From Prevotella sp. (lineage in GTDB: Bacteria; Bacteroidota; Bacteroidia; Bacteroidales; Bacteroidaceae), in contig JAFULM010000028.1 of NCBI GenBank assembly GCA_017483185.1, positions 1-48,084 of the forward strand: DNA of 48,084 nucleotides. Reading direction: 5' to 3'. Shown here piece by piece: positions 1 to 48,084 of the stretch. Below the pieces are notes generated by a model, which was given only the letters and a program-made list of their open reading frames with translations, was not told where the DNA came from and did not search any database. A program made the position numbers and the translations under genes. Within the stretch, counting starts at the first letter, position 1; every line of letters starts with the position of its first letter.

Positions 1-26
1 AAGACAAGACTATGTCCCTACAACAG

Positions 27-66
27 ATTGGGCTTTTCAGATGTATGGTAGGAGGTAAGCCCCTTT
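27..66 (+). terminator. possible terminator of a gene left of the window
   Basis: A short stem (GGGCTT pairing with AAGCCC) is followed by a run of T. The 12 bases before it (TGTCCCTACAAC) resemble part of the inverted repeat at 28227-28349. The stem is only 6 bp and the upstream gene is outside the window, so this is a weak call. Confidence 0.3.
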
Positions 67-207
67 TTGGCAAAACTGATGTAACATGATGTATTTGTGA
101 TAGATATGAGTTCTGTTATTTTTTTTACCGGACAGCAATATCTTTTTTTACAAAATCCTCTCTTCCGAACTCTTCGTTTTTCGGATTTTCCATGAGCAAT
201 AAGGCCC

Positions 208-700
208 TTGTTGGTTGTCGCGGTGGCTGACGACGTCCTCTCTGACTCTCCAAAATGTGGCGATTGGGATGCCGTAAGGGCCTTACGGCTCATCGGAACT
301 GCAAAATTTCGCGGTTTTTTGACGCTCCGGAAAGCGCAAAAAAGTGGTCGTCGTCGAGCAACGGGGCCCTCCCGGGGTCGCAACGGGGCGCTCGTTGGAT
401 TGCAACGGCGGCCCCGTTGGAATGTCGTAAGGGCCTCGCGGCGACCCCGGGAGGGCCTTACGGCAGGCTCTCGGGATGGGCGTGGAATGATAGGGATTTG
501 TAATTATCTGAAATACAAGGGTATGCGAAAACCGCCAAAATGACACATCGCGAAACTGACAAAAAGTCATGAAAATAACGCTCGCATGCTTGCGAAATTT
601 GAGCGCACGGCGGAAAAATTTTCAAAAGTACCCTGTATTTTTGCCTTTAAATTCGGAATTTTTATGACAAAAATGCCGCGGTCCTGATTTTTGTCGTTTC
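208..700. repeat. GC-rich composite palindromic intergenic element, copy A
   Basis: Non-coding stretch upstream of the GH43-like gene. It holds a small palindrome at 271-289 (GCCGTAAGGGCCTTACGGC). A larger stem has perfect 17-bp arms at 365-381 and 441-457 (GGCCCTCCCGGGGTCGC and its complement), and the second arm runs on into TTACGGCA. Between the arms are GCAACGGGG and GTTGNATTGCAACG motifs. An AT-rich flank ends near 675-695 in CCGCGGTCCTGA. The same modules recur at 34743-35155 (copy B) and 45385-45560 (copy C). Open frames here have no start context or family resemblance and look like artefacts of GC-rich repeats. Confidence 0.7.
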
Positions 701-727
701 GGAGGAAGCAGTGTCATGATTAATGTT

Positions 728-801
728 TATCTTTGCGGACGATAGGCTGCACTCGGCAATTTGAAAGCATGCTTTCATTGCGCTCGTTTGCATTATCTTT
801 G
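728..801 (+). promoter_or_regulatory. tandem promoter-like repeats upstream of the GH43-like gene
   Basis: Two direct repeats of about 25 bp (727-752 and 793-818) each begin with the -7 box TATCTTTG (728-735 and 794-801) followed by GCGGACGA. Neither has a clear TTTG -33 element. The downstream box is about 130 bp before the chosen ATG at 933. Confidence 0.55.
762..777. promoter_or_regulatory. 16-bp perfect palindrome, candidate operator for the GH43-like gene
   Basis: TGAAAGCATGCTTTCA is a perfect palindrome lying between the two promoter-like repeats, in the -33 region of the downstream one. It is a plausible repressor or activator site. No regulator gene is adjacent, so the protein that binds is unknown. 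Confidence 0.4.
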
Positions 802-932
802 CGGACGACAGGCAGCACCTCCAGTGACTGAGGCTGGGTCAAAACGCAATGTCCCGACCGCGTGTTCTTTTGCATTTTGACAGCCCTTTTGCGCTTGTCA
901 GCATTATTCCTGTATTATCAAAACGAAATCTA

Positions 933-2555
933 ATGAATATGCCAATTCTGAAAATGAGAACATGTGTTGAGTATGTGGCAGCGGCGCTGATGCTGCTGGG
1001 CTGTGTGGCGGTTCCGATGACATCCGACGGAGCCAATCCGATATTGCCTCTGTGGGAATACATACCCGACGGCGAACCGTATATCTTTGAAGACCCCGAC
1101 AATCCCGGACGATATCGGATCTATCTGTATGGTTCCCACGACAACCTCGTCACCGAATATTGCGGCCGGGATCAGGTCGTGTGGTCGGCACCGGTGGAAA
1201 ATCCCAACGAGTGGCGCTTTGACGGCGTCATATTTGAGTCGCGCAGGGATGCCAACGGCCGACTGCTCTATGCCAACGGTCAGGGCGATGTGCTCTATGC
1301 GCCCGACGTGGCGTTGGTGACGGCAGCCGACGGCACGAAGACATACTATCTCTATCCCAACAATCAGGCGGGTGGGCGAAATGGCATGGTCGCCCGTTCG
1401 TCGCGGCCTGACGGCCCGTTTGAGGTGTGCAACTGGAGTCAGGACAATCCGCGTGCGACGGTCGGTGACCTGAGGTTTGACCCGGCCGTGTTTGTCGACG
1501 GAGACAGGATTTACGGTTATTGGGGATTTGAACAGTCGTGGGGCGCGGAGCTGGATGCCGGCAATATGGCGTGCGTCAAGAAAGGCACCCGGGTCGTCAA
1601 AGACATGATTGCGGGCAGAAATCAGGACACACTGTTCCGCTTCTTTGAAGCCTCGTCGATGCGTAAGATCAAGGACAAATATGTGTTTGTCTATAGTCGT
1701 TGGACCAACGACGGCGAGTTCGGACTGCCTCAGACCAATTATACGCTGGCCTACGCCTACGCCGACTCTCCGCTCGGCCCGTTCACCTATGGCGGCCCGC
1801 TGATCGACGGTCGCGGCCGGCTCACCATTCCCGACGGTCGGACGATAGCCACGGCGACGCCCGGAGGCAACACGCATGGGAGCATACTCGAGATTGGCGG
1901 CCAATGGTATGTCTTCTATCACCGCCAGTGCGGGACAAACGAGTTTTCACGTCAGGCGATGGTTGCACCGATAGAGGTCAAGGTGACGGAGGGCCCGGGC
2001 GGCAAGGTCGAAATCACGGAGGGCGAATATACTTCGGAAGGATTTGAACTCGGTGGGCTCAATCCGCTCGAACGCCACTCCGCCGGCATCGCATGCTATT
2101 ATACCGGTCCCGAACCGGCGGTGGCCTCATTTCCAAAATTTCGCTTCTCCGGCTCATACGTTGAGGCGTTGAGGCCGAAAATCGAGGAGCGTGACCGCCC
2201 GTACGACCTGCGCATCAACCACGCTCCCGTGGTCAACAACACTGCCGGCTCGACCGTCGGATACAAGTATTTCAATTTTGACGCCATTGCAGGTCGCGAC
2301 GCTCGTCTGCTCGTCAACCTAACTCCCGCCGGCGTCGCCGCGACAGTCAGAATCCTGATGGACAGCCCGTTTGACGGAACGGAAATCGGACGAATCGCCC
2401 TTGACGCCGGCATGGAGAAAAAACCGGTGGAACTGGCCGCCGACATCGCTGTCGCCAAGGGCAAGATGGGCAAGCACGCCCTCTTCTTCCTGTTTGACTC
2501 TCAGGAGAAAGGGCGTTCGGTCTGCACGCTCAATAACTTTGTGTTCGAGCTCTGA
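933..2555 (+). CDS. GH43-like glycoside hydrolase, exported
   Basis: Predicted exported glycosidase of the five-bladed beta-propeller GH43 group, whose known members act mostly on arabinose- or xylose-containing polysaccharides. I chose the ATG at 933 (540 aa) because it places a signal sequence at the N terminus. It has hydrophobic residues about 13-24 and LLGC, a possible lipobox; an in-frame ATG at 954 would also work, while the upstream start at 849 adds an unlikely 28 residues. After the signal, the DGEPYIFEDP segment matches the position of the catalytic Asp at the start of blade 1, FDPAVFVDGD the second acidic residue, and FFEASSMRKI the general-acid Glu. A C-terminal region of about 170 aa after SEGFELGG looks like a beta-sandwich, possibly carbohydrate-binding. 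The gene stands alone and converges on recA. The substrate cannot be told from the sequence. Confidence 0.75.
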   Translation: MNMPILKMRTCVEYVAAALMLLGCVAVPMTSDGANPILPLWEYIPDGEPYIFEDPDNPGRYRIYLYGSHDNLVTEYCGRDQVVWSAPVENPNEWRFDGVIFESRRDANGRLLYANGQGDVLYAPDVALVTAADGTKTYYLYPNNQAGGRNGMVARSSRPDGPFEVCNWSQDNPRATVGDLRFDPAVFVDGDRIYGYWGFEQSWGAELDAGNMACVKKGTRVVKDMIAGRNQDTLFRFFEASSMRKIKDKYVFVYSRWTNDGEFGLPQTNYTLAYAYADSPLGPFTYGGPLIDGRGRLTIPDGRTIATATPGGNTHGSILEIGGQWYVFYHRQCGTNEFSRQAMVAPIEVKVTEGPGGKVEITEGEYTSEGFELGGLNPLERHSAGIACYYTGPEPAVASFPKFRFSGSYVEALRPKIEERDRPYDLRINHAPVVNNTAGSTVGYKYFNFDAIAGRDARLLVNLTPAGVAATVRILMDSPFDGTEIGRIALDAGMEKKPVELAADIAVAKGKMGKHALFFLFDSQEKGRSVCTLNNFVFEL

Positions 2556-2577
2556 CGCAACTACATGATATAAAAGC

Positions 2578-2615
2578 AAGCGGCCCATTTGCATGGATGT
2601 GCAAATGGGCCGCTT
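2578..2615. terminator. bidirectional terminator between the GH43-like gene and recA
   Basis: A perfect 16-bp stem (2578-2593 with 2600-2615; arm AAGCGGCCCATTTGCA) with a 6-nt loop lies between two convergent genes, so it can end transcription from both sides. Confidence 0.8.
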
Positions 2616-2644
2616 GGTTGTTGGGCTTGTCCTGTGACGGAGAT

Positions 2645-3676
2645 TTATTCGTTGGTCTTGTCCGTGATGGCTTGCATGATGAGAGCTTCGAGTTCCTCGC
2701 AGAGCTCGGGGTTGTCGCGGAGCAGCGTCTTTGTGGCGTCACGGCCCTGGGCCAGCTTCGAACCGTTGTAGGAGAACCAGCTACCGCTCTTCTGGATGAT
2801 GCCGTATTCGACGCCAAGGTCGACAATCTCGCCGATCTTTGATATGCCTTCGCCGAACGTTATCTCAAATTCTGTCTTGCGGAAGGGCGGGGCCACCTTG
2901 TTCTTGACGACCTTGACGCGCACCTGATTGCCGATGACGTTGTCACCGTCTTTGATGCTCGTCACGCGGCGGATGTCGAGACGCACGCTGGAGTAGAACT
3001 TCAGGGCGTTGCCGCCGGTGGTCGTCTCGGGATTGCCGAACATCACGCCGATCTTCTCGCGCAGCTGGTTGATGAAGATGCACGTGGTGTTGGTCTTGCT
3101 GATGGTGCTCGTGAGCTTGCGCAGAGCCTGACTCATCAGTCGTGCCTGCAGTCCGACGACGTTGTCGCCCATGTCTCCCTCGATCTCCTTCTTGGGTGTG
3201 AGGGCTGCCACGGAGTCGACGACGAGGATGTCGATGGCGGCCGAACGAATGAGCTGGTCGGCTATTTCGAGGGCCTGCTCACCGTTGTCGGGCTGTGAAA
3301 TCCACAAGTTGTTGACGTCGACGCCGAGCTTGGCGGCATAGAAGCGGTCGAAAGCATGTTCCGCGTCAATGAACGCGGCGATGCCGCCGGCTTTTTGTGC
3401 CTCGGCGATGGCGTGGATGGCGAGCGTCGTCTTACCGGATGATTCCGGACCGTAAATCTCGATGATGCGTCCGCGCGGATAACCGCCGACACCCAGTGCG
3501 GCGTTCAGTCCGATACTGCCGGTCGGTATGACCTCCACGTTTTCTATCTGTTCGTCGCCGAGCTTCATTATCGAGCCCTTGCCGAAGTCCTTTTCTATCT
3601 TTGACATGGCCGCCTGCAACGCTTTCAGTTTGCCTTCTTGCAGGCTCATAGCGGCCTCTTCTTCTTTCTTTGCCAT
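2645..3676 (-). CDS. recA: RecA recombinase
   Basis: ATP-dependent strand-exchange protein of homologous recombination and activator of SOS-type self-cleavage. It is cytoplasmic and forms filaments on single-stranded DNA. The 343-aa length is normal. Visible hallmarks are Walker [10 protein letters not shown] (about residues 76-84), Walker B in [12 protein letters not shown], loop L1 around [18 protein letters not shown], the [26 protein letters not shown] segment (split here as the L2 region), and a C-terminal domain ending in acidic/polar residues. The start ATG at 3676 gives [10 protein letters not shown], as in relatives. It lies 72 bp downstream of the dehydrogenase gene on the same strand and may be co-transcribed; two GAATTATGAG repeats occupy that gap. 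Confidence 0.98.
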
Positions 3677-3748
3677 ATTGCTAATTATGAATTATGAGTG
3701 TTGAATTATGAGTTGTCGGCCGGTGGGCCGATGGCGGTTCCGTTACTC

Positions 3749-4987
3749 CTACAGCTCCAGGTCGCCGTCGAACACTTCGTGCCACGGCAGGCCCTGTTTG
3801 TTGAGCTGTTCCATGAAGGGATCCGGGTCAAACTCCTCGACGTTCCATACGCCCGGCTTGCGCCACAGTCCTTTGAAGAACATCATCGCGCCGATCATCG
3901 CCGGCACGCCGGTGGTGTAGCTGACGCCCTGCATGCCCGTCTCGTTGTAGGCGTCCTGGTGCTTGCAGTTGTTATATACATAATAGGTGCGTTCCTTGCC
4001 GTCCTTGACACCGCGGATGCGACATCCGATGCTCGTCTCGCCGTCATAGTTTTCGCCGAGGTCCTGCGGGTTGGGCAGCACGGCTTTTAGGAACTGCAGC
4101 GGGACGATCTTCACACGTGCCGTCTTGCCGGAGCCGTCGGCCAGCGGAGCTTCATATTCCATTTCGTCGATGCGAGACATGCCGATGTTCTGGATAACGT
4201 CGAGGTAGGTGAGATATTGCTGTCCGAATGTCATCCAGAAGCGTGCCTTGCGTATCGTGGGATAGTTTTTTACAAGACTTTCAAGCTCCTCGTGGTGCAT
4301 AAGATAGCTTTCGCGCGGGCCGATGTTGGGGTAGGTGAGGGGCTTGTGAACCGACAGCGGTTCGGTCTCAAGCCACTGGCCGTCCTCGTAGTAAAGTCCC
4401 TTCTGGGTAATCTCGCGGATGTTTATCTCCGGGTTGAAGTTTGTGGCAAAAGCCTTGTGATGGTTTCCTGCGTTGCAGTCGACGATGTCGAGCGTGTGCA
4501 TCTCGTCGAAGTGGTGCTTGGCCGCGTATGCGGTGTAGATGCCGCTGACGCCCGGGTCGAAGCCGCAGCCGAGTATTGCGGTCAGTCCGGCCTCTTCGAA
4601 GCGCTCCTTGTATGCCCACTGCCATGAATATTCGAAGTGGGCTTCGTCCTTCGGTTCATAGTTTGCTGTGTCGAGATAGTTGCATCCGCAAGCCAGACAA
4701 GCGTCCATGATGGTCAGATCCTGATAGGGCAGGGCGAGGTTTATGACCAGCTCCGGCCGGTAGTCGTTGAAGAGTGCCTTGAGTTGCTCCACGTCGTCGG
4801 CGTCAACCTGTGCCGTGCGTATGTCCATCTTCAGTCCGGCCTTGTGGATGGACTCGACGATTTTGTCGCATTTTTCCTTGCGGCGGCTTGCTATCATGAA
4901 GTCAGAGAACACGTCCGTATTCTGCGCAATCTTGAATGCGGCTACCGTGGCCACGCCTCCGGCGCCAATCATCAATACTTTTCCCAT
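3749..4987 (-). CDS. carboxynorspermidine/saccharopine dehydrogenase family protein
   Basis: NADPH-dependent reductase of the saccharopine dehydrogenase fold. The best match from memory is carboxy(nor)spermidine dehydrogenase, which condenses aspartate semialdehyde with a diamine in the alternative polyamine route of Bacteroidota. The 412-aa protein starts with a Rossmann motif (MIGAGGVATVAAFKIA, about residues 6-21). It has a second segment DTANYEPKDE and the characteristic ILGCGFDPGVSGIYTAYAAKH in the middle, which fits the family length of about 400 aa. The partner decarboxylase (nspC type) is not in this window. It sits between the small Bacteroidota protein and recA on the same strand, so the three may form one transcription unit. 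Lysine-pathway saccharopine dehydrogenase is the alternative reading. Confidence 0.85.
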   Translation of the reverse strand: MGKVLMIGAGGVATVAAFKIAQNTDVFSDFMIASRRKEKCDKIVESIHKAGLKMDIRTAQVDADDVEQLKALFNDYRPELVINLALPYQDLTIMDACLACGCNYLDTANYEPKDEAHFEYSWQWAYKERFEEAGLTAILGCGFDPGVSGIYTAYAAKHHFDEMHTLDIVDCNAGNHHKAFATNFNPEINIREITQKGLYYEDGQWLETEPLSVHKPLTYPNIGPRESYLMHHEELESLVKNYPTIRKARFWMTFGQQYLTYLDVIQNIGMSRIDEMEYEAPLADGSGKTARVKIVPLQFLKAVLPNPQDLGENYDGETSIGCRIRGVKDGKERTYYVYNNCKHQDAYNETGMQGVSYTTGVPAMIGAMMFFKGLWRKPGVWNVEEFDPDPFMEQLNKQGLPWHEVFDGDLEL

Positions 4988-5113
4988 TGTTTTAGTTTTA
5001 TTTGTTATTTTCTTTATTTTGTTGTCTTGACAGTATCTCCGTTGCCCTGTCTTGTCCGAAACGGTGGCAGCAGATGACTGTTGCCGGATGAGACGCGGCG
5101 CTTTTGGGCTCCG

Positions 5114-5707
5114 TCAGCGTATCTCGTCAGCCCTGATGCCAAGAGCCTGCATCAGCGAGTAGCCCAATATCTCCTGTCGGAAATTGCCTCCCGCCATCGG
5201 CTGCATGGCAAAGACGGTAATGCGCTTCTCTTCGTCGACACGCCGTAGCGTCTCGCGCACGCGATCATATATGTTATCAGTGTCCGGTATGACCATGACG
5301 CGCTTCACGTCCTTGTTGTTGCAGATCACTCTGAGTGACTCGATGAAAAAGTCGGAGGCCGTGGTCATGCTGTCCTCAACGGGCAACGCGCTGAATTGAA
5401 ATTCGCCTAAGGCATCCTTGAACGCCTTTCCGTCCAGCTCATCGGCATAACTGCCCGGGGTGAAATTGTCCATCTGCGTGCGGTTTTTGGCGTGTATGAA
5501 GACGACCTGAGTCTCGTGGTTGCCTTCTCGCAGACCGCCGTCCAGCGCGACGCAATCAATCCAGCGTGCCATGTCGGCCTTGGGGATGCGCCGACCTATC
5601 ATGCGCTCGAAGTTGACGGTCAGGTCAAAAGCCACACTGTCCACGTAGTCGGCATCGGCAAGTATCACATTCTCACACCATTTGCTGTCGTTAAGATTGT
5701 TGTTCAT
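5114..5707 (-). CDS. Bacteroidota-specific conserved protein (DUF6621-like)
   Basis: A 197-aa cytoplasmic protein without signal peptide or membrane segment. I recognise the type as a conserved Bacteroidota hypothetical (DUF6621-like) but know no function. Features: an acidic N-terminal part (ENVILADADYVDSVAFDLTVNFERMIGRRIPKAD), a central ETQVVFIHAK strand, VKRVMVIPDTDNIYDRVRETLRRVD, and a conserved-looking C terminus FRQEILGYSLMQALGI. The alternation of hydrophobic strands and helices suggests an alpha/beta fold. A GTG at 5776 would add 23 residues but lies upstream of the promoter -7 box (5714-5721). The ATG at 5707 is therefore preferred, giving an almost leaderless transcript. Confidence 0.75.
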   Translation of the reverse strand: MNNNLNDSKWCENVILADADYVDSVAFDLTVNFERMIGRRIPKADMARWIDCVALDGGLREGNHETQVVFIHAKNRTQMDNFTPGSYADELDGKAFKDALGEFQFSALPVEDSMTTASDFFIESLRVICNNKDVKRVMVIPDTDNIYDRVRETLRRVDEEKRITVFAMQPMAGGNFRQEILGYSLMQALGIRADEIR

Positions 5708-5713
5708 AGTTGC

Positions 5714-5744
5714 AAAGGTAGTGTAATTTGGCTGAAATGCAAAA
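5714..5744 (-). promoter_or_regulatory. promoter of the DUF6621-like gene
   Basis: On the minus strand the -7 box TACCTTTG (5714-5721) is preceded by TTTG with a 19-bp spacer, the canonical Bacteroidota arrangement. The box ends only 6-7 nt before the start ATG, so transcription would begin at or within a few bases of the start codon. Confidence 0.65.
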
Positions 5745-5802
5745 TTAATCAGTCTAAACTTTTGTGTCTTTGGCACTTGTCGGCCGGAAATTTGGTGAGA
5801 AG

Positions 5803-5834
5803 TTTGGTAAGTAACAGAATTTCACTTATCTTTG
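5803..5834 (+). promoter_or_regulatory. canonical promoter with no gene directly downstream
   Basis: TTTG (5803-5806), a 20-bp spacer and TATCTTTG (5827-5834) read towards rhaD, but rhaD starts 330 bp later and has its own promoter. The transcript would start near 5841 and run through three imperfect repeats. It may be a non-coding RNA or a long alternative rhaD leader. Confidence 0.5.
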
Positions 5835-5884
5835 CATCGACGGGCGACCGTTTGGCGTATGTTGTGATGCGCCTTCAGTACAGC

Positions 5885-5946
5885 GGCCTTGTATTGAGAG
5901 TATAGAGGCCTTGTGCCGGAGAAGAAAAGAAGCCTTGTGTCGGAGA
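5885..5946 (+). repeat. three imperfect tandem repeats, period about 23 nt
   Basis: GGCCTTGTATTGAGA (5885-5899), GCCTTGTGCCGGAGA (5908-5922) and GCCTTGTGTCGGAGA (5932-5946) are spaced 22-24 nt apart downstream of the orphan promoter. No convincing reading frame crosses them. Confidence 0.55.
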
Positions 5947-6045
5947 CGTATAGAAAGGTGTAGTTTGTGCCGATGGCTATGGGCGGATGATATTTGTTCA
6001 GCTTCACTACGCCGCATTTTGGATAGACCTTAAAAAACTTTGTAA

Positions 6046-6063
6046 TATTGATTTAAATCAATA
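6046..6063. promoter_or_regulatory. rhaD: 18-bp perfect palindrome upstream of rhaD
   Basis: TATTGATTTAAATCAATA is a perfect palindrome in a very AT-rich stretch. Its centre is about 70 bp upstream of the rhaD -7 box. It could be an activator site, but AT-rich palindromes also arise by chance. Confidence 0.4.
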
Positions 6064-6103
6064 AAAATATCATATTTTTAAGTTTAAAAATCAAAAAACT
6101 CCG

Positions 6104-6132
6104 TTTGGTACCGACATTTAGGTATAACTTTG
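6104..6132 (+). promoter_or_regulatory. rhaD: rhaD promoter
   Basis: TTTG (6104-6107), a 17-bp spacer and TAACTTTG (6125-6132) match the Bacteroidota promoter pattern. The start site would be near 6137, giving a leader of about 25 nt. Confidence 0.65.
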
Positions 6133-6162
6133 CGGCAGATTTAATACAGCACATTTATAGTA

Positions 6163-6972
6163 ATGAACAGTATATTGAATAACCGTCCCGCCTTGAAAGA
6201 AGAGGTGGACAAAATCGCTGAGGTCGCCGGTTATCTGTGGCAGAACGGTTGGGCTGAGCGTAATGGAGGAAACATAACGGTCAATGTCACCGAACTTGTG
6301 GACGACGAAATACGTCAGATGCCGGCCATTAGTGAGCCCATCAAGATTGGAGTGACACTTCCGCAGCTTAAAGGCTGCTACTTCTACTGCAAGGGTACAG
6401 GCAAGCGCATGCGTGATTTGGCACGCCGACCGATGGACAACGGTTCCGTCATCCGCATCCTTGATGATTGCGCAAGCTATGTCATAATCGCCGACAACGC
6501 AGTGATGCCTACGAGCGAGTTGCCTTCCCACTTGACTGTTCATGCTCATCTGATAGAGAGCGGTTCGCCCTACAAAGCAACAGTCCATACTCACCCCATT
6601 GAGCTCGTCGCCATGAGTCATAACAAGGCTTTCCTCGGAAAGGATGTCCTGACGAAGATTCTTTGGTCGATGATTCCCGAGACAAAGGCTTTCTGTCCGC
6701 TGGGACTTGGCATTGTACCTTACACTCTGCCCGGTTCAAACGAATTGGCCGACGCAACGCTTCGCGAGTTGGAGGACTATGACGTAGTCATGTGGGAAAA
6801 GCATGGAGTATTTGCCAAGGGACTTGACGTGATGGACGCTTTCGACCAGATTGACGTGCTCTCGAAGAGCGCCAAGATCTACATCAGTTCCAAGTGCATG
6901 GGCTTTGAACCGGAAGGCATGAGCGACGCCCAGATGGCCGAAATGACCAAGGCGTTCAATCTGCCCAAATAA
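6163..6972 (+). CDS. rhaD: rhamnulose-1-phosphate aldolase
   Basis: Zinc-dependent class II aldolase that splits L-rhamnulose 1-phosphate into dihydroxyacetone phosphate and L-lactaldehyde, the last step of the phosphorylated rhamnose pathway in the cytoplasm. The 269-aa length is typical. The N-terminal GYLWQNGWAERNGGNITVN segment, and the metal-ligand region VHAHLIESGSPYKATVHTHPIEL with its histidines, are diagnostic of the aldolase II/RhaD family. A third His is in MWEKHGVFAKG near the C terminus. The gene has its own promoter and terminator and lies 24 kb from rhaB-rhaI-rhaT, whose products feed it, so the pathway is split into two transcription units. Confidence 0.93.
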   Translation: MNSILNNRPALKEEVDKIAEVAGYLWQNGWAERNGGNITVNVTELVDDEIRQMPAISEPIKIGVTLPQLKGCYFYCKGTGKRMRDLARRPMDNGSVIRILDDCASYVIIADNAVMPTSELPSHLTVHAHLIESGSPYKATVHTHPIELVAMSHNKAFLGKDVLTKILWSMIPETKAFCPLGLGIVPYTLPGSNELADATLRELEDYDVVMWEKHGVFAKGLDVMDAFDQIDVLSKSAKIYISSKCMGFEPEGMSDAQMAEMTKAFNLPK

Positions 6973-7032
6973 AAAATATAAAACAACTACTGACTACATA
7001 TATAATCATTATTACTTACTATTTATAGTAAA

Positions 7033-7065
7033 AAAAGTCTCGAAGCTGTGAAGCCCGAGGCTTTT
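7033..7065 (+). terminator. rhaD terminator
   Basis: A stem of AAAAGTCTCG with CGAGGCTTTT (one G-T pair) is followed by TTGCTTTT, 60 bp after the rhaD stop codon. The remaining bases up to 7262 hold no gene that I can support. Confidence 0.65.
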
Positions 7066-7262
7066 TGCTTTTATATCGGATAAGTTTTGTAATCTTAACG
7101 GTTCGCGATGTCTCTCATTGGGGGTGTGCAAGGACATGCGGATGTGGCCGGACGAGTTTCGGTCATGCCGCTTACGGGAGAACCGTACGGCAGGAGACGG
7201 GAAGTGAATCTTGTTTAGATCAGCTATAAAGAAAAAGACAGTTGTCAACTATAAAAAGAAGG

Positions 7263-8534
7263 CTATCTGACAACCACCTTTTTATTGCAGTTGATGTAAT
7301 ATCCGCGTCGGAGAGGTCTCTCCGAAAGTCTCATGCCGCTGAGGGTGTGCCAGTTGTCAGACCGGGATAAACTGGCAATCTGCCGTATGCCGGACGCATC
7401 GGCCGTGAAGTTCTTCATCTCGTAGAACGCCGGCATAGCCTTGCCGGTGTTGCTGTTGAAGAGCGGGGCATACCACCAGTTGTTCCGTTGGGTGGTCTCC
7501 CACGGATAAGCATTATACTCCATCCACCACCAGAACAGGCCGGTTACGCCACGGTGGCGGTTGAGCATGGTGATAAGGTCGCGGGTGAACTGTTGCTGAC
7601 CTTCTTCCGTGGAGTCGTAGGCGGGAGTATAGTCATTGTCTGTGGGTAGCCAGGAGTAGGGAGCACCGACTTCCACCACCATGATCTGCTTGTCGGCATA
7701 TTTCGTTTCGAGAGTGCTTATGGCAGTTTCGAGAGTGCCGATGGTGTTGTGCCAGATGGGGTAGTAGCTCAGACCTATTATGTCGTAGTCCACACCGTCC
7801 TTTTTCATTATGTCATAGAAGTTGGTCAGCACGTTCACCTGTGTGGCCCGCTCGGTGTGCAGGATGATTTTGGCCTGCGGGCACACCTCACGGCAAGCTT
7901 TGCCGGCTTGTTTCAGCAGGTCGGTGAAGCGTGTCCAGTTGGCTGCAGGACTGTTGGTGAAACATTTCTTGAGCTGTGACTCGTCGGCCTGATATGATCC
8001 CCACAACATTCCGTAGCTGATTTCGTTGCCCGTCTGGATCATGTCCGGTTCGGCACCGGCGGCTTTCAGTGCGGTGAGACAATCCTTGGTGTATTCGTAG
8101 ATTTTTGCCAGCAATCCGTCGTCGGTGAGTTGTGTCCAGTCGGCCGGAGTCCACTGTTTGGCCGGGTCGGCCCACGTGTCGCTGTAGTGGAAGTCAAGCA
8201 TGAAGTTGAGGCCGGCTTCCTTGATGCGCTTGCCCAGTGCCTTCACGTATTCAAGGTCTTGACAGGCGTTTGCATCCTTGTCTGTCCCGTCGTATTTCTC
8301 TGGTGCAACGAACAGCCGAACTCGCATGGCATTCATGCCTCCTTCCTGTTTGAAGAAGGAGATAAGGTCGTCGATGGGCTGTCCGTCCTTGTCAAGATAG
8401 CTGGCGCCCCAAGCCTCGTTGGTGGGCAGCAGGGATATGTCGCCGCCCACATATTTGTTCTGTGCCGAAGTGGCAACAGCATTACCCATGATGAGCAATG
8501 CTGTTGCCAGAATATTTATGATATTCTTGTTCAT
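7263..8534 (-). CDS. GH53 arabinogalactan endo-beta-1,4-galactanase, secreted
   Basis: Predicted extracellular enzyme cutting beta-1,4-linked galactan. The protein has 423 aa: a signal peptide (about 1-25, ending TSAQN), then a (beta/alpha)8 catalytic domain. The domain begins YVGGDISLLPTNEAWGASY and includes MRVRLFV and LDFHYSDTWADPAKQ, both typical of GH53. The acid/base Glu is in TGNEISYGMLWG (E171) and the nucleophile in MVVEVGAPYSW (E288). The last 45 residues (about 379-423), WHTLSGMRLS through GYYINCNKKVVVR, resemble a type IX secretion sorting tail and match the tail of the neighbouring amylase. It lies 10 bp after the amylase gene and must share its transcript. That is odd, because galactan is chemically unrelated to starch. 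Confidence 0.9.
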   Translation of the reverse strand: MNKNIINILATALLIMGNAVATSAQNKYVGGDISLLPTNEAWGASYLDKDGQPIDDLISFFKQEGGMNAMRVRLFVAPEKYDGTDKDANACQDLEYVKALGKRIKEAGLNFMLDFHYSDTWADPAKQWTPADWTQLTDDGLLAKIYEYTKDCLTALKAAGAEPDMIQTGNEISYGMLWGSYQADESQLKKCFTNSPAANWTRFTDLLKQAGKACREVCPQAKIILHTERATQVNVLTNFYDIMKKDGVDYDIIGLSYYPIWHNTIGTLETAISTLETKYADKQIMVVEVGAPYSWLPTDNDYTPAYDSTEEGQQQFTRDLITMLNRHRGVTGLFWWWMEYNAYPWETTQRNNWWYAPLFNSNTGKAMPAFYEMKNFTADASGIRQIASLSRSDNWHTLSGMRLSERPLRRGYYINCNKKVVVR

Positions 8535-8544
8535 GATTTGTTTG

Positions 8545-10539
8545 TTATTTGATTACGTATTTCTTGCCTTGGTGGATGTACAGTCCGTGGTTAACGGGAC
8601 GCCTGTCATAGCGTCTTCCGTCAATTCCATACCACCCGCTGTCGTCGCGAGATGTCCCGATGGTCGGCGCATAGATGCCGCTGGTCATGTCTTTGGTCAC
8701 ATCGTTGATTGTATGTTTGCCGTTGCTCATGGTGGTGGAAATCTCGAAGTAGGCGGTCTTGCTGACTCCGGTCTTGTCTACTGTCTGCGGTGAGCCGGTG
8801 CCGGTGCTGAATACGAAGTTCACAAGGTCGTTCTTGCTGTCGATGTAGTATTCCTTGCAGTACCATGTCCGGCCATTGACGGTCTCCGTGGTGGTTATTT
8901 TGTCGCCCGGCCATGCGGCGGAACTGTTCTTGCTGTTGGTGCCCCACGAATAGAAGTTGATGTTTTTCCAGCCGACCTTATCCGTGCAGACGTAGACCTT
9001 GAAGGAGTAAGGCTCGAACGCCTTGATGGCATATTCCTTTGTTGTCATGCCCGTCACCTTGCCTCCTGTCAGCAGAGCCACCTTCAGGGTGCAAGCTTTG
9101 TCGATTCTGACAGCGGTGCCGCTGCTCACCTGCTGGCTGCCCGCCGTAGGGGCGGTGCCGTCGAGAGTGTAGACCAGCTTTGCGCCGGCGTCTTCACTCA
9201 CAGCCGTCAGCGTGACGTCAAACGCCTTGTCGTATGTTCCTGAAGGCTTGTCCGCCCATGCCGTCTCGGAATTTTTTGTGAGGAAATAGGCATAGTGGCT
9301 TCCGCTCAGGATGCGGGTGTAGTTGTTTGGTACGGAGAATTTCGTTTCGTCGCCGACGGCAACCATGAGCCGCTTGTTGCCCTCGCCCTTGGCGAATGTC
9401 TGGCAGTAGGCCGTGTTGGAGAGATACGAGCCGAAGTCGCTCGTGTTGGTGATACCGGCCAGTTTGCGGGCTTCGATCATGCTCTTCAGTTCCTGCTCGT
9501 ATGCTCTCCAGTGGGGCTGAAAGATGCAGGGCGTGCCGGGCATGGCCAACAGGTAGGCATTGGCGGTGAGGATATACGGTTCGTTGATGGGGTCCTTTGT
9601 GTTGTACTGTCCGTCGGGCACACCACGGTCCTGTATGTCGTGGTTTTCGACGAAAGTGACGGCGTAGCGTCGGAAGTTGGTGTCGTGCATCAGCGTCTTG
9701 TGATTGTTGAGCTGTTGCCAGTTGCCCTGATTGATGGCGTCGGTCATTGCGTAGTGGAACTGGAAGTCAAAGGCAGCGCTTTTGTAGTTGGTGGCCTTTA
9801 TCCATGATGATGTTTCCGACACGCCGCTCCAGTGTTCGCCAACGGAATATTCGATGCCGGCAGCGTCGTTGTAGTCGGCCACATGACTGCCGTCGAAACC
9901 TTTCACCATGTCATACCGGAATCCATCATAGCCAAGGTCGTCCTTCAGATACTTGACGTAAGCCTTGATGATGCGCTTGACGTTTTCACTCTTGTGGTCG
10001 AGGTCACGGCCTCCAGAGAAGTCTTCGCCCTCATCGTTGTTCGGACTGAGGCTGACGCCTTGGACGTTGGCCTGCTTCAGTGTGGCGCCGCCGTCATCGT
10101 TTCGGCAGATGTCGGTGCTCTTGAACTGATATGTCGCGCCGTTATATGTCTCGGCGGGGAAGCCGAACCATCCGTCCGTCTGATGATGGTTGACAACAAC
10201 ATCGGCCATAGTCCTGATACCGTTCTCCTTGAAGGTCTTGATCATGGAGCGTAACTCGGCCTCGGTTCCGAAACTGGAGTCGTGCTGGAAATAATAGTAA
10301 GGCATGTATCCCATCACCTGTGTCGTCTCCAGACATTTGCCGCTTTGCGGTACCCATACAAAGTCAATGAATCCTTTCATGCCGGCGGCCTGTGATTCAA
10401 GTACGGACCATTGCGAATAGTCGTAGCTGTCCCATGAGAATCCCTGCAGCATGACTCCGCCATACTGTGCCGGCCATCCTTGTGCCTGTATGTTTATTGT
10501 TGCGAAGAGGGCAACAATAAACGGATAAAGTCTCTTCAT
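8545..10539 (-). CDS. secreted GH13 alpha-amylase with CBM26-like module
   Basis: Endo-acting alpha-1,4-glucan hydrolase, predicted to be released or surface-held by type IX secretion. The order in 664 aa is: signal peptide (1-20); GH13 barrel from GVMLQGFSWDSYD; conserved DVVVNHH (about 113-119); nucleophile D210 in DGFRYDMVKGF; acid/base E235 in YSVGEHWSG; third Asp D301 in FVENHDIQD. A chitobiase-C-like beta-sandwich follows (about 440-515, KLVYTLDGTAPTAGS), then a CBM26-like starch-binding domain (about 520-610, VYVCTDKVGWKNINFYSWG), and a C-terminal tail GWYGIDGRRYDRR through GLYIHQGKKYVIK. There is no lipobox, unlike B. thetaiotaomicron SusG, whose place it takes after susF. It has its own promoter and LacI-type operator. 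Confidence 0.93.
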   Translation of the reverse strand: MKRLYPFIVALFATINIQAQGWPAQYGGVMLQGFSWDSYDYSQWSVLESQAAGMKGFIDFVWVPQSGKCLETTQVMGYMPYYYFQHDSSFGTEAELRSMIKTFKENGIRTMADVVVNHHQTDGWFGFPAETYNGATYQFKSTDICRNDDGGATLKQANVQGVSLSPNNDEGEDFSGGRDLDHKSENVKRIIKAYVKYLKDDLGYDGFRYDMVKGFDGSHVADYNDAAGIEYSVGEHWSGVSETSSWIKATNYKSAAFDFQFHYAMTDAINQGNWQQLNNHKTLMHDTNFRRYAVTFVENHDIQDRGVPDGQYNTKDPINEPYILTANAYLLAMPGTPCIFQPHWRAYEQELKSMIEARKLAGITNTSDFGSYLSNTAYCQTFAKGEGNKRLMVAVGDETKFSVPNNYTRILSGSHYAYFLTKNSETAWADKPSGTYDKAFDVTLTAVSEDAGAKLVYTLDGTAPTAGSQQVSSGTAVRIDKACTLKVALLTGGKVTGMTTKEYAIKAFEPYSFKVYVCTDKVGWKNINFYSWGTNSKNSSAAWPGDKITTTETVNGRTWYCKEYYIDSKNDLVNFVFSTGTGSPQTVDKTGVSKTAYFEISTTMSNGKHTINDVTKDMTSGIYAPTIGTSRDDSGWYGIDGRRYDRRPVNHGLYIHQGKKYVIK

Positions 10540-10575
10540 ACCTTAAGTTTTTAGTTATATGTTTTTATCTCTCAA

Positions 10576-10583
10576 CAAAGATA
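10576..10583 (-). promoter_or_regulatory. amylase promoter -7 box
   Basis: CAAAGATA on the plus strand is TATCTTTG on the minus strand, 37 bp before the amylase ATG. No TTTG lies at the usual -33 distance. This fits a promoter that needs an activator. Confidence 0.6.
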
Positions 10584-10637
10584 CACATTATTTATTATAT
10601 AGTTCGTGTCTTGTTGAAAATCAGTGGAATAATGGTG

Positions 10638-10651
10638 TGCAAACGATTGCA
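10638..10651. promoter_or_regulatory. LacI-type operator upstream of the amylase
   Basis: TGCAAACGATTGCA is a near-perfect palindrome around a central CG, the usual LacI/GalR-family shape. It is identical in its 14-bp core to the operator at 18445-18458. Its centre is 61.5 bp from the near edge of the amylase -7 box, the same as at susC. Confidence 0.7.
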
Positions 10652-10686
10652 TCCGGTCGTCATTGACGCTTGATTGCTCCGGATTT

Positions 10687-10774
10687 GTTACGCGGCTCAT
10701 GTAACGGTGTTACATGGGCCGCGTAACATCGTTACATGGGCCACGTAACACTGTTACATGAGCCGTGTAATAGC
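10687..10774. repeat. array of four 22-bp palindromic units
   Basis: Four head-to-tail units of exactly 22 bp start at 10687, 10709, 10731 and 10753. Each has the form GTTAC-N9-GTAA(C/T)-N3. The N9 cores are variants of ATGGGCCGC; the first unit carries the core in inverted orientation. Two more units of the same form occur at 26147-26190, upstream of the pullulanase gene. The array lies between the susF terminator and the amylase operator. Confidence 0.8.
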
Positions 10775-10775
10775 A

Positions 10776-10816
10776 CAAAAAAAGGCGGCAAGGAAAACCG
10801 TTTTATCCTTGCCGCC
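10776..10816 (-). terminator. terminator of the susCDEF transcript
   Basis: GGCGGCAAGGA (10784-10794) pairs with TCCTTGCCGCC (10806-10816), and the minus strand continues into a run of seven T. It lies 34 bp after the susF stop and separates susCDEF from the amylase unit. Confidence 0.85.
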
Positions 10817-10849
10817 CTGAAATTCGCTGTAATACGAAATCTTTCGGGA

Positions 10850-12247
10850 TTATTTTGGCTCAATGGTGCACATTGCCTTGCCCGGACAATTCGGATAGAG
10901 AGCGACGTGATATGTTCCGGCCTCCACCGGGATGTTGTCTCCGTCAATGGTCAGGTTGGCCTTGTCGCCGCCCCAGTTGATGGTCCAGGCGTCATTGGCG
11001 CGGAACTTGAATGTTCCTGTGGTGAAGGTCAAATCACCTTCCCAGCAGCGATTGTCCTTGTTGTATGTGAGAGGGGTGCTTGCGTCCCATCCGTTGGCGG
11101 TCGCGTCACCGATAACACCGATTGTCGTGATGGGAGTCACCGTGATGGTCTTGTCCACCAGACTTGCCTCAAGCATGCAGTAGCCTTCGCTGATGCCTTC
11201 GGGGAGATTTATGTTGGCTGCATCGCCGGCGGTGGAGAAGTCCTTACCGTAGTTGAGACCATCCCAGTTTTGCTGTGAACAGAGCTTGAACTCGTTGCCG
11301 AGCCATAGGAAGCCCTTGTAGTTGCCGTCGAAAGTCGGTGAGGAAATGGCGTCGTTCTGTGCCCATCCGTTTCCGGAACCTGCGACGTAGAGATATTCCT
11401 GAAAGTTGATGAGCTCGACGACGTATGTGCCTTCCATCATGTTCAGCGTTACTTTCACGAAGCGTGCCTCACCGGGATGAACCTTCAGCGAACCTTCGTC
11501 GGTAAGCTCGTTGCGGCGTGCCAGATATCCGGTCTCGCCGAGAGTGACGTTGCCGTTGCCTTCCTTGATACCGAACACCATGCTCCAGTCGTTGGCTGCC
11601 ACGGTCTTGTCGTCGGTGATGGCGAACCAGATGTCACCTTCGTTGTTGATGCACGAAGCGTCGAACATCACGGTGAATATCGGGTCGTCGTAGACGTTCT
11701 GCTCACTGTGGGTGAACGGCAGGGTGGTGCAGGTGGGGTCCCATGCCGACGGCTGACCGATGATGTAGTAGTGGTCGGAGATGTCGGGAGCGGTGAGCTT
11801 GGCCTTGATGGCGAACTCGCCCGACGTGGCCGTCTTGACGGTTGTCGTCTTGTTTGCAATCCACTGCTCGACGGTGGCGGTCATCGTGCGCTCAACGGGA
11901 GCCTTGCCGAAGTTGTCCTCGACATACTTCCTCAGGTCGGCTGCCGCCATCTCGCCGTCGGCTGTCATGTCGTAGCTCGCAGAACCGATGTTCAGCCGGT
12001 ATGCTGTCTTTGAGTAGGCAGCGTCGGTGGCCGTAGGAGCCACGACATTGCAGACTTTCACGTTCTGCTGCTCTTCGGCTATTGTGGCAAAGTCGATGAG
12101 GGGGACTTCTGAAACGCTGCCGTTGCCGAATGTTATTGCCTCTGTTCCCGGGTTGGCCTGCGGCTGTGCCCAGTCTGTGTAGTCGTCATCCGAGCATGAA
12201 GCGACGGTGGCGAGGAAGGCAAATCCGAATAATATTTTCTTAATCAT
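10850..12247 (-). CDS. susF: SusF-like starch-binding outer-membrane lipoprotein
   Basis: Surface lipoprotein that should bind starch and hold it near the SusC/SusD transporter; it has no catalytic role. The 465-aa protein has a signal peptide with lipobox VASC (Cys18) followed by SDDDYTD, the acidic stretch that marks surface export in Bacteroidota. The N-terminal domain (about 20-130) looks Ig-like. Two or three SusE/SusF-type carbohydrate-binding domains follow, recognisable by YYIIGQPSAWDP, LYVAGSGNGWAQNDAISSP and IGVIGDATANGWDAS starts and aromatic residues such as FKFRANDAWTINWGG. It follows susE by 20 bp and ends the susCDEF unit. Whether it is strictly SusF or SusE cannot be decided by eye; I go by gene order. 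Confidence 0.85.
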   Translation of the reverse strand: MIKKILFGFAFLATVASCSDDDYTDWAQPQANPGTEAITFGNGSVSEVPLIDFATIAEEQQNVKVCNVVAPTATDAAYSKTAYRLNIGSASYDMTADGEMAAADLRKYVEDNFGKAPVERTMTATVEQWIANKTTTVKTATSGEFAIKAKLTAPDISDHYYIIGQPSAWDPTCTTLPFTHSEQNVYDDPIFTVMFDASCINNEGDIWFAITDDKTVAANDWSMVFGIKEGNGNVTLGETGYLARRNELTDEGSLKVHPGEARFVKVTLNMMEGTYVVELINFQEYLYVAGSGNGWAQNDAISSPTFDGNYKGFLWLGNEFKLCSQQNWDGLNYGKDFSTAGDAANINLPEGISEGYCMLEASLVDKTITVTPITTIGVIGDATANGWDASTPLTYNKDNRCWEGDLTFTTGTFKFRANDAWTINWGGDKANLTIDGDNIPVEAGTYHVALYPNCPGKAMCTIEPK

Positions 12248-12267
12248 AACAATCTGTTTTTATTTAA

Positions 12268-13461
12268 TTACTTTAAGATGAAACGGTAGTAGCCGGTGAT
12301 GTCGTTGAGGATGATGAGGTATTTGCCCGCAGTCTCAATCGCGATGTTGTCACCGTTTTGCGTGCCGTATCCGTAGAGGCCGTCGCTGATGGGAGTAGCC
12401 GGACCGCCGATGTTGAAGTCCCAGTCGCCCTGATTGAACTTGACGCCGCCTGCCGGAAGCTCCATCTCAATCCACCAGTCGTGGTTGTCGGCGCCAGCAA
12501 CCGTTGTCACAGGCTTCATCGGGGTGTCTTGTGCCCATCCGTTGAAGTCGCCGAGAATGTACATCTGTGCTCTTGTCGTGACGCTTTCTGTATAAGGATC
12601 GACCTTCAGCTCGTGCTTGGCGGTGTTCAGGGTTACGGTGTAGTATCCCGGTGCCATGGTGATATTGCCCGAGCCGCCGTCGTTCTCGACAAAGTCGCTG
12701 CCGTTCGAACCCCACTGGTGATCCCAGTCGCCGGGAGCTTTCTTGAGCTTGAAGCCGTTGCCGGCGAGATAGCCCGTCCAGACAAATTCGCCGTCGCCGG
12801 TCTTCTTGTCGAACTCGTAGTCCTTCTGCGGCTGCATCGGGAAGAGGCTTGTCGGCACATCATCTGCCCAGTTGCCGTCCGCGATGTCACCGCCGATGAG
12901 ATACCACCAGTTCGGGTCGGCATCCTTCAGCTCTATATAATAAGGTATGGCGCTGATCTTGACCACGTTCGACACTATTTCGCCAAAGGCGTTCATTCCG
13001 GCGTCAAGCACGGCCGACTTCAGTCGGATGCTGAGCTCCACCTTTTCCGGAACCGCGCCCTCTTCCCAAGCGTTGAGTTGCATCAAGGCTTTGGCGATGG
13101 AAACCATCGGGACGGTTGTCTTACATTCCGTCGTTGTCTCTTCAAGAGTGAAGAAGTCGGCACCAGTGTTGTCTTCCGCAGTGATGTCGAAAGCCTTTTC
13201 GAATGTTCCCTTTGTGGAAATCTGGATATAATATGTGGCGACGACGGGAGCGTTTCCGGTCGTATATTGCGGCTGTGACCACGTGAGGTCTATGCTTTCC
13301 GTGCGCTCCATGTCAACAGTGCCGTTGACAACGGACGGAGTGTTGAGCTGAAACCCGGTCGGCTGCAGCAGTGTCGGGTTTGAGTCCTGGTCGTCGTTGC
13401 AGGAAACCATCATGAGAGCTCCTGCCGCGAGCAGCATTATGTTTGAAAATATCTTGTTCAT
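12268..13461 (-). CDS. susE: SusE-like starch-binding outer-membrane lipoprotein
   Basis: Surface lipoprotein of 397 aa for starch binding. The signal peptide ends in lipobox MVSC (Cys21) followed by NDDQDSN. The N-terminal domain (about 30-140), with PTGFQLNTPSVVNGTVDM and IDLTWSQPQYTTGNAPVVATYYIQIS, is the fibronectin-like SusE domain. Two carbohydrate-binding domains follow, starting at WWYLIGGDIADGNWADD and MYILGDFNGWAQDTPMKP, with the typical FKLKKAPGDWDHQWGSNG binding-face segment. It lies 21 bp downstream of susD and 20 bp upstream of susF. The repeated xxGxxNGWAxD motif is shared with the next gene, pointing to duplication. Confidence 0.88.
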   Translation of the reverse strand: MNKIFSNIMLLAAGALMMVSCNDDQDSNPTLLQPTGFQLNTPSVVNGTVDMERTESIDLTWSQPQYTTGNAPVVATYYIQISTKGTFEKAFDITAEDNTGADFFTLEETTTECKTTVPMVSIAKALMQLNAWEEGAVPEKVELSIRLKSAVLDAGMNAFGEIVSNVVKISAIPYYIELKDADPNWWYLIGGDIADGNWADDVPTSLFPMQPQKDYEFDKKTGDGEFVWTGYLAGNGFKLKKAPGDWDHQWGSNGSDFVENDGGSGNITMAPGYYTVTLNTAKHELKVDPYTESVTTRAQMYILGDFNGWAQDTPMKPVTTVAGADNHDWWIEMELPAGGVKFNQGDWDFNIGGPATPISDGLYGYGTQNGDNIAIETAGKYLIILNDITGYYRFILK

Positions 13462-13482
13462 ATTCTAATTGCATTTAATAGA

Positions 13483-15159
13483 TTAATAACCCGGATTCTG
13501 TTTGAGGTTCTTGTTGACATTGATGTCGTCATCAGGCAATGCGAAGATATTTCTTGTCTCACTGAAGCTGACACCGTTGGGGTCGCCACCTTTCCACTCC
13601 CATTTGTAGTCGCTGCTGCCTCCATAATATCCGTAGCGCACGAGGTCGGTGCGGCGGTGGCCCTCATAATAGAGTTCGCGGGCGCGCTCGTCAAGAATCT
13701 GGTTGAGCGAGAACTGGTTCATCGTCGTTGCATGGGCGCGGGTGCGGAGCTGGTTGAGATAGCCCGTACCGGTGGCTGTCGTCATACCGCCGTTGAGCCG
13801 TGCGTCAGCCTCTGCAGCGATAAGATAGGCCTCTGCCGAGCGCATGAGGAAGAAGTCGGCGTCCGGACACTTCGGGTCGTGTTGCGCGCCACCGTCGGAA
13901 TAGGAGTTGCGGAACTTGCCGACCGAATAGCCGCTTGAGAACTCTGTCGGTGTGGTGACAACGAGTTCGCGGCCGATTCCGTGGAAGAGAGCGCGGTCGT
14001 CACCGGCAGCAGCCACCATGTCCTCTATGTTGACTGTGGGAGCGTCGGAGTTGGGGAAGAACTTGCTGAGCAGGACGCTGCGGGCACGGTTGCCTGACCA
14101 CGGGTCACCGCAGCTGGCGTCGGCGGCGTTGACTTCCATGTCAGCTTTCCATGTAGACGATATGAGGAAGTAGGTGCATCCGTAGGCGGTGGTGATGACT
14201 CCGTCGTTGAGCAGCGGAAGAACAGCCTCTACGGAAGCGCCGTTCTCGCCGTTGTCACCCATGAAAAGCATCTGGTAAGCTGTCCACTTGCCCTTGCCCG
14301 TAGTCCAAAGCTTGTGAGGACCGTTGATCACCTTCTCGGCATATTCCTTAGCTTCGCCCCAACGTTCCTGACCTGTGTAGACCTTGGCGTTGAGATACAT
14401 GCGTGCGAGGAGCAGGTTGGCTGCATCCTGATCGGCACGTCCGTAGCCGTCGTCCTTAGAGCTTGTGCGTGCGACGGGAGCCTGCATTTTTGCGAGACAT
14501 CCGTCGGTCGTGGTCTCACCGATAACCGTGGACGGGTCGTCCATGGCGTTGACCGTTACGGCCTTGCCGAGGAGCTCGCCCTCAATCCATCTGAACAGGT
14601 CGGCGCGTGCAATCTGATGGGCGTTGGATGCGGAAAGCTCCAATGCGAAGGGCACGTTGCCGTAGAGGTCCATCAGATAGTAGTAATAGAGTGCGCGGAG
14701 GAAACGTATTTCGGCTGTGCGGGTCTCGTCTATGCCGCTACACACGTCGAGATAGTGGTTGCAGTAATTGATACCGTTGTAGATGCGATAGTAGAAACCT
14801 TTCAACATCGGATGGGCTGCCGTGTTCTGGTTGAAGTTGAAATTGGGAATGCCGGGGTCACCCCAAGCGCAGATAGACTCGTCGGTGCCCAGTTCCTGAG
14901 CGTTGAACAGCTGGCGGACAAATCCTGTCGTACCACCGTCAAGACCGTCGATGTCGCAGTCGCCGTCCTTACCGGTCTGTCCGGCGAGCACCATGTTGGC
15001 GTAGCACTTGGTGTAGAGTGCCGGCTCGTCGGGAACCATAATCGAGCTTGGGTCGATAGGTGTGACGTCAAGGTCGTTGACGCAGGATGCCAATCCTGCT
15101 GTGAGCATAAGAGCTGCTACAGGAAGTATGTTATTCAAATATTTCAGTTTCATATTCAT
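13483..15159 (-). CDS. susD: SusD-like starch-binding outer-membrane lipoprotein
   Basis: Lipoprotein lid of the SusC transporter that binds helical starch oligosaccharides at the cell surface. It has 558 aa from the first ATG (556 from the second, at 15153), with lipobox LASC (Cys26 in the longer form). RagB/SusD features are clear: DLDVTPIDPSS after the Cys, the tetratricopeptide-like segment TAEIRFLRALYYYYLMDLYGNVPFAL, ADQDAANLLLARMYLNAKVYTG, and the C-terminal FFLMRSAEAYLIAAEADARLNGG and ILDERARELYYEGHRRTDLVRYG. It ends WKGGDPNGVSFSETRNIFALPDDDINVNKNLKQNPGY, as expected. It lies 18 bp after susC and is surely co-transcribed. Confidence 0.96.
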   Translation of the reverse strand: MNMKLKYLNNILPVAALMLTAGLASCVNDLDVTPIDPSSIMVPDEPALYTKCYANMVLAGQTGKDGDCDIDGLDGGTTGFVRQLFNAQELGTDESICAWGDPGIPNFNFNQNTAAHPMLKGFYYRIYNGINYCNHYLDVCSGIDETRTAEIRFLRALYYYYLMDLYGNVPFALELSASNAHQIARADLFRWIEGELLGKAVTVNAMDDPSTVIGETTTDGCLAKMQAPVARTSSKDDGYGRADQDAANLLLARMYLNAKVYTGQERWGEAKEYAEKVINGPHKLWTTGKGKWTAYQMLFMGDNGENGASVEAVLPLLNDGVITTAYGCTYFLISSTWKADMEVNAADASCGDPWSGNRARSVLLSKFFPNSDAPTVNIEDMVAAAGDDRALFHGIGRELVVTTPTEFSSGYSVGKFRNSYSDGGAQHDPKCPDADFFLMRSAEAYLIAAEADARLNGGMTTATGTGYLNQLRTRAHATTMNQFSLNQILDERARELYYEGHRRTDLVRYGYYGGSSDYKWEWKGGDPNGVSFSETRNIFALPDDDINVNKNLKQNPGY

Positions 15160-15177
15160 AAATCTTTTAATGAGTTA

Positions 15178-18100
15178 TCAGAAGTTGAGGTTGAGTCCTA
15201 ACTGAATTGTGAACGGACGGGGATAGATATTGTTGTCGATGCCTTTGGGCCTTTTCGAGTCGTCAGCACTTGAAACCTCCGGGTCGACGCCGTCATATTT
15301 GGTGATGGTGAAGACGTTGGTGGCTGCGAGGAAGATACGGCCGGAGAATCCTTTATACACACTGTTTCCGAACAGGTTTTCGAAAGAGTAGCCCAGCGTG
15401 ATGTTGTCACACTTCAGGAAGCTCGCGTTCTGAACGAAATAGTCGGAGATGACCTTGTCGTATGTCACCCATCCGTTGGCAAGAGACGATGGGGTGATGT
15501 TCTGCAGATAGGCGAATGAGGAGTCATATCTCTTCTCCACATTCACGTATCCGGCCTGAGCGTCATTGAAGACGTAGTTGTCGAAGCTCGCGCGGAGAGA
15601 GAAGCCGAAGTCCCAGTTCTTATATTGGAGGCGTGAGCTGAGGCCGGCGGTCCAGGGAGCAGCGGGGCTCTTGTAGAAGTAGCGGTCGTCGTCGGTGATC
15701 TTTCCGTCGCCGTTGCGGTCGACATAGACACCCTCAATCGGTTTGCCCGCTTCGTCGTAGACCTGCTGGAAGACGTAGAACGAGTTTGCCGGATGGCCCA
15801 CGGCCTGGGCCTGGACCTTGTTACCTTTACCTGCTGATATGTCGCCGGTCATGACGACTGCTGCGTCGCCAGTGAGTTCGGTGATTTCGTTCTTGTTGTA
15901 TGTGGCGTTGGCCGTGACCTCCCATCTCCAGTTCTTTGATTGGATGGGGCGCACGGTGAGTGACATTTCGACACCGCTGTTCTCAAGTGAGCCGATGTTT
16001 GAAGACACCTGATTTCGGAAGTTGGAGCCTGTAGCAACTGTGGCCGTGTTGATGAGGTCGGTCGTCTTGCGGAAGTAGTAGTCGACGCTACCGGTGATGC
16101 GGTTGTTGAGGAAGCTGAAGTCGAGACCGGCGTTCCATGTCTCGGTTGTTTCCCACGAGAGGTTTTCGTTGTAGGCGTCCGGACGATAGAGCAGACCGCT
16201 GTCGTTGACACCGTTGATCGGGTAGCGTCCGTTGACGTTGGTGCTGTTGACGTTGTAGGAAGCGAAGTATTTGTAGTTTCCGATGCCGTCCTGCTGTCCG
16301 GTCTTACCCCAGCCGAGGCGCAGCTTCAGCTCTGACAGTGCCTTGACGTTCTTGAGAAACGCCTCTTCGCTGATTTTCCATCCGAGGGCTACCGACGGGA
16401 ATGTTGCCCAGTGCTCCTTGAAGCGTGACGAACCGTCGCGACGTACGGTGGCGGTGAGCATGTAGCGGTCGAAGGCTATATAGTTGGCGCGGCCGTAGAA
16501 GCTGACGAGATAGCTCTCCTGCTTCCACTCGCTCTTAGACTCGTTGTAGAGGGTTCCGATCTTGTCCGTCTCGGTGTTTGTCGACGGATAGATTCCGGCG
16601 TAGTGGGAGTTGCCCCAATACTTCTTGTGCGACCACTCGTAACCGCCCATTATGTCGAAGTGCTGTGTTTTGGCGAAGTCCTTGTAGTACTGTGCGTAGG
16701 CACTGTAAGTGAGGTTGTATTTGCTCTCTTTCGTAAAGCCGTCGTTTCCGTAATAGAAGTTCGTCGGTCCCCACGGAGCGTATGTCGTTTTCTGGTCGCC
16801 GTTGGCCCAGTCGCCGGAGAAGTTCATGTGGAGGCGGAGGTCCTCAAAGCCGTGAACCTGATAGTCAACCTCGACGTTTCCCATGTAGTCGCGTGAGTTT
16901 GCCCTGTCGTCCTTTTCGTTGAGCATGGCCACGGGGTTTGACGAGGCGTTCTTGTTGTGCATGAGCGGATAGTTGGGGTCGTTCAGCGTCGAGCCGGAAA
17001 CCATCCAGTCGAAATAGCCGAAGGTGTTGGCGAACTGGCTGTCATTGCTGTAGACGGGCTGTGTCGGGTCCATGCGTGAGGCGTTGCTGATGGCGTCGGT
17101 ATTGGCATAGCGGTTGCGGGCGTACATGGCCTTTCCGTTGATGTTGAACTTCAGGTGGTCCTTGAAGAACGACGGATTGAGGGTCACGCTGGCTGTCGCG
17201 CGTTGGAAGCTGCTGGTCTTGAGAATACCGTCCTGGTCAGTGTAGCCGATTGACACGCGGTAGGGCATATTGGCGATTCCGCCCGAGACGGTGAGGTTGT
17301 GGTCGTGGCTGACGGCCGTGCGGAAGATTTTGTCCTGCCAGTCGGTGTTTGCCGGGCCGAGAAGTGCGGCAGCGTCGGAGTTCTCGCCGTAGTAGCTCTT
17401 CACGAACTCGCGGTACTGGTTGGCGTCGAGCACGTCGAGGGTCTTTGTCTTTGTCGAGATGGACACGCTTCCGTTGTATGTCACCTGCGGAGCCATGTTC
17501 TTGCGTCCTTTCTTGGTCGTGATGATGATGACACCGTTGGAGCCGCGGCTACCGTAGATGGCGGTGGCGGAAGCGTCCTTCAGCACGGTGAAGCTCTCTA
17601 TATCGTTGGGGTTGACCATGGAGAGCGGGTTGGAGAGGCCCTTCACGCCCTGGTTGTCCATGGCAAGACCGTCGATGACGATCAGCGGTTCGTTGGTGGC
17701 GTTGAGCGACGAGCCGCCGCGGATGAGGATTGTAGCGCCGCCGCCGGGAGCGCCGTCGTTGCTTATGACATTGACACCGGCAATCTTACCCTGTATCATG
17801 TCCTGAGCGTTGGTGATGAGACCGTGGTTCTTTTCGTCAGGCTTGATGGCTGTGACCGAACCGGTCAGGTCGTTCTTCTTTGCCTGACCATAACCGATGA
17901 CAACGACTTCGTTCAGGGCGTTGTCGTCGTCTTTCATGATGATGGCCATGTTGTTTGTCGCTTTCATGGTCTGGGCGGCCATGCCCAGATAGGTGAACGT
18001 CAGTTCCGTGCCGGGTGCGGCATTGATGGAGAAGTTACCGTCAATGTCGGTAATGCCGAGGGCCTTACCGTTGGCTGTGATGGTAGCGCCCATGACAGGC

Positions 18101-18225
18101 TCACCGGAAGCATCTTTTACGTGTCCCTTGATGGCATTTGACTGCGCAAAGGAACTTGCAGCAAGGAGAAGACTTCCTGCGAGGGTCAGTGTCCTTAGGG
18201 GCAATTTGAATTTTACCTGCTTCAT
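15178..18225 (-). CDS. susC: SusC-like TonB-dependent starch transporter
   Basis: Outer-membrane beta-barrel that imports starch oligosaccharides using TonB energy, capped by SusD. The 1015-aa protein has a signal peptide (about 1-27, ending SSFAQ). A carboxypeptidase-regulatory-like domain follows (about 32-105, IKGHVKDASGEPVMGATI), then a TonB-box-like NALNEVVVIGYG. The plug domain holds NAQDMIQGKIAGVNV and TILIRGGSSLNATNEPLIVIDG, and the barrel ends in an aromatic residue (IQLGLNLNF). Its promoter and operator lie in the 480-bp divergent region shared with lacI. Starch as substrate is inferred from SusE/SusF and the enzymes around it. Confidence 0.97.
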   Translation of the reverse strand: MKQVKFKLPLRTLTLAGSLLLAASSFAQSNAIKGHVKDASGEPVMGATITANGKALGITDIDGNFSINAAPGTELTFTYLGMAAQTMKATNNMAIIMKDDDNALNEVVVIGYGQAKKNDLTGSVTAIKPDEKNHGLITNAQDMIQGKIAGVNVISNDGAPGGGATILIRGGSSLNATNEPLIVIDGLAMDNQGVKGLSNPLSMVNPNDIESFTVLKDASATAIYGSRGSNGVIIITTKKGRKNMAPQVTYNGSVSISTKTKTLDVLDANQYREFVKSYYGENSDAAALLGPANTDWQDKIFRTAVSHDHNLTVSGGIANMPYRVSIGYTDQDGILKTSSFQRATASVTLNPSFFKDHLKFNINGKAMYARNRYANTDAISNASRMDPTQPVYSNDSQFANTFGYFDWMVSGSTLNDPNYPLMHNKNASSNPVAMLNEKDDRANSRDYMGNVEVDYQVHGFEDLRLHMNFSGDWANGDQKTTYAPWGPTNFYYGNDGFTKESKYNLTYSAYAQYYKDFAKTQHFDIMGGYEWSHKKYWGNSHYAGIYPSTNTETDKIGTLYNESKSEWKQESYLVSFYGRANYIAFDRYMLTATVRRDGSSRFKEHWATFPSVALGWKISEEAFLKNVKALSELKLRLGWGKTGQQDGIGNYKYFASYNVNSTNVNGRYPINGVNDSGLLYRPDAYNENLSWETTETWNAGLDFSFLNNRITGSVDYYFRKTTDLINTATVATGSNFRNQVSSNIGSLENSGVEMSLTVRPIQSKNWRWEVTANATYNKNEITELTGDAAVVMTGDISAGKGNKVQAQAVGHPANSFYVFQQVYDEAGKPIEGVYVDRNGDGKITDDDRYFYKSPAAPWTAGLSSRLQYKNWDFGFSLRASFDNYVFNDAQAGYVNVEKRYDSSFAYLQNITPSSLANGWVTYDKVISDYFVQNASFLKCDNITLGYSFENLFGNSVYKGFSGRIFLAATNVFTITKYDGVDPEVSSADDSKRPKGIDNNIYPRPFTIQLGLNLNF

Positions 18226-18382
18226 CGTTGTTTTGGTTTTAAGTTAATAATTATTGTTTTCTTTTGTTATTGTCGTTATTGTTGCGGCTATTTTTTCGGC
18301 TTGTTTTAGGCCATTGGGTATAATGTATATTATTAAGGTAAGACATGCCTATCGCGCCTGTATTTTTAGATTTTTCTAACCG

Positions 18383-18390
18383 CAAATGTA
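18383..18390 (-). promoter_or_regulatory. susC: susC promoter -7 box
   Basis: CAAATGTA (minus strand TACATTTG) matches TAnnTTTG. It implies a susC leader of about 150 nt, a common length for sus-type operons. No TTTG -33 element is visible. Confidence 0.5.
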
Positions 18391-18442
18391 GTTTGTTTTA
18401 CCATTCTGTGAGCTTTTATTGGTTAAAATCCGTTATTTTTAT

Positions 18443-18460
18443 AGTGCAAACGATTGCACT
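18443..18460. promoter_or_regulatory. LacI-type operator for susC
   Basis: AGTGCAAACGATTGCACT is an 18-bp palindrome with one mismatched pair around the central CG. Its centre is 61.5 bp from the near edge of the susC -7 box. The preceding 20 bp (TAAAATCCGTTATTTTTATA) recur almost unchanged before the operator at 18603. Confidence 0.75.
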
Positions 18461-18602
18461 GTTTGACGCCGAAGCGGGCATTTCTTCAATGCAAAGATTC
18501 TTTAATGTTTTCACGTTTAATCGGCAATTTACAGATCGGGCCGTGTGAGAAGTTTGTCTGAAGTTCCATATACTTTTATAGCTAAAAGTCCGTTATTTTA
18601 AT

Positions 18603-18620
18603 AGTGCAAACGTTTGCGCT
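18603..18620. promoter_or_regulatory. LacI-type operator for lacI and the plus-strand sus genes
   Basis: AGTGCAAACGTTTGCGCT contains a perfect 12-bp palindrome GCAAACGTTTGC. Its centre is about 62 bp upstream of the lacI -7 box at 18674. Together with the copy at 18443 it gives each divergent promoter its own operator. Confidence 0.75.
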
Positions 18621-18673
18621 ATAAAAAGCATGATATAAACCAGCGAAAAGTGGCATGTTATTATAATATTTAA

Positions 18674-18681
18674 TAATTTTG
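18674..18681 (+). promoter_or_regulatory. lacI promoter -7 box
   Basis: TAATTTTG fits TAnnTTTG, 25 bp before the chosen ATG at 18706. No clear -33 TTTG is present. This promoter probably also serves the genes downstream, since I see no comparable box before the MFS gene. Confidence 0.5.
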
Positions 18682-18705
18682 CCACCGTAGTCAATACCTT
18701 TGTCT

Positions 18706-19731
18706 ATGAGCAAGATAATGCCTAAAACAATGAAAGATATCGCCCGCGACCTCGGCGTATCAATATCCACGGTGAGCAGAGCGTTAAAGGATAGTCCGTC
18801 AATCAGTTCTGTACAGAAGGAGCGCATACAGCAGTATGCGCGTGAGTACAACTTCTGTCCTAATATGATAGGTGAAGCGTTACGGTATAGCCGGGTGAAG
18901 CCGATGAAGGTGATTGGAGTGATTCTGCCCGAAATGGTCCATTATTTCTTCATGTCCGTTCTTTCCGGCATTGAGGAGGAGGCCCGTTCGCGCGGCTACA
19001 GCGTGATGGTGGCGCAGAGCAACGAGCGTTATGACAGGGAAGTGGACATCTGCAACGACTTCTACAAGAACAAAGTGTGCGGAATCATCGTCTCTCAGGC
19101 CAAGGACACCAAGCAGTATGACCATTTTCAGAATCTGATGTCGAATGGCATACCGCTGGTTTTCTATGACCGTATATGCACGGGGATAAACTGTTCGCGG
19201 GTAGTTGTCGATGACTACATGGGAGCCTATACGGCCGTCTCCCACCTGATAGAGTCCGGTTGCAGACGCATCGCGTTCTACGGTTCGCCTATGAACATGG
19301 AAATTTCGAAGAACAGATATAACGGCTATCATGACGCACTCGTCAAGTATGGGCTGAAGGAAAACCCCGACTGGGTGAGACAGTGTGACAACCGCGCTGA
19401 AGCAGAGGCCGTTACCCCCCCCATTTTGTTAAAAAAACCTTATCCGGACGCGTTCTTCGCCATCAACGACGATACGGCAATCGGCATACTCTATACGGCG
19501 AAGCACATGGGATTCCGGGTGCCGGACGACATCAGCATCTGCGGCTTTACCAACGGTGACCGTTCAAAGGCCTGCGACCCGTTACTCACAACCGTAGACC
19601 AGCGGGGCACGCAGGTAGGGAAGAAGGCGGCCGAGATACTGATAGGACTGGTGGAAGGCTCCCACCCGATGGGCAAAACGGTTCATGGCATGGTAAGGAC
19701 AAGTCTGGTGATAAGAGGCACGACGAAATGA
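18706..19731 (+). CDS. LacI-family transcriptional regulator of the starch locus
   Basis: DNA-binding regulator, probably sensing a maltose- or glucose-type ligand. The N-terminal helix-turn-helix with hinge (MKDIARDLGVSISTVSRALKDSPSIS, about residues 9-34) is typical LacI, followed by NFCPNMIGEALRYSR. The periplasmic-binding-like effector domain (about 65-341) includes VIGVILPEMVHYFFMSVLSGIEEEARSRGYSVMVAQS and a C-terminal VDQRGTQVGKKAAEILIGLVEG. The ATG at 18706 is chosen; an in-frame ATG at 18718 is also possible, and a TTG at 18700 lies too close to the promoter. Position and operators suggest it controls both arms of the locus in place of SusR. The coding sequence contains C8 (19415-19422) and A7 (19431-19437) runs, prone to slippage. 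Confidence 0.93.
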   Translation: MSKIMPKTMKDIARDLGVSISTVSRALKDSPSISSVQKERIQQYAREYNFCPNMIGEALRYSRVKPMKVIGVILPEMVHYFFMSVLSGIEEEARSRGYSVMVAQSNERYDREVDICNDFYKNKVCGIIVSQAKDTKQYDHFQNLMSNGIPLVFYDRICTGINCSRVVVDDYMGAYTAVSHLIESGCRRIAFYGSPMNMEISKNRYNGYHDALVKYGLKENPDWVRQCDNRAEAEAVTPPILLKKPYPDAFFAINDDTAIGILYTAKHMGFRVPDDISICGFTNGDRSKACDPLLTTVDQRGTQVGKKAAEILIGLVEGSHPMGKTVHGMVRTSLVIRGTTK

Positions 19732-19824
19732 CGGCCGGACCGCTCTGCCGGAGATTGAAACCTGATACCTGATGGATATATGATGACTTGAAGAAACCTA
19801 AAACAAACAAAGAATATATAATTG

Positions 19825-21141
19825 ATGATGAGACAAAAACCTGATCTTTCATTCTGGAAACTATGGAATCTGAGCTTTGGCTTCTTTGGGGTACAGATAG
19901 CCTACGCTCTTCAGAGCGCGAACATTTCGCGTATCTTCGCGACCTTGGGGGCTGACCCTCACGACTTGAGTTACTTCTGGATTCTGCCTCCGCTGATGGG
20001 AATCCTCGTTCAGCCCATCGTCGGCACGCTGAGCGACAGGACATGGTGTCGCTACGGCCGACGCATACCTTATTTATTTGCAGGTGCGGTGCTGGCTGTA
20101 TTGGTGATGTGTCTTTTGCCGAATGCCGGTTCACTTGGACTGGCCGTCGGCGGGGCAATGCTTTTCGGGCTTATTGCTCTGATGTTTCTTGACACGAGCA
20201 TCAACATGGCCATGCAGCCGTTCAAGATGCTGGTAGGTGACATGGTGAACGAAAAGCAAAAAGCAAAAGCCTACGCAATACAGAGTTTTCTTTGCAATGC
20301 CGGTTCCGTGGTCGGCTATATCTTTCCGTTCCTTTTCACTTTCCTTGGTATCAGGAACGTGGCGGACAAGGGCGTTGTGCCCGACTCGGTGATATGGTCG
20401 TTCTATATCGGTGCGGCCATCCTCATCCTGTGTGTCATCTACACGGCGGTGAACGTGAAGGAATGGGATCCGAAGGAATATGCCGTTTATAATGGACAGA
20501 GTGAGGATGTGAAGTGTGATGCGGCGGAAGACCGGGGCGACTGGCTCACCCTTCTCCGCAAGGCACCCTCGACATTTTGGATGGTCGGCGTGGTCCAGTT
20601 CTTCTGCTGGGCAGCGTTTCTTTATCTCTGGAACTATTCAACGGGCGCCATCGCCGAGACCGTATGGAACACGACAGACCCCAGTTCAGAACCGTTTCAG
20701 GAGGCCGGCAACTGGGTAGGCATCCTCTTTGCCGTACAGGCGATAGGCAGTGTGGCATGGGCTGTGGTGCTGCCGATGTTCCGGAACGCAAAGACTGCCT
20801 ATGCCGTCAGCCTTGTCATCGGCGGCGCGGGCTTTGTCATGATACCGTTCCTTCATGACCAGTATCTGCAGATCATCCCGTTTCTCTTGATAGGTGCCGG
20901 ATGGGCGGCCATGTTGGCCATGCCGTTCACCTTTGTCACCAACGCCCTCCAAGGCTATGGACACATGGGAGCCTATCTGGGACTGTTCAACGGAACCATC
21001 TGCATACCCCAGATCGTGGCAGCCGTATGTGGCGGCAGAATCCTCACCGTCGTCGGTTCTCACCAGAGCAACATGATGATCGTGGCTGGCATCCTGATGG
21101 TATGCGGTTCGCTGGCGGTGACCTGCATAAGGAAGAGATAG
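19825..21141 (+). CDS. MFS sugar transporter (maltose/glucoside type)
   Basis: Inner-membrane carrier of about 437-439 aa with 12 predicted hydrophobic segments. The sequence resembles the SLC45/GPH-like MFS group that Bacteroidota place in starch and maltose loci. The N-terminal WNLSFGFFGVQIAYALQSANISRIFATLGADPHDLSYFWILPPLMGILVQPIVG, and the loop motif LSDRTWCRYGRRIPY after the second helix, are characteristic. A second conserved segment is DTSINMAMQPFKMLVGDMVNEKQKAKAY. Two ATG codons (19825, 19828) follow an in-frame TTG, and either may be the start. It lies between lacI and malQ on one strand, so the likely job is uptake of maltose or small maltodextrins made in the periplasm; glucose is an alternative. 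Confidence 0.88.
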   Translation: MMRQKPDLSFWKLWNLSFGFFGVQIAYALQSANISRIFATLGADPHDLSYFWILPPLMGILVQPIVGTLSDRTWCRYGRRIPYLFAGAVLAVLVMCLLPNAGSLGLAVGGAMLFGLIALMFLDTSINMAMQPFKMLVGDMVNEKQKAKAYAIQSFLCNAGSVVGYIFPFLFTFLGIRNVADKGVVPDSVIWSFYIGAAILILCVIYTAVNVKEWDPKEYAVYNGQSEDVKCDAAEDRGDWLTLLRKAPSTFWMVGVVQFFCWAAFLYLWNYSTGAIAETVWNTTDPSSEPFQEAGNWVGILFAVQAIGSVAWAVVLPMFRNAKTAYAVSLVIGGAGFVMIPFLHDQYLQIIPFLLIGAGWAAMLAMPFTFVTNALQGYGHMGAYLGLFNGTICIPQIVAAVCGGRILTVVGSHQSNMMIVAGILMVCGSLAVTCIRKR

Positions 21142-21240
21142 CCGTGGCTGATGCTTCCGATGATTTATGCGAAATTGATAAATAACATATGTGAACCGAC
21201 CGGAATGACGCCGGTCGCTGACTAAAAACGTGGAAAGGAT

Positions 21241-23919
21241 ATGAAAATTCAATTTAACATTGACTATAAGACGGTTTTCGGTGAGAGCCTCGTCTTAAAT
21301 ATTTGGGAAGGTGGCAGCCTGATGACGTATCAGATGCTGACAAATGACGGAACGCGATGGAGTCACGTCGTGGCGGTGAAAGTTCCACAGAAGTCCTATT
21401 CCTATTATTATAGCGTCATGCGTGACGGGAATGTCTGCAAGTGCGAATGGACCCTCCTCACGCATCGGCTGGACATATCCGCCGGCCGCGCAGAGACATA
21501 TACGGTTTATGACAGGTGGCAGTCGATGCCCGAGGATGCCTATCTCTATAGTAGCGCCTTTACCGACTGCATCAACCATCAGCAGTCTGTGGCGGTGCCG
21601 TCCTCGCGGTTTACTCGGACCGTGCGTCTTCAGGTGAGGGCGCCGCAGCTGAGAGACAGTGAGCGGCTGATGCTATTGGGTGCCGGCAAGGTGCTTGGAA
21701 ACTGGAGCGTGGCTGATGCCGTCAGGATGACACAGCACGTCTACAACGAATGGACGGTGGACATCGATGCCGGCGCGCTGGACGCCGGCCGCATGGAATT
21801 CAAGTTTGTGGCTGTCGGCGGAAAGGTGGCCGGAGGTGCTCATTGGGAGACGGGCGTGAACCGCACGGTCCGTCTGCCGCAGATGAAGGACGGCGATGTG
21901 GTCGTCTACAGTCTGGACCAGGCCTTCTTCGGACATTGTGACCGTAAGCTGGCCGGAACGCTGGTGCCGGTGTTCTCGCTGAGGAGCAGCCGGAGTGCTG
22001 GTGTCGGTGACTTCGGTGACCTGAAAATGATGATTGACTATGTGGAGAAGACGGGACAGAAGGTTCTCCAGCTCTTGCCTGTCAACGACACCACCATCAC
22101 CAACACGTGGACCGATTCGTATCCGTACAGCTGTATCAGCATCTTCGCTTTACATCCGCAGTATGCCGATCTGCGCGCACTGCCGGAGTTGAAGGATGCC
22201 GTCGAACGTGCCGAGGCGGAGAAGACGATGGCCGAACTGAACGCGCTGCCGCAGATAGACTATGAGCGTGTCAACGGCTTCAAGGTGAACTATATGCACA
22301 AGGTTTTTGAACAGGAAGGTGAAAAGATTATAAAGAGTGCCGGCTTCAAGGCATTTTTTCAGGAAACAAAACAGTGGCTCGTGCCATACGGTCAGTATTG
22401 TAAGTTGAGAGATTCGTATGGCACGGCCGATTTTTCACGCTGGCCCGACCACAACACGTGGAATGAGGACGACCGGAAGGAACTCAGCAATCCACGGTGT
22501 AAGGCATACAGGGAGGTGGCGTTCTACTACTTCATGCAGTATGTGCTCAACACGCAGATGAAGGAAGCCCACGACTATGCCCGTCAGAAGGGAGTAGTCC
22601 TGAAGGGCGACATACCCATCGGTGTCAACCGCTACGGCTGCGACGTGTGGATGGAGCCGAAATACTTCAATCTCAACGGACAGGCCGGCGCGCCGCCGGA
22701 CGATTTCTCAGCAAACGGACAGAACTGGGGCTTCCCCACCTACAACTGGGACGAGATGCTGAAAGACGGATGTGCCTGGTGGGTGCGCCGCTTCCAGAAC
22801 ATGTCGAAGTTCTTTGATGCCTACCGCATTGACCACGTGCTGGGCTTTTTCCGCATCTGGGAGATTCCGGTTGACGCCGTCCACGGACTGCTGGGGCAGT
22901 TCTCGCCGGCGTTGGGCATGACCCGCGAGGAGATTGCGGCGTATGGACTGAACTTCCAGGAGGAGCGCTTCACACGCCCGTTCATCACCGACTGGGTGCT
23001 TGACCGTGTGTTCCATGAGCGTGCGGCGGAAGTGCGGGAGAAGTATCTTGACCGTCTGGACGACGAGCGTTACGCTATGAAGCCGGAGGTGGATACGCAA
23101 AGGAAGGTTGAGGCACTCTTTGCCGATGTCACCGAAGAGAAGGAACTGTGGTTCAGAGACGGACTCTATGCCCTTATCAGCGACGTGCTCTTCGTGCGCG
23201 ACCGTCAGAATGCGAACCTGTTCCATCCGCGTATCTCGGCGCAGCTTGACTTTATCTACGAGTCGCTTTACGACAACGACAAGTATTCGTTCAACAGACT
23301 GTATAACGACTATTTCTACCGCCGCAACAATCAGTTCTGGTATCGGGAGGCAATGAAGAAGATGCCGAAGCTGGTAGAGGCCACCCGCATGCTGGTATGT
23401 GCTGAAGACTTGGGTATGGTGCCCGACTGCGTGCCGTGGGTGATGGGCGAGTTGAAGATATTGAGCCTTGAGCTTCAGAGCATGCCTAAGAATCCGCATG
23501 TGAGGTTCGGACATCTGAGTGCCAATCCCTACCGTTCCGTGTGCACCATCTCCAGCCACGACATGCCCACGCTGCGACAGTGGTGGGACGAGGACCGTGA
23601 GCGCACGCAGGACTACTACAACAGCATGCTCCACCGTCAGGGTGCGGCACCCCATCCGCTGCCCGACTGGCTGGCAAAGGACATCATCTACCGTCATCTC
23701 ACCTCGCCGTCGATGCTCTGCATTCTGAGCATACAGGACTGGCTGGCCATCAGCGGCAGTCTCCGCCTGGCCGATGCCAACGCCGAGCGCATCAACATCC
23801 CGGCCAATCCCCGCCACTACTGGCGTTACAGGATGCACCTCAATATCGAGGATCTGATGGCCGACAACGGCTTCATGTCAGAGATGAAGGACTTGATTTC
23901 GCAGTCAGGGAGAAAGTGA
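21241..23919 (+). CDS. malQ: 4-alpha-glucanotransferase, GH77, with two N-terminal CBM20-like domains
   Basis: Cytoplasmic disproportionating enzyme that moves glucan segments between maltodextrins and releases glucose. The 892-aa protein has no signal peptide. Residues about 1-120 and 130-255 are starch-binding domains of CBM20 type (IDYKTVFGESLVLNIWEGG; VRAPQLRDSERLMLLGAGKVLGNW). The GH77 barrel begins at GTLVPVFSLRSSRSAGVGDFGDL and carries the nucleophile D531 in DAYRIDHVLGFFRIWEIP, the acid/base E722 in AEDLGMVPDCVPWVM and D774 in SSHDMPTLRQWW. The duplicated CBM20 front end makes it longer than enteric MalQ and resembles plant DPE2 and Bacteroidota homologues. It is followed after 26 bp by the GH97 gene. 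Confidence 0.95.
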   Translation: MKIQFNIDYKTVFGESLVLNIWEGGSLMTYQMLTNDGTRWSHVVAVKVPQKSYSYYYSVMRDGNVCKCEWTLLTHRLDISAGRAETYTVYDRWQSMPEDAYLYSSAFTDCINHQQSVAVPSSRFTRTVRLQVRAPQLRDSERLMLLGAGKVLGNWSVADAVRMTQHVYNEWTVDIDAGALDAGRMEFKFVAVGGKVAGGAHWETGVNRTVRLPQMKDGDVVVYSLDQAFFGHCDRKLAGTLVPVFSLRSSRSAGVGDFGDLKMMIDYVEKTGQKVLQLLPVNDTTITNTWTDSYPYSCISIFALHPQYADLRALPELKDAVERAEAEKTMAELNALPQIDYERVNGFKVNYMHKVFEQEGEKIIKSAGFKAFFQETKQWLVPYGQYCKLRDSYGTADFSRWPDHNTWNEDDRKELSNPRCKAYREVAFYYFMQYVLNTQMKEAHDYARQKGVVLKGDIPIGVNRYGCDVWMEPKYFNLNGQAGAPPDDFSANGQNWGFPTYNWDEMLKDGCAWWVRRFQNMSKFFDAYRIDHVLGFFRIWEIPVDAVHGLLGQFSPALGMTREEIAAYGLNFQEERFTRPFITDWVLDRVFHERAAEVREKYLDRLDDERYAMKPEVDTQRKVEALFADVTEEKELWFRDGLYALISDVLFVRDRQNANLFHPRISAQLDFIYESLYDNDKYSFNRLYNDYFYRRNNQFWYREAMKKMPKLVEATRMLVCAEDLGMVPDCVPWVMGELKILSLELQSMPKNPHVRFGHLSANPYRSVCTISSHDMPTLRQWWDEDRERTQDYYNSMLHRQGAAPHPLPDWLAKDIIYRHLTSPSMLCILSIQDWLAISGSLRLADANAERINIPANPRHYWRYRMHLNIEDLMADNGFMSEMKDLISQSGRK

Positions 23920-23942
23920 AGTGGAACCAAAAACAATTATAG

Positions 23943-26090
<2,148 letters not shown>

Positions 26091-26146
26091 CGAAAAATAC
26101 AGCACGGTCCATTCTGCCAATAGAGCAGCGGATGTCGCAATGTCGC

Positions 26147-26190
26147 GTTACAAGGGTCACATAACGGTGTTACGCGGCCCGCGTAATCAA
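26147..26190. repeat. two further 22-bp palindromic units upstream of pullulanase
   Basis: Units at 26147-26168 and 26169-26190 have the same GTTAC-N9-(G/A)TAA(C/T)-N3 form and the same 22-bp period as the four units at 10687-10774. They lie in the 170-bp gap between susB and the pullulanase gene, ending 70 bp before its chosen start. Confidence 0.75.
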
Positions 26191-26260
26191 GATACGGTTA
26201 GATGAAAGGAGCCGTGTGAATATGAAGAACGAAGCTGAATCAAAAATCCATATAACTAAA

Positions 26261-28213
26261 ATGAATTGCAAAAACAGAATGGTAGCCGCCGCATTCGCAG
26301 CGGCTATCCTGCCTCAAACCGTCATGTCACAGCAGACATTCAACGAGATGAGCTATTCCGTGGACGAAACCGTGTTTCGGCTTAATGCTCCTACGGCACA
26401 GAAGCAGAAGGTACAGGTGCGCATCTACGACGAAGGACAGGGCGGGAAGGCTGTCAGGACAGTCCGGATGAAGGCCGTGGGCGATGACCGTTGGGAGGCA
26501 ACGGTGAAAGGAAATCTGGACGGTAAGTTCTATACCTTCAACATCGGCAGGGGAGAATGTCCCGGCGTCTTTGCCAAGGCGGTGGGCGTCAACGGCCAGC
26601 GTGGTGCCATCATTGACATGAAGCAGACCGACCCTGAGGGCTGGGAGAACGACAGACGTCCGGAGGTGAAGAGTCCGGCCGACCTCGTGATTTACGAAAT
26701 GCACTGGCGCGATTTCTCCATCGACGCCTCTTCCGGCTTGCAGCATAAGGGAAAGTTCCTGTCCTTGACCGAGCCTAAGGCCATAGACCATTTGAAGACG
26801 TTGGGTGTCAACGCCATCCACATCCTGCCGTCCTTTGACTATGCGTCGGTTGACGAGAGCCGCTTGAACGTGCCGCAGTATAACTGGGGCTACGACCCGA
26901 AGAACTACAACGTGCCGGAGGGCAGCTATTCCACCGACCCATTTGCTCCCGCCGTGCGCATCAGGGAGTTCAAGCAGATGGTGCAGGCTTTGCATAAGGC
27001 TGGCATAAGGGTGATTCTCGACGTTGTCTACAACCATACTTTTGACATAAAGAACAGCAATTTCCAGCTCACATATCCCGATGTCTACTACCGGAAGACA
27101 GCCGACGGCAAGTATAGCGACGGTTCCGCATGCGGCAACGAGACCGCTTCGGAGCACCCGCTGATGCGCCGGTTCATGCTGGAGAGCGTGAAGTATTGGA
27201 TTGACGAATACCATATCGACGGTTTCCGCTTCGACCTGATGGGTATTCACGACATCGAGACGATGCAGCAGATACGTGCCGAAGTCAACCTCATAGACCC
27301 TACCATATATATATATGGTGAGGGATGGAGTGCCGGAACGTGCGCATATCCGCAGGAGAAGCTGGCCATGAAGGCCCAGACATACCGTCTGGACGGCATC
27401 GGTGCATTCAGTGATGACATGCGTGACGCTCTGCGCGGACCGTTCAACGACGACACGAAGGGTGCGTTTCTGGCCGGTATCGCTGGTGAGGAGGAGAGCT
27501 TGAAGTTCGGCATCGTGGGCGGCATATCCCATCCGCAGGTGGACATGACGAAGGTCAACTACGACAAGAAGCCTTGGACGGCCCAGCCGACACAACAGAT
27601 AAGCTACGTGAGCTGTCATGACGACATGTGTCTTGTCGATCGCCTGAAAGCCAGCGTGCCCGGTTTGCAGGACACCTCGAAGCCCGAATATCTGCGTATG
27701 GCGGAGCTGATACGGCTCGACCTGCTGGCTCAGACGGCTGTGTTCACGTCGCAGGGTGTTCCTTTCATCCTCAGTGGCGAGGAGATGCTCCGCGACAAGC
27801 AGGGTGTGCACAACAGCTACAATTCTCCCGACAGCATCAATCACCTCGACTGGAACAACCTGAAACGCTATCCGCAGGTGTTCGACTACTATAGCCGTCT
27901 CATCCGGTTGCGCAAGAACCATCCGGCTTTCCGTCTGGCCGATGCCGACAAGGTGTGCCGTCATCTGGAGTTCCTGCAGACGGAGGATTGTCTCGTGGCT
28001 TTCCAGCTGAAGGACTTGGAGGGCATAGACCCCTGCAAGCGCATCATTGTCGTGCTGAATGGCAACAAAGCCGTCAGAGCGGTCACTATTCCCGACGGCC
28101 GCTATACCATTGTCTGCAGCAATGCCGTCATCAATGAGGATGGCATGGGCATGGTGGAAGGCAACCGCGTGCAGGTGGATGCTCAGTCGGCGTTAATTCT
28201 TTTTGAGAAATGA
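26261..28213 (+). CDS. pulA: type I pullulanase, GH13 with CBM48-like domain
   Basis: Debranching enzyme cleaving alpha-1,6 links in pullulan, glycogen or amylopectin fragments. I chose the ATG at 26261 (650 aa), which gives a standard signal peptide (MNCKNRMVAAAFAAAILPQ through VMSQQ). An ATG at 26222 would add 13 polar residues in front. A CBM48-like domain (about 30-125) precedes the barrel, which has DLVIYEMHWRDFSID, VNAIHILPSFDYASVDE, the type I signature YNWGYDPKNYNVPEGSYSTDP, and VILDVVYNHTF. The catalytic triad is D325 in DGFRFDLMGIH, E354 in YIYGEGWSAG and D454 in YVSCHDDM. The signal peptide places it in the periplasm, next to GH97 and the SusA-type enzyme. Confidence 0.94.
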   Translation: MNCKNRMVAAAFAAAILPQTVMSQQTFNEMSYSVDETVFRLNAPTAQKQKVQVRIYDEGQGGKAVRTVRMKAVGDDRWEATVKGNLDGKFYTFNIGRGECPGVFAKAVGVNGQRGAIIDMKQTDPEGWENDRRPEVKSPADLVIYEMHWRDFSIDASSGLQHKGKFLSLTEPKAIDHLKTLGVNAIHILPSFDYASVDESRLNVPQYNWGYDPKNYNVPEGSYSTDPFAPAVRIREFKQMVQALHKAGIRVILDVVYNHTFDIKNSNFQLTYPDVYYRKTADGKYSDGSACGNETASEHPLMRRFMLESVKYWIDEYHIDGFRFDLMGIHDIETMQQIRAEVNLIDPTIYIYGEGWSAGTCAYPQEKLAMKAQTYRLDGIGAFSDDMRDALRGPFNDDTKGAFLAGIAGEEESLKFGIVGGISHPQVDMTKVNYDKKPWTAQPTQQISYVSCHDDMCLVDRLKASVPGLQDTSKPEYLRMAELIRLDLLAQTAVFTSQGVPFILSGEEMLRDKQGVHNSYNSPDSINHLDWNNLKRYPQVFDYYSRLIRLRKNHPAFRLADADKVCRHLEFLQTEDCLVAFQLKDLEGIDPCKRIIVVLNGNKAVRAVTIPDGRYTIVCSNAVINEDGMGMVEGNRVQVDAQSALILFEK

Positions 28214-28226
28214 GTTTTATATGGAG

Positions 28227-28349
28227 GTGTTGCGGAAGCGAACTGTAGGGACAAATTCTTGTATCTGTCCGCCTATAATGTATTGATAATCAATGGATGT
28301 TTGGCGGACAGATACAAGAATTTGTCCCTACAGTTCGCTTCTGCAACAC
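28227..28349. repeat. 47-bp inverted repeat between pulA and the SusA-type gene
   Basis: Arms 28227-28273 and 28303-28349 are complementary at 46 of 47 positions around a 29-nt AT-rich loop. In RNA this is a very stable hairpin between two genes on the same strand, so it could attenuate or protect the message. The GTAGGGACA part also occurs at the very start of the window (13-22, reverse orientation), suggesting a dispersed family. Confidence 0.8.
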
Positions 28350-28380
28350 TTTCTTTAGTAGTAACAATAAACAACCAATA

Positions 28381-30309
28381 ATGAGAAAACTAATAGTAAC
28401 CCTAACATTGCTTCTCGGTGTTATGAACATGAATGGAAGTATTAAGATTGACCGTATAGAACCTACAGACTGGTATGTAGGCATGAAAGACGCCACGTTG
28501 CAGCTGATGGTCTATGGCAAGGACGTCCGGGACATGGATGTCGACGTACAGTATCCGGGTGTCCGTGTCGACTCAATCGTGCGTCTGGAGTCACCCAATT
28601 ACCTGCTTGTCTATCTCAATCTGCAGGGAGCACAGGCCGGCGAGATGACCCTGAACTTCAAGCAGGGCAAGAAGACAAAGAAGGTGGCATATACCTTGAA
28701 GAACCGCGAGATGGACGGCGAGAAACGCATCGGATTCAGCAATGCCGACGTGCTCTACATGCTGATGCCCGACCGCTTTGCCAACGGCCGGACAGACAAT
28801 GACGCCTTCAAGACCATGCGTGACAAAGTATGTGACCGTCAGGCACCGAGTCTGCGTCATGGTGGCGACCTTGAAGGCATACGCCAGCATCTCGACTATT
28901 TCACTGAGCTGGGCGTGACGGCCCTGTGGTTCACGCCGGTGTTGGAGAACGACTCTCCCAACGATGGCAAGAACAGCACTTATCACGGTTATGCCACGAC
29001 TGACTACTACCGTGTTGACCCGCGTTTCGGCACCAACGAGGAGTATCGAGCACTCATCGCCGAAGCCCATGCCAAGGGCCTGAAGGTCGTGATGGACATG
29101 ATCTTCAACCATTGCGGTTTTGACCATCCGTGGATTGCCGACATGCCGTCGAAGGACTGGTTCAACACTCCGGAGTGGCTCTTACCCGAGAATCAGGGCG
29201 CAGAGCAGCAGAAGACGATAGGCACTATGGACGGAGCTGCAAAGGTGAATGACATGTATCTGCAGACCAGCTATAAACTGACGCCGGTGCTCGACCCATA
29301 CGCCAGCAAGGTGGACCTCCGCGAGACAGTCGACGGCTGGTTCGTTCCGACCATGCCCGACCTGAACCAGCGCAACCCGCACGTCATCCGGTATCTCATC
29401 CAGAACAGCGAATGGTGGATAGAGAGTGCGGGCATCGACGGCATACGTATGGATACCTATCCTTATGCCGACCGTGACGCGATGGCTCTGTGGATGAAGA
29501 CCCTCGACATGGAGTATCCCAACTTCAATACGGTGGGTGAGACATGGGTCACCGAACCGGCTTATACCGCCGCATGGCAGAAGGACTCCCGCCTGTCGGA
29601 GAAGAACAGCTACCTGAAGACAGTGATGGACTTCGCCTTCTTCGACCGTATCAATCAGGCAAAGAACGAGGTGACCGACGGCTGGTGGAACGGAATGAAC
29701 CGCATCTACAACGTGCTTTGCTACGATTATCTCTATCCCAATCCCAAGAGCGTGATGGCTTTTGTGGAGAACCATGACACCGACCGCTTCCTCGGAACGG
29801 GCAAGGACACCGTGGCTCTGAAGCAGGCGCTGGCACTCCTGCTCACCATCAACCGTACGCCGCAACTCTATTACGGCACGGAGGTGCTGATGAACGGAAC
29901 GAAGGCGGCGACAGACGGTGATGTGCGTAAGGACTTCCCCGGCGGTTGGGCCGGCGACAGCCGCAACTGTTTCACCGCAGAAGGCAGGACGCAGGCGGAG
30001 AACAACATGTTCAACTGGCTGAGCAAGCTGTTGCACTGGCGTCAGGGCAATAAGGTGATAACCGAAGGCAGTCAGGTGCAGTTCACTCCTCATAAGGGCG
30101 TTTATGTCATTGCCCGCCAGTATCAGGGCAGGAGCGTGATGACCGTCATCAACGGAACTAAAGAGCCGGCGCAACTGGAAGTCGTCCGCTATGCGGAAAT
30201 CATAGACGGCAAGGAGAAAGCCGTGGATGTCATCAGCGGCCGAACCGTCATGCTTGACAAGAATGTGAAGCTGCGTCCGCGTCAGACGCTCATACTTGAG
30301 ATTAAGTAA
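28381..30309 (+). CDS. susA: GH13 neopullulanase/cyclomaltodextrinase (SusA type)
   Basis: Periplasmic alpha-glucan hydrolase, expected to cut imported maltooligosaccharides, pullulan or cyclodextrins to di- and trisaccharides. The ATG at 28381 gives 642 aa with a signal peptide (RKLIVTLTLLLGVMNMNGS). The in-frame upstream start at 28297 lies inside the inverted repeat and is rejected. An N-terminal immunoglobulin-like domain (about 20-110, KIDRIEPTDWYVGMKDATLQLMVYGKDV) precedes the barrel with VLYMLMPDRFANGRTDND, VMDMIFNHCGFDH, D358 in DGIRMDTYPYADRD, E387 in NTVGETWVTEPAY and D466 in FVENHDTDRF. A short beta-rich C-terminal domain closes the protein. It is the last gene of the plus-strand starch unit. 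Confidence 0.94.
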   Translation: MRKLIVTLTLLLGVMNMNGSIKIDRIEPTDWYVGMKDATLQLMVYGKDVRDMDVDVQYPGVRVDSIVRLESPNYLLVYLNLQGAQAGEMTLNFKQGKKTKKVAYTLKNREMDGEKRIGFSNADVLYMLMPDRFANGRTDNDAFKTMRDKVCDRQAPSLRHGGDLEGIRQHLDYFTELGVTALWFTPVLENDSPNDGKNSTYHGYATTDYYRVDPRFGTNEEYRALIAEAHAKGLKVVMDMIFNHCGFDHPWIADMPSKDWFNTPEWLLPENQGAEQQKTIGTMDGAAKVNDMYLQTSYKLTPVLDPYASKVDLRETVDGWFVPTMPDLNQRNPHVIRYLIQNSEWWIESAGIDGIRMDTYPYADRDAMALWMKTLDMEYPNFNTVGETWVTEPAYTAAWQKDSRLSEKNSYLKTVMDFAFFDRINQAKNEVTDGWWNGMNRIYNVLCYDYLYPNPKSVMAFVENHDTDRFLGTGKDTVALKQALALLLTINRTPQLYYGTEVLMNGTKAATDGDVRKDFPGGWAGDSRNCFTAEGRTQAENNMFNWLSKLLHWRQGNKVITEGSQVQFTPHKGVYVIARQYQGRSVMTVINGTKEPAQLEVVRYAEIIDGKEKAVDVISGRTVMLDKNVKLRPRQTLILEIK

Positions 30310-30314
30310 GAGGC

Positions 30315-30458
30315 AAGAAGTCCTTAATCAAGTAATAGACAAGAAGAGAAAGAGAGAGAAGAGGTTTGATTACCGCGCAAGCCCAAGGCCTTTATGTCGG
30401 TAATCAAACCTCTTCTCTCTCTTTCTCTTCTTGTCTATTACTTGATTAAGGACTTCTT
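30315..30458. repeat. very long near-perfect hairpin between susA and rhaT
   Basis: Arms of about 61 bp (30315-30375 and about 30398-30458) enclose a 22-nt loop. They are rich in GA/CT (AAGAAGAGAAAGAGAGAGAA in one arm) and end in GATTACCG. It begins 6 bp after the susA stop and ends at the stop of rhaT on the other strand, so it can serve as a bidirectional terminator. It is far longer than terminators need to be. Confidence 0.85.
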
Positions 30459-30460
30459 AC

Positions 30461-31495
30461 TTAAACAAGTTGCGGCAGGAATGAGGATATGATCAGCACG
30501 ATGATGCCCACGATGAGCACGGCGATGGTCTTCTGCGAACAGCCCTTCCACTCTTTGAGAATGATGCCCCAAACGTTGGAGAACACCACGTTGAGCGCCA
30601 TGAGGATGCAGAACGCGAGTGTCATCAGTGTCGGTGACTCGGTGAGGAAGCCCTTGCCGAGCGACAGACCGAAGAACTGGCTGTACCACAGTGCACCGGC
30701 CAAGGCGCAGAACACCACGTTGTTCAGCCAGACATTGCCCTTCTTGTAGTCACCCCACGTGCCGTTCTTGCTGTTCTGATAGAAGCAGTAGATAGCGTTG
30801 GTGACAAATCCGCCCAGCGTGACGAGGAGCGTTGCGGGCAGCGTCTTGTACATATCGGGCGTCAAGTCGCCGAAGTTGATTTCCTTTCCGAACTCCAGAC
30901 CGACATTGAAGCAGCCGCTCATGAAGCCGGCGAGCAGGGCGATGGCCAGACCTTTCGGGAAGTTGAAGTCCTTGACGGCGGCTTTCTTCTCTTCCTCAGA
31001 CAGCGAAGCGGCCTTCATAGAGCCGGCCACGCCGATGATGGCGATGCCTGCGAGTGTCACGACAACGCCGAGAATGACGGCAAATGTCAGCGACTCAAGG
31101 GCGTTGAGCTCGGGGAAGAAGATATTGAGCAGCACGGGGCCCATGATGGTTCCCAATCCGGCGCATGTTCCGAGGGCAATCGACTGGCCCAAGGCAACGC
31201 CGAGATAGCGCATCGACAGACCGAAAGTGAGGCCGCCGACACCCCAGAGGACACCGAAGAGGATGGTCATCCAGAGGTTGAACGAGTTTGTCATTGAGAA
31301 CAGTTCACACAGGCTGTGACCTTCCGGTACGGCCAGCATAGCGCCGAGCAGCGGCAGAATGAGCCATGCGAAGACACCCTGAACGATCCAGTAGCTTTCC
31401 CACGACCAATCCTTGATCTTGTTGATTGGCACGTAGCAGCTTGACTGACAGAAGGCGCCGATGGCGATGATGATAAGTCCGATGATTATTTCCAT
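30461..31495 (-). CDS. rhaT: L-rhamnose:H+ symporter RhaT
   Basis: Inner-membrane L-rhamnose transporter of the drug/metabolite superfamily, 344 aa with about ten hydrophobic segments. Family landmarks are the N-terminal IIIAIGAFCQSSCYVPINKIKDWSWESYWIVQG, LWGVGGLTFGLSMRYLGVALGQSIALGTCAGLGTIMGP and the C-terminal NVVFSNVWGIILKEWKGCSQKT. The order rhaB-rhaI-rhaT on the minus strand makes this the last gene of the rhamnose unit. It lies 126 bp after rhaI, with an inverted repeat in the gap that could lower its expression. Confidence 0.95.
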   Translation of the reverse strand: MEIIIGLIIIAIGAFCQSSCYVPINKIKDWSWESYWIVQGVFAWLILPLLGAMLAVPEGHSLCELFSMTNSFNLWMTILFGVLWGVGGLTFGLSMRYLGVALGQSIALGTCAGLGTIMGPVLLNIFFPELNALESLTFAVILGVVVTLAGIAIIGVAGSMKAASLSEEEKKAAVKDFNFPKGLAIALLAGFMSGCFNVGLEFGKEINFGDLTPDMYKTLPATLLVTLGGFVTNAIYCFYQNSKNGTWGDYKKGNVWLNNVVFCALAGALWYSQFFGLSLGKGFLTESPTLMTLAFCILMALNVVFSNVWGIILKEWKGCSQKTIAVLIVGIIVLIISSFLPQLV

Positions 31496-31509
31496 ATTCT
31501 ATAAAAGTG

Positions 31510-31609
31510 AAGAGTGAAGAATGAAGAGTGAAGAATTTGCTGCCGCACAGACCACTGTCCATAAACGCAGCAGCGGCAGCAAATCCGTCACTCTTTACTC
31601 TTCACTCTT
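31510..31609. repeat. 37-bp inverted repeat between rhaI and rhaT
   Basis: Arms 31510-31546 and 31573-31609 pair imperfectly: GAAGAGTGAAGAAT-rich outer parts and a perfect TTTGCTGCCGC inner part. It forms an intercistronic hairpin. GAAGAATGAAGAGTGAAAAC also appears in reverse at 33035-33056 before rhaI, indicating the same repeat stock. Confidence 0.65.
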
Positions 31610-31621
31610 GATTAATGATTA

Positions 31622-32878
31622 TTATGCTCTCTTTGAAGTTACGTCAGCCTCATATTTCTCAACGGCGCCGATGAACTCTTCGCCTACGGGCACGTTGTTG
31701 CGTACGCAGAACTCGTCGTAAACAGCGTTCCAAGGCAGGTTCTTGCACTCCTCGAGCAGTGCCAGACGCTGGAACTTCTTGTCGTCCAGCTCATACTGAC
31801 GCAGTGTTGCCAGCGGTTCGAGCAGGGCGCGGAGCATGCACTTCTGAGCAGCGCGGCTACCGATGACGTAGGCACCGATGCGGTTGAGCGTTCCGTCGAA
31901 GTAGTCGAGACCGTAGTGAACACGGTCGAGAGCGCCGGCGCGAACGATTTCGCTGAACAGATCCTGTGTCGGGTCGTCCATGATGGTAACGTGGTCTGAG
32001 TCCCAGCGAACCGGGCGAGAAACGTGGAGCATCAGCTCGGGCACGAAGAGCAGCATGGCCGAAACCTTGTCGGCAACGCTCTCTGTCGGGTGGAAGTGAC
32101 CGGTGTCGAGAGTGATCATCATGTTGTTCTTGGCGGCGTAAGAGGTGTAGAAGTCGTTTGAACCAACGGTGTAGCTCTCCAGACCGATACCGAACACCTT
32201 AGACTCGACGCAGTCCTTCATGTTGTCATACTTCTGAGCGAAGATCTGATCGAGAGAATCCTTCAGCAGTTCGCGGTACATCAGACGGTTGACGGTGAGG
32301 TCCTTGCTTCCGTCATGCACCCATGTGTTCATGATACAGGGGTCGCCCTGAGCCTTACCGATGGCCTCAGAGATGGCGCGGCAGCGCTTTGAGTGCTCGA
32401 TCCAGAAGTCGCGGATGCCCTTGTCGGGGTTAGCGAGGCTGAGATCGCCGCTCTTCGGGTGAGAGAACGAGGTAGAGTTGAAGTCGAGCAGAGTGTTGTT
32501 TGCCTTACCCCAGTCGATCCAGCTCTGGAAGTGTGTGACGTCGCACTGGTCGCGGTCAACATATTTGCCGCCGAAGTCACCGTAGATCTCGTGGAGGTTC
32601 AGACGGTGAGTACCGGGGATGAGTGACTTTGCGTAGAGAATGTCAGCGCGCAACTCGTCGATGTTGCGGGCCTTGCCGGGATAGTTGCCGTTGACCTGAA
32701 TACCTCCGGTCAGTGAGCCGCCCTGGTTCTCGAAACCTGCCACGTCGTCAGCCTGCCAGCAGTGCATGCTGAGGTGGAAGTTCTGCATCTGTTCCAATAC
32801 CTTTTCTGTGTCAACTCCGATGGCAGCGTAGCGCTCTTTGGCTACTTCGTATGCCTTTTTTACCAATTCTTCTTTCAT
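31622..32878 (-). CDS. rhaA: L-rhamnose isomerase
   Basis: Converts L-rhamnose to L-rhamnulose; Mn2+/Zn2+-dependent, cytoplasmic, called rhaI in B. thetaiotaomicron. The ATG at 32878 gives 418 aa, the normal family length; upstream in-frame codons run through a non-coding repeat. Diagnostic segments are MHCWQADDVAGFENQGGSLTGGIQVNGNYPGKARN near the N terminus, LNLHEIYGDFGG, LDFNSTSFSHPKSGDLSLANPDKGIRDFWI, ITLDTGHFHPTESVADK with metal-binding residues, and HVSRPVRWDSDHV. It lies between rhaB and rhaT. Confidence 0.97.
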   Translation of the reverse strand: MKEELVKKAYEVAKERYAAIGVDTEKVLEQMQNFHLSMHCWQADDVAGFENQGGSLTGGIQVNGNYPGKARNIDELRADILYAKSLIPGTHRLNLHEIYGDFGGKYVDRDQCDVTHFQSWIDWGKANNTLLDFNSTSFSHPKSGDLSLANPDKGIRDFWIEHSKRCRAISEAIGKAQGDPCIMNTWVHDGSKDLTVNRLMYRELLKDSLDQIFAQKYDNMKDCVESKVFGIGLESYTVGSNDFYTSYAAKNNMMITLDTGHFHPTESVADKVSAMLLFVPELMLHVSRPVRWDSDHVTIMDDPTQDLFSEIVRAGALDRVHYGLDYFDGTLNRIGAYVIGSRAAQKCMLRALLEPLATLRQYELDDKKFQRLALLEECKNLPWNAVYDEFCVRNNVPVGEEFIGAVEKYEADVTSKRA

Positions 32879-33097
32879 TTTGTTTTTTAGGTTTTTATTG
32901 TTAGTTTGTTGATTAATTATCAGCCTCACCCCCAACCCCTCCCCAAAAGGGAGGGGAGAGTGGTATGCTTTCGTGGAAAGAATGGGAATCACTTTGAGCT
33001 GCGGTAGCAAATTACTCGCTACGCTCTCATCAACACGTTTTCACTCTTCATTCTTCCCTTTAAGTCCCCCTTGGGGATGCAAGGGGGCTTTCATTCT
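32879..33097. repeat. repeat-rich spacer between rhaB and rhaI
   Basis: This 219-bp spacer has a short inverted repeat CCCCTCCCCAAAAGGGAGGGG (about 32936-32957), related to the CCCCTCC/GGAGGGG repeats at 46685-46818 and 47991. It also has a GAAGAATGAAGAGTGAAAAC-type tract and, just after the rhaB stop, a stem AAGTCCCCCTT/AAGGGGGCTT (33062-33090). I see no gene here. The stem may partly terminate after rhaB. Confidence 0.5.
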
Positions 33098-34582
33098 TTA
33101 CTTCTTTTTCTCCACGATTTCGAGGAAGCGCTCGTAGGCCTTGTCCCATGTCTCGGTGTCTTTGGGTGTAAACCGTTTCAGTTCGAGACTGGCGGCGATG
33201 ATGCGGCGCATCTCCCAGATGTCGCTGACGTCGCCGGATGCTTTAGCCTGAAGCATGATGTTTCCGATGGCCGTTCCTTCCTGCGGTCCGGCGAGCACTT
33301 CGACACCGAGAGCGTCGGCCGTGAACTGGTTGAGGTAGTTGTTGAGCGAGCCGCCTCCGATGATGTGTAGCACGTCGAGCGGGAATGAGGCCATCTCCTT
33401 CAGATAGCCGAACACCTGACGGTAGCGCAGGGCAAGCGAGTCGAAGATGCAGCGGCATATCTCGGCATATCCTTCAGGCACGTGCTGGCCGGTCTCGCGG
33501 CAGTATGTCTGTATGGCGTCGACCATCGACGACGGGTTGGCGAACATCGTGTCGTCCGGATTGATGATGCTCCGGAAGGCGGGCTGCTTCATGGCTTCGG
33601 CCTGCAGTTCGGCGTGAGACTTCGGCGCGTCGGTCCACTCCTTGCGGCAACGCTCGTAGAGCCACATGCCGCAAATGTTCTTCAGGAAGCGTGTCGTGCC
33701 TTCGATGCCGCCCTCGTTGGTGAAGTTGCGTTCGTAGCTGAGGTCGTTGATGATGGCGTCCTTGGTCTCGATGCCCATCAGACTCCACGTGCCGCTGCTC
33801 AGGTAGGCGAACTTCTCGTCCTTGGCCGGAACGGCTGCGACGGCGCTGCCCGTGTCGTGGCCGGCAACGGCGATGACGGGCACGGCGCCCAGTCCGGTCA
33901 TCTTCTGGACCTCTTCCGTCAGCGTGCCGATTTCTACGGCCGGATTGACCATCTGGCCGAAGTTGTCGCGGCTCAGGCCGACGCTCTCCAAGAGACGTTC
34001 GTCAAGCTGCTTGGTCTTCGGATCGAGCATCTGGCTGGTCGAGGCGATTGTATATTCGCAGACCATCTTGCCCGTGAGCATGTAGCTCAGTGCGTCGGGC
34101 ACGAAGAGTATCTTCTCCGCGTTCTCCAGGGCTGTGTTGCCGGCGCGGCGCATGGCGTAGAGCTGGAAGAGCGAATTGAAGTTCATGAACTGGATACCGG
34201 TGGTGTCGTAGACGGTCTTTTTGTCGACGGCCTTGTCAAAATACTCCTCCATCATGCCGAACGTGTGGGGGTCGCGGTAGGCCAGCGGATTGCGCAGCAG
34301 CGCACCGTCCTTGCCGACGCAGACGAAGTCGACGCCCCATGTGTCGATACCGATCGAGCAGATGGGGAGCTGACGCTGAGCGGCGAGTTTGAGACCCTTG
34401 ATGATCTCATTATATAATGCGTAGATGTCCCAGTAGAAATGTCCTCCGGTCTCGATGAGATTGTTGTCGAAACGGGTCAGTTCTTCCAGAGAGAAGCGTC
34501 CGTCACCGAGTGTGCCGATGATTGTGCGGCCGCTTGTGGCGCCGAGATCCACGGCAAAAAAGTATTTCTTGTTATTTTCCAT
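33098..34582 (-). CDS. rhaB: rhamnulokinase
   Basis: ATP-dependent kinase making L-rhamnulose 1-phosphate, the substrate of RhaD. The 494-aa FGGY-family protein has the N-terminal phosphate motif FFAVDLGATSGRTIIGTL and the sugar-binding IGIDTWGVDFVCVGKDGALLRNPLAYRDPHTFGMME. It also has VIAVAGHDTGSAVAAVPA and the C-terminal ATP-binding IIGGGSLNNYLNQFTADALGVEVLAGPQEGTAIGNIMLQ. It is the first gene of the rhamnose unit, with a -7 box about 50 bp before the ATG. Confidence 0.97.
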   Translation of the reverse strand: MENNKKYFFAVDLGATSGRTIIGTLGDGRFSLEELTRFDNNLIETGGHFYWDIYALYNEIIKGLKLAAQRQLPICSIGIDTWGVDFVCVGKDGALLRNPLAYRDPHTFGMMEEYFDKAVDKKTVYDTTGIQFMNFNSLFQLYAMRRAGNTALENAEKILFVPDALSYMLTGKMVCEYTIASTSQMLDPKTKQLDERLLESVGLSRDNFGQMVNPAVEIGTLTEEVQKMTGLGAVPVIAVAGHDTGSAVAAVPAKDEKFAYLSSGTWSLMGIETKDAIINDLSYERNFTNEGGIEGTTRFLKNICGMWLYERCRKEWTDAPKSHAELQAEAMKQPAFRSIINPDDTMFANPSSMVDAIQTYCRETGQHVPEGYAEICRCIFDSLALRYRQVFGYLKEMASFPLDVLHIIGGGSLNNYLNQFTADALGVEVLAGPQEGTAIGNIMLQAKASGDVSDIWEMRRIIAASLELKRFTPKDTETWDKAYERFLEIVEKKK

Positions 34583-34629
34583 TATGATTTGTTTTTGTTA
34601 GCAGTGTTTGTATTTAGAGATTACACTTG

Positions 34630-34637
34630 CAAAGATA
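34630..34637 (-). promoter_or_regulatory. rhaB: rhaB promoter -7 box
   Basis: CAAAGATA (minus strand TATCTTTG) lies 48 bp before the rhaB ATG. No TTTG at -33 is visible, consistent with the activator-dependent rhamnose control known in B. thetaiotaomicron. Confidence 0.6.
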
Positions 34638-34742
34638 GCATTTTATTATTAATCTGCGGCATGATTATTTGATTTTTCAGCTAAAAGTTTTGTTTCGGCC
34701 GCTCTTGCGTCCCGCCGCCCGGTCAGAGAGTGCTTCCGGTGA

Positions 34743-35155
34743 GGCCGTAAGGCCTCCGCGACATTCCCGTAAGGCCCTCCCGGGTGATGGGCGTGTCAAG
34801 AAAATTCTGAATTTCGGCCCTTTCGGTTTTTCAAAGTTTGTTTCGCCATTTTCCGATTTCGGCCCCGTTTTTTCGCCGAAAAATTGCCGCGGTTTTGCCG
34901 TAAGGCCCTCCCGGGATCGCAACGGGGCCCTCGTTGCATTGCAACAAGCACGCCGTTGGAAGCCAACGGCCATGCCATTGCAACCCCGGGAGGGCCTTAC
35001 GGCAAAGATTTTCGGACGAAAACGAGCCTAAAAAGTTGCACACTTGAGCGTGTGTGTTGCTTAGCTTGTTGACAGTCAGTCGGTTAAAGTTGCACGCTCA
35101 AAACTCGAAAATTTGAAAATAAAAATCCCGCGGCCCTGAATTTGCGAGTTTTGCG
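34743..35155. repeat. GC-rich composite palindromic intergenic element, copy B
   Basis: Core arms TGCCGTAAGGCCCTCCCGGG (34896-34915) and its exact complement (34985-35004), 20 bp each, enclose GCAACGGGGCC, GTTGCATTGCAACAAGCACGCC and related motifs. An extra half-copy with CCGTAAGGCCCTCCCGGG lies at 34767-34784. The flank at 35125-35155 has CCGCGGCCCTGA followed by TTTGCGAGTTTTGCG. The first is shared with copy A, the second with copy C. It fills the gap between divergent rhaB and nhaD. No gene is supported between 34640 and 35580. Confidence 0.75.
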
Positions 35156-35584
35156 AACACTTTGTCCGGATATTTCCGAATTTCATGGTGCGGATTTTGT
35201 TTGCAATAGACCTTTCTGATGCGTATATCGTTGATTGCCAGCGGATTGCTGCTGATGCCGAATGATGTGCCGCGATGTCTCGAACGGACCTTTCGGACGA
35301 GTGCGTAACGGATGCAGAAGACGAGACGTAAAGCGCTTGTCGTCAGCAGATTGCATGCCGATATGGATGCCTCTCTTGCCCGGTGGATAAATCTTGACAA
35401 AACGGCCGCTTTTTTTCAAGCAACAACAAAATCGTGTGTTTCCCGTCGCCTCCACATCACGCACGATTCTGCTGCCGTTGCCCTCCGTCATCCCCATATA
35501 TTATATAATGTATAGTCCGGCACTCGTCGCGCCGGTTTTGATGGTTAAAACAAACGATTACGTAACATTTAGTCGTGACACGGC

Positions 35585-35614
35585 TTGCGCGTATTGATAT
35601 TATTGTTATCTTTG
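35585..35614 (+). promoter_or_regulatory. nhaD: nhaD promoter
   Basis: CTTG (ending 35587), a 19-bp spacer and TATCTTTG (35607-35614) fit the Bacteroidota promoter pattern. The leader would be about 43 nt. Confidence 0.65.
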
Positions 35615-35661
35615 CATAGTGAAAAAACAAACCTAAAAACAAATAATTAAACCAAAACAAA

Positions 35662-37005
35662 ATGACAACATTAACTCTTGGAATTGTCATCGTTTTCGTC
35701 ATCGGCTATTTCTGTATAGCCATCGAAAGCCTGACAAAAATCAACAAGGCGGCTATCGCCCTGCTGATGTTCGTGTTCTGTTGGACACTCTTCATGGTGG
35801 ACCCCGGAAGCTATATTGCCGGAGCCGTCGGTGAACATGCTGCGCTGGCCGTGAGTGAAGTGATGGAGAAGCATCTCGGAAGCACAGCCACCACGCTGTT
35901 CTTCCTCATGGGAGCCATGACGATTGTCGAAGTAGTCGACCAGAACGGTGGTTTCAACTTTGTGCGTGACCTGCTCAAGACCCGGAGCAAGAAGGCTCTG
36001 CTGTGGCGCATCGCCGTCCTGACGTTCGTCCTGTCGGCCATTCTGGACAATCTGACGACGAGCATCGTCATGATCATGATTCTTCGCAAGCTCGTGTCCA
36101 GCCACAAGGACCGTCTCATATACGCCTCGCTTGTGGTCATCGCGGCCAACTCCGGAGGTGCTTTTTCGCCCATCGGCGACGTTACGACAATCATGCTCTG
36201 GAACAAGGGACTGATAACGGCGCTTGGCGTGATAAGCGAAATCTTCATCCCGTCGGTGGTCTCGATGGTCATCCCGGCCTACATACTGTCGCTTTCGCTG
36301 AAGGGCGATTTCGCGGCAACGGGCAATAATGTTGTCGCCGGCCAGGGCGCCGGAAGCCTCACTGCCTTCCAGCGCAAGGCGGTCTTCGTCCTCGGTGTGG
36401 GCGGTCTGATATTCGTGCCCATCTTCAAGTCCATCACCCATCTGCCCCCGTTCGTCGGAATACTGCTCGTGTTGGGTGTGCTCTGGACCGTGACCGAGAT
36501 ATTCTACCGTTCGCAGGGTGAGGAAGACAAGGGCGGCACCCAGAAGCGCATCACCAACATGCTCACCCGCATCGACATGGGAACAATCCTCTTCTTCCTC
36601 GGTATCCTCATGGCCGTGGCCTGTCTTGAGACAATCGGCGTGCTGACCATGCTGGGTGAGGGTCTCAATGTGGCCTTCGACGGCAACCACTATATGGTCA
36701 CCGGCATCATCGGTGTCCTCTCGAGCATCGTCGACAATGTGCCCTTGGTGGCCGGATGTATGGGTATGTATCCCGTCGCTCCGACCGGCGACATGGCCGT
36801 CGACGGCATCTTCTGGCAGCTGTTGGCCTATTGCGCAGGTGTGGGTGGTTCGATGCTCATCATCGGTTCGGCCGCAGGCGTGGTTGTCATGGGATTGGAG
36901 AAGATCACCTTCGGATGGTATATGAAGCGCATCACGTGGATAGCTTTTGTCGGCTACCTCGCCGGCATCGGTGTCTACTGGCTGGAGAAGACATTCATCT
37001 TCTGA
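35662..37005 (+). CDS. nhaD: NhaD-type Na+/H+ antiporter
   Basis: Inner-membrane sodium:proton antiporter of the ion-transporter superfamily, 447 aa with about 11-12 hydrophobic helices. Typical NhaD segments are FCIAIESLTKINKAAIALLMFVFCW near the N terminus, MGAMTIVEVVDQNGGFNFVRDLL, VLSAILDNLTTSIVMIMILRKL and ANSGGAFSPIGDVTTIMLWNKGLI, with the second-half repeat IIGVLSSIVDNVPLVAGCMGM and GSMLIIGSAAGVVVMGLEKITFGWYMKRI. The paired DNxTTS and DNVPL motifs are the expected transport-site repeats. It is monocistronic, with its own promoter and terminator. Confidence 0.95.
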   Translation: MTTLTLGIVIVFVIGYFCIAIESLTKINKAAIALLMFVFCWTLFMVDPGSYIAGAVGEHAALAVSEVMEKHLGSTATTLFFLMGAMTIVEVVDQNGGFNFVRDLLKTRSKKALLWRIAVLTFVLSAILDNLTTSIVMIMILRKLVSSHKDRLIYASLVVIAANSGGAFSPIGDVTTIMLWNKGLITALGVISEIFIPSVVSMVIPAYILSLSLKGDFAATGNNVVAGQGAGSLTAFQRKAVFVLGVGGLIFVPIFKSITHLPPFVGILLVLGVLWTVTEIFYRSQGEEDKGGTQKRITNMLTRIDMGTILFFLGILMAVACLETIGVLTMLGEGLNVAFDGNHYMVTGIIGVLSSIVDNVPLVAGCMGMYPVAPTGDMAVDGIFWQLLAYCAGVGGSMLIIGSAAGVVVMGLEKITFGWYMKRITWIAFVGYLAGIGVYWLEKTFIF

Positions 37006-37040
37006 TATTAAGGCGATATTTCTGATATTAAGGCGATAAA
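37001..37040 (+). repeat. 20-bp tandem duplication across the nhaD stop codon
   Basis: TCTGATATTAAGGCGATATT (37001-37020) is followed directly by a copy differing only in its last two bases (37021-37040). The nhaD TGA lies in the first copy. It looks like a recent slippage duplication. Confidence 0.8.
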
Positions 37041-37091
37041 CGAGACGTGCCGGAAACCATGTTTGAACATGATTTCCGGCACGTCTCGTTT
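37038..37091 (+). terminator. nhaD terminator
   Basis: AAACGAGACGTGCCGGAAA (37038-37056) pairs perfectly with 37073-37091 around a 16-nt loop, followed by TGTTT. It lies 33 bp after the nhaD stop. Confidence 0.8.
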
Positions 37092-37203
37092 GTTTACCAA
37101 TCCTCTATGGCATGAATTCTTACATTGCGAATGAATACGTTGGATATGTCACGACAACAGAATGGTCGCTTGTTGTCTTCCACCCGCTATTTGTCTTCTG
37201 GCG

Positions 37204-37376
37204 GATGCTGCAGAACTTCCACAATGTAGGGTCGCGACCCGTCGCGACCGCCACGTGGTCAATTGTTTCAACACGTTCGGTTGACTTATATATACGTCAG
37301 GTTTTGTGGAGGGTTATAGTGACAAGGAGGCGGTCGCGACGGGTCGCGACCCTACTTTGTGGAGTTATGCAACATC
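37204..37376. repeat. MITE-like inverted-repeat element, copy 1
   Basis: Perfect 27-bp arms (37226-37252 and 37329-37355), each containing two TCGCGAC-type palindromes (GTAGGGTCGCGACCCGTCGC at the outer end), enclose 76 bp. Weaker pairing continues outwards to 37204 and 37376 (GATGCTGCAGAACTTCC with GGAGTTATGCAACATC). A second copy with the same 27-bp arms is at 45686-45846. There is no transposase and no gene in the 400-bp gap between nhaD and the AraC gene. Confidence 0.8.
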
Positions 37377-37440
37377 TATATTCCGTAGAACCTACTCTTT
37401 CATTCCCCCTTGTGTGAGTCCATGATGAGGCCGTCTGTCG

Positions 37441-38310
37441 TCACTTCACCCTCATCTCGCTCGGCTTGCGGCCCGTCTTTATCTTGAATTTTGCGGAAAA
37501 ATAGTCGGGCGAATCGAAGTTGAGGCGATATGCAATCTCCTTGATGCTGAGGTTGGTCGTGCTCAGCAGCTCCTTGGCACGCTGGAGCTTGAGGTCCTGC
37601 TGATAGGTGGCGGGCGAGAGGCCGGTGTATTCCTTGAAGAGCTTGCGGAAGTTGGAGTAGCTCACGCCCAGTTCCTCTGCAATCTGCTGGATGGTCAGGC
37701 TGCTCTCCAATGCCTCATATATGCGCAGTCGGGCGCGGCGCACCATGTCCACATGGGCATGGTCTCTGTTGAGCTCGATGTTGCGCTCGAGCGAATACAT
37801 CGTGCCAATCAGATAGTTGACGATGCCGGCCAACAGTTGCTGTGCGTAAGCCTGTTCTTCGTCAGCAGTCTTCAAAGCCGTTTCGTAGAGTTGGACGATG
37901 ATGTTGGAGAAGCCGATGTGATAGATGGGTTTTTCTTTGGACAGAAAACCGTAGCGCACGCGGTCGTCGATGTTCTTGCCCTTGAAACCGATCCAATAGC
38001 TCTTCCAACCGGTATCCGGATTGGGGTGATAGGAGTGCCATTCGCCCGGAAAAAGCAAGAACATGTCGCCCTCGCGGATCTCCGCTTCCTCTATCGTGGC
38101 GCTATGGAACACTCCGCTGCCTTCGGGGATATAGAGCAGCTGAAACTCGTTGAGCTCGCGGCCTTCGTCTATATTGAAGTAATAGCCGTCGGCATGACCG
38201 CGGGTGGGATAGGGCTCGCCGGGAACAATCTCTTCATATCCGACCGTGCTCACGGTGAGTCCCCACAACCGATCTCGCTCGTTGGCCAAAACGTACTTGC
38301 TATTTTGCAT
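37441..38310 (-). CDS. AraC-family transcriptional regulator
   Basis: DNA-binding regulator of 289 aa. An N-terminal cupin-like ligand domain (about 20-130; ELNEFQLLYIPEGSGVFHSATIEEAEIREGDMFLLFPGEWHSYHPNPDTGW) is followed by two helix-turn-helix motifs in the last 100 residues: LTIQQIAEELGVSYSNFRKLFKEYTGLSPATYQQDLKLQRAKELL and LSIKEIAYRLNFDSPDYFSAKFKIKTGRKPSEMRVK. There is no receiver domain. It is 8 bp after the second histidine kinase and clearly co-transcribed. The cupin plus AraC layout and the nearby rha genes allow a RhaR-like role, as with the AraC regulator of B. thetaiotaomicron rhamnose genes. A target linked to the kinases is equally possible. Confidence 0.9.
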   Translation of the reverse strand: MQNSKYVLANERDRLWGLTVSTVGYEEIVPGEPYPTRGHADGYYFNIDEGRELNEFQLLYIPEGSGVFHSATIEEAEIREGDMFLLFPGEWHSYHPNPDTGWKSYWIGFKGKNIDDRVRYGFLSKEKPIYHIGFSNIIVQLYETALKTADEEQAYAQQLLAGIVNYLIGTMYSLERNIELNRDHAHVDMVRRARLRIYEALESSLTIQQIAEELGVSYSNFRKLFKEYTGLSPATYQQDLKLQRAKELLSTTNLSIKEIAYRLNFDSPDYFSAKFKIKTGRKPSEMRVK

Positions 38311-38318
38311 ATTCTTCT

Positions 38319-41147
38319 TTATATTTTATCTTCATTTGTTTGGTTTGTCTCGTCCGCTTCCTCCGCGCTCTCGATGTCACAGGGCACCCATATCCAGAAG
38401 TGGGAACCTTTGCCCGGTTCGGAATCGACGCCGATGCGGCCTCCGTAACTGTCGGCAATGGCCTTGCAAATGCTCAATCCCAATCCCGTGCCTTGGACGA
38501 AGTCATTGAGTTTGACGAAACGGCGGAAGACGTCATCACATTTTTCCTTTGGTATGCCGCTGCCGGTGTCCTCGCAATAGATGCGGATGCCGCCGTTCTC
38601 GACGCAGTAGCCTACGCGGATGTGACCCTGATGGGTGTGCTTTATGGCGTTGGTCATGAAGTTGACGATGACCTGCTGGATGCGGTCGATGTCCAATTGT
38701 GTGCGCAGAGAGCGGTAGGGATTTTCCTTTATCAATTGCAGTCCGTTCTCGGAAACCTGCTGGACGAACGTTGCGCAGATGTCGTCGAATGATGCCGCGA
38801 AGTCGATGGCGTGCGGCTCGATGGTCAGCCCGTCGGTGTCCATCGACGAGATGATGAGTACGTCGTTGATGATATGCAGCAGCATGTTGCAGTTGTTGCG
38901 TATGATGCGGAGGAACTCCTTGCGGTCCTCCGGCGACTCGATGGTCTGTATCAGGTCGCAGAAGCCCACGATGGAGTTCAACGGCGTGCGTATCTCGTGG
39001 CTCATGTTGGCGAGGAACAGGCTCTTCTGACGCTCGGACTCGTTTGCCCGCTGCGTCTCCTGCCGCAGTTTCTCCTGCGTTTCGATGAGCTTGGTGATGT
39101 CCCTGATCAGTCCGACGGAGCCTGTGACGTTGCCGTCGCTGTCGTAACTTGGCATGCTGTTCACGGAATACCAGTGGTTTGTGTCGTCTTTATCAAACAT
39201 GTTGCGTAGCGCCAGCATGACCGTTTTGGACTCCGGGTTGTCTTGGGACACGTCGAATATGTCGCGTATCCTGGCCTTGTCCTCGTCGTTTGTGGTACAT
39301 TCGGCAATCCAGTCCATGCTGACGGTGACTCCCTGGTTGTGCAATCCCTTGTGGAAGGAGACCGTCTTGTCCGCAAACGACGAACGCCAGACTCTGGTCT
39401 TGCTCTCTTCCAACAGATACATCAGCTCCTCCTCGGCTCGTGTGGCTGCTTGTCTGATGGCGTGGAGAGTGTCGCCGTTCTTTTTGCGGAGCAGGTAGAG
39501 GTCGCGCTCTTCGTTGATGGGACGGATGGTGATGAGTATGTATATCAGTTCGCCATCGTCGTTGTGGATGGGCCGCAGGCATATCTCTATATATTCGGAG
39601 ACGTTGCGTTCGGGGACGTCTATCTTGCTGCAGAAGTGCACATCCGTTATCTCAGACGAACCGATGGCGTCTTTTATTGATGGAAAGTCTAACCAACACT
39701 TCTTGTAGTAGAACTCATCTTTGGGTGTGTTGAAGCGTAACAGCTTTCTCATATTTCTGTTGGCGTCGATGAGGAAGCCGTTGCTGTCGTGCAGGGAGAG
39801 TCCCGAGATGGTCATTTCGAAGATGCTGCTGTATGTCATGGCGGTCTTGTCGGCCTTCTGTTCCTTTGACAAGTCGTTGTCGATGTCCGTCAACGTGCTG
39901 ATGATATTTGTCGTTTTGCCGTTGTGCCGGGTCTCTCGTATCGAACTGCTATGTATAACCCGCCAGCAGGGACGGTCTTCTGTCCCGACATTAAAGCGGT
40001 AGGTGTATTCCATCGGTTTGTCGTCGTGGTAGGCGAAGAACTCATTGTAGAACTCCGCGACGCTTCTGTTGTCGTCAGGATGGACCAGTCTGTTGTATTG
40101 TTCGATTGTCATGCCTGCCTCGGGGACGTGATTACCGTAGATATTGCTGATGCGTCCGGTCTTCAGGTTGGTGCATGTCACGTTTTGGCGGCTCACTTTC
40201 AAGGCCGCCTGCATGATGTTGTTCTTCTCTATTGTGAGCTGTGTGCTTTTCTTAATTCGTTTGTTTATGATGTGATTGACTGTCACAATGACAATCGCCA
40301 GAATGATTGCGGCGATGATGATGATAAGCACCACGGGTGATGCGTCGTTGTCGTCGATTTCCGGGTTAAACCATTTTGTCTTCAACTTGCTGACCGTTCC
40401 TTGTTGTTCGAGCCGTGCAAACTGTTCGTCCAGCATCTCTATCAGGTGGCTGTCGTGGCTCACAAATCTCATTTCGCCGGCCGGAATGTCGATTTCTCCC
40501 ACCTCTATGTCGGTGATATTGAGTTCTTTCAGCATCCTCTCGAGCGGCTTTTCGCCCCACACAAAGTATTCGTGTTCGTTGTCGTTGAGTTTTTGCAGCG
40601 TTGCACGCGGCGAGCGGAAGATGATCTGCCGTACGTTTATGTCTTTGCGGGCGAGTATCATTTTCGTCGCATAGTCGTACTTCTTGAGCACAAGAGTGTC
40701 GCCCGGTGTCATCTTGTTGAGGTCTGTCAGTGGCTTTGCTCCGCGCTTATAGGCAATCTTCACCTTGTATGGTGCGGTCGTTTTGCGGCTGTAGAACCTG
40801 TTCTTGTCCGGCTTGTTGCGGCTGTTGACGGGCTCAATCATGAGGTCGGCCTCGCCTGTGTTGAACATGTTTTCGGCGTTGTCTAATTTCTGGAAGATGA
40901 AGACGTGGGGTATGTCGAGTTTGTCGAGTATGGTCTTGAGCAGGCTGATGTTATATCCTTCCGGCTCTCCGCGGTCGTTGGCATATTCGTATGGCGCGTA
41001 GTTCCAGTCGGAAATGATGCGCAAGGGTTTCTCTTCTGTGTAGCGTGTGCTGCTCCTGTCTGCCATTGCGGTTGTTATGCAGAACGCTGTCAGGGCTACG
41101 ATGAGAGAGACTCGGGCCGTGATATATCTTGAAAAGCGTGTTTCCAT
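38319..41147 (-). CDS. membrane histidine kinase with periplasmic solute-binding sensor domain (intact)
   Basis: Sensor kinase of 942 aa. In order: signal sequence (about 8-29, VSLIVALTAFCITTAMADR); family 3 solute-binding-like domain (about 40-265; PLRIISDWNYAPYEYANDRGEPEGYNISLLKTILDKLDIPHVF); one membrane helix (about 273-297, VVLIIIIAAIILAIVIVTVNHII). Three PAS-like domains follow (about 310-690, the last with NHWYSVNSMPSYDSDGNVTGSVGLIRDIT). HisKA has phosphoacceptor H717 in MSHEIRTPLNSIVGF, and the ATPase domain has N-box VIVNFMTNAIKHTH, G1 CEDTGSGIPKE and G2 GTGLGLSICKAIADSYGG. All catalytic motifs are present. No receiver domain follows. It lies 12 bp after its paralogue and 8 bp before the AraC gene. 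Confidence 0.92.
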   Translation of the reverse strand: METRFSRYITARVSLIVALTAFCITTAMADRSSTRYTEEKPLRIISDWNYAPYEYANDRGEPEGYNISLLKTILDKLDIPHVFIFQKLDNAENMFNTGEADLMIEPVNSRNKPDKNRFYSRKTTAPYKVKIAYKRGAKPLTDLNKMTPGDTLVLKKYDYATKMILARKDINVRQIIFRSPRATLQKLNDNEHEYFVWGEKPLERMLKELNITDIEVGEIDIPAGEMRFVSHDSHLIEMLDEQFARLEQQGTVSKLKTKWFNPEIDDNDASPVVLIIIIAAIILAIVIVTVNHIINKRIKKSTQLTIEKNNIMQAALKVSRQNVTCTNLKTGRISNIYGNHVPEAGMTIEQYNRLVHPDDNRSVAEFYNEFFAYHDDKPMEYTYRFNVGTEDRPCWRVIHSSSIRETRHNGKTTNIISTLTDIDNDLSKEQKADKTAMTYSSIFEMTISGLSLHDSNGFLIDANRNMRKLLRFNTPKDEFYYKKCWLDFPSIKDAIGSSEITDVHFCSKIDVPERNVSEYIEICLRPIHNDDGELIYILITIRPINEERDLYLLRKKNGDTLHAIRQAATRAEEELMYLLEESKTRVWRSSFADKTVSFHKGLHNQGVTVSMDWIAECTTNDEDKARIRDIFDVSQDNPESKTVMLALRNMFDKDDTNHWYSVNSMPSYDSDGNVTGSVGLIRDITKLIETQEKLRQETQRANESERQKSLFLANMSHEIRTPLNSIVGFCDLIQTIESPEDRKEFLRIIRNNCNMLLHIINDVLIISSMDTDGLTIEPHAIDFAASFDDICATFVQQVSENGLQLIKENPYRSLRTQLDIDRIQQVIVNFMTNAIKHTHQGHIRVGYCVENGGIRIYCEDTGSGIPKEKCDDVFRRFVKLNDFVQGTGLGLSICKAIADSYGGRIGVDSEPGKGSHFWIWVPCDIESAEEADETNQTNEDKI

Positions 41148-41159
41148 TGTGACTGTTAT

Positions 41160-43949
41160 CTAAGTAAGGATATTCTTTTTCTTTATTGTGATAGCCTTGC
41201 ATGGAATTGTTATCCACACCGTGGTGCCGTGGCCGAGTTCCGACTCCAAGTCCAGGTGTCCTCCCATTTTCTCCACGAGTCTCTTGCAGATGAGCAATTT
41301 CAGTCGTATGCAGCAGTGGTCGACGTCCTCGAATGTTTCCGCTTGCTGGAACATGGTGTCGAGTACGTCTTTGCTGATGCCTACGCCGCTGTCCTCTACG
41401 CTGACGGTCAGTTCGCCGTGGTGGTATTCATATTTGGCGCTGATGCTTCCGCTGTGTGTGAAGTGTGCCGCGTTGGCCGTGACAATCTCAATCACCTGAC
41501 CCAGATGATTGGCGTCGATGTCTACGACGAGGTGCTCATAATGGTTTTCGATGATCGTGTTGACGCCTTCTTTCAGTTCGTGTGTCCATCCGCTCAGGCA
41601 GTGGGAGTCGAATATTTCGGCAAAGTCGATGTTCTCATGGGTCATCTCGATCATGTTGGAATCGATGCGTGAGATCTGCAGAATGTCGTTGATGATGTTC
41701 AGCAGGAGTGCCGAGTTCTTCTTTATCTCGTCCATGAAGATTGGTTCGTCCTCCGGCGCGTGGTCGGTTTCGAAGAGCTCTGCAAATCCCATCACGGCGT
41801 TCAGCGGTGTTCTTATCTCGTAACTCATGTTCTTGACGAATGAGTTTTTGACGGTTTCGGCGTTGCGTGCTTTCAGCATTTCGAGTTTGAGTTGGCGCTC
41901 GGTCTCCTCTATTTCGCTGATGTTGCGGCACAATCCGTAGTAGTGGTCTATCTTGCCGTCGGTGTCAAAGATGGGTATTCCTGTCAGGTGGAGGTGTTGC
42001 TTGCGCTGTTTTTCGTCTGTGAAGATGGTGCTGAGCTTTATGTCAAATTTCCCCGCGCGATATCTGTCCATGCTGTTCATCAGTCTCATCGCATCCTTGC
42101 TGCAACTCTCGTCCAACATGCGGAGACATCTGATTTGCGACAGCCGGATGGTCGGCATGTGCGGGTCGTGTGTTATCTCCAGCATCTTTGTTGCCGGATA
42201 ATATCGTGTCAGCCATGAGTGGCTCACCTCGAGGTCGTAGTTGATGTTGCGCACATACTCTTTCTGTCTTTCGATGCCTTCTTTGATGAGTTGTTCGTTG
42301 CGTCTTTCTCTGTTGCTGTTTTCGGCCATTTCGGTCATGTCGCGGCCTGTTACGAAAAAGCGTATGAGCTTGTCTTTGTAGTATATGGGTTGTATGACGT
42401 ATTCATAGTATTTTATGTTCTCATGTGTTATCGTGCCCAGGCCGACTCCCGGCTTTACCAAGGCTGTGGCATGGACGGTTTCCGGATGCGTCATGTCCAT
42501 TCCAAGGCTGTTGACGAGCAGGTCCTTGATGTTTATCTGCTTCATCGTTGTCCTGTCGGTCTTTAGTGTCCGCATCGCATTTTGGTTCAAGTCGATCAGG
42601 TCTCCCTTGCTGTCGAACAGTCCCATGTCGATGTTTACGGCGTAGAATACGGTCTGAAATTTCAGTTGTGTGTTTCTCTGTTCGATATACTTCTGTCTTT
42701 CTTCCGTCACGTTGTGCTGTGTGACGAGTAGCATCGACACCTTGCCGTGTTTGCGCCGATGGACGGATATGATCATGTCGAAGTAGTGTTCGTTGTCCGG
42801 AGTGGACGGTTTGTGACACCGTGCCTGTATGGTCTTGGTCTGTGTGGGGTTGTCCTGCACGTATCGGAGGGCGTTGCAGATGGTGATGAAGTCGTCGTGG
42901 TTGAAGAATACGGAGAAGTTGAGTTTGGTGTATTCGTCCAATACTTCCCCTTCCGAGGTGTATGTGATAAACTTTTCGCGCTCCACGTCGTATGCCCACA
43001 TCATTATTTTGCAGGAGAGGACGTATAGCGAGAGCCGTTTGGTCAGATTGTCGTTGATGCGGTTGACGCTGTTTTCCCTAAAGCGGTAGACGGCATTGTA
43101 GATGATGAGCATCAGTATGATGAAGCTGAGTCCTCCCGCGATGTACCAGGTGAATTCCGGAATACCGCTTTGCTTTACCTGTGGGTAGAACCATTTGCGT
43201 CGAATGGGTGTCAGTTCGTCGTTGACCGCCATGATTTCGTAGACACTGTCGATCATCTCCAGCAGACGTTTGTCCCGTGACATGAACCTGTATTCGCCGT
43301 TGGGGATATAGACCGGTGTTATCTCGAAATTGTCAAGATCGTATTTCCGTATGGTGTATTCCAGCGACAGTGTGTTCCAGAGTATCTCTCCGCTGTCTTT
43401 TGCAGCTACTCTGAGTATGGCGTCATTGATGTCGTCGCTCGGGATTGCGTGCTTCTCAAGTCCGCTTGTGACCATGTATCGGTGGCTGACGCTGTTCCGC
43501 TGCATGACAAATTTGTGGCCGTTGAGGTCTTTCGCTGTCTTTATCTGCGGGTGGCTGTGTTTCGGGTGGGCGATGCCGTGGGTGAAGAGTCCGACGACAG
43601 ATGTTCCGTAGTCGGCAAACTGCGAATGATAGTCCGTCAGCATGCCCAGCATGAGGTTCGAGCGTCCTTCTTTCAAGTCGTTGTAGGCGTCGGCGGTGGG
43701 CTTGAGCCGTATGATGTATGGTATGTCGAGTCTTTTCAGGATGATCTTTATCAGGTCGACGTTAAATCCGTTTGGCTCTCCGTCCTTGTTGAGAAAAGTA
43801 TATGGCGGGAGGTCCCAGATGTCTTCGTATATGAGCGGCTGGTTTATCGTGTATTTGTTGTCATCGCTGTCGTGCGTGTCTTGTGCCTGTGTGCCTACAA
43901 GCGGGAGTATGGTCATGATGACCGCGATGAAATATGACTTTATGTGCAT
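41160..43949 (-). CDS. histidine-kinase-like sensor with Tyr in place of the phosphoacceptor His
   Basis: Paralogue of the next gene, 929 aa from the ATG at 43949. Upstream in-frame codons lie beyond the promoter box. Signal peptide about 1-23 (SYFIAVIMTILPLVGTQAQ); solute-binding-like domain (about 35-270; IYEDIWDLPPYTFLNKDGEPNGFNVDLIKIILKRLDIPYII); membrane helix (about 285-310); PAS-like domains; a HisKA-like segment reading MSYEIRTPLNAVMGFAEL, where Y710 replaces His (codon TAC, 41820-41822). The ATPase domain keeps N (VTANAAHFTH) and G1 (EDSGVGIS), but the G2 motif GxGLGL is replaced by CIRLKL. The frame is intact over its full length, so it is a maintained protein rather than a pseudogene, probably unable to autophosphorylate. 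It is the first gene of the kinase-kinase-AraC operon. Confidence 0.9.
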   Translation of the reverse strand: MHIKSYFIAVIMTILPLVGTQAQDTHDSDDNKYTINQPLIYEDIWDLPPYTFLNKDGEPNGFNVDLIKIILKRLDIPYIIRLKPTADAYNDLKEGRSNLMLGMLTDYHSQFADYGTSVVGLFTHGIAHPKHSHPQIKTAKDLNGHKFVMQRNSVSHRYMVTSGLEKHAIPSDDINDAILRVAAKDSGEILWNTLSLEYTIRKYDLDNFEITPVYIPNGEYRFMSRDKRLLEMIDSVYEIMAVNDELTPIRRKWFYPQVKQSGIPEFTWYIAGGLSFIILMLIIYNAVYRFRENSVNRINDNLTKRLSLYVLSCKIMMWAYDVEREKFITYTSEGEVLDEYTKLNFSVFFNHDDFITICNALRYVQDNPTQTKTIQARCHKPSTPDNEHYFDMIISVHRRKHGKVSMLLVTQHNVTEERQKYIEQRNTQLKFQTVFYAVNIDMGLFDSKGDLIDLNQNAMRTLKTDRTTMKQINIKDLLVNSLGMDMTHPETVHATALVKPGVGLGTITHENIKYYEYVIQPIYYKDKLIRFFVTGRDMTEMAENSNRERRNEQLIKEGIERQKEYVRNINYDLEVSHSWLTRYYPATKMLEITHDPHMPTIRLSQIRCLRMLDESCSKDAMRLMNSMDRYRAGKFDIKLSTIFTDEKQRKQHLHLTGIPIFDTDGKIDHYYGLCRNISEIEETERQLKLEMLKARNAETVKNSFVKNMSYEIRTPLNAVMGFAELFETDHAPEDEPIFMDEIKKNSALLLNIINDILQISRIDSNMIEMTHENIDFAEIFDSHCLSGWTHELKEGVNTIIENHYEHLVVDIDANHLGQVIEIVTANAAHFTHSGSISAKYEYHHGELTVSVEDSGVGISKDVLDTMFQQAETFEDVDHCCIRLKLLICKRLVEKMGGHLDLESELGHGTTVWITIPCKAITIKKKNILT

Positions 43950-43978
43950 TAGTAGTAATTCAGCAAATTTATGTTTTG

Positions 43979-43986
43979 CAAAGATA
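43979..43986 (-). promoter_or_regulatory. promoter -7 box of the kinase/AraC operon
   Basis: CAAAGATA (minus strand TATCTTTG) lies 30 bp before the ATG at 43949. It rules out the longer reading frame that would begin at 44045. This box is the only promoter I see for the three genes. Confidence 0.65.
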
Positions 43987-44040
43987 ATGTAAATCAGCTG
44001 AAATACCAAATAAAAAGCCGCTTTATTTGTCACGTTTTTG

Positions 44041-44084
44041 TTCATTCCGGACGCGGCCGTGTTTTCGCTTGCGTCCGGAATGAA
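44041..44084 (-). terminator. cysK terminator
   Basis: TTCATTCCGGACGC (44041-44054) pairs perfectly with 44071-44084; the minus strand continues AACAAAAAC. It lies 35 bp after the cysK stop codon and insulates the kinase operon promoter. Confidence 0.7.
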
Positions 44085-44119
44085 TGTCGGTTGATGGTTT
44101 GTCTAATCCGTCCTGTGTT

Positions 44120-45067
44120 TTATAGCGGATAGCCGTCGAAGTCATAGAGCACCGTCGAGAGGTATCTCTCACCCGTGTCCGGCAGCAGGGCGACGATTCG
44201 CTTGCCCGCAAATTCCGGCCGTCGTGCCATTTCGGTCGCTGCCCATGCCGCCGCTCCGGAGGATATGCCGACGAGCAGTCCTTCGTCGGCGGCCATGCGG
44301 CGGCTCGTGCGGATGGCGTCATCGTCGGCGACGTCGATGACCTCGTCGACGACGGCCGCGTCGTAGATGTCAGGGATGAAGCCGGCCCCGATGCCCTGTA
44401 TCTTGTGCGGTCCGGCCTTGCCCCCGTTGAGCACGGGCGAGGCAAGCGGTTCGACGGCCACGATCCTGACCTTCGGGTTCAGTTCCTTCAGTCGTCGGCC
44501 GACGCCCGAGACGGTTCCGCCTGTGCCCGCGGTAGCGACAAAGACGTCGATGCTGCCGTCGGTGTCGGCCCATATCTCGTCGGCCGTGGTGTCGTAGTGT
44601 GCCTGCGGGTTGGCTCGGTTTTCAAACTGCTGGAGGATGACCGAGCCGGGTGTGGCGTCGCGCAGTTCTTCCGCCAAGCGTATGGCTCCGGCCATGCCCT
44701 CGCTTCCCGGCGTGAGCCGCACTTCGGCTCCGTAGGCTTTGACGAGATTGCGGCGCTCGACGCTCATTGTCTCGGGCATGGTGAGGATGAGCCGGTAGCC
44801 CCTCACGGCTGCCACGAGAGCCAGTCCGACACCGGTGTTGCCGCTGGTCGGTTCGATGATGGTCGCTCCGGGGAGGAGACGGCCCGTGCGCTCGGCGTCC
44901 TCGATCATGGCCAGCGCGATGCGGTCTTTGGCACTGCCTCCGGGGTTGAAGTATTCCACTTTCGCCACGATGGGTGTGGCGAGTCCTTGTCGTTCCGAGT
45001 ATTTGTCGAGTCTGAGCAGCGGCGTGTTGCCGATCAGCTCTGTGAGATTGTTGGCTATTCTTGTCAT
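44120..45067 (-). CDS. cysK: cysteine synthase A (O-acetylserine sulfhydrylase)
   Basis: PLP enzyme making cysteine from O-acetylserine and sulfide, cytoplasmic. The ATG at 45067 gives 315 aa and an N terminus (MTRIANNLTELIGNTPLLRLDKYSE) that matches the family. An ATG at 45076 adds three residues, and a frame open to 45211 crosses the promoter. The PLP lysine is in VEYFNPGGSAKDRIALAMI, the substrate loop is TSGNTGVGLALVAA, and the phosphate-binding glycine loop is VATAGTGGTVSGVGRRLKE. The region DAAVVDEVIDVADDDAI and the final SSGAAAWAATEMARRPE also fit. A leader of about 125 nt precedes it. Confidence 0.95.
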   Translation of the reverse strand: MTRIANNLTELIGNTPLLRLDKYSERQGLATPIVAKVEYFNPGGSAKDRIALAMIEDAERTGRLLPGATIIEPTSGNTGVGLALVAAVRGYRLILTMPETMSVERRNLVKAYGAEVRLTPGSEGMAGAIRLAEELRDATPGSVILQQFENRANPQAHYDTTADEIWADTDGSIDVFVATAGTGGTVSGVGRRLKELNPKVRIVAVEPLASPVLNGGKAGPHKIQGIGAGFIPDIYDAAVVDEVIDVADDDAIRTSRRMAADEGLLVGISSGAAAWAATEMARRPEFAGKRIVALLPDTGERYLSTVLYDFDGYPL

Positions 45068-45197
45068 GACTGTCATTTTGTTTGTCGTGACCTCTTGTCT
45101 TTCCGTGCGGATGTCGATCCTGTCGGGGAGGGGAGTGTCGTGTGGTTGATATGTGTGGTCTCGCTCTGTCGGCCGGTATCGGTCGACGGTTGTAATG

Positions 45198-45205
45198 CAA
45201 AGATA
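45198..45205 (-). promoter_or_regulatory. cysK: cysK promoter -7 box
   Basis: CAAAGATA (minus strand TATCTTTG) sits 131 bp before the chosen cysK start. The -33 element is not evident. The long leader could hold regulation, but I see no recognisable riboswitch. Confidence 0.5.
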
Positions 45206-45384
45206 AGGCAAAATCGTGAGAATCGTATTGGAACGGTTTGTTTTTTACGGACTTTTCATGTTTCTGAAGAATAAGTGTTAAATTCAGAATATTTCTTACA
45301 AACGCCCTTCATTTTAACACGGATTTTCCACCAAGTCCTCCCTCGGTCTTAAATATGCGAGTTTTGCGTGTGCATCTTTTTCTC

Positions 45385-45560
45385 TCTGAGCGACAGCGTG
45401 TTACGACGATTTTTATCGAAGTGTGCAACATTTTCGCCGATTTTTCCTTCCCGTAAGGCCCTTACGGCTCTGCAACGGGGCCGCCGTTGCATCACGACGG
45501 GGCTGCCGCTGCACGACAACAAGCATGCCGTTGCGACCCAACGGGGCCCTTACGGCAGGA
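45385..45560. repeat. GC-rich composite palindromic intergenic element, copy C
   Basis: It contains CCGTAAGGCCCTTACGGCTC at 45451-45470 (compare the small palindrome of copy A), then GCAACGGGGCC, GTTGCAT and CAACAAGCATGCCGTTG. It closes with GGGCCCTTACGGCA (45544-45557), the same order as copies A and B. TGCGAGTTTTGCG upstream (about 45357-45369) is shared with copy B's flank. It lies between divergent cysK and frr. Confidence 0.7.
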
Positions 45561-45685
45561 CGGCCGACAAAATTTTGAACGACGAAAGCGACTTTTCGGT
45601 CGGATTACAACGTTTTTATACAATTTTTCGCGCGTTGCGAAATGTTAATTTTAACAATCTTTTTCTGACAAAATTACATCCGATT

Positions 45686-45846
45686 GTAGGGTCGCGACCC
45701 GTCGCGACCGCCTCCTTGGTACACGACCAACCCAGTTAACCAACCGCATATATAAACTGATCGGACGGTCGAAATATATACATACGTCGGCCTGACAAGC
45801 CAAAACAATGTGGCACGGAGGCGGTCGCGACGGGTCGCGACCCTAC
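45686..45846. repeat. MITE-like inverted-repeat element, copy 2
   Basis: The arms at 45686-45712 and 45820-45846 are the same 27 bp as in copy 1 (37226-37355) and pair for 3 bp more inward (CTCC/GGAG region). The interior is 107 bp, AT-rich with TATATA and ATACGTC, only weakly like copy 1. There is no coding sequence. It lies in the frr upstream region, 119 bp before the frr promoter. Confidence 0.8.
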
Positions 45847-45940
45847 TTTGAAGCACTGCTGTCGGCTGTCATTCGCCATGTCGCTCCAACTGTCGGATGG
45901 GCCATAAATTGTGCCGACGATAGAAAAAAAACATTAAATG

Positions 45941-45972
45941 TTTGTCGGTACGGAATTTAATAATTAAATTTG
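45941..45972 (+). promoter_or_regulatory. frr: frr promoter
   Basis: TTTG (45941-45944), a 20-bp spacer and TAAATTTG (45965-45972) match the consensus. The leader would be about 58 nt. Confidence 0.6.
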
Positions 45973-46035
45973 TAAAACGAAAAGTAACGCATGTCTACGA
46001 CAGAAGACAAACAATAATACATTATAAATAAGTAT

Positions 46036-46596
46036 ATGATAGACGTAAAGGAAACATTGGCTTCGGCCGAAGAGAAAATGGAGATGGCTGTGATGTATCT
46101 TGACGAGCAGCTGTCGCGTGTGCGTGCAGGACGCGCCAACGTCGCCATCCTGGATGGTGTGAGAGTCGATTCTTACGGTTCTATGGTCCCGCTCAACCAG
46201 GTGGCCACAGTGACAACCCCCGACGCCCGTACCATTGCCATCAAGCCTTGGGACAAGAAGATGATACGCAACATCGAAAAGGCTATCATGGACAGTGACG
46301 TGGGCATCACTCCGGAAAACAACGGCGAGATGATACGCCTCGGAATACCGCAGCCCACGGAGGAGCGCCGCCGCGAACTGGCCAAGCAGTGCAACAAGCA
46401 CGGCGAGGCCATCAAGGTCCAGATCCGCAACGTCCGTGCCGACGTGAAGGACAAACTGAAGAAGGCCATCAAGGACGGACTCTCCGAAGACATCGAGAAG
46501 GATGCCGAGGACGACCTGCAGAAGATACACGACAAGTTCATCAAGCAGGTGGACGACTTGCTCGCAGCAAAGAACAAGGAGATAATGACGGTTTAG
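46036..46596 (+). CDS. frr: ribosome recycling factor
   Basis: Splits the post-termination ribosome with EF-G, cytoplasmic and essential. The length, 186 aa, is standard. Recognisable parts are LDEQLSRVRAGRANVAILDGVRVDSYGSMVPLNQVATVTTPDARTIAIKPWDK near the N terminus, IEKAIMDSDVGITPENNGEMIRLGIPQPTEERRRELAKQC, and the C-terminal helix DKLKKAIKDGLSEDIEKDAEDDLQKIHDKFIKQVDDLLAAKNKEIMTV. It is followed by a 370-bp repeat-rich spacer and then rsgA. Confidence 0.98.
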   Translation: MIDVKETLASAEEKMEMAVMYLDEQLSRVRAGRANVAILDGVRVDSYGSMVPLNQVATVTTPDARTIAIKPWDKKMIRNIEKAIMDSDVGITPENNGEMIRLGIPQPTEERRRELAKQCNKHGEAIKVQIRNVRADVKDKLKKAIKDGLSEDIEKDAEDDLQKIHDKFIKQVDDLLAAKNKEIMTV

Positions 46597-46608
46597 TTTT
46601 TTCTTTTT

Positions 46609-46960
46609 AGGAGTTAAAGGAGTTATCGCGGGCAGAGTCCGCTCGACGGTGTTGCATAACTCACTTGAAATCCTTTAAATGGTGTAATCTCAGTCCCCTC
46701 CTTTGCAAGGAGGGGCAAGGGGCGGTTGGTCACCCGCCGTCATTCAAAGGGGTGATTTACAATGAGTTATTGGCCAATCACCCCTAACCCCTCCTTGGAA
46801 AGGAGGGGACTGCGATTACCCCACTTAAAGACTTCCTCAACGAGTTCTGTCACACCCTCTCAGGAATTAAGGCCAATACCGTGGCAAGCGCAGTCTTCTG
46901 ACATACGTTTTTACTCCTGAGCGTCCGCAGGGAGCGATAACTCCTTTAACTCTTTTAACT
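46609..46960. repeat. nested inverted repeats between frr and rsgA
   Basis: An outer pair (46609-46644 with 46919-46960; AGGAGTTAAAGGAGTTATCG and its complement) encloses an inner pair of 45-bp arms (46685-46729 with 46774-46818). The inner arms are built on CCCCTCCTTNNNAAGGAGGGG palindromes. A loose half of the inner arm (AATCTCAGTCCCCTCCTT) recurs at 47982-48006, and a short relative lies at 32936-32957. No gene is visible here. rsgA starts 8 bp after the outer repeat. Confidence 0.75.
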
Positions 46961-46968
46961 CCTGAAAA

Positions 46969-47901
46969 ATGTTCGGTTTAGTAGTAAGAAACACCGGAAG
47001 CTGGTATACAGTCAAAACGGATGACGGGCGGATGGTGGACAGCAAGATAAAGGGAAACTTCCGGCTGAAAGGCATCCGGAGTACCAATCCCGTGGCCGTC
47101 GGCGACCGCGTGGAGATTGTCGAGAACGCCGAGGGGACGGCTTTCATCACCGCCATCAGCGACCGCCGCAACTATATCATCCGCAAGTCGCCCAATCTCT
47201 CGAAACAGAGTCACATCATCGCCGCCAACGTCGACCAGGCCCTGCTCGTCGTCACGGTCAACCGGCCGCAGACCAGCACGACCTTCATCGACCGCTTTCT
47301 GGCTTCGGCCGAGGCTTATCGTGTGCCGGTAGTGTTGGTGTTCAACAAGACCGACATACTGGATGATGACGAGCGGAGATATCAGGACATGATGATTGCG
47401 CTCTATGAGAACATCGGATATGAGTGTCGTGCCGTGTCGGCGGCTACCGGTAACGGCGTCGAAGAGCTGCGCGAGATGCTCGTCGGGCGCGTTACCGTGC
47501 TCAGCGGCAACAGCGGTGTCGGCAAGTCGACGCTCATCAACAGCCTCCTTCCCGGCGCAAACCTGCGCACGGCCGAAATCAGCGACGCCCACAACACGGG
47601 CATGCACACCACCACATTCAGCGAGATGCTGCCCCTTCCCGAGGGCGGCTATATCATCGACACGCCCGGTATAAAGGGTTTCGGAACGTTCGACATCGAA
47701 CCGGAAGAGCTGACGGGCTATTTCCGTGACATCTTCCACTTCTCCAAGGACTGCCGTTTCAGCAACTGCACCCACCGTCACGAGCCCGGATGTGCCGTGC
47801 TTCGCGCGCTTGAGGACCACTATATTGCCGAAAGCCGCTACCAGTCCTACCTCAGCATGCTCGACGACAAGGACGAGAACAAATACCGCGAGGCGTTCTG
47901 A
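46969..47901 (+). CDS. rsgA: ribosome small-subunit GTPase RsgA
   Basis: Circularly permuted GTPase that helps mature the 30S subunit, cytoplasmic. The 310-aa protein has an N-terminal OB-fold (about 1-70, [48 protein letters not shown]). The G motifs are in permuted order: G4 FNKTD, then G1 [14 protein letters not shown]2-like HNTGMHTTT and G3 [11 protein letters not shown]-terminal zinc-binding segment follows, with [17 protein letters not shown]. The start ATG at 46969 gives [10 protein letters not shown], matching relatives. Confidence 0.97.
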
Positions 47902-48016
47902 GGGAGTGGGTTTTGTTCATCCGGCATTTGGAGTTATATTTCAAATAAAACCAATATATCAACCTCATTTGGAAGTCTTTACGTGGGCTAATCTCAGTCC
48001 CCTCCTTCTATGTTGC

Positions 48017-48047
48017 TATCCAAATAATTGGATAAGTTTTATCTTTG
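48017..48047 (+). promoter_or_regulatory. palindrome plus -7 box at the right edge
   Basis: TATCCAAATAATTGGATA (48017-48034) has perfect 7-bp arms and ends 5 bp before TATCTTTG (48040-48047). It looks like an operator overlapping the -33 region of a promoter for a gene to the right of the window. Confidence 0.45.
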
Positions 48048-48084
48048 TTTAACCGTTAATATTCAATTACTTATAAAAATTAAC

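Follow-up and report, generated by a model that had tools for sequence, protein, structure and literature searches.

A maintained pseudo-histidine kinase with predicted loss of autokinase activity, encoded directly before an intact partner kinase in Prevotella

A histidine-kinase-like protein of Prevotella sp., here called U, carries tyrosine in place of the phosphoacceptor histidine and is encoded directly before an intact partner kinase, D. That a kinase without its acceptor His has been kept for long directly in front of such a partner suggests a receptor in two parts, one for sensing and one for the chemistry. Judging from sequence comparisons, we consider it moderately likely that U is the maintained, autokinase-dead sensing subunit of a two-gene receptor that acts through D, most likely as a heterodimer.

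In the mechanism we propose, the periplasmic SBP-type domain of U would read a small-molecule signal, which would pass via one transmembrane (TM) segment, the PAS modules and the DHp helices of U. Output would run through D, encoded just downstream, because U is predicted to be unable to phosphorylate itself. Coupling would most likely be through a U:D heterodimer that extends along the PAS-DHp axis, with U setting the kinase/phosphatase balance of D and D carrying the only reliable phosphoacceptor and ATPase.

Architecture of U and D

The window, that is, the whole 48,084-nucleotide stretch that was analysed, is contig 15 (1–48084) of a 2.47-Mb draft genome that is 75% complete. U and D lie in it as follows.

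41160–43949, minus strand: U, SBP-PAS-DHp-CA pseudo-histidine kinase, 929 aa (open frame, Pfam, AlphaFold2 model)
43188–43814, minus strand: SBP_bac_3 periplasmic sensor domain of U, residues 46–254 (Pfam)
41922–43046, minus strand: three PAS-like modules of U, about residues 302–676 (strand and helix order read from the AlphaFold2 model, pLDDT mostly 60–89)
41652–41900, minus strand: DHp (HisKA) domain of U, about residues 684–766 (Pfam; U-specific conserved residues)
41820–41822, minus strand: TAC codon of Tyr710 at the phosphoacceptor position, H-box MSYEIRTPL (the plus strand reads gta)
41457–41489, minus strand: degenerate N-box of U, EIVTANAAHFT (alignment with the partner)
41376–41393, minus strand: intact G1 box of U, DSGVGI (alignment with the partner)
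41295–41312, minus strand: lost G2 box of U, CIRLKL, residues 880–885 (D has GTGLGL there)
38319–41147, minus strand: D, intact partner histidine kinase, 942 aa, starting 12 nt after the U stop
38997–38999, minus strand: His717 codon of D, in MSHEIRTPL (translation)

An earlier note on this DNA had described an intact frame with Tyr at the phosphoacceptor position and a G2 box lost relative to the next gene, and each of these readings stands. The same note took the sensor, helix, PAS, N-box and G1 regions to be intact, which is right in part. Pfam reports SBP_bac_3, PAS, HisKA and HATPase_c in U, the last two folds scoring 55.2 and 62.9 bits, and G1 is complete. Within the PAS stretch the last module alone is reported, weakly, by two PAS models barely above their cut-offs. 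The N-box is degenerate, without the first Asn and the Lys of its counterpart in D (VNFMTNAIKHT). D has the same architecture as U and is 24% identical to it. By eye, the N terminus of U resembles a signal peptide and is accompanied by one TM segment.

The AlphaFold2 model of U, based on 18 sequences, has a mean pLDDT of 66.3 and a pTM of 0.32; its SBP part is poor and it is uninformative on sensor and dimer. It shows folded PAS and CA parts, to which its use was limited. The CA part mostly reaches pLDDT 85–90, with a weak lid region at residues 861–880 (pLDDT 54–67). With the HisKA-type folds present, the acceptor His and catalytic residues lost and the gene maintained by selection, U is classed as a pseudo-histidine kinase with predicted loss of autokinase activity.

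Pairing and catalytic residues among relatives

U matches at E ≤ 1e-60 were found in 84/200 genomes of the genus, and in 24 of the 86 genomes with a completeness of 90% or more and a contamination of 5% or less. Relatives from the protein search are labelled Prevotella or Prevotellaceae, except one distant match. The family sample gave matches in 11/301 genomes, the window's own included, from 2 of 30 genera, and the order sample in 3/344, namely the own genome, one of its genus and one partial kinase match. Eighty stretches from the 84 genus genomes, 10 of the 11 protein-search loci, 10 of the 20 new family loci and the window make up a set of 101 loci, a few of them duplicates (same genome or same stretch twice). 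A kinase-core profile built from the two window proteins returned 276 cores above 110 bits, 265 of them complete and 258 unique. The 11 partial cores were left out of residue counts; eight are D cores after a U, seven of which show H-box, G1 and G2 and one of which (L047) misses a stretch of the DHp.

The core tree was built with the 12 scored catalytic columns removed, and residues were counted afterwards on the untouched columns. In FastTree the 138 unique upstream cores (U) form one clade with support 0.995, and the 120 downstream cores (D) lie on the other side with weak support (0.494). IQ-TREE, which took 134/138 U, 10/120 D and 2/4 outgroup cores, gave SH-aLRT values of 99 for U and 92 for D, the two being sister clades.

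D lies directly next on the same strand in 125/125 testable cases, which bears out the supposition that the downstream kinase is conserved with U. The 138 unique U comprise 116 followed by a full D core, nine followed by a D whose core the profile split or missed, and 13 near a contig end. Eight of those nine D are the partial cores named above; for the ninth U (L117), the next frame, inspected outside its catalytic domain, contains ASMTHELRTPL. Seen from the other side, 115 of the 120 D have a full U just before them, three are near a contig end and two (L108 and L121) follow a partial or broken U. The gap from U stop to D start has a median of 7 nt (116 measured). Pairs are also repeated: 32 distinct, complete U-D-U-D sets were found, and L079 holds three pairs.

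The two clades differ sharply in catalytic residues. All 120 D cores possess G1, G2, the F-box, the His, the Lys and the second N-box Asn, and 117/120 the first N-box Asn; 117/120 are intact in every tallied residue. The acceptor position of U holds Tyr in 89 of 138 cores, then His (17), Phe (16), Gln (11), Ser (2) and one each of Lys, Gly and Glu, and since loci were picked mainly by similarity to the Tyr protein this Tyr share may be too high. U keeps the first N-box Asn in 7 cores, the Lys in 5 and the second Asn in 97; the second G2 Gly persists in 121, the third in 88 and the G1 Asp in 136. None of the 138 combines His with both N-box Asn and Lys. The G1 Asp in 136/138 U, the His in 17/138 and the weak FastTree support for D were counted against the heterodimer model.

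That U is a tyrosine autokinase with Tyr710 as its phosphoacceptor is a reading to which we give very little credence. Tyr is the commonest residue at this position and has a hydroxyl, but the Phe and Gln members of the U clade disfavour such a role, the N-box is degenerate and the query has lost G2. In the work on DivL, a pseudokinase with Tyr at the same place, autophosphorylation was not seen on adding DivK or DivK~P (PMC4211667).

The earlier note had asked whether Tyr and the altered G2 are conserved together. They are in the query's own clade (window, L042, L043, L054, L055 and L133), where 6/6 unique cores from different draft genomes carry Tyr and an altered G2 with Arg at the second Gly. 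As one linked signature of U the combination was rejected, since both scored G2 Gly persist in 45/89 Tyr cores and one of the two in another 32. His in close relatives had been named as a sign of decay or error; near the query all six cores have Tyr, and the His-bearing cores (17/138) lie farther off. Parsimony places the latter as about ten later returns inside the Tyr/Phe clade, and all 17 are without the first N-box Asn. In the branch nearest the U root (L128, L132 and L138), Tyr or Phe stands beside an ATP site that is complete or almost so; the acceptor His was therefore probably lost first and the N-box later.

The G1 Asp suggests that nucleotide may still bind to U, or that the fold needs this residue. 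ATP binding is possible for many U, given this Asp and the 82/138 cores that keep the second N-box Asn and both scored G2 Gly, a point likewise counted against the heterodimer model. Those 82 cores also speak for a trans-donor/trans-acceptor pair, in which a half-active U would phosphorylate the His of D or a His-bearing U would receive phosphate from D. FasB and FasC have been proposed as such a pair, the kinase domain of FasC being dispensable and its His246 needed (PMC12675982). Against this arrangement, which we hold to be improbable, stand the scarcity in U of the first N-box Asn (only 7/138) and the Lys (only 5/138), the additional loss of G2 in the query and the fact that D is intact by itself.

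Selection and co-evolution within the pair

U is under purifying selection. In the close pair L042 and L043, dN/dS (Nei–Gojobori) is 0.045 for DHp, 0.059 for CA, 0.127 for SBP and 0.139 for the PAS part, values outside this pair being near saturation. Together with clade-wide conservation, this upholds the view that U is maintained. Ordinary decay of a tandem duplicate, or a sequencing or assembly error, might have been read from the alteration of several different catalytic boxes in a 75% complete draft, and a few relatives do have a stop (a single TGA, TAA or TAG) inside the matched stretch. The frames are open in most rows, the same state recurs in relatives from other drafts, dN/dS is low and U-specific residues are conserved across 138 cores. 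Decay or error was rejected for U on the recurrence and the low dN/dS, and its probability is minimal. Stops and frameshifts in other strains, which the earlier note would have taken as decay, correspond here to the stops in those few relatives and to the two broken or partial U that precede a D.

Conservation is complementary in the two proteins, the sensor being conserved in U and the catalytic domain in D. Among 81 long pairs, mean pairwise identity of the SBP domain is 0.495 in U and 0.367 in D (bootstrap difference 0.112–0.144), whereas for CA it is 0.431 in U and 0.631 in D (0.180–0.218). TM-PAS identity is nearly equal (0.314 in U and 0.326 in D). This pattern fits the proposal that U senses via its solute-binding domain.

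Co-evolution was followed in 25 arrays that each join a short pair to a long one. Because the four genes of an array form a single run on the same contig, they have their species history in common. The difference between own-pair and cross-pair distance correlation is 0.27 (0.10–0.47) for DHp and 0.29 (0.11–0.49) for PAS/linker, with 253/300 array pairs usable for the latter. CA has no excess (0.06, −0.02 to 0.17). An own-pair excess in DHp and PAS but not in CA matches what dimerisation along the PAS-DHp axis would predict. Recombination moving whole pairs is a possible confounder of this correlation, but CA should then show an excess too. Inter-protein covariation was run on 116 U:D pairs with a small effective number (52), at which contacts were not placed.

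The DHp of U has conserved residues of its own. Glu at −14, −12 and +25 and Arg at +51 from the acceptor are more than 90% conserved in U and different in D, and Met at +56 is likewise a conserved residue of U that differs in D. The U DHp is on average more acidic (−6.35 versus −3.2 for D); between the two window proteins, no clear acid/base pair was found. The α1 stretch, which docks response regulators, is alike in U and D (pair identity 0.60 versus 0.32 in CA), an observation that goes against the heterodimer model.

Much of this docking surface is kept in U, as is the E-x-x-T stretch (E in 96%, T in 93%) that follows the lost acceptor. U could thus be a DivL-like response-regulator reader or a dedicated phosphatase, whose homodimer would bind or dephosphorylate the response regulator of D and tune the pathway without heterodimers. 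DivL, which has Tyr at the corresponding position, acts in this manner, and its Y550F variant still binds phosphorylated DivK (PMC4211667). We nevertheless judge such a role unlikely. The start of α2 differs, with Glu at +25 and Val, Ile or Leu at +27 in U where D has Arg or Lys and Glu, respectively. A response regulator, together with a second kinase, precedes U in 8/101 loci only, all of one subclade, and a home-made receiver profile found a receiver frame of any kind in 9/101, seven of them of that subclade's kind. DivL itself showed no phosphatase activity in the same work (PMC4211667). Moreover, own-pair co-evolution reaches into the PAS part, which a shared response regulator does not require.

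The heterodimer reading has a wider form, which we advance tentatively and would expect to fail somewhat sooner than to hold. A split receptor kinase would have arisen a single time in Prevotella, as an asymmetric and obligate heterodimer of a dedicated sensing subunit (dead kinase, conserved solute-binding sensor) and a dedicated catalytic subunit (fast-evolving sensor, conserved kinase), later duplicated as a unit into insulated U-D-U-D arrays. If true, bacteria would have here a counterpart of the receptors that pair a pseudokinase with an active kinase.

Known systems and gene neighbourhood

The closest analogues of the U-D pair appear to be DivL and FasBC. DivL of Caulobacter and other alphaproteobacteria is a PAS-DHp-CA protein with a conserved Tyr at the acceptor position (Ala in one homologue) and controls the kinase CckA (PMC4211667). 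A Tyr pseudokinase can thus control another kinase, as DivL shows; its Y550H variant gains no autonomous autokinase activity (PMC4211667). U shares with DivL the maintained PAS-DHp-CA arrangement with Tyr at the acceptor. The differences are that DivL serves the cell cycle, where it reads DivK~P, whereas U carries a periplasmic SBP sensor and a degenerate N-box, its gene lies directly before that of its partner, and its acceptor position varies (Tyr, Phe, His or Gln). Among solved chains DivL (4q20) is only the twelfth match to U by sequence. Two observations make orthology of U to alphaproteobacterial DivL unlikely: U has an SBP sensor, and its close relatives in the family sample fall within two genera.

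FasB and FasC of Streptococcus pyogenes belong to a kinase family other than that of U and D. They are adjacent kinase-like genes whose products appear, with two-hybrid evidence for heterodimers and not homodimers, to be obligate partners, one of them being a proposed pseudokinase (PMC12675982). The likeness to U-D lies in adjacent genes on one strand. FasC differs from U in keeping a needed His and having a dispensable kinase domain, and the FasA response regulator lies in the same cluster (PMC12675982). For the window pair, none of the 19 receiver matches of its own genome (0/19) lies on the contig. The Prevotella pair differs further as a large, repeatedly duplicated, sensor-bearing family in which it is the upstream partner that has lost the acceptor.

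RetS is a hybrid kinase and not an adjacent paralogue. RetS/GacS and RcsD/RcsC resemble U-D as kinase-like proteins that modulate a partner kinase (PMC13317618; RetS/GacS are named in PMC12675982). RcsD has an inactive kinase domain and carries an HPt domain, and RcsC and RcsD are thought not to form a 1:1 heterodimer (PMC13317618). ChrS_CA-fs of Corynebacterium glutamicum is a pseudokinase that acts via the paralogous kinase HrrS, but it is a laboratory-evolved frameshift, and heterodimers are described for the native kinases and not for the truncated form (PMC9491836).

Few natural pseudo-histidine kinases are described in these sources, DivL being the main one and FasC a proposed one (PMC4211667, PMC12675982). 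Among titles and abstract openings of the open literature, subscription papers being outside the scope, we found no paper on a pseudo-histidine kinase pair of Prevotella or Bacteroidetes. As a large natural family whose intact partner is always adjacent and whose independent pairs recur, U would offer a test bed for control of a live kinase by a dead one and for insulation between co-expressed paralogous dimers. It would also allow a test of acceptor drift among Tyr, Phe, Gln and His after ATP-site damage. In a genus that is major in rumen and gut, the pair probably represents a signalling system.

On the strand of U and D, the next gene encodes an AraC-family regulator; the convergent nhaD and three rhamnose genes follow.

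37441–38310, minus strand: AraC-family regulator, 8 nt after the D stop
35662–37005, plus strand: NhaD-type Na+/H+ antiporter (NF038006 above cut-off across part of the profile; convergent neighbour in many relatives)
33098–34582, minus strand: rhamnulokinase rhaB (NCBIfam TIGR02627 above cut-off)
31622–33010, minus strand: L-rhamnose isomerase rhaA (NCBIfam NF002203 above cut-off; the match starts about 46 codons inside the frame)
30461–31495, minus strand: L-rhamnose/proton symporter rhaT (NCBIfam NF010022 just above cut-off)

On position alone, the neighbouring AraC and rhamnose genes hint at a possible U-D regulon in sugar use. For Bacteroides, a comparison of rhamnose regulons gives RhaR as an AraC-type regulator, and the main text of that study contains neither 'histidine kinase' nor 'two-component' (PMC3870299). 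From the neighbour-gene listing, the AraC gene is seen in 39/101 loci and a rha gene in 20/101, many loci stopping short of that region. An AraC homologue is present in 50/84 genomes with U and in 41/116 without U (Fisher p 0.0009, kinship ignored). Strict co-occurrence was rejected, as those 41 U-less genomes have the homologue and 34/84 U genomes are without it. U-D-U-D arrays without the AraC gene are common, and for this reason, together with the 41/116, the link to rhamnose is no more than a lead. One locus of the deepest U branch, L128, has the gene order U-D-AraC-rhaB-rhaA-rhaT.

D-U frames and variant kinases

In two relatives' genomes (G090 and G031), the intact partner kinase D and the next long copy of the pseudo-histidine kinase U share a single open frame, with no stop between them:

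L030, 1489-5739: D and long U in one open frame
L038, 2-4135: D and long U in one open frame
L070, 7943-12712: D and long U in one open frame

Read from sequence, these stop-free frames may represent a natural D-U fusion. The catalytic domain of several D (L073, L074, L083, L103, L115 and L117) carries a variable insert between the N-box and G1, composed partly of simple repeats rich in Pro, Ser, Thr and His. In g14, a second genus of the family, the U relatives (L139, L140, L141 and L142) have Gln at the acceptor site and align to the query in parts only, three of the four giving partial matches that look as if linker or PAS parts had been lost or the frame split.

A response regulator and second kinase near U

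In one subclade of eight loci (L054, L056, L057, L058, L059, L062, L064 and L071), the genes ahead of U encode a response regulator and another kinase; this second kinase has a GTGLGLAIVKN-type G2 stretch and is one that we take to be RprXY-like. Contig 17 of the window's genome holds a receiver gene and a kinase with the identical G2 stretch.

Repeats in the window

The GC-rich, 22-base sequence GGGTCGCGACCCGTCGCGACCG occurs in the window as two inverted pairs:

37229-37250 (+) and 37331-37352 (-): inverted pair 1
45689-45710 (+) and 45822-45843 (-): inverted pair 2

With at most one mismatch, the same genome contains 178 copies (94 forward, 84 reverse), frequently forming inverted pairs spaced ~80-140 bp apart, and the reversed control sequence gives 0. 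By copy number and inverted-pair layout, GGGTCGCGACCCGTCGCGACCG is a REP/REPIN-like element. Reiterated stretches around 'cccctccttgcaaggagggg' were spotted by eye in the frr/rsgA interval (46690-46810).
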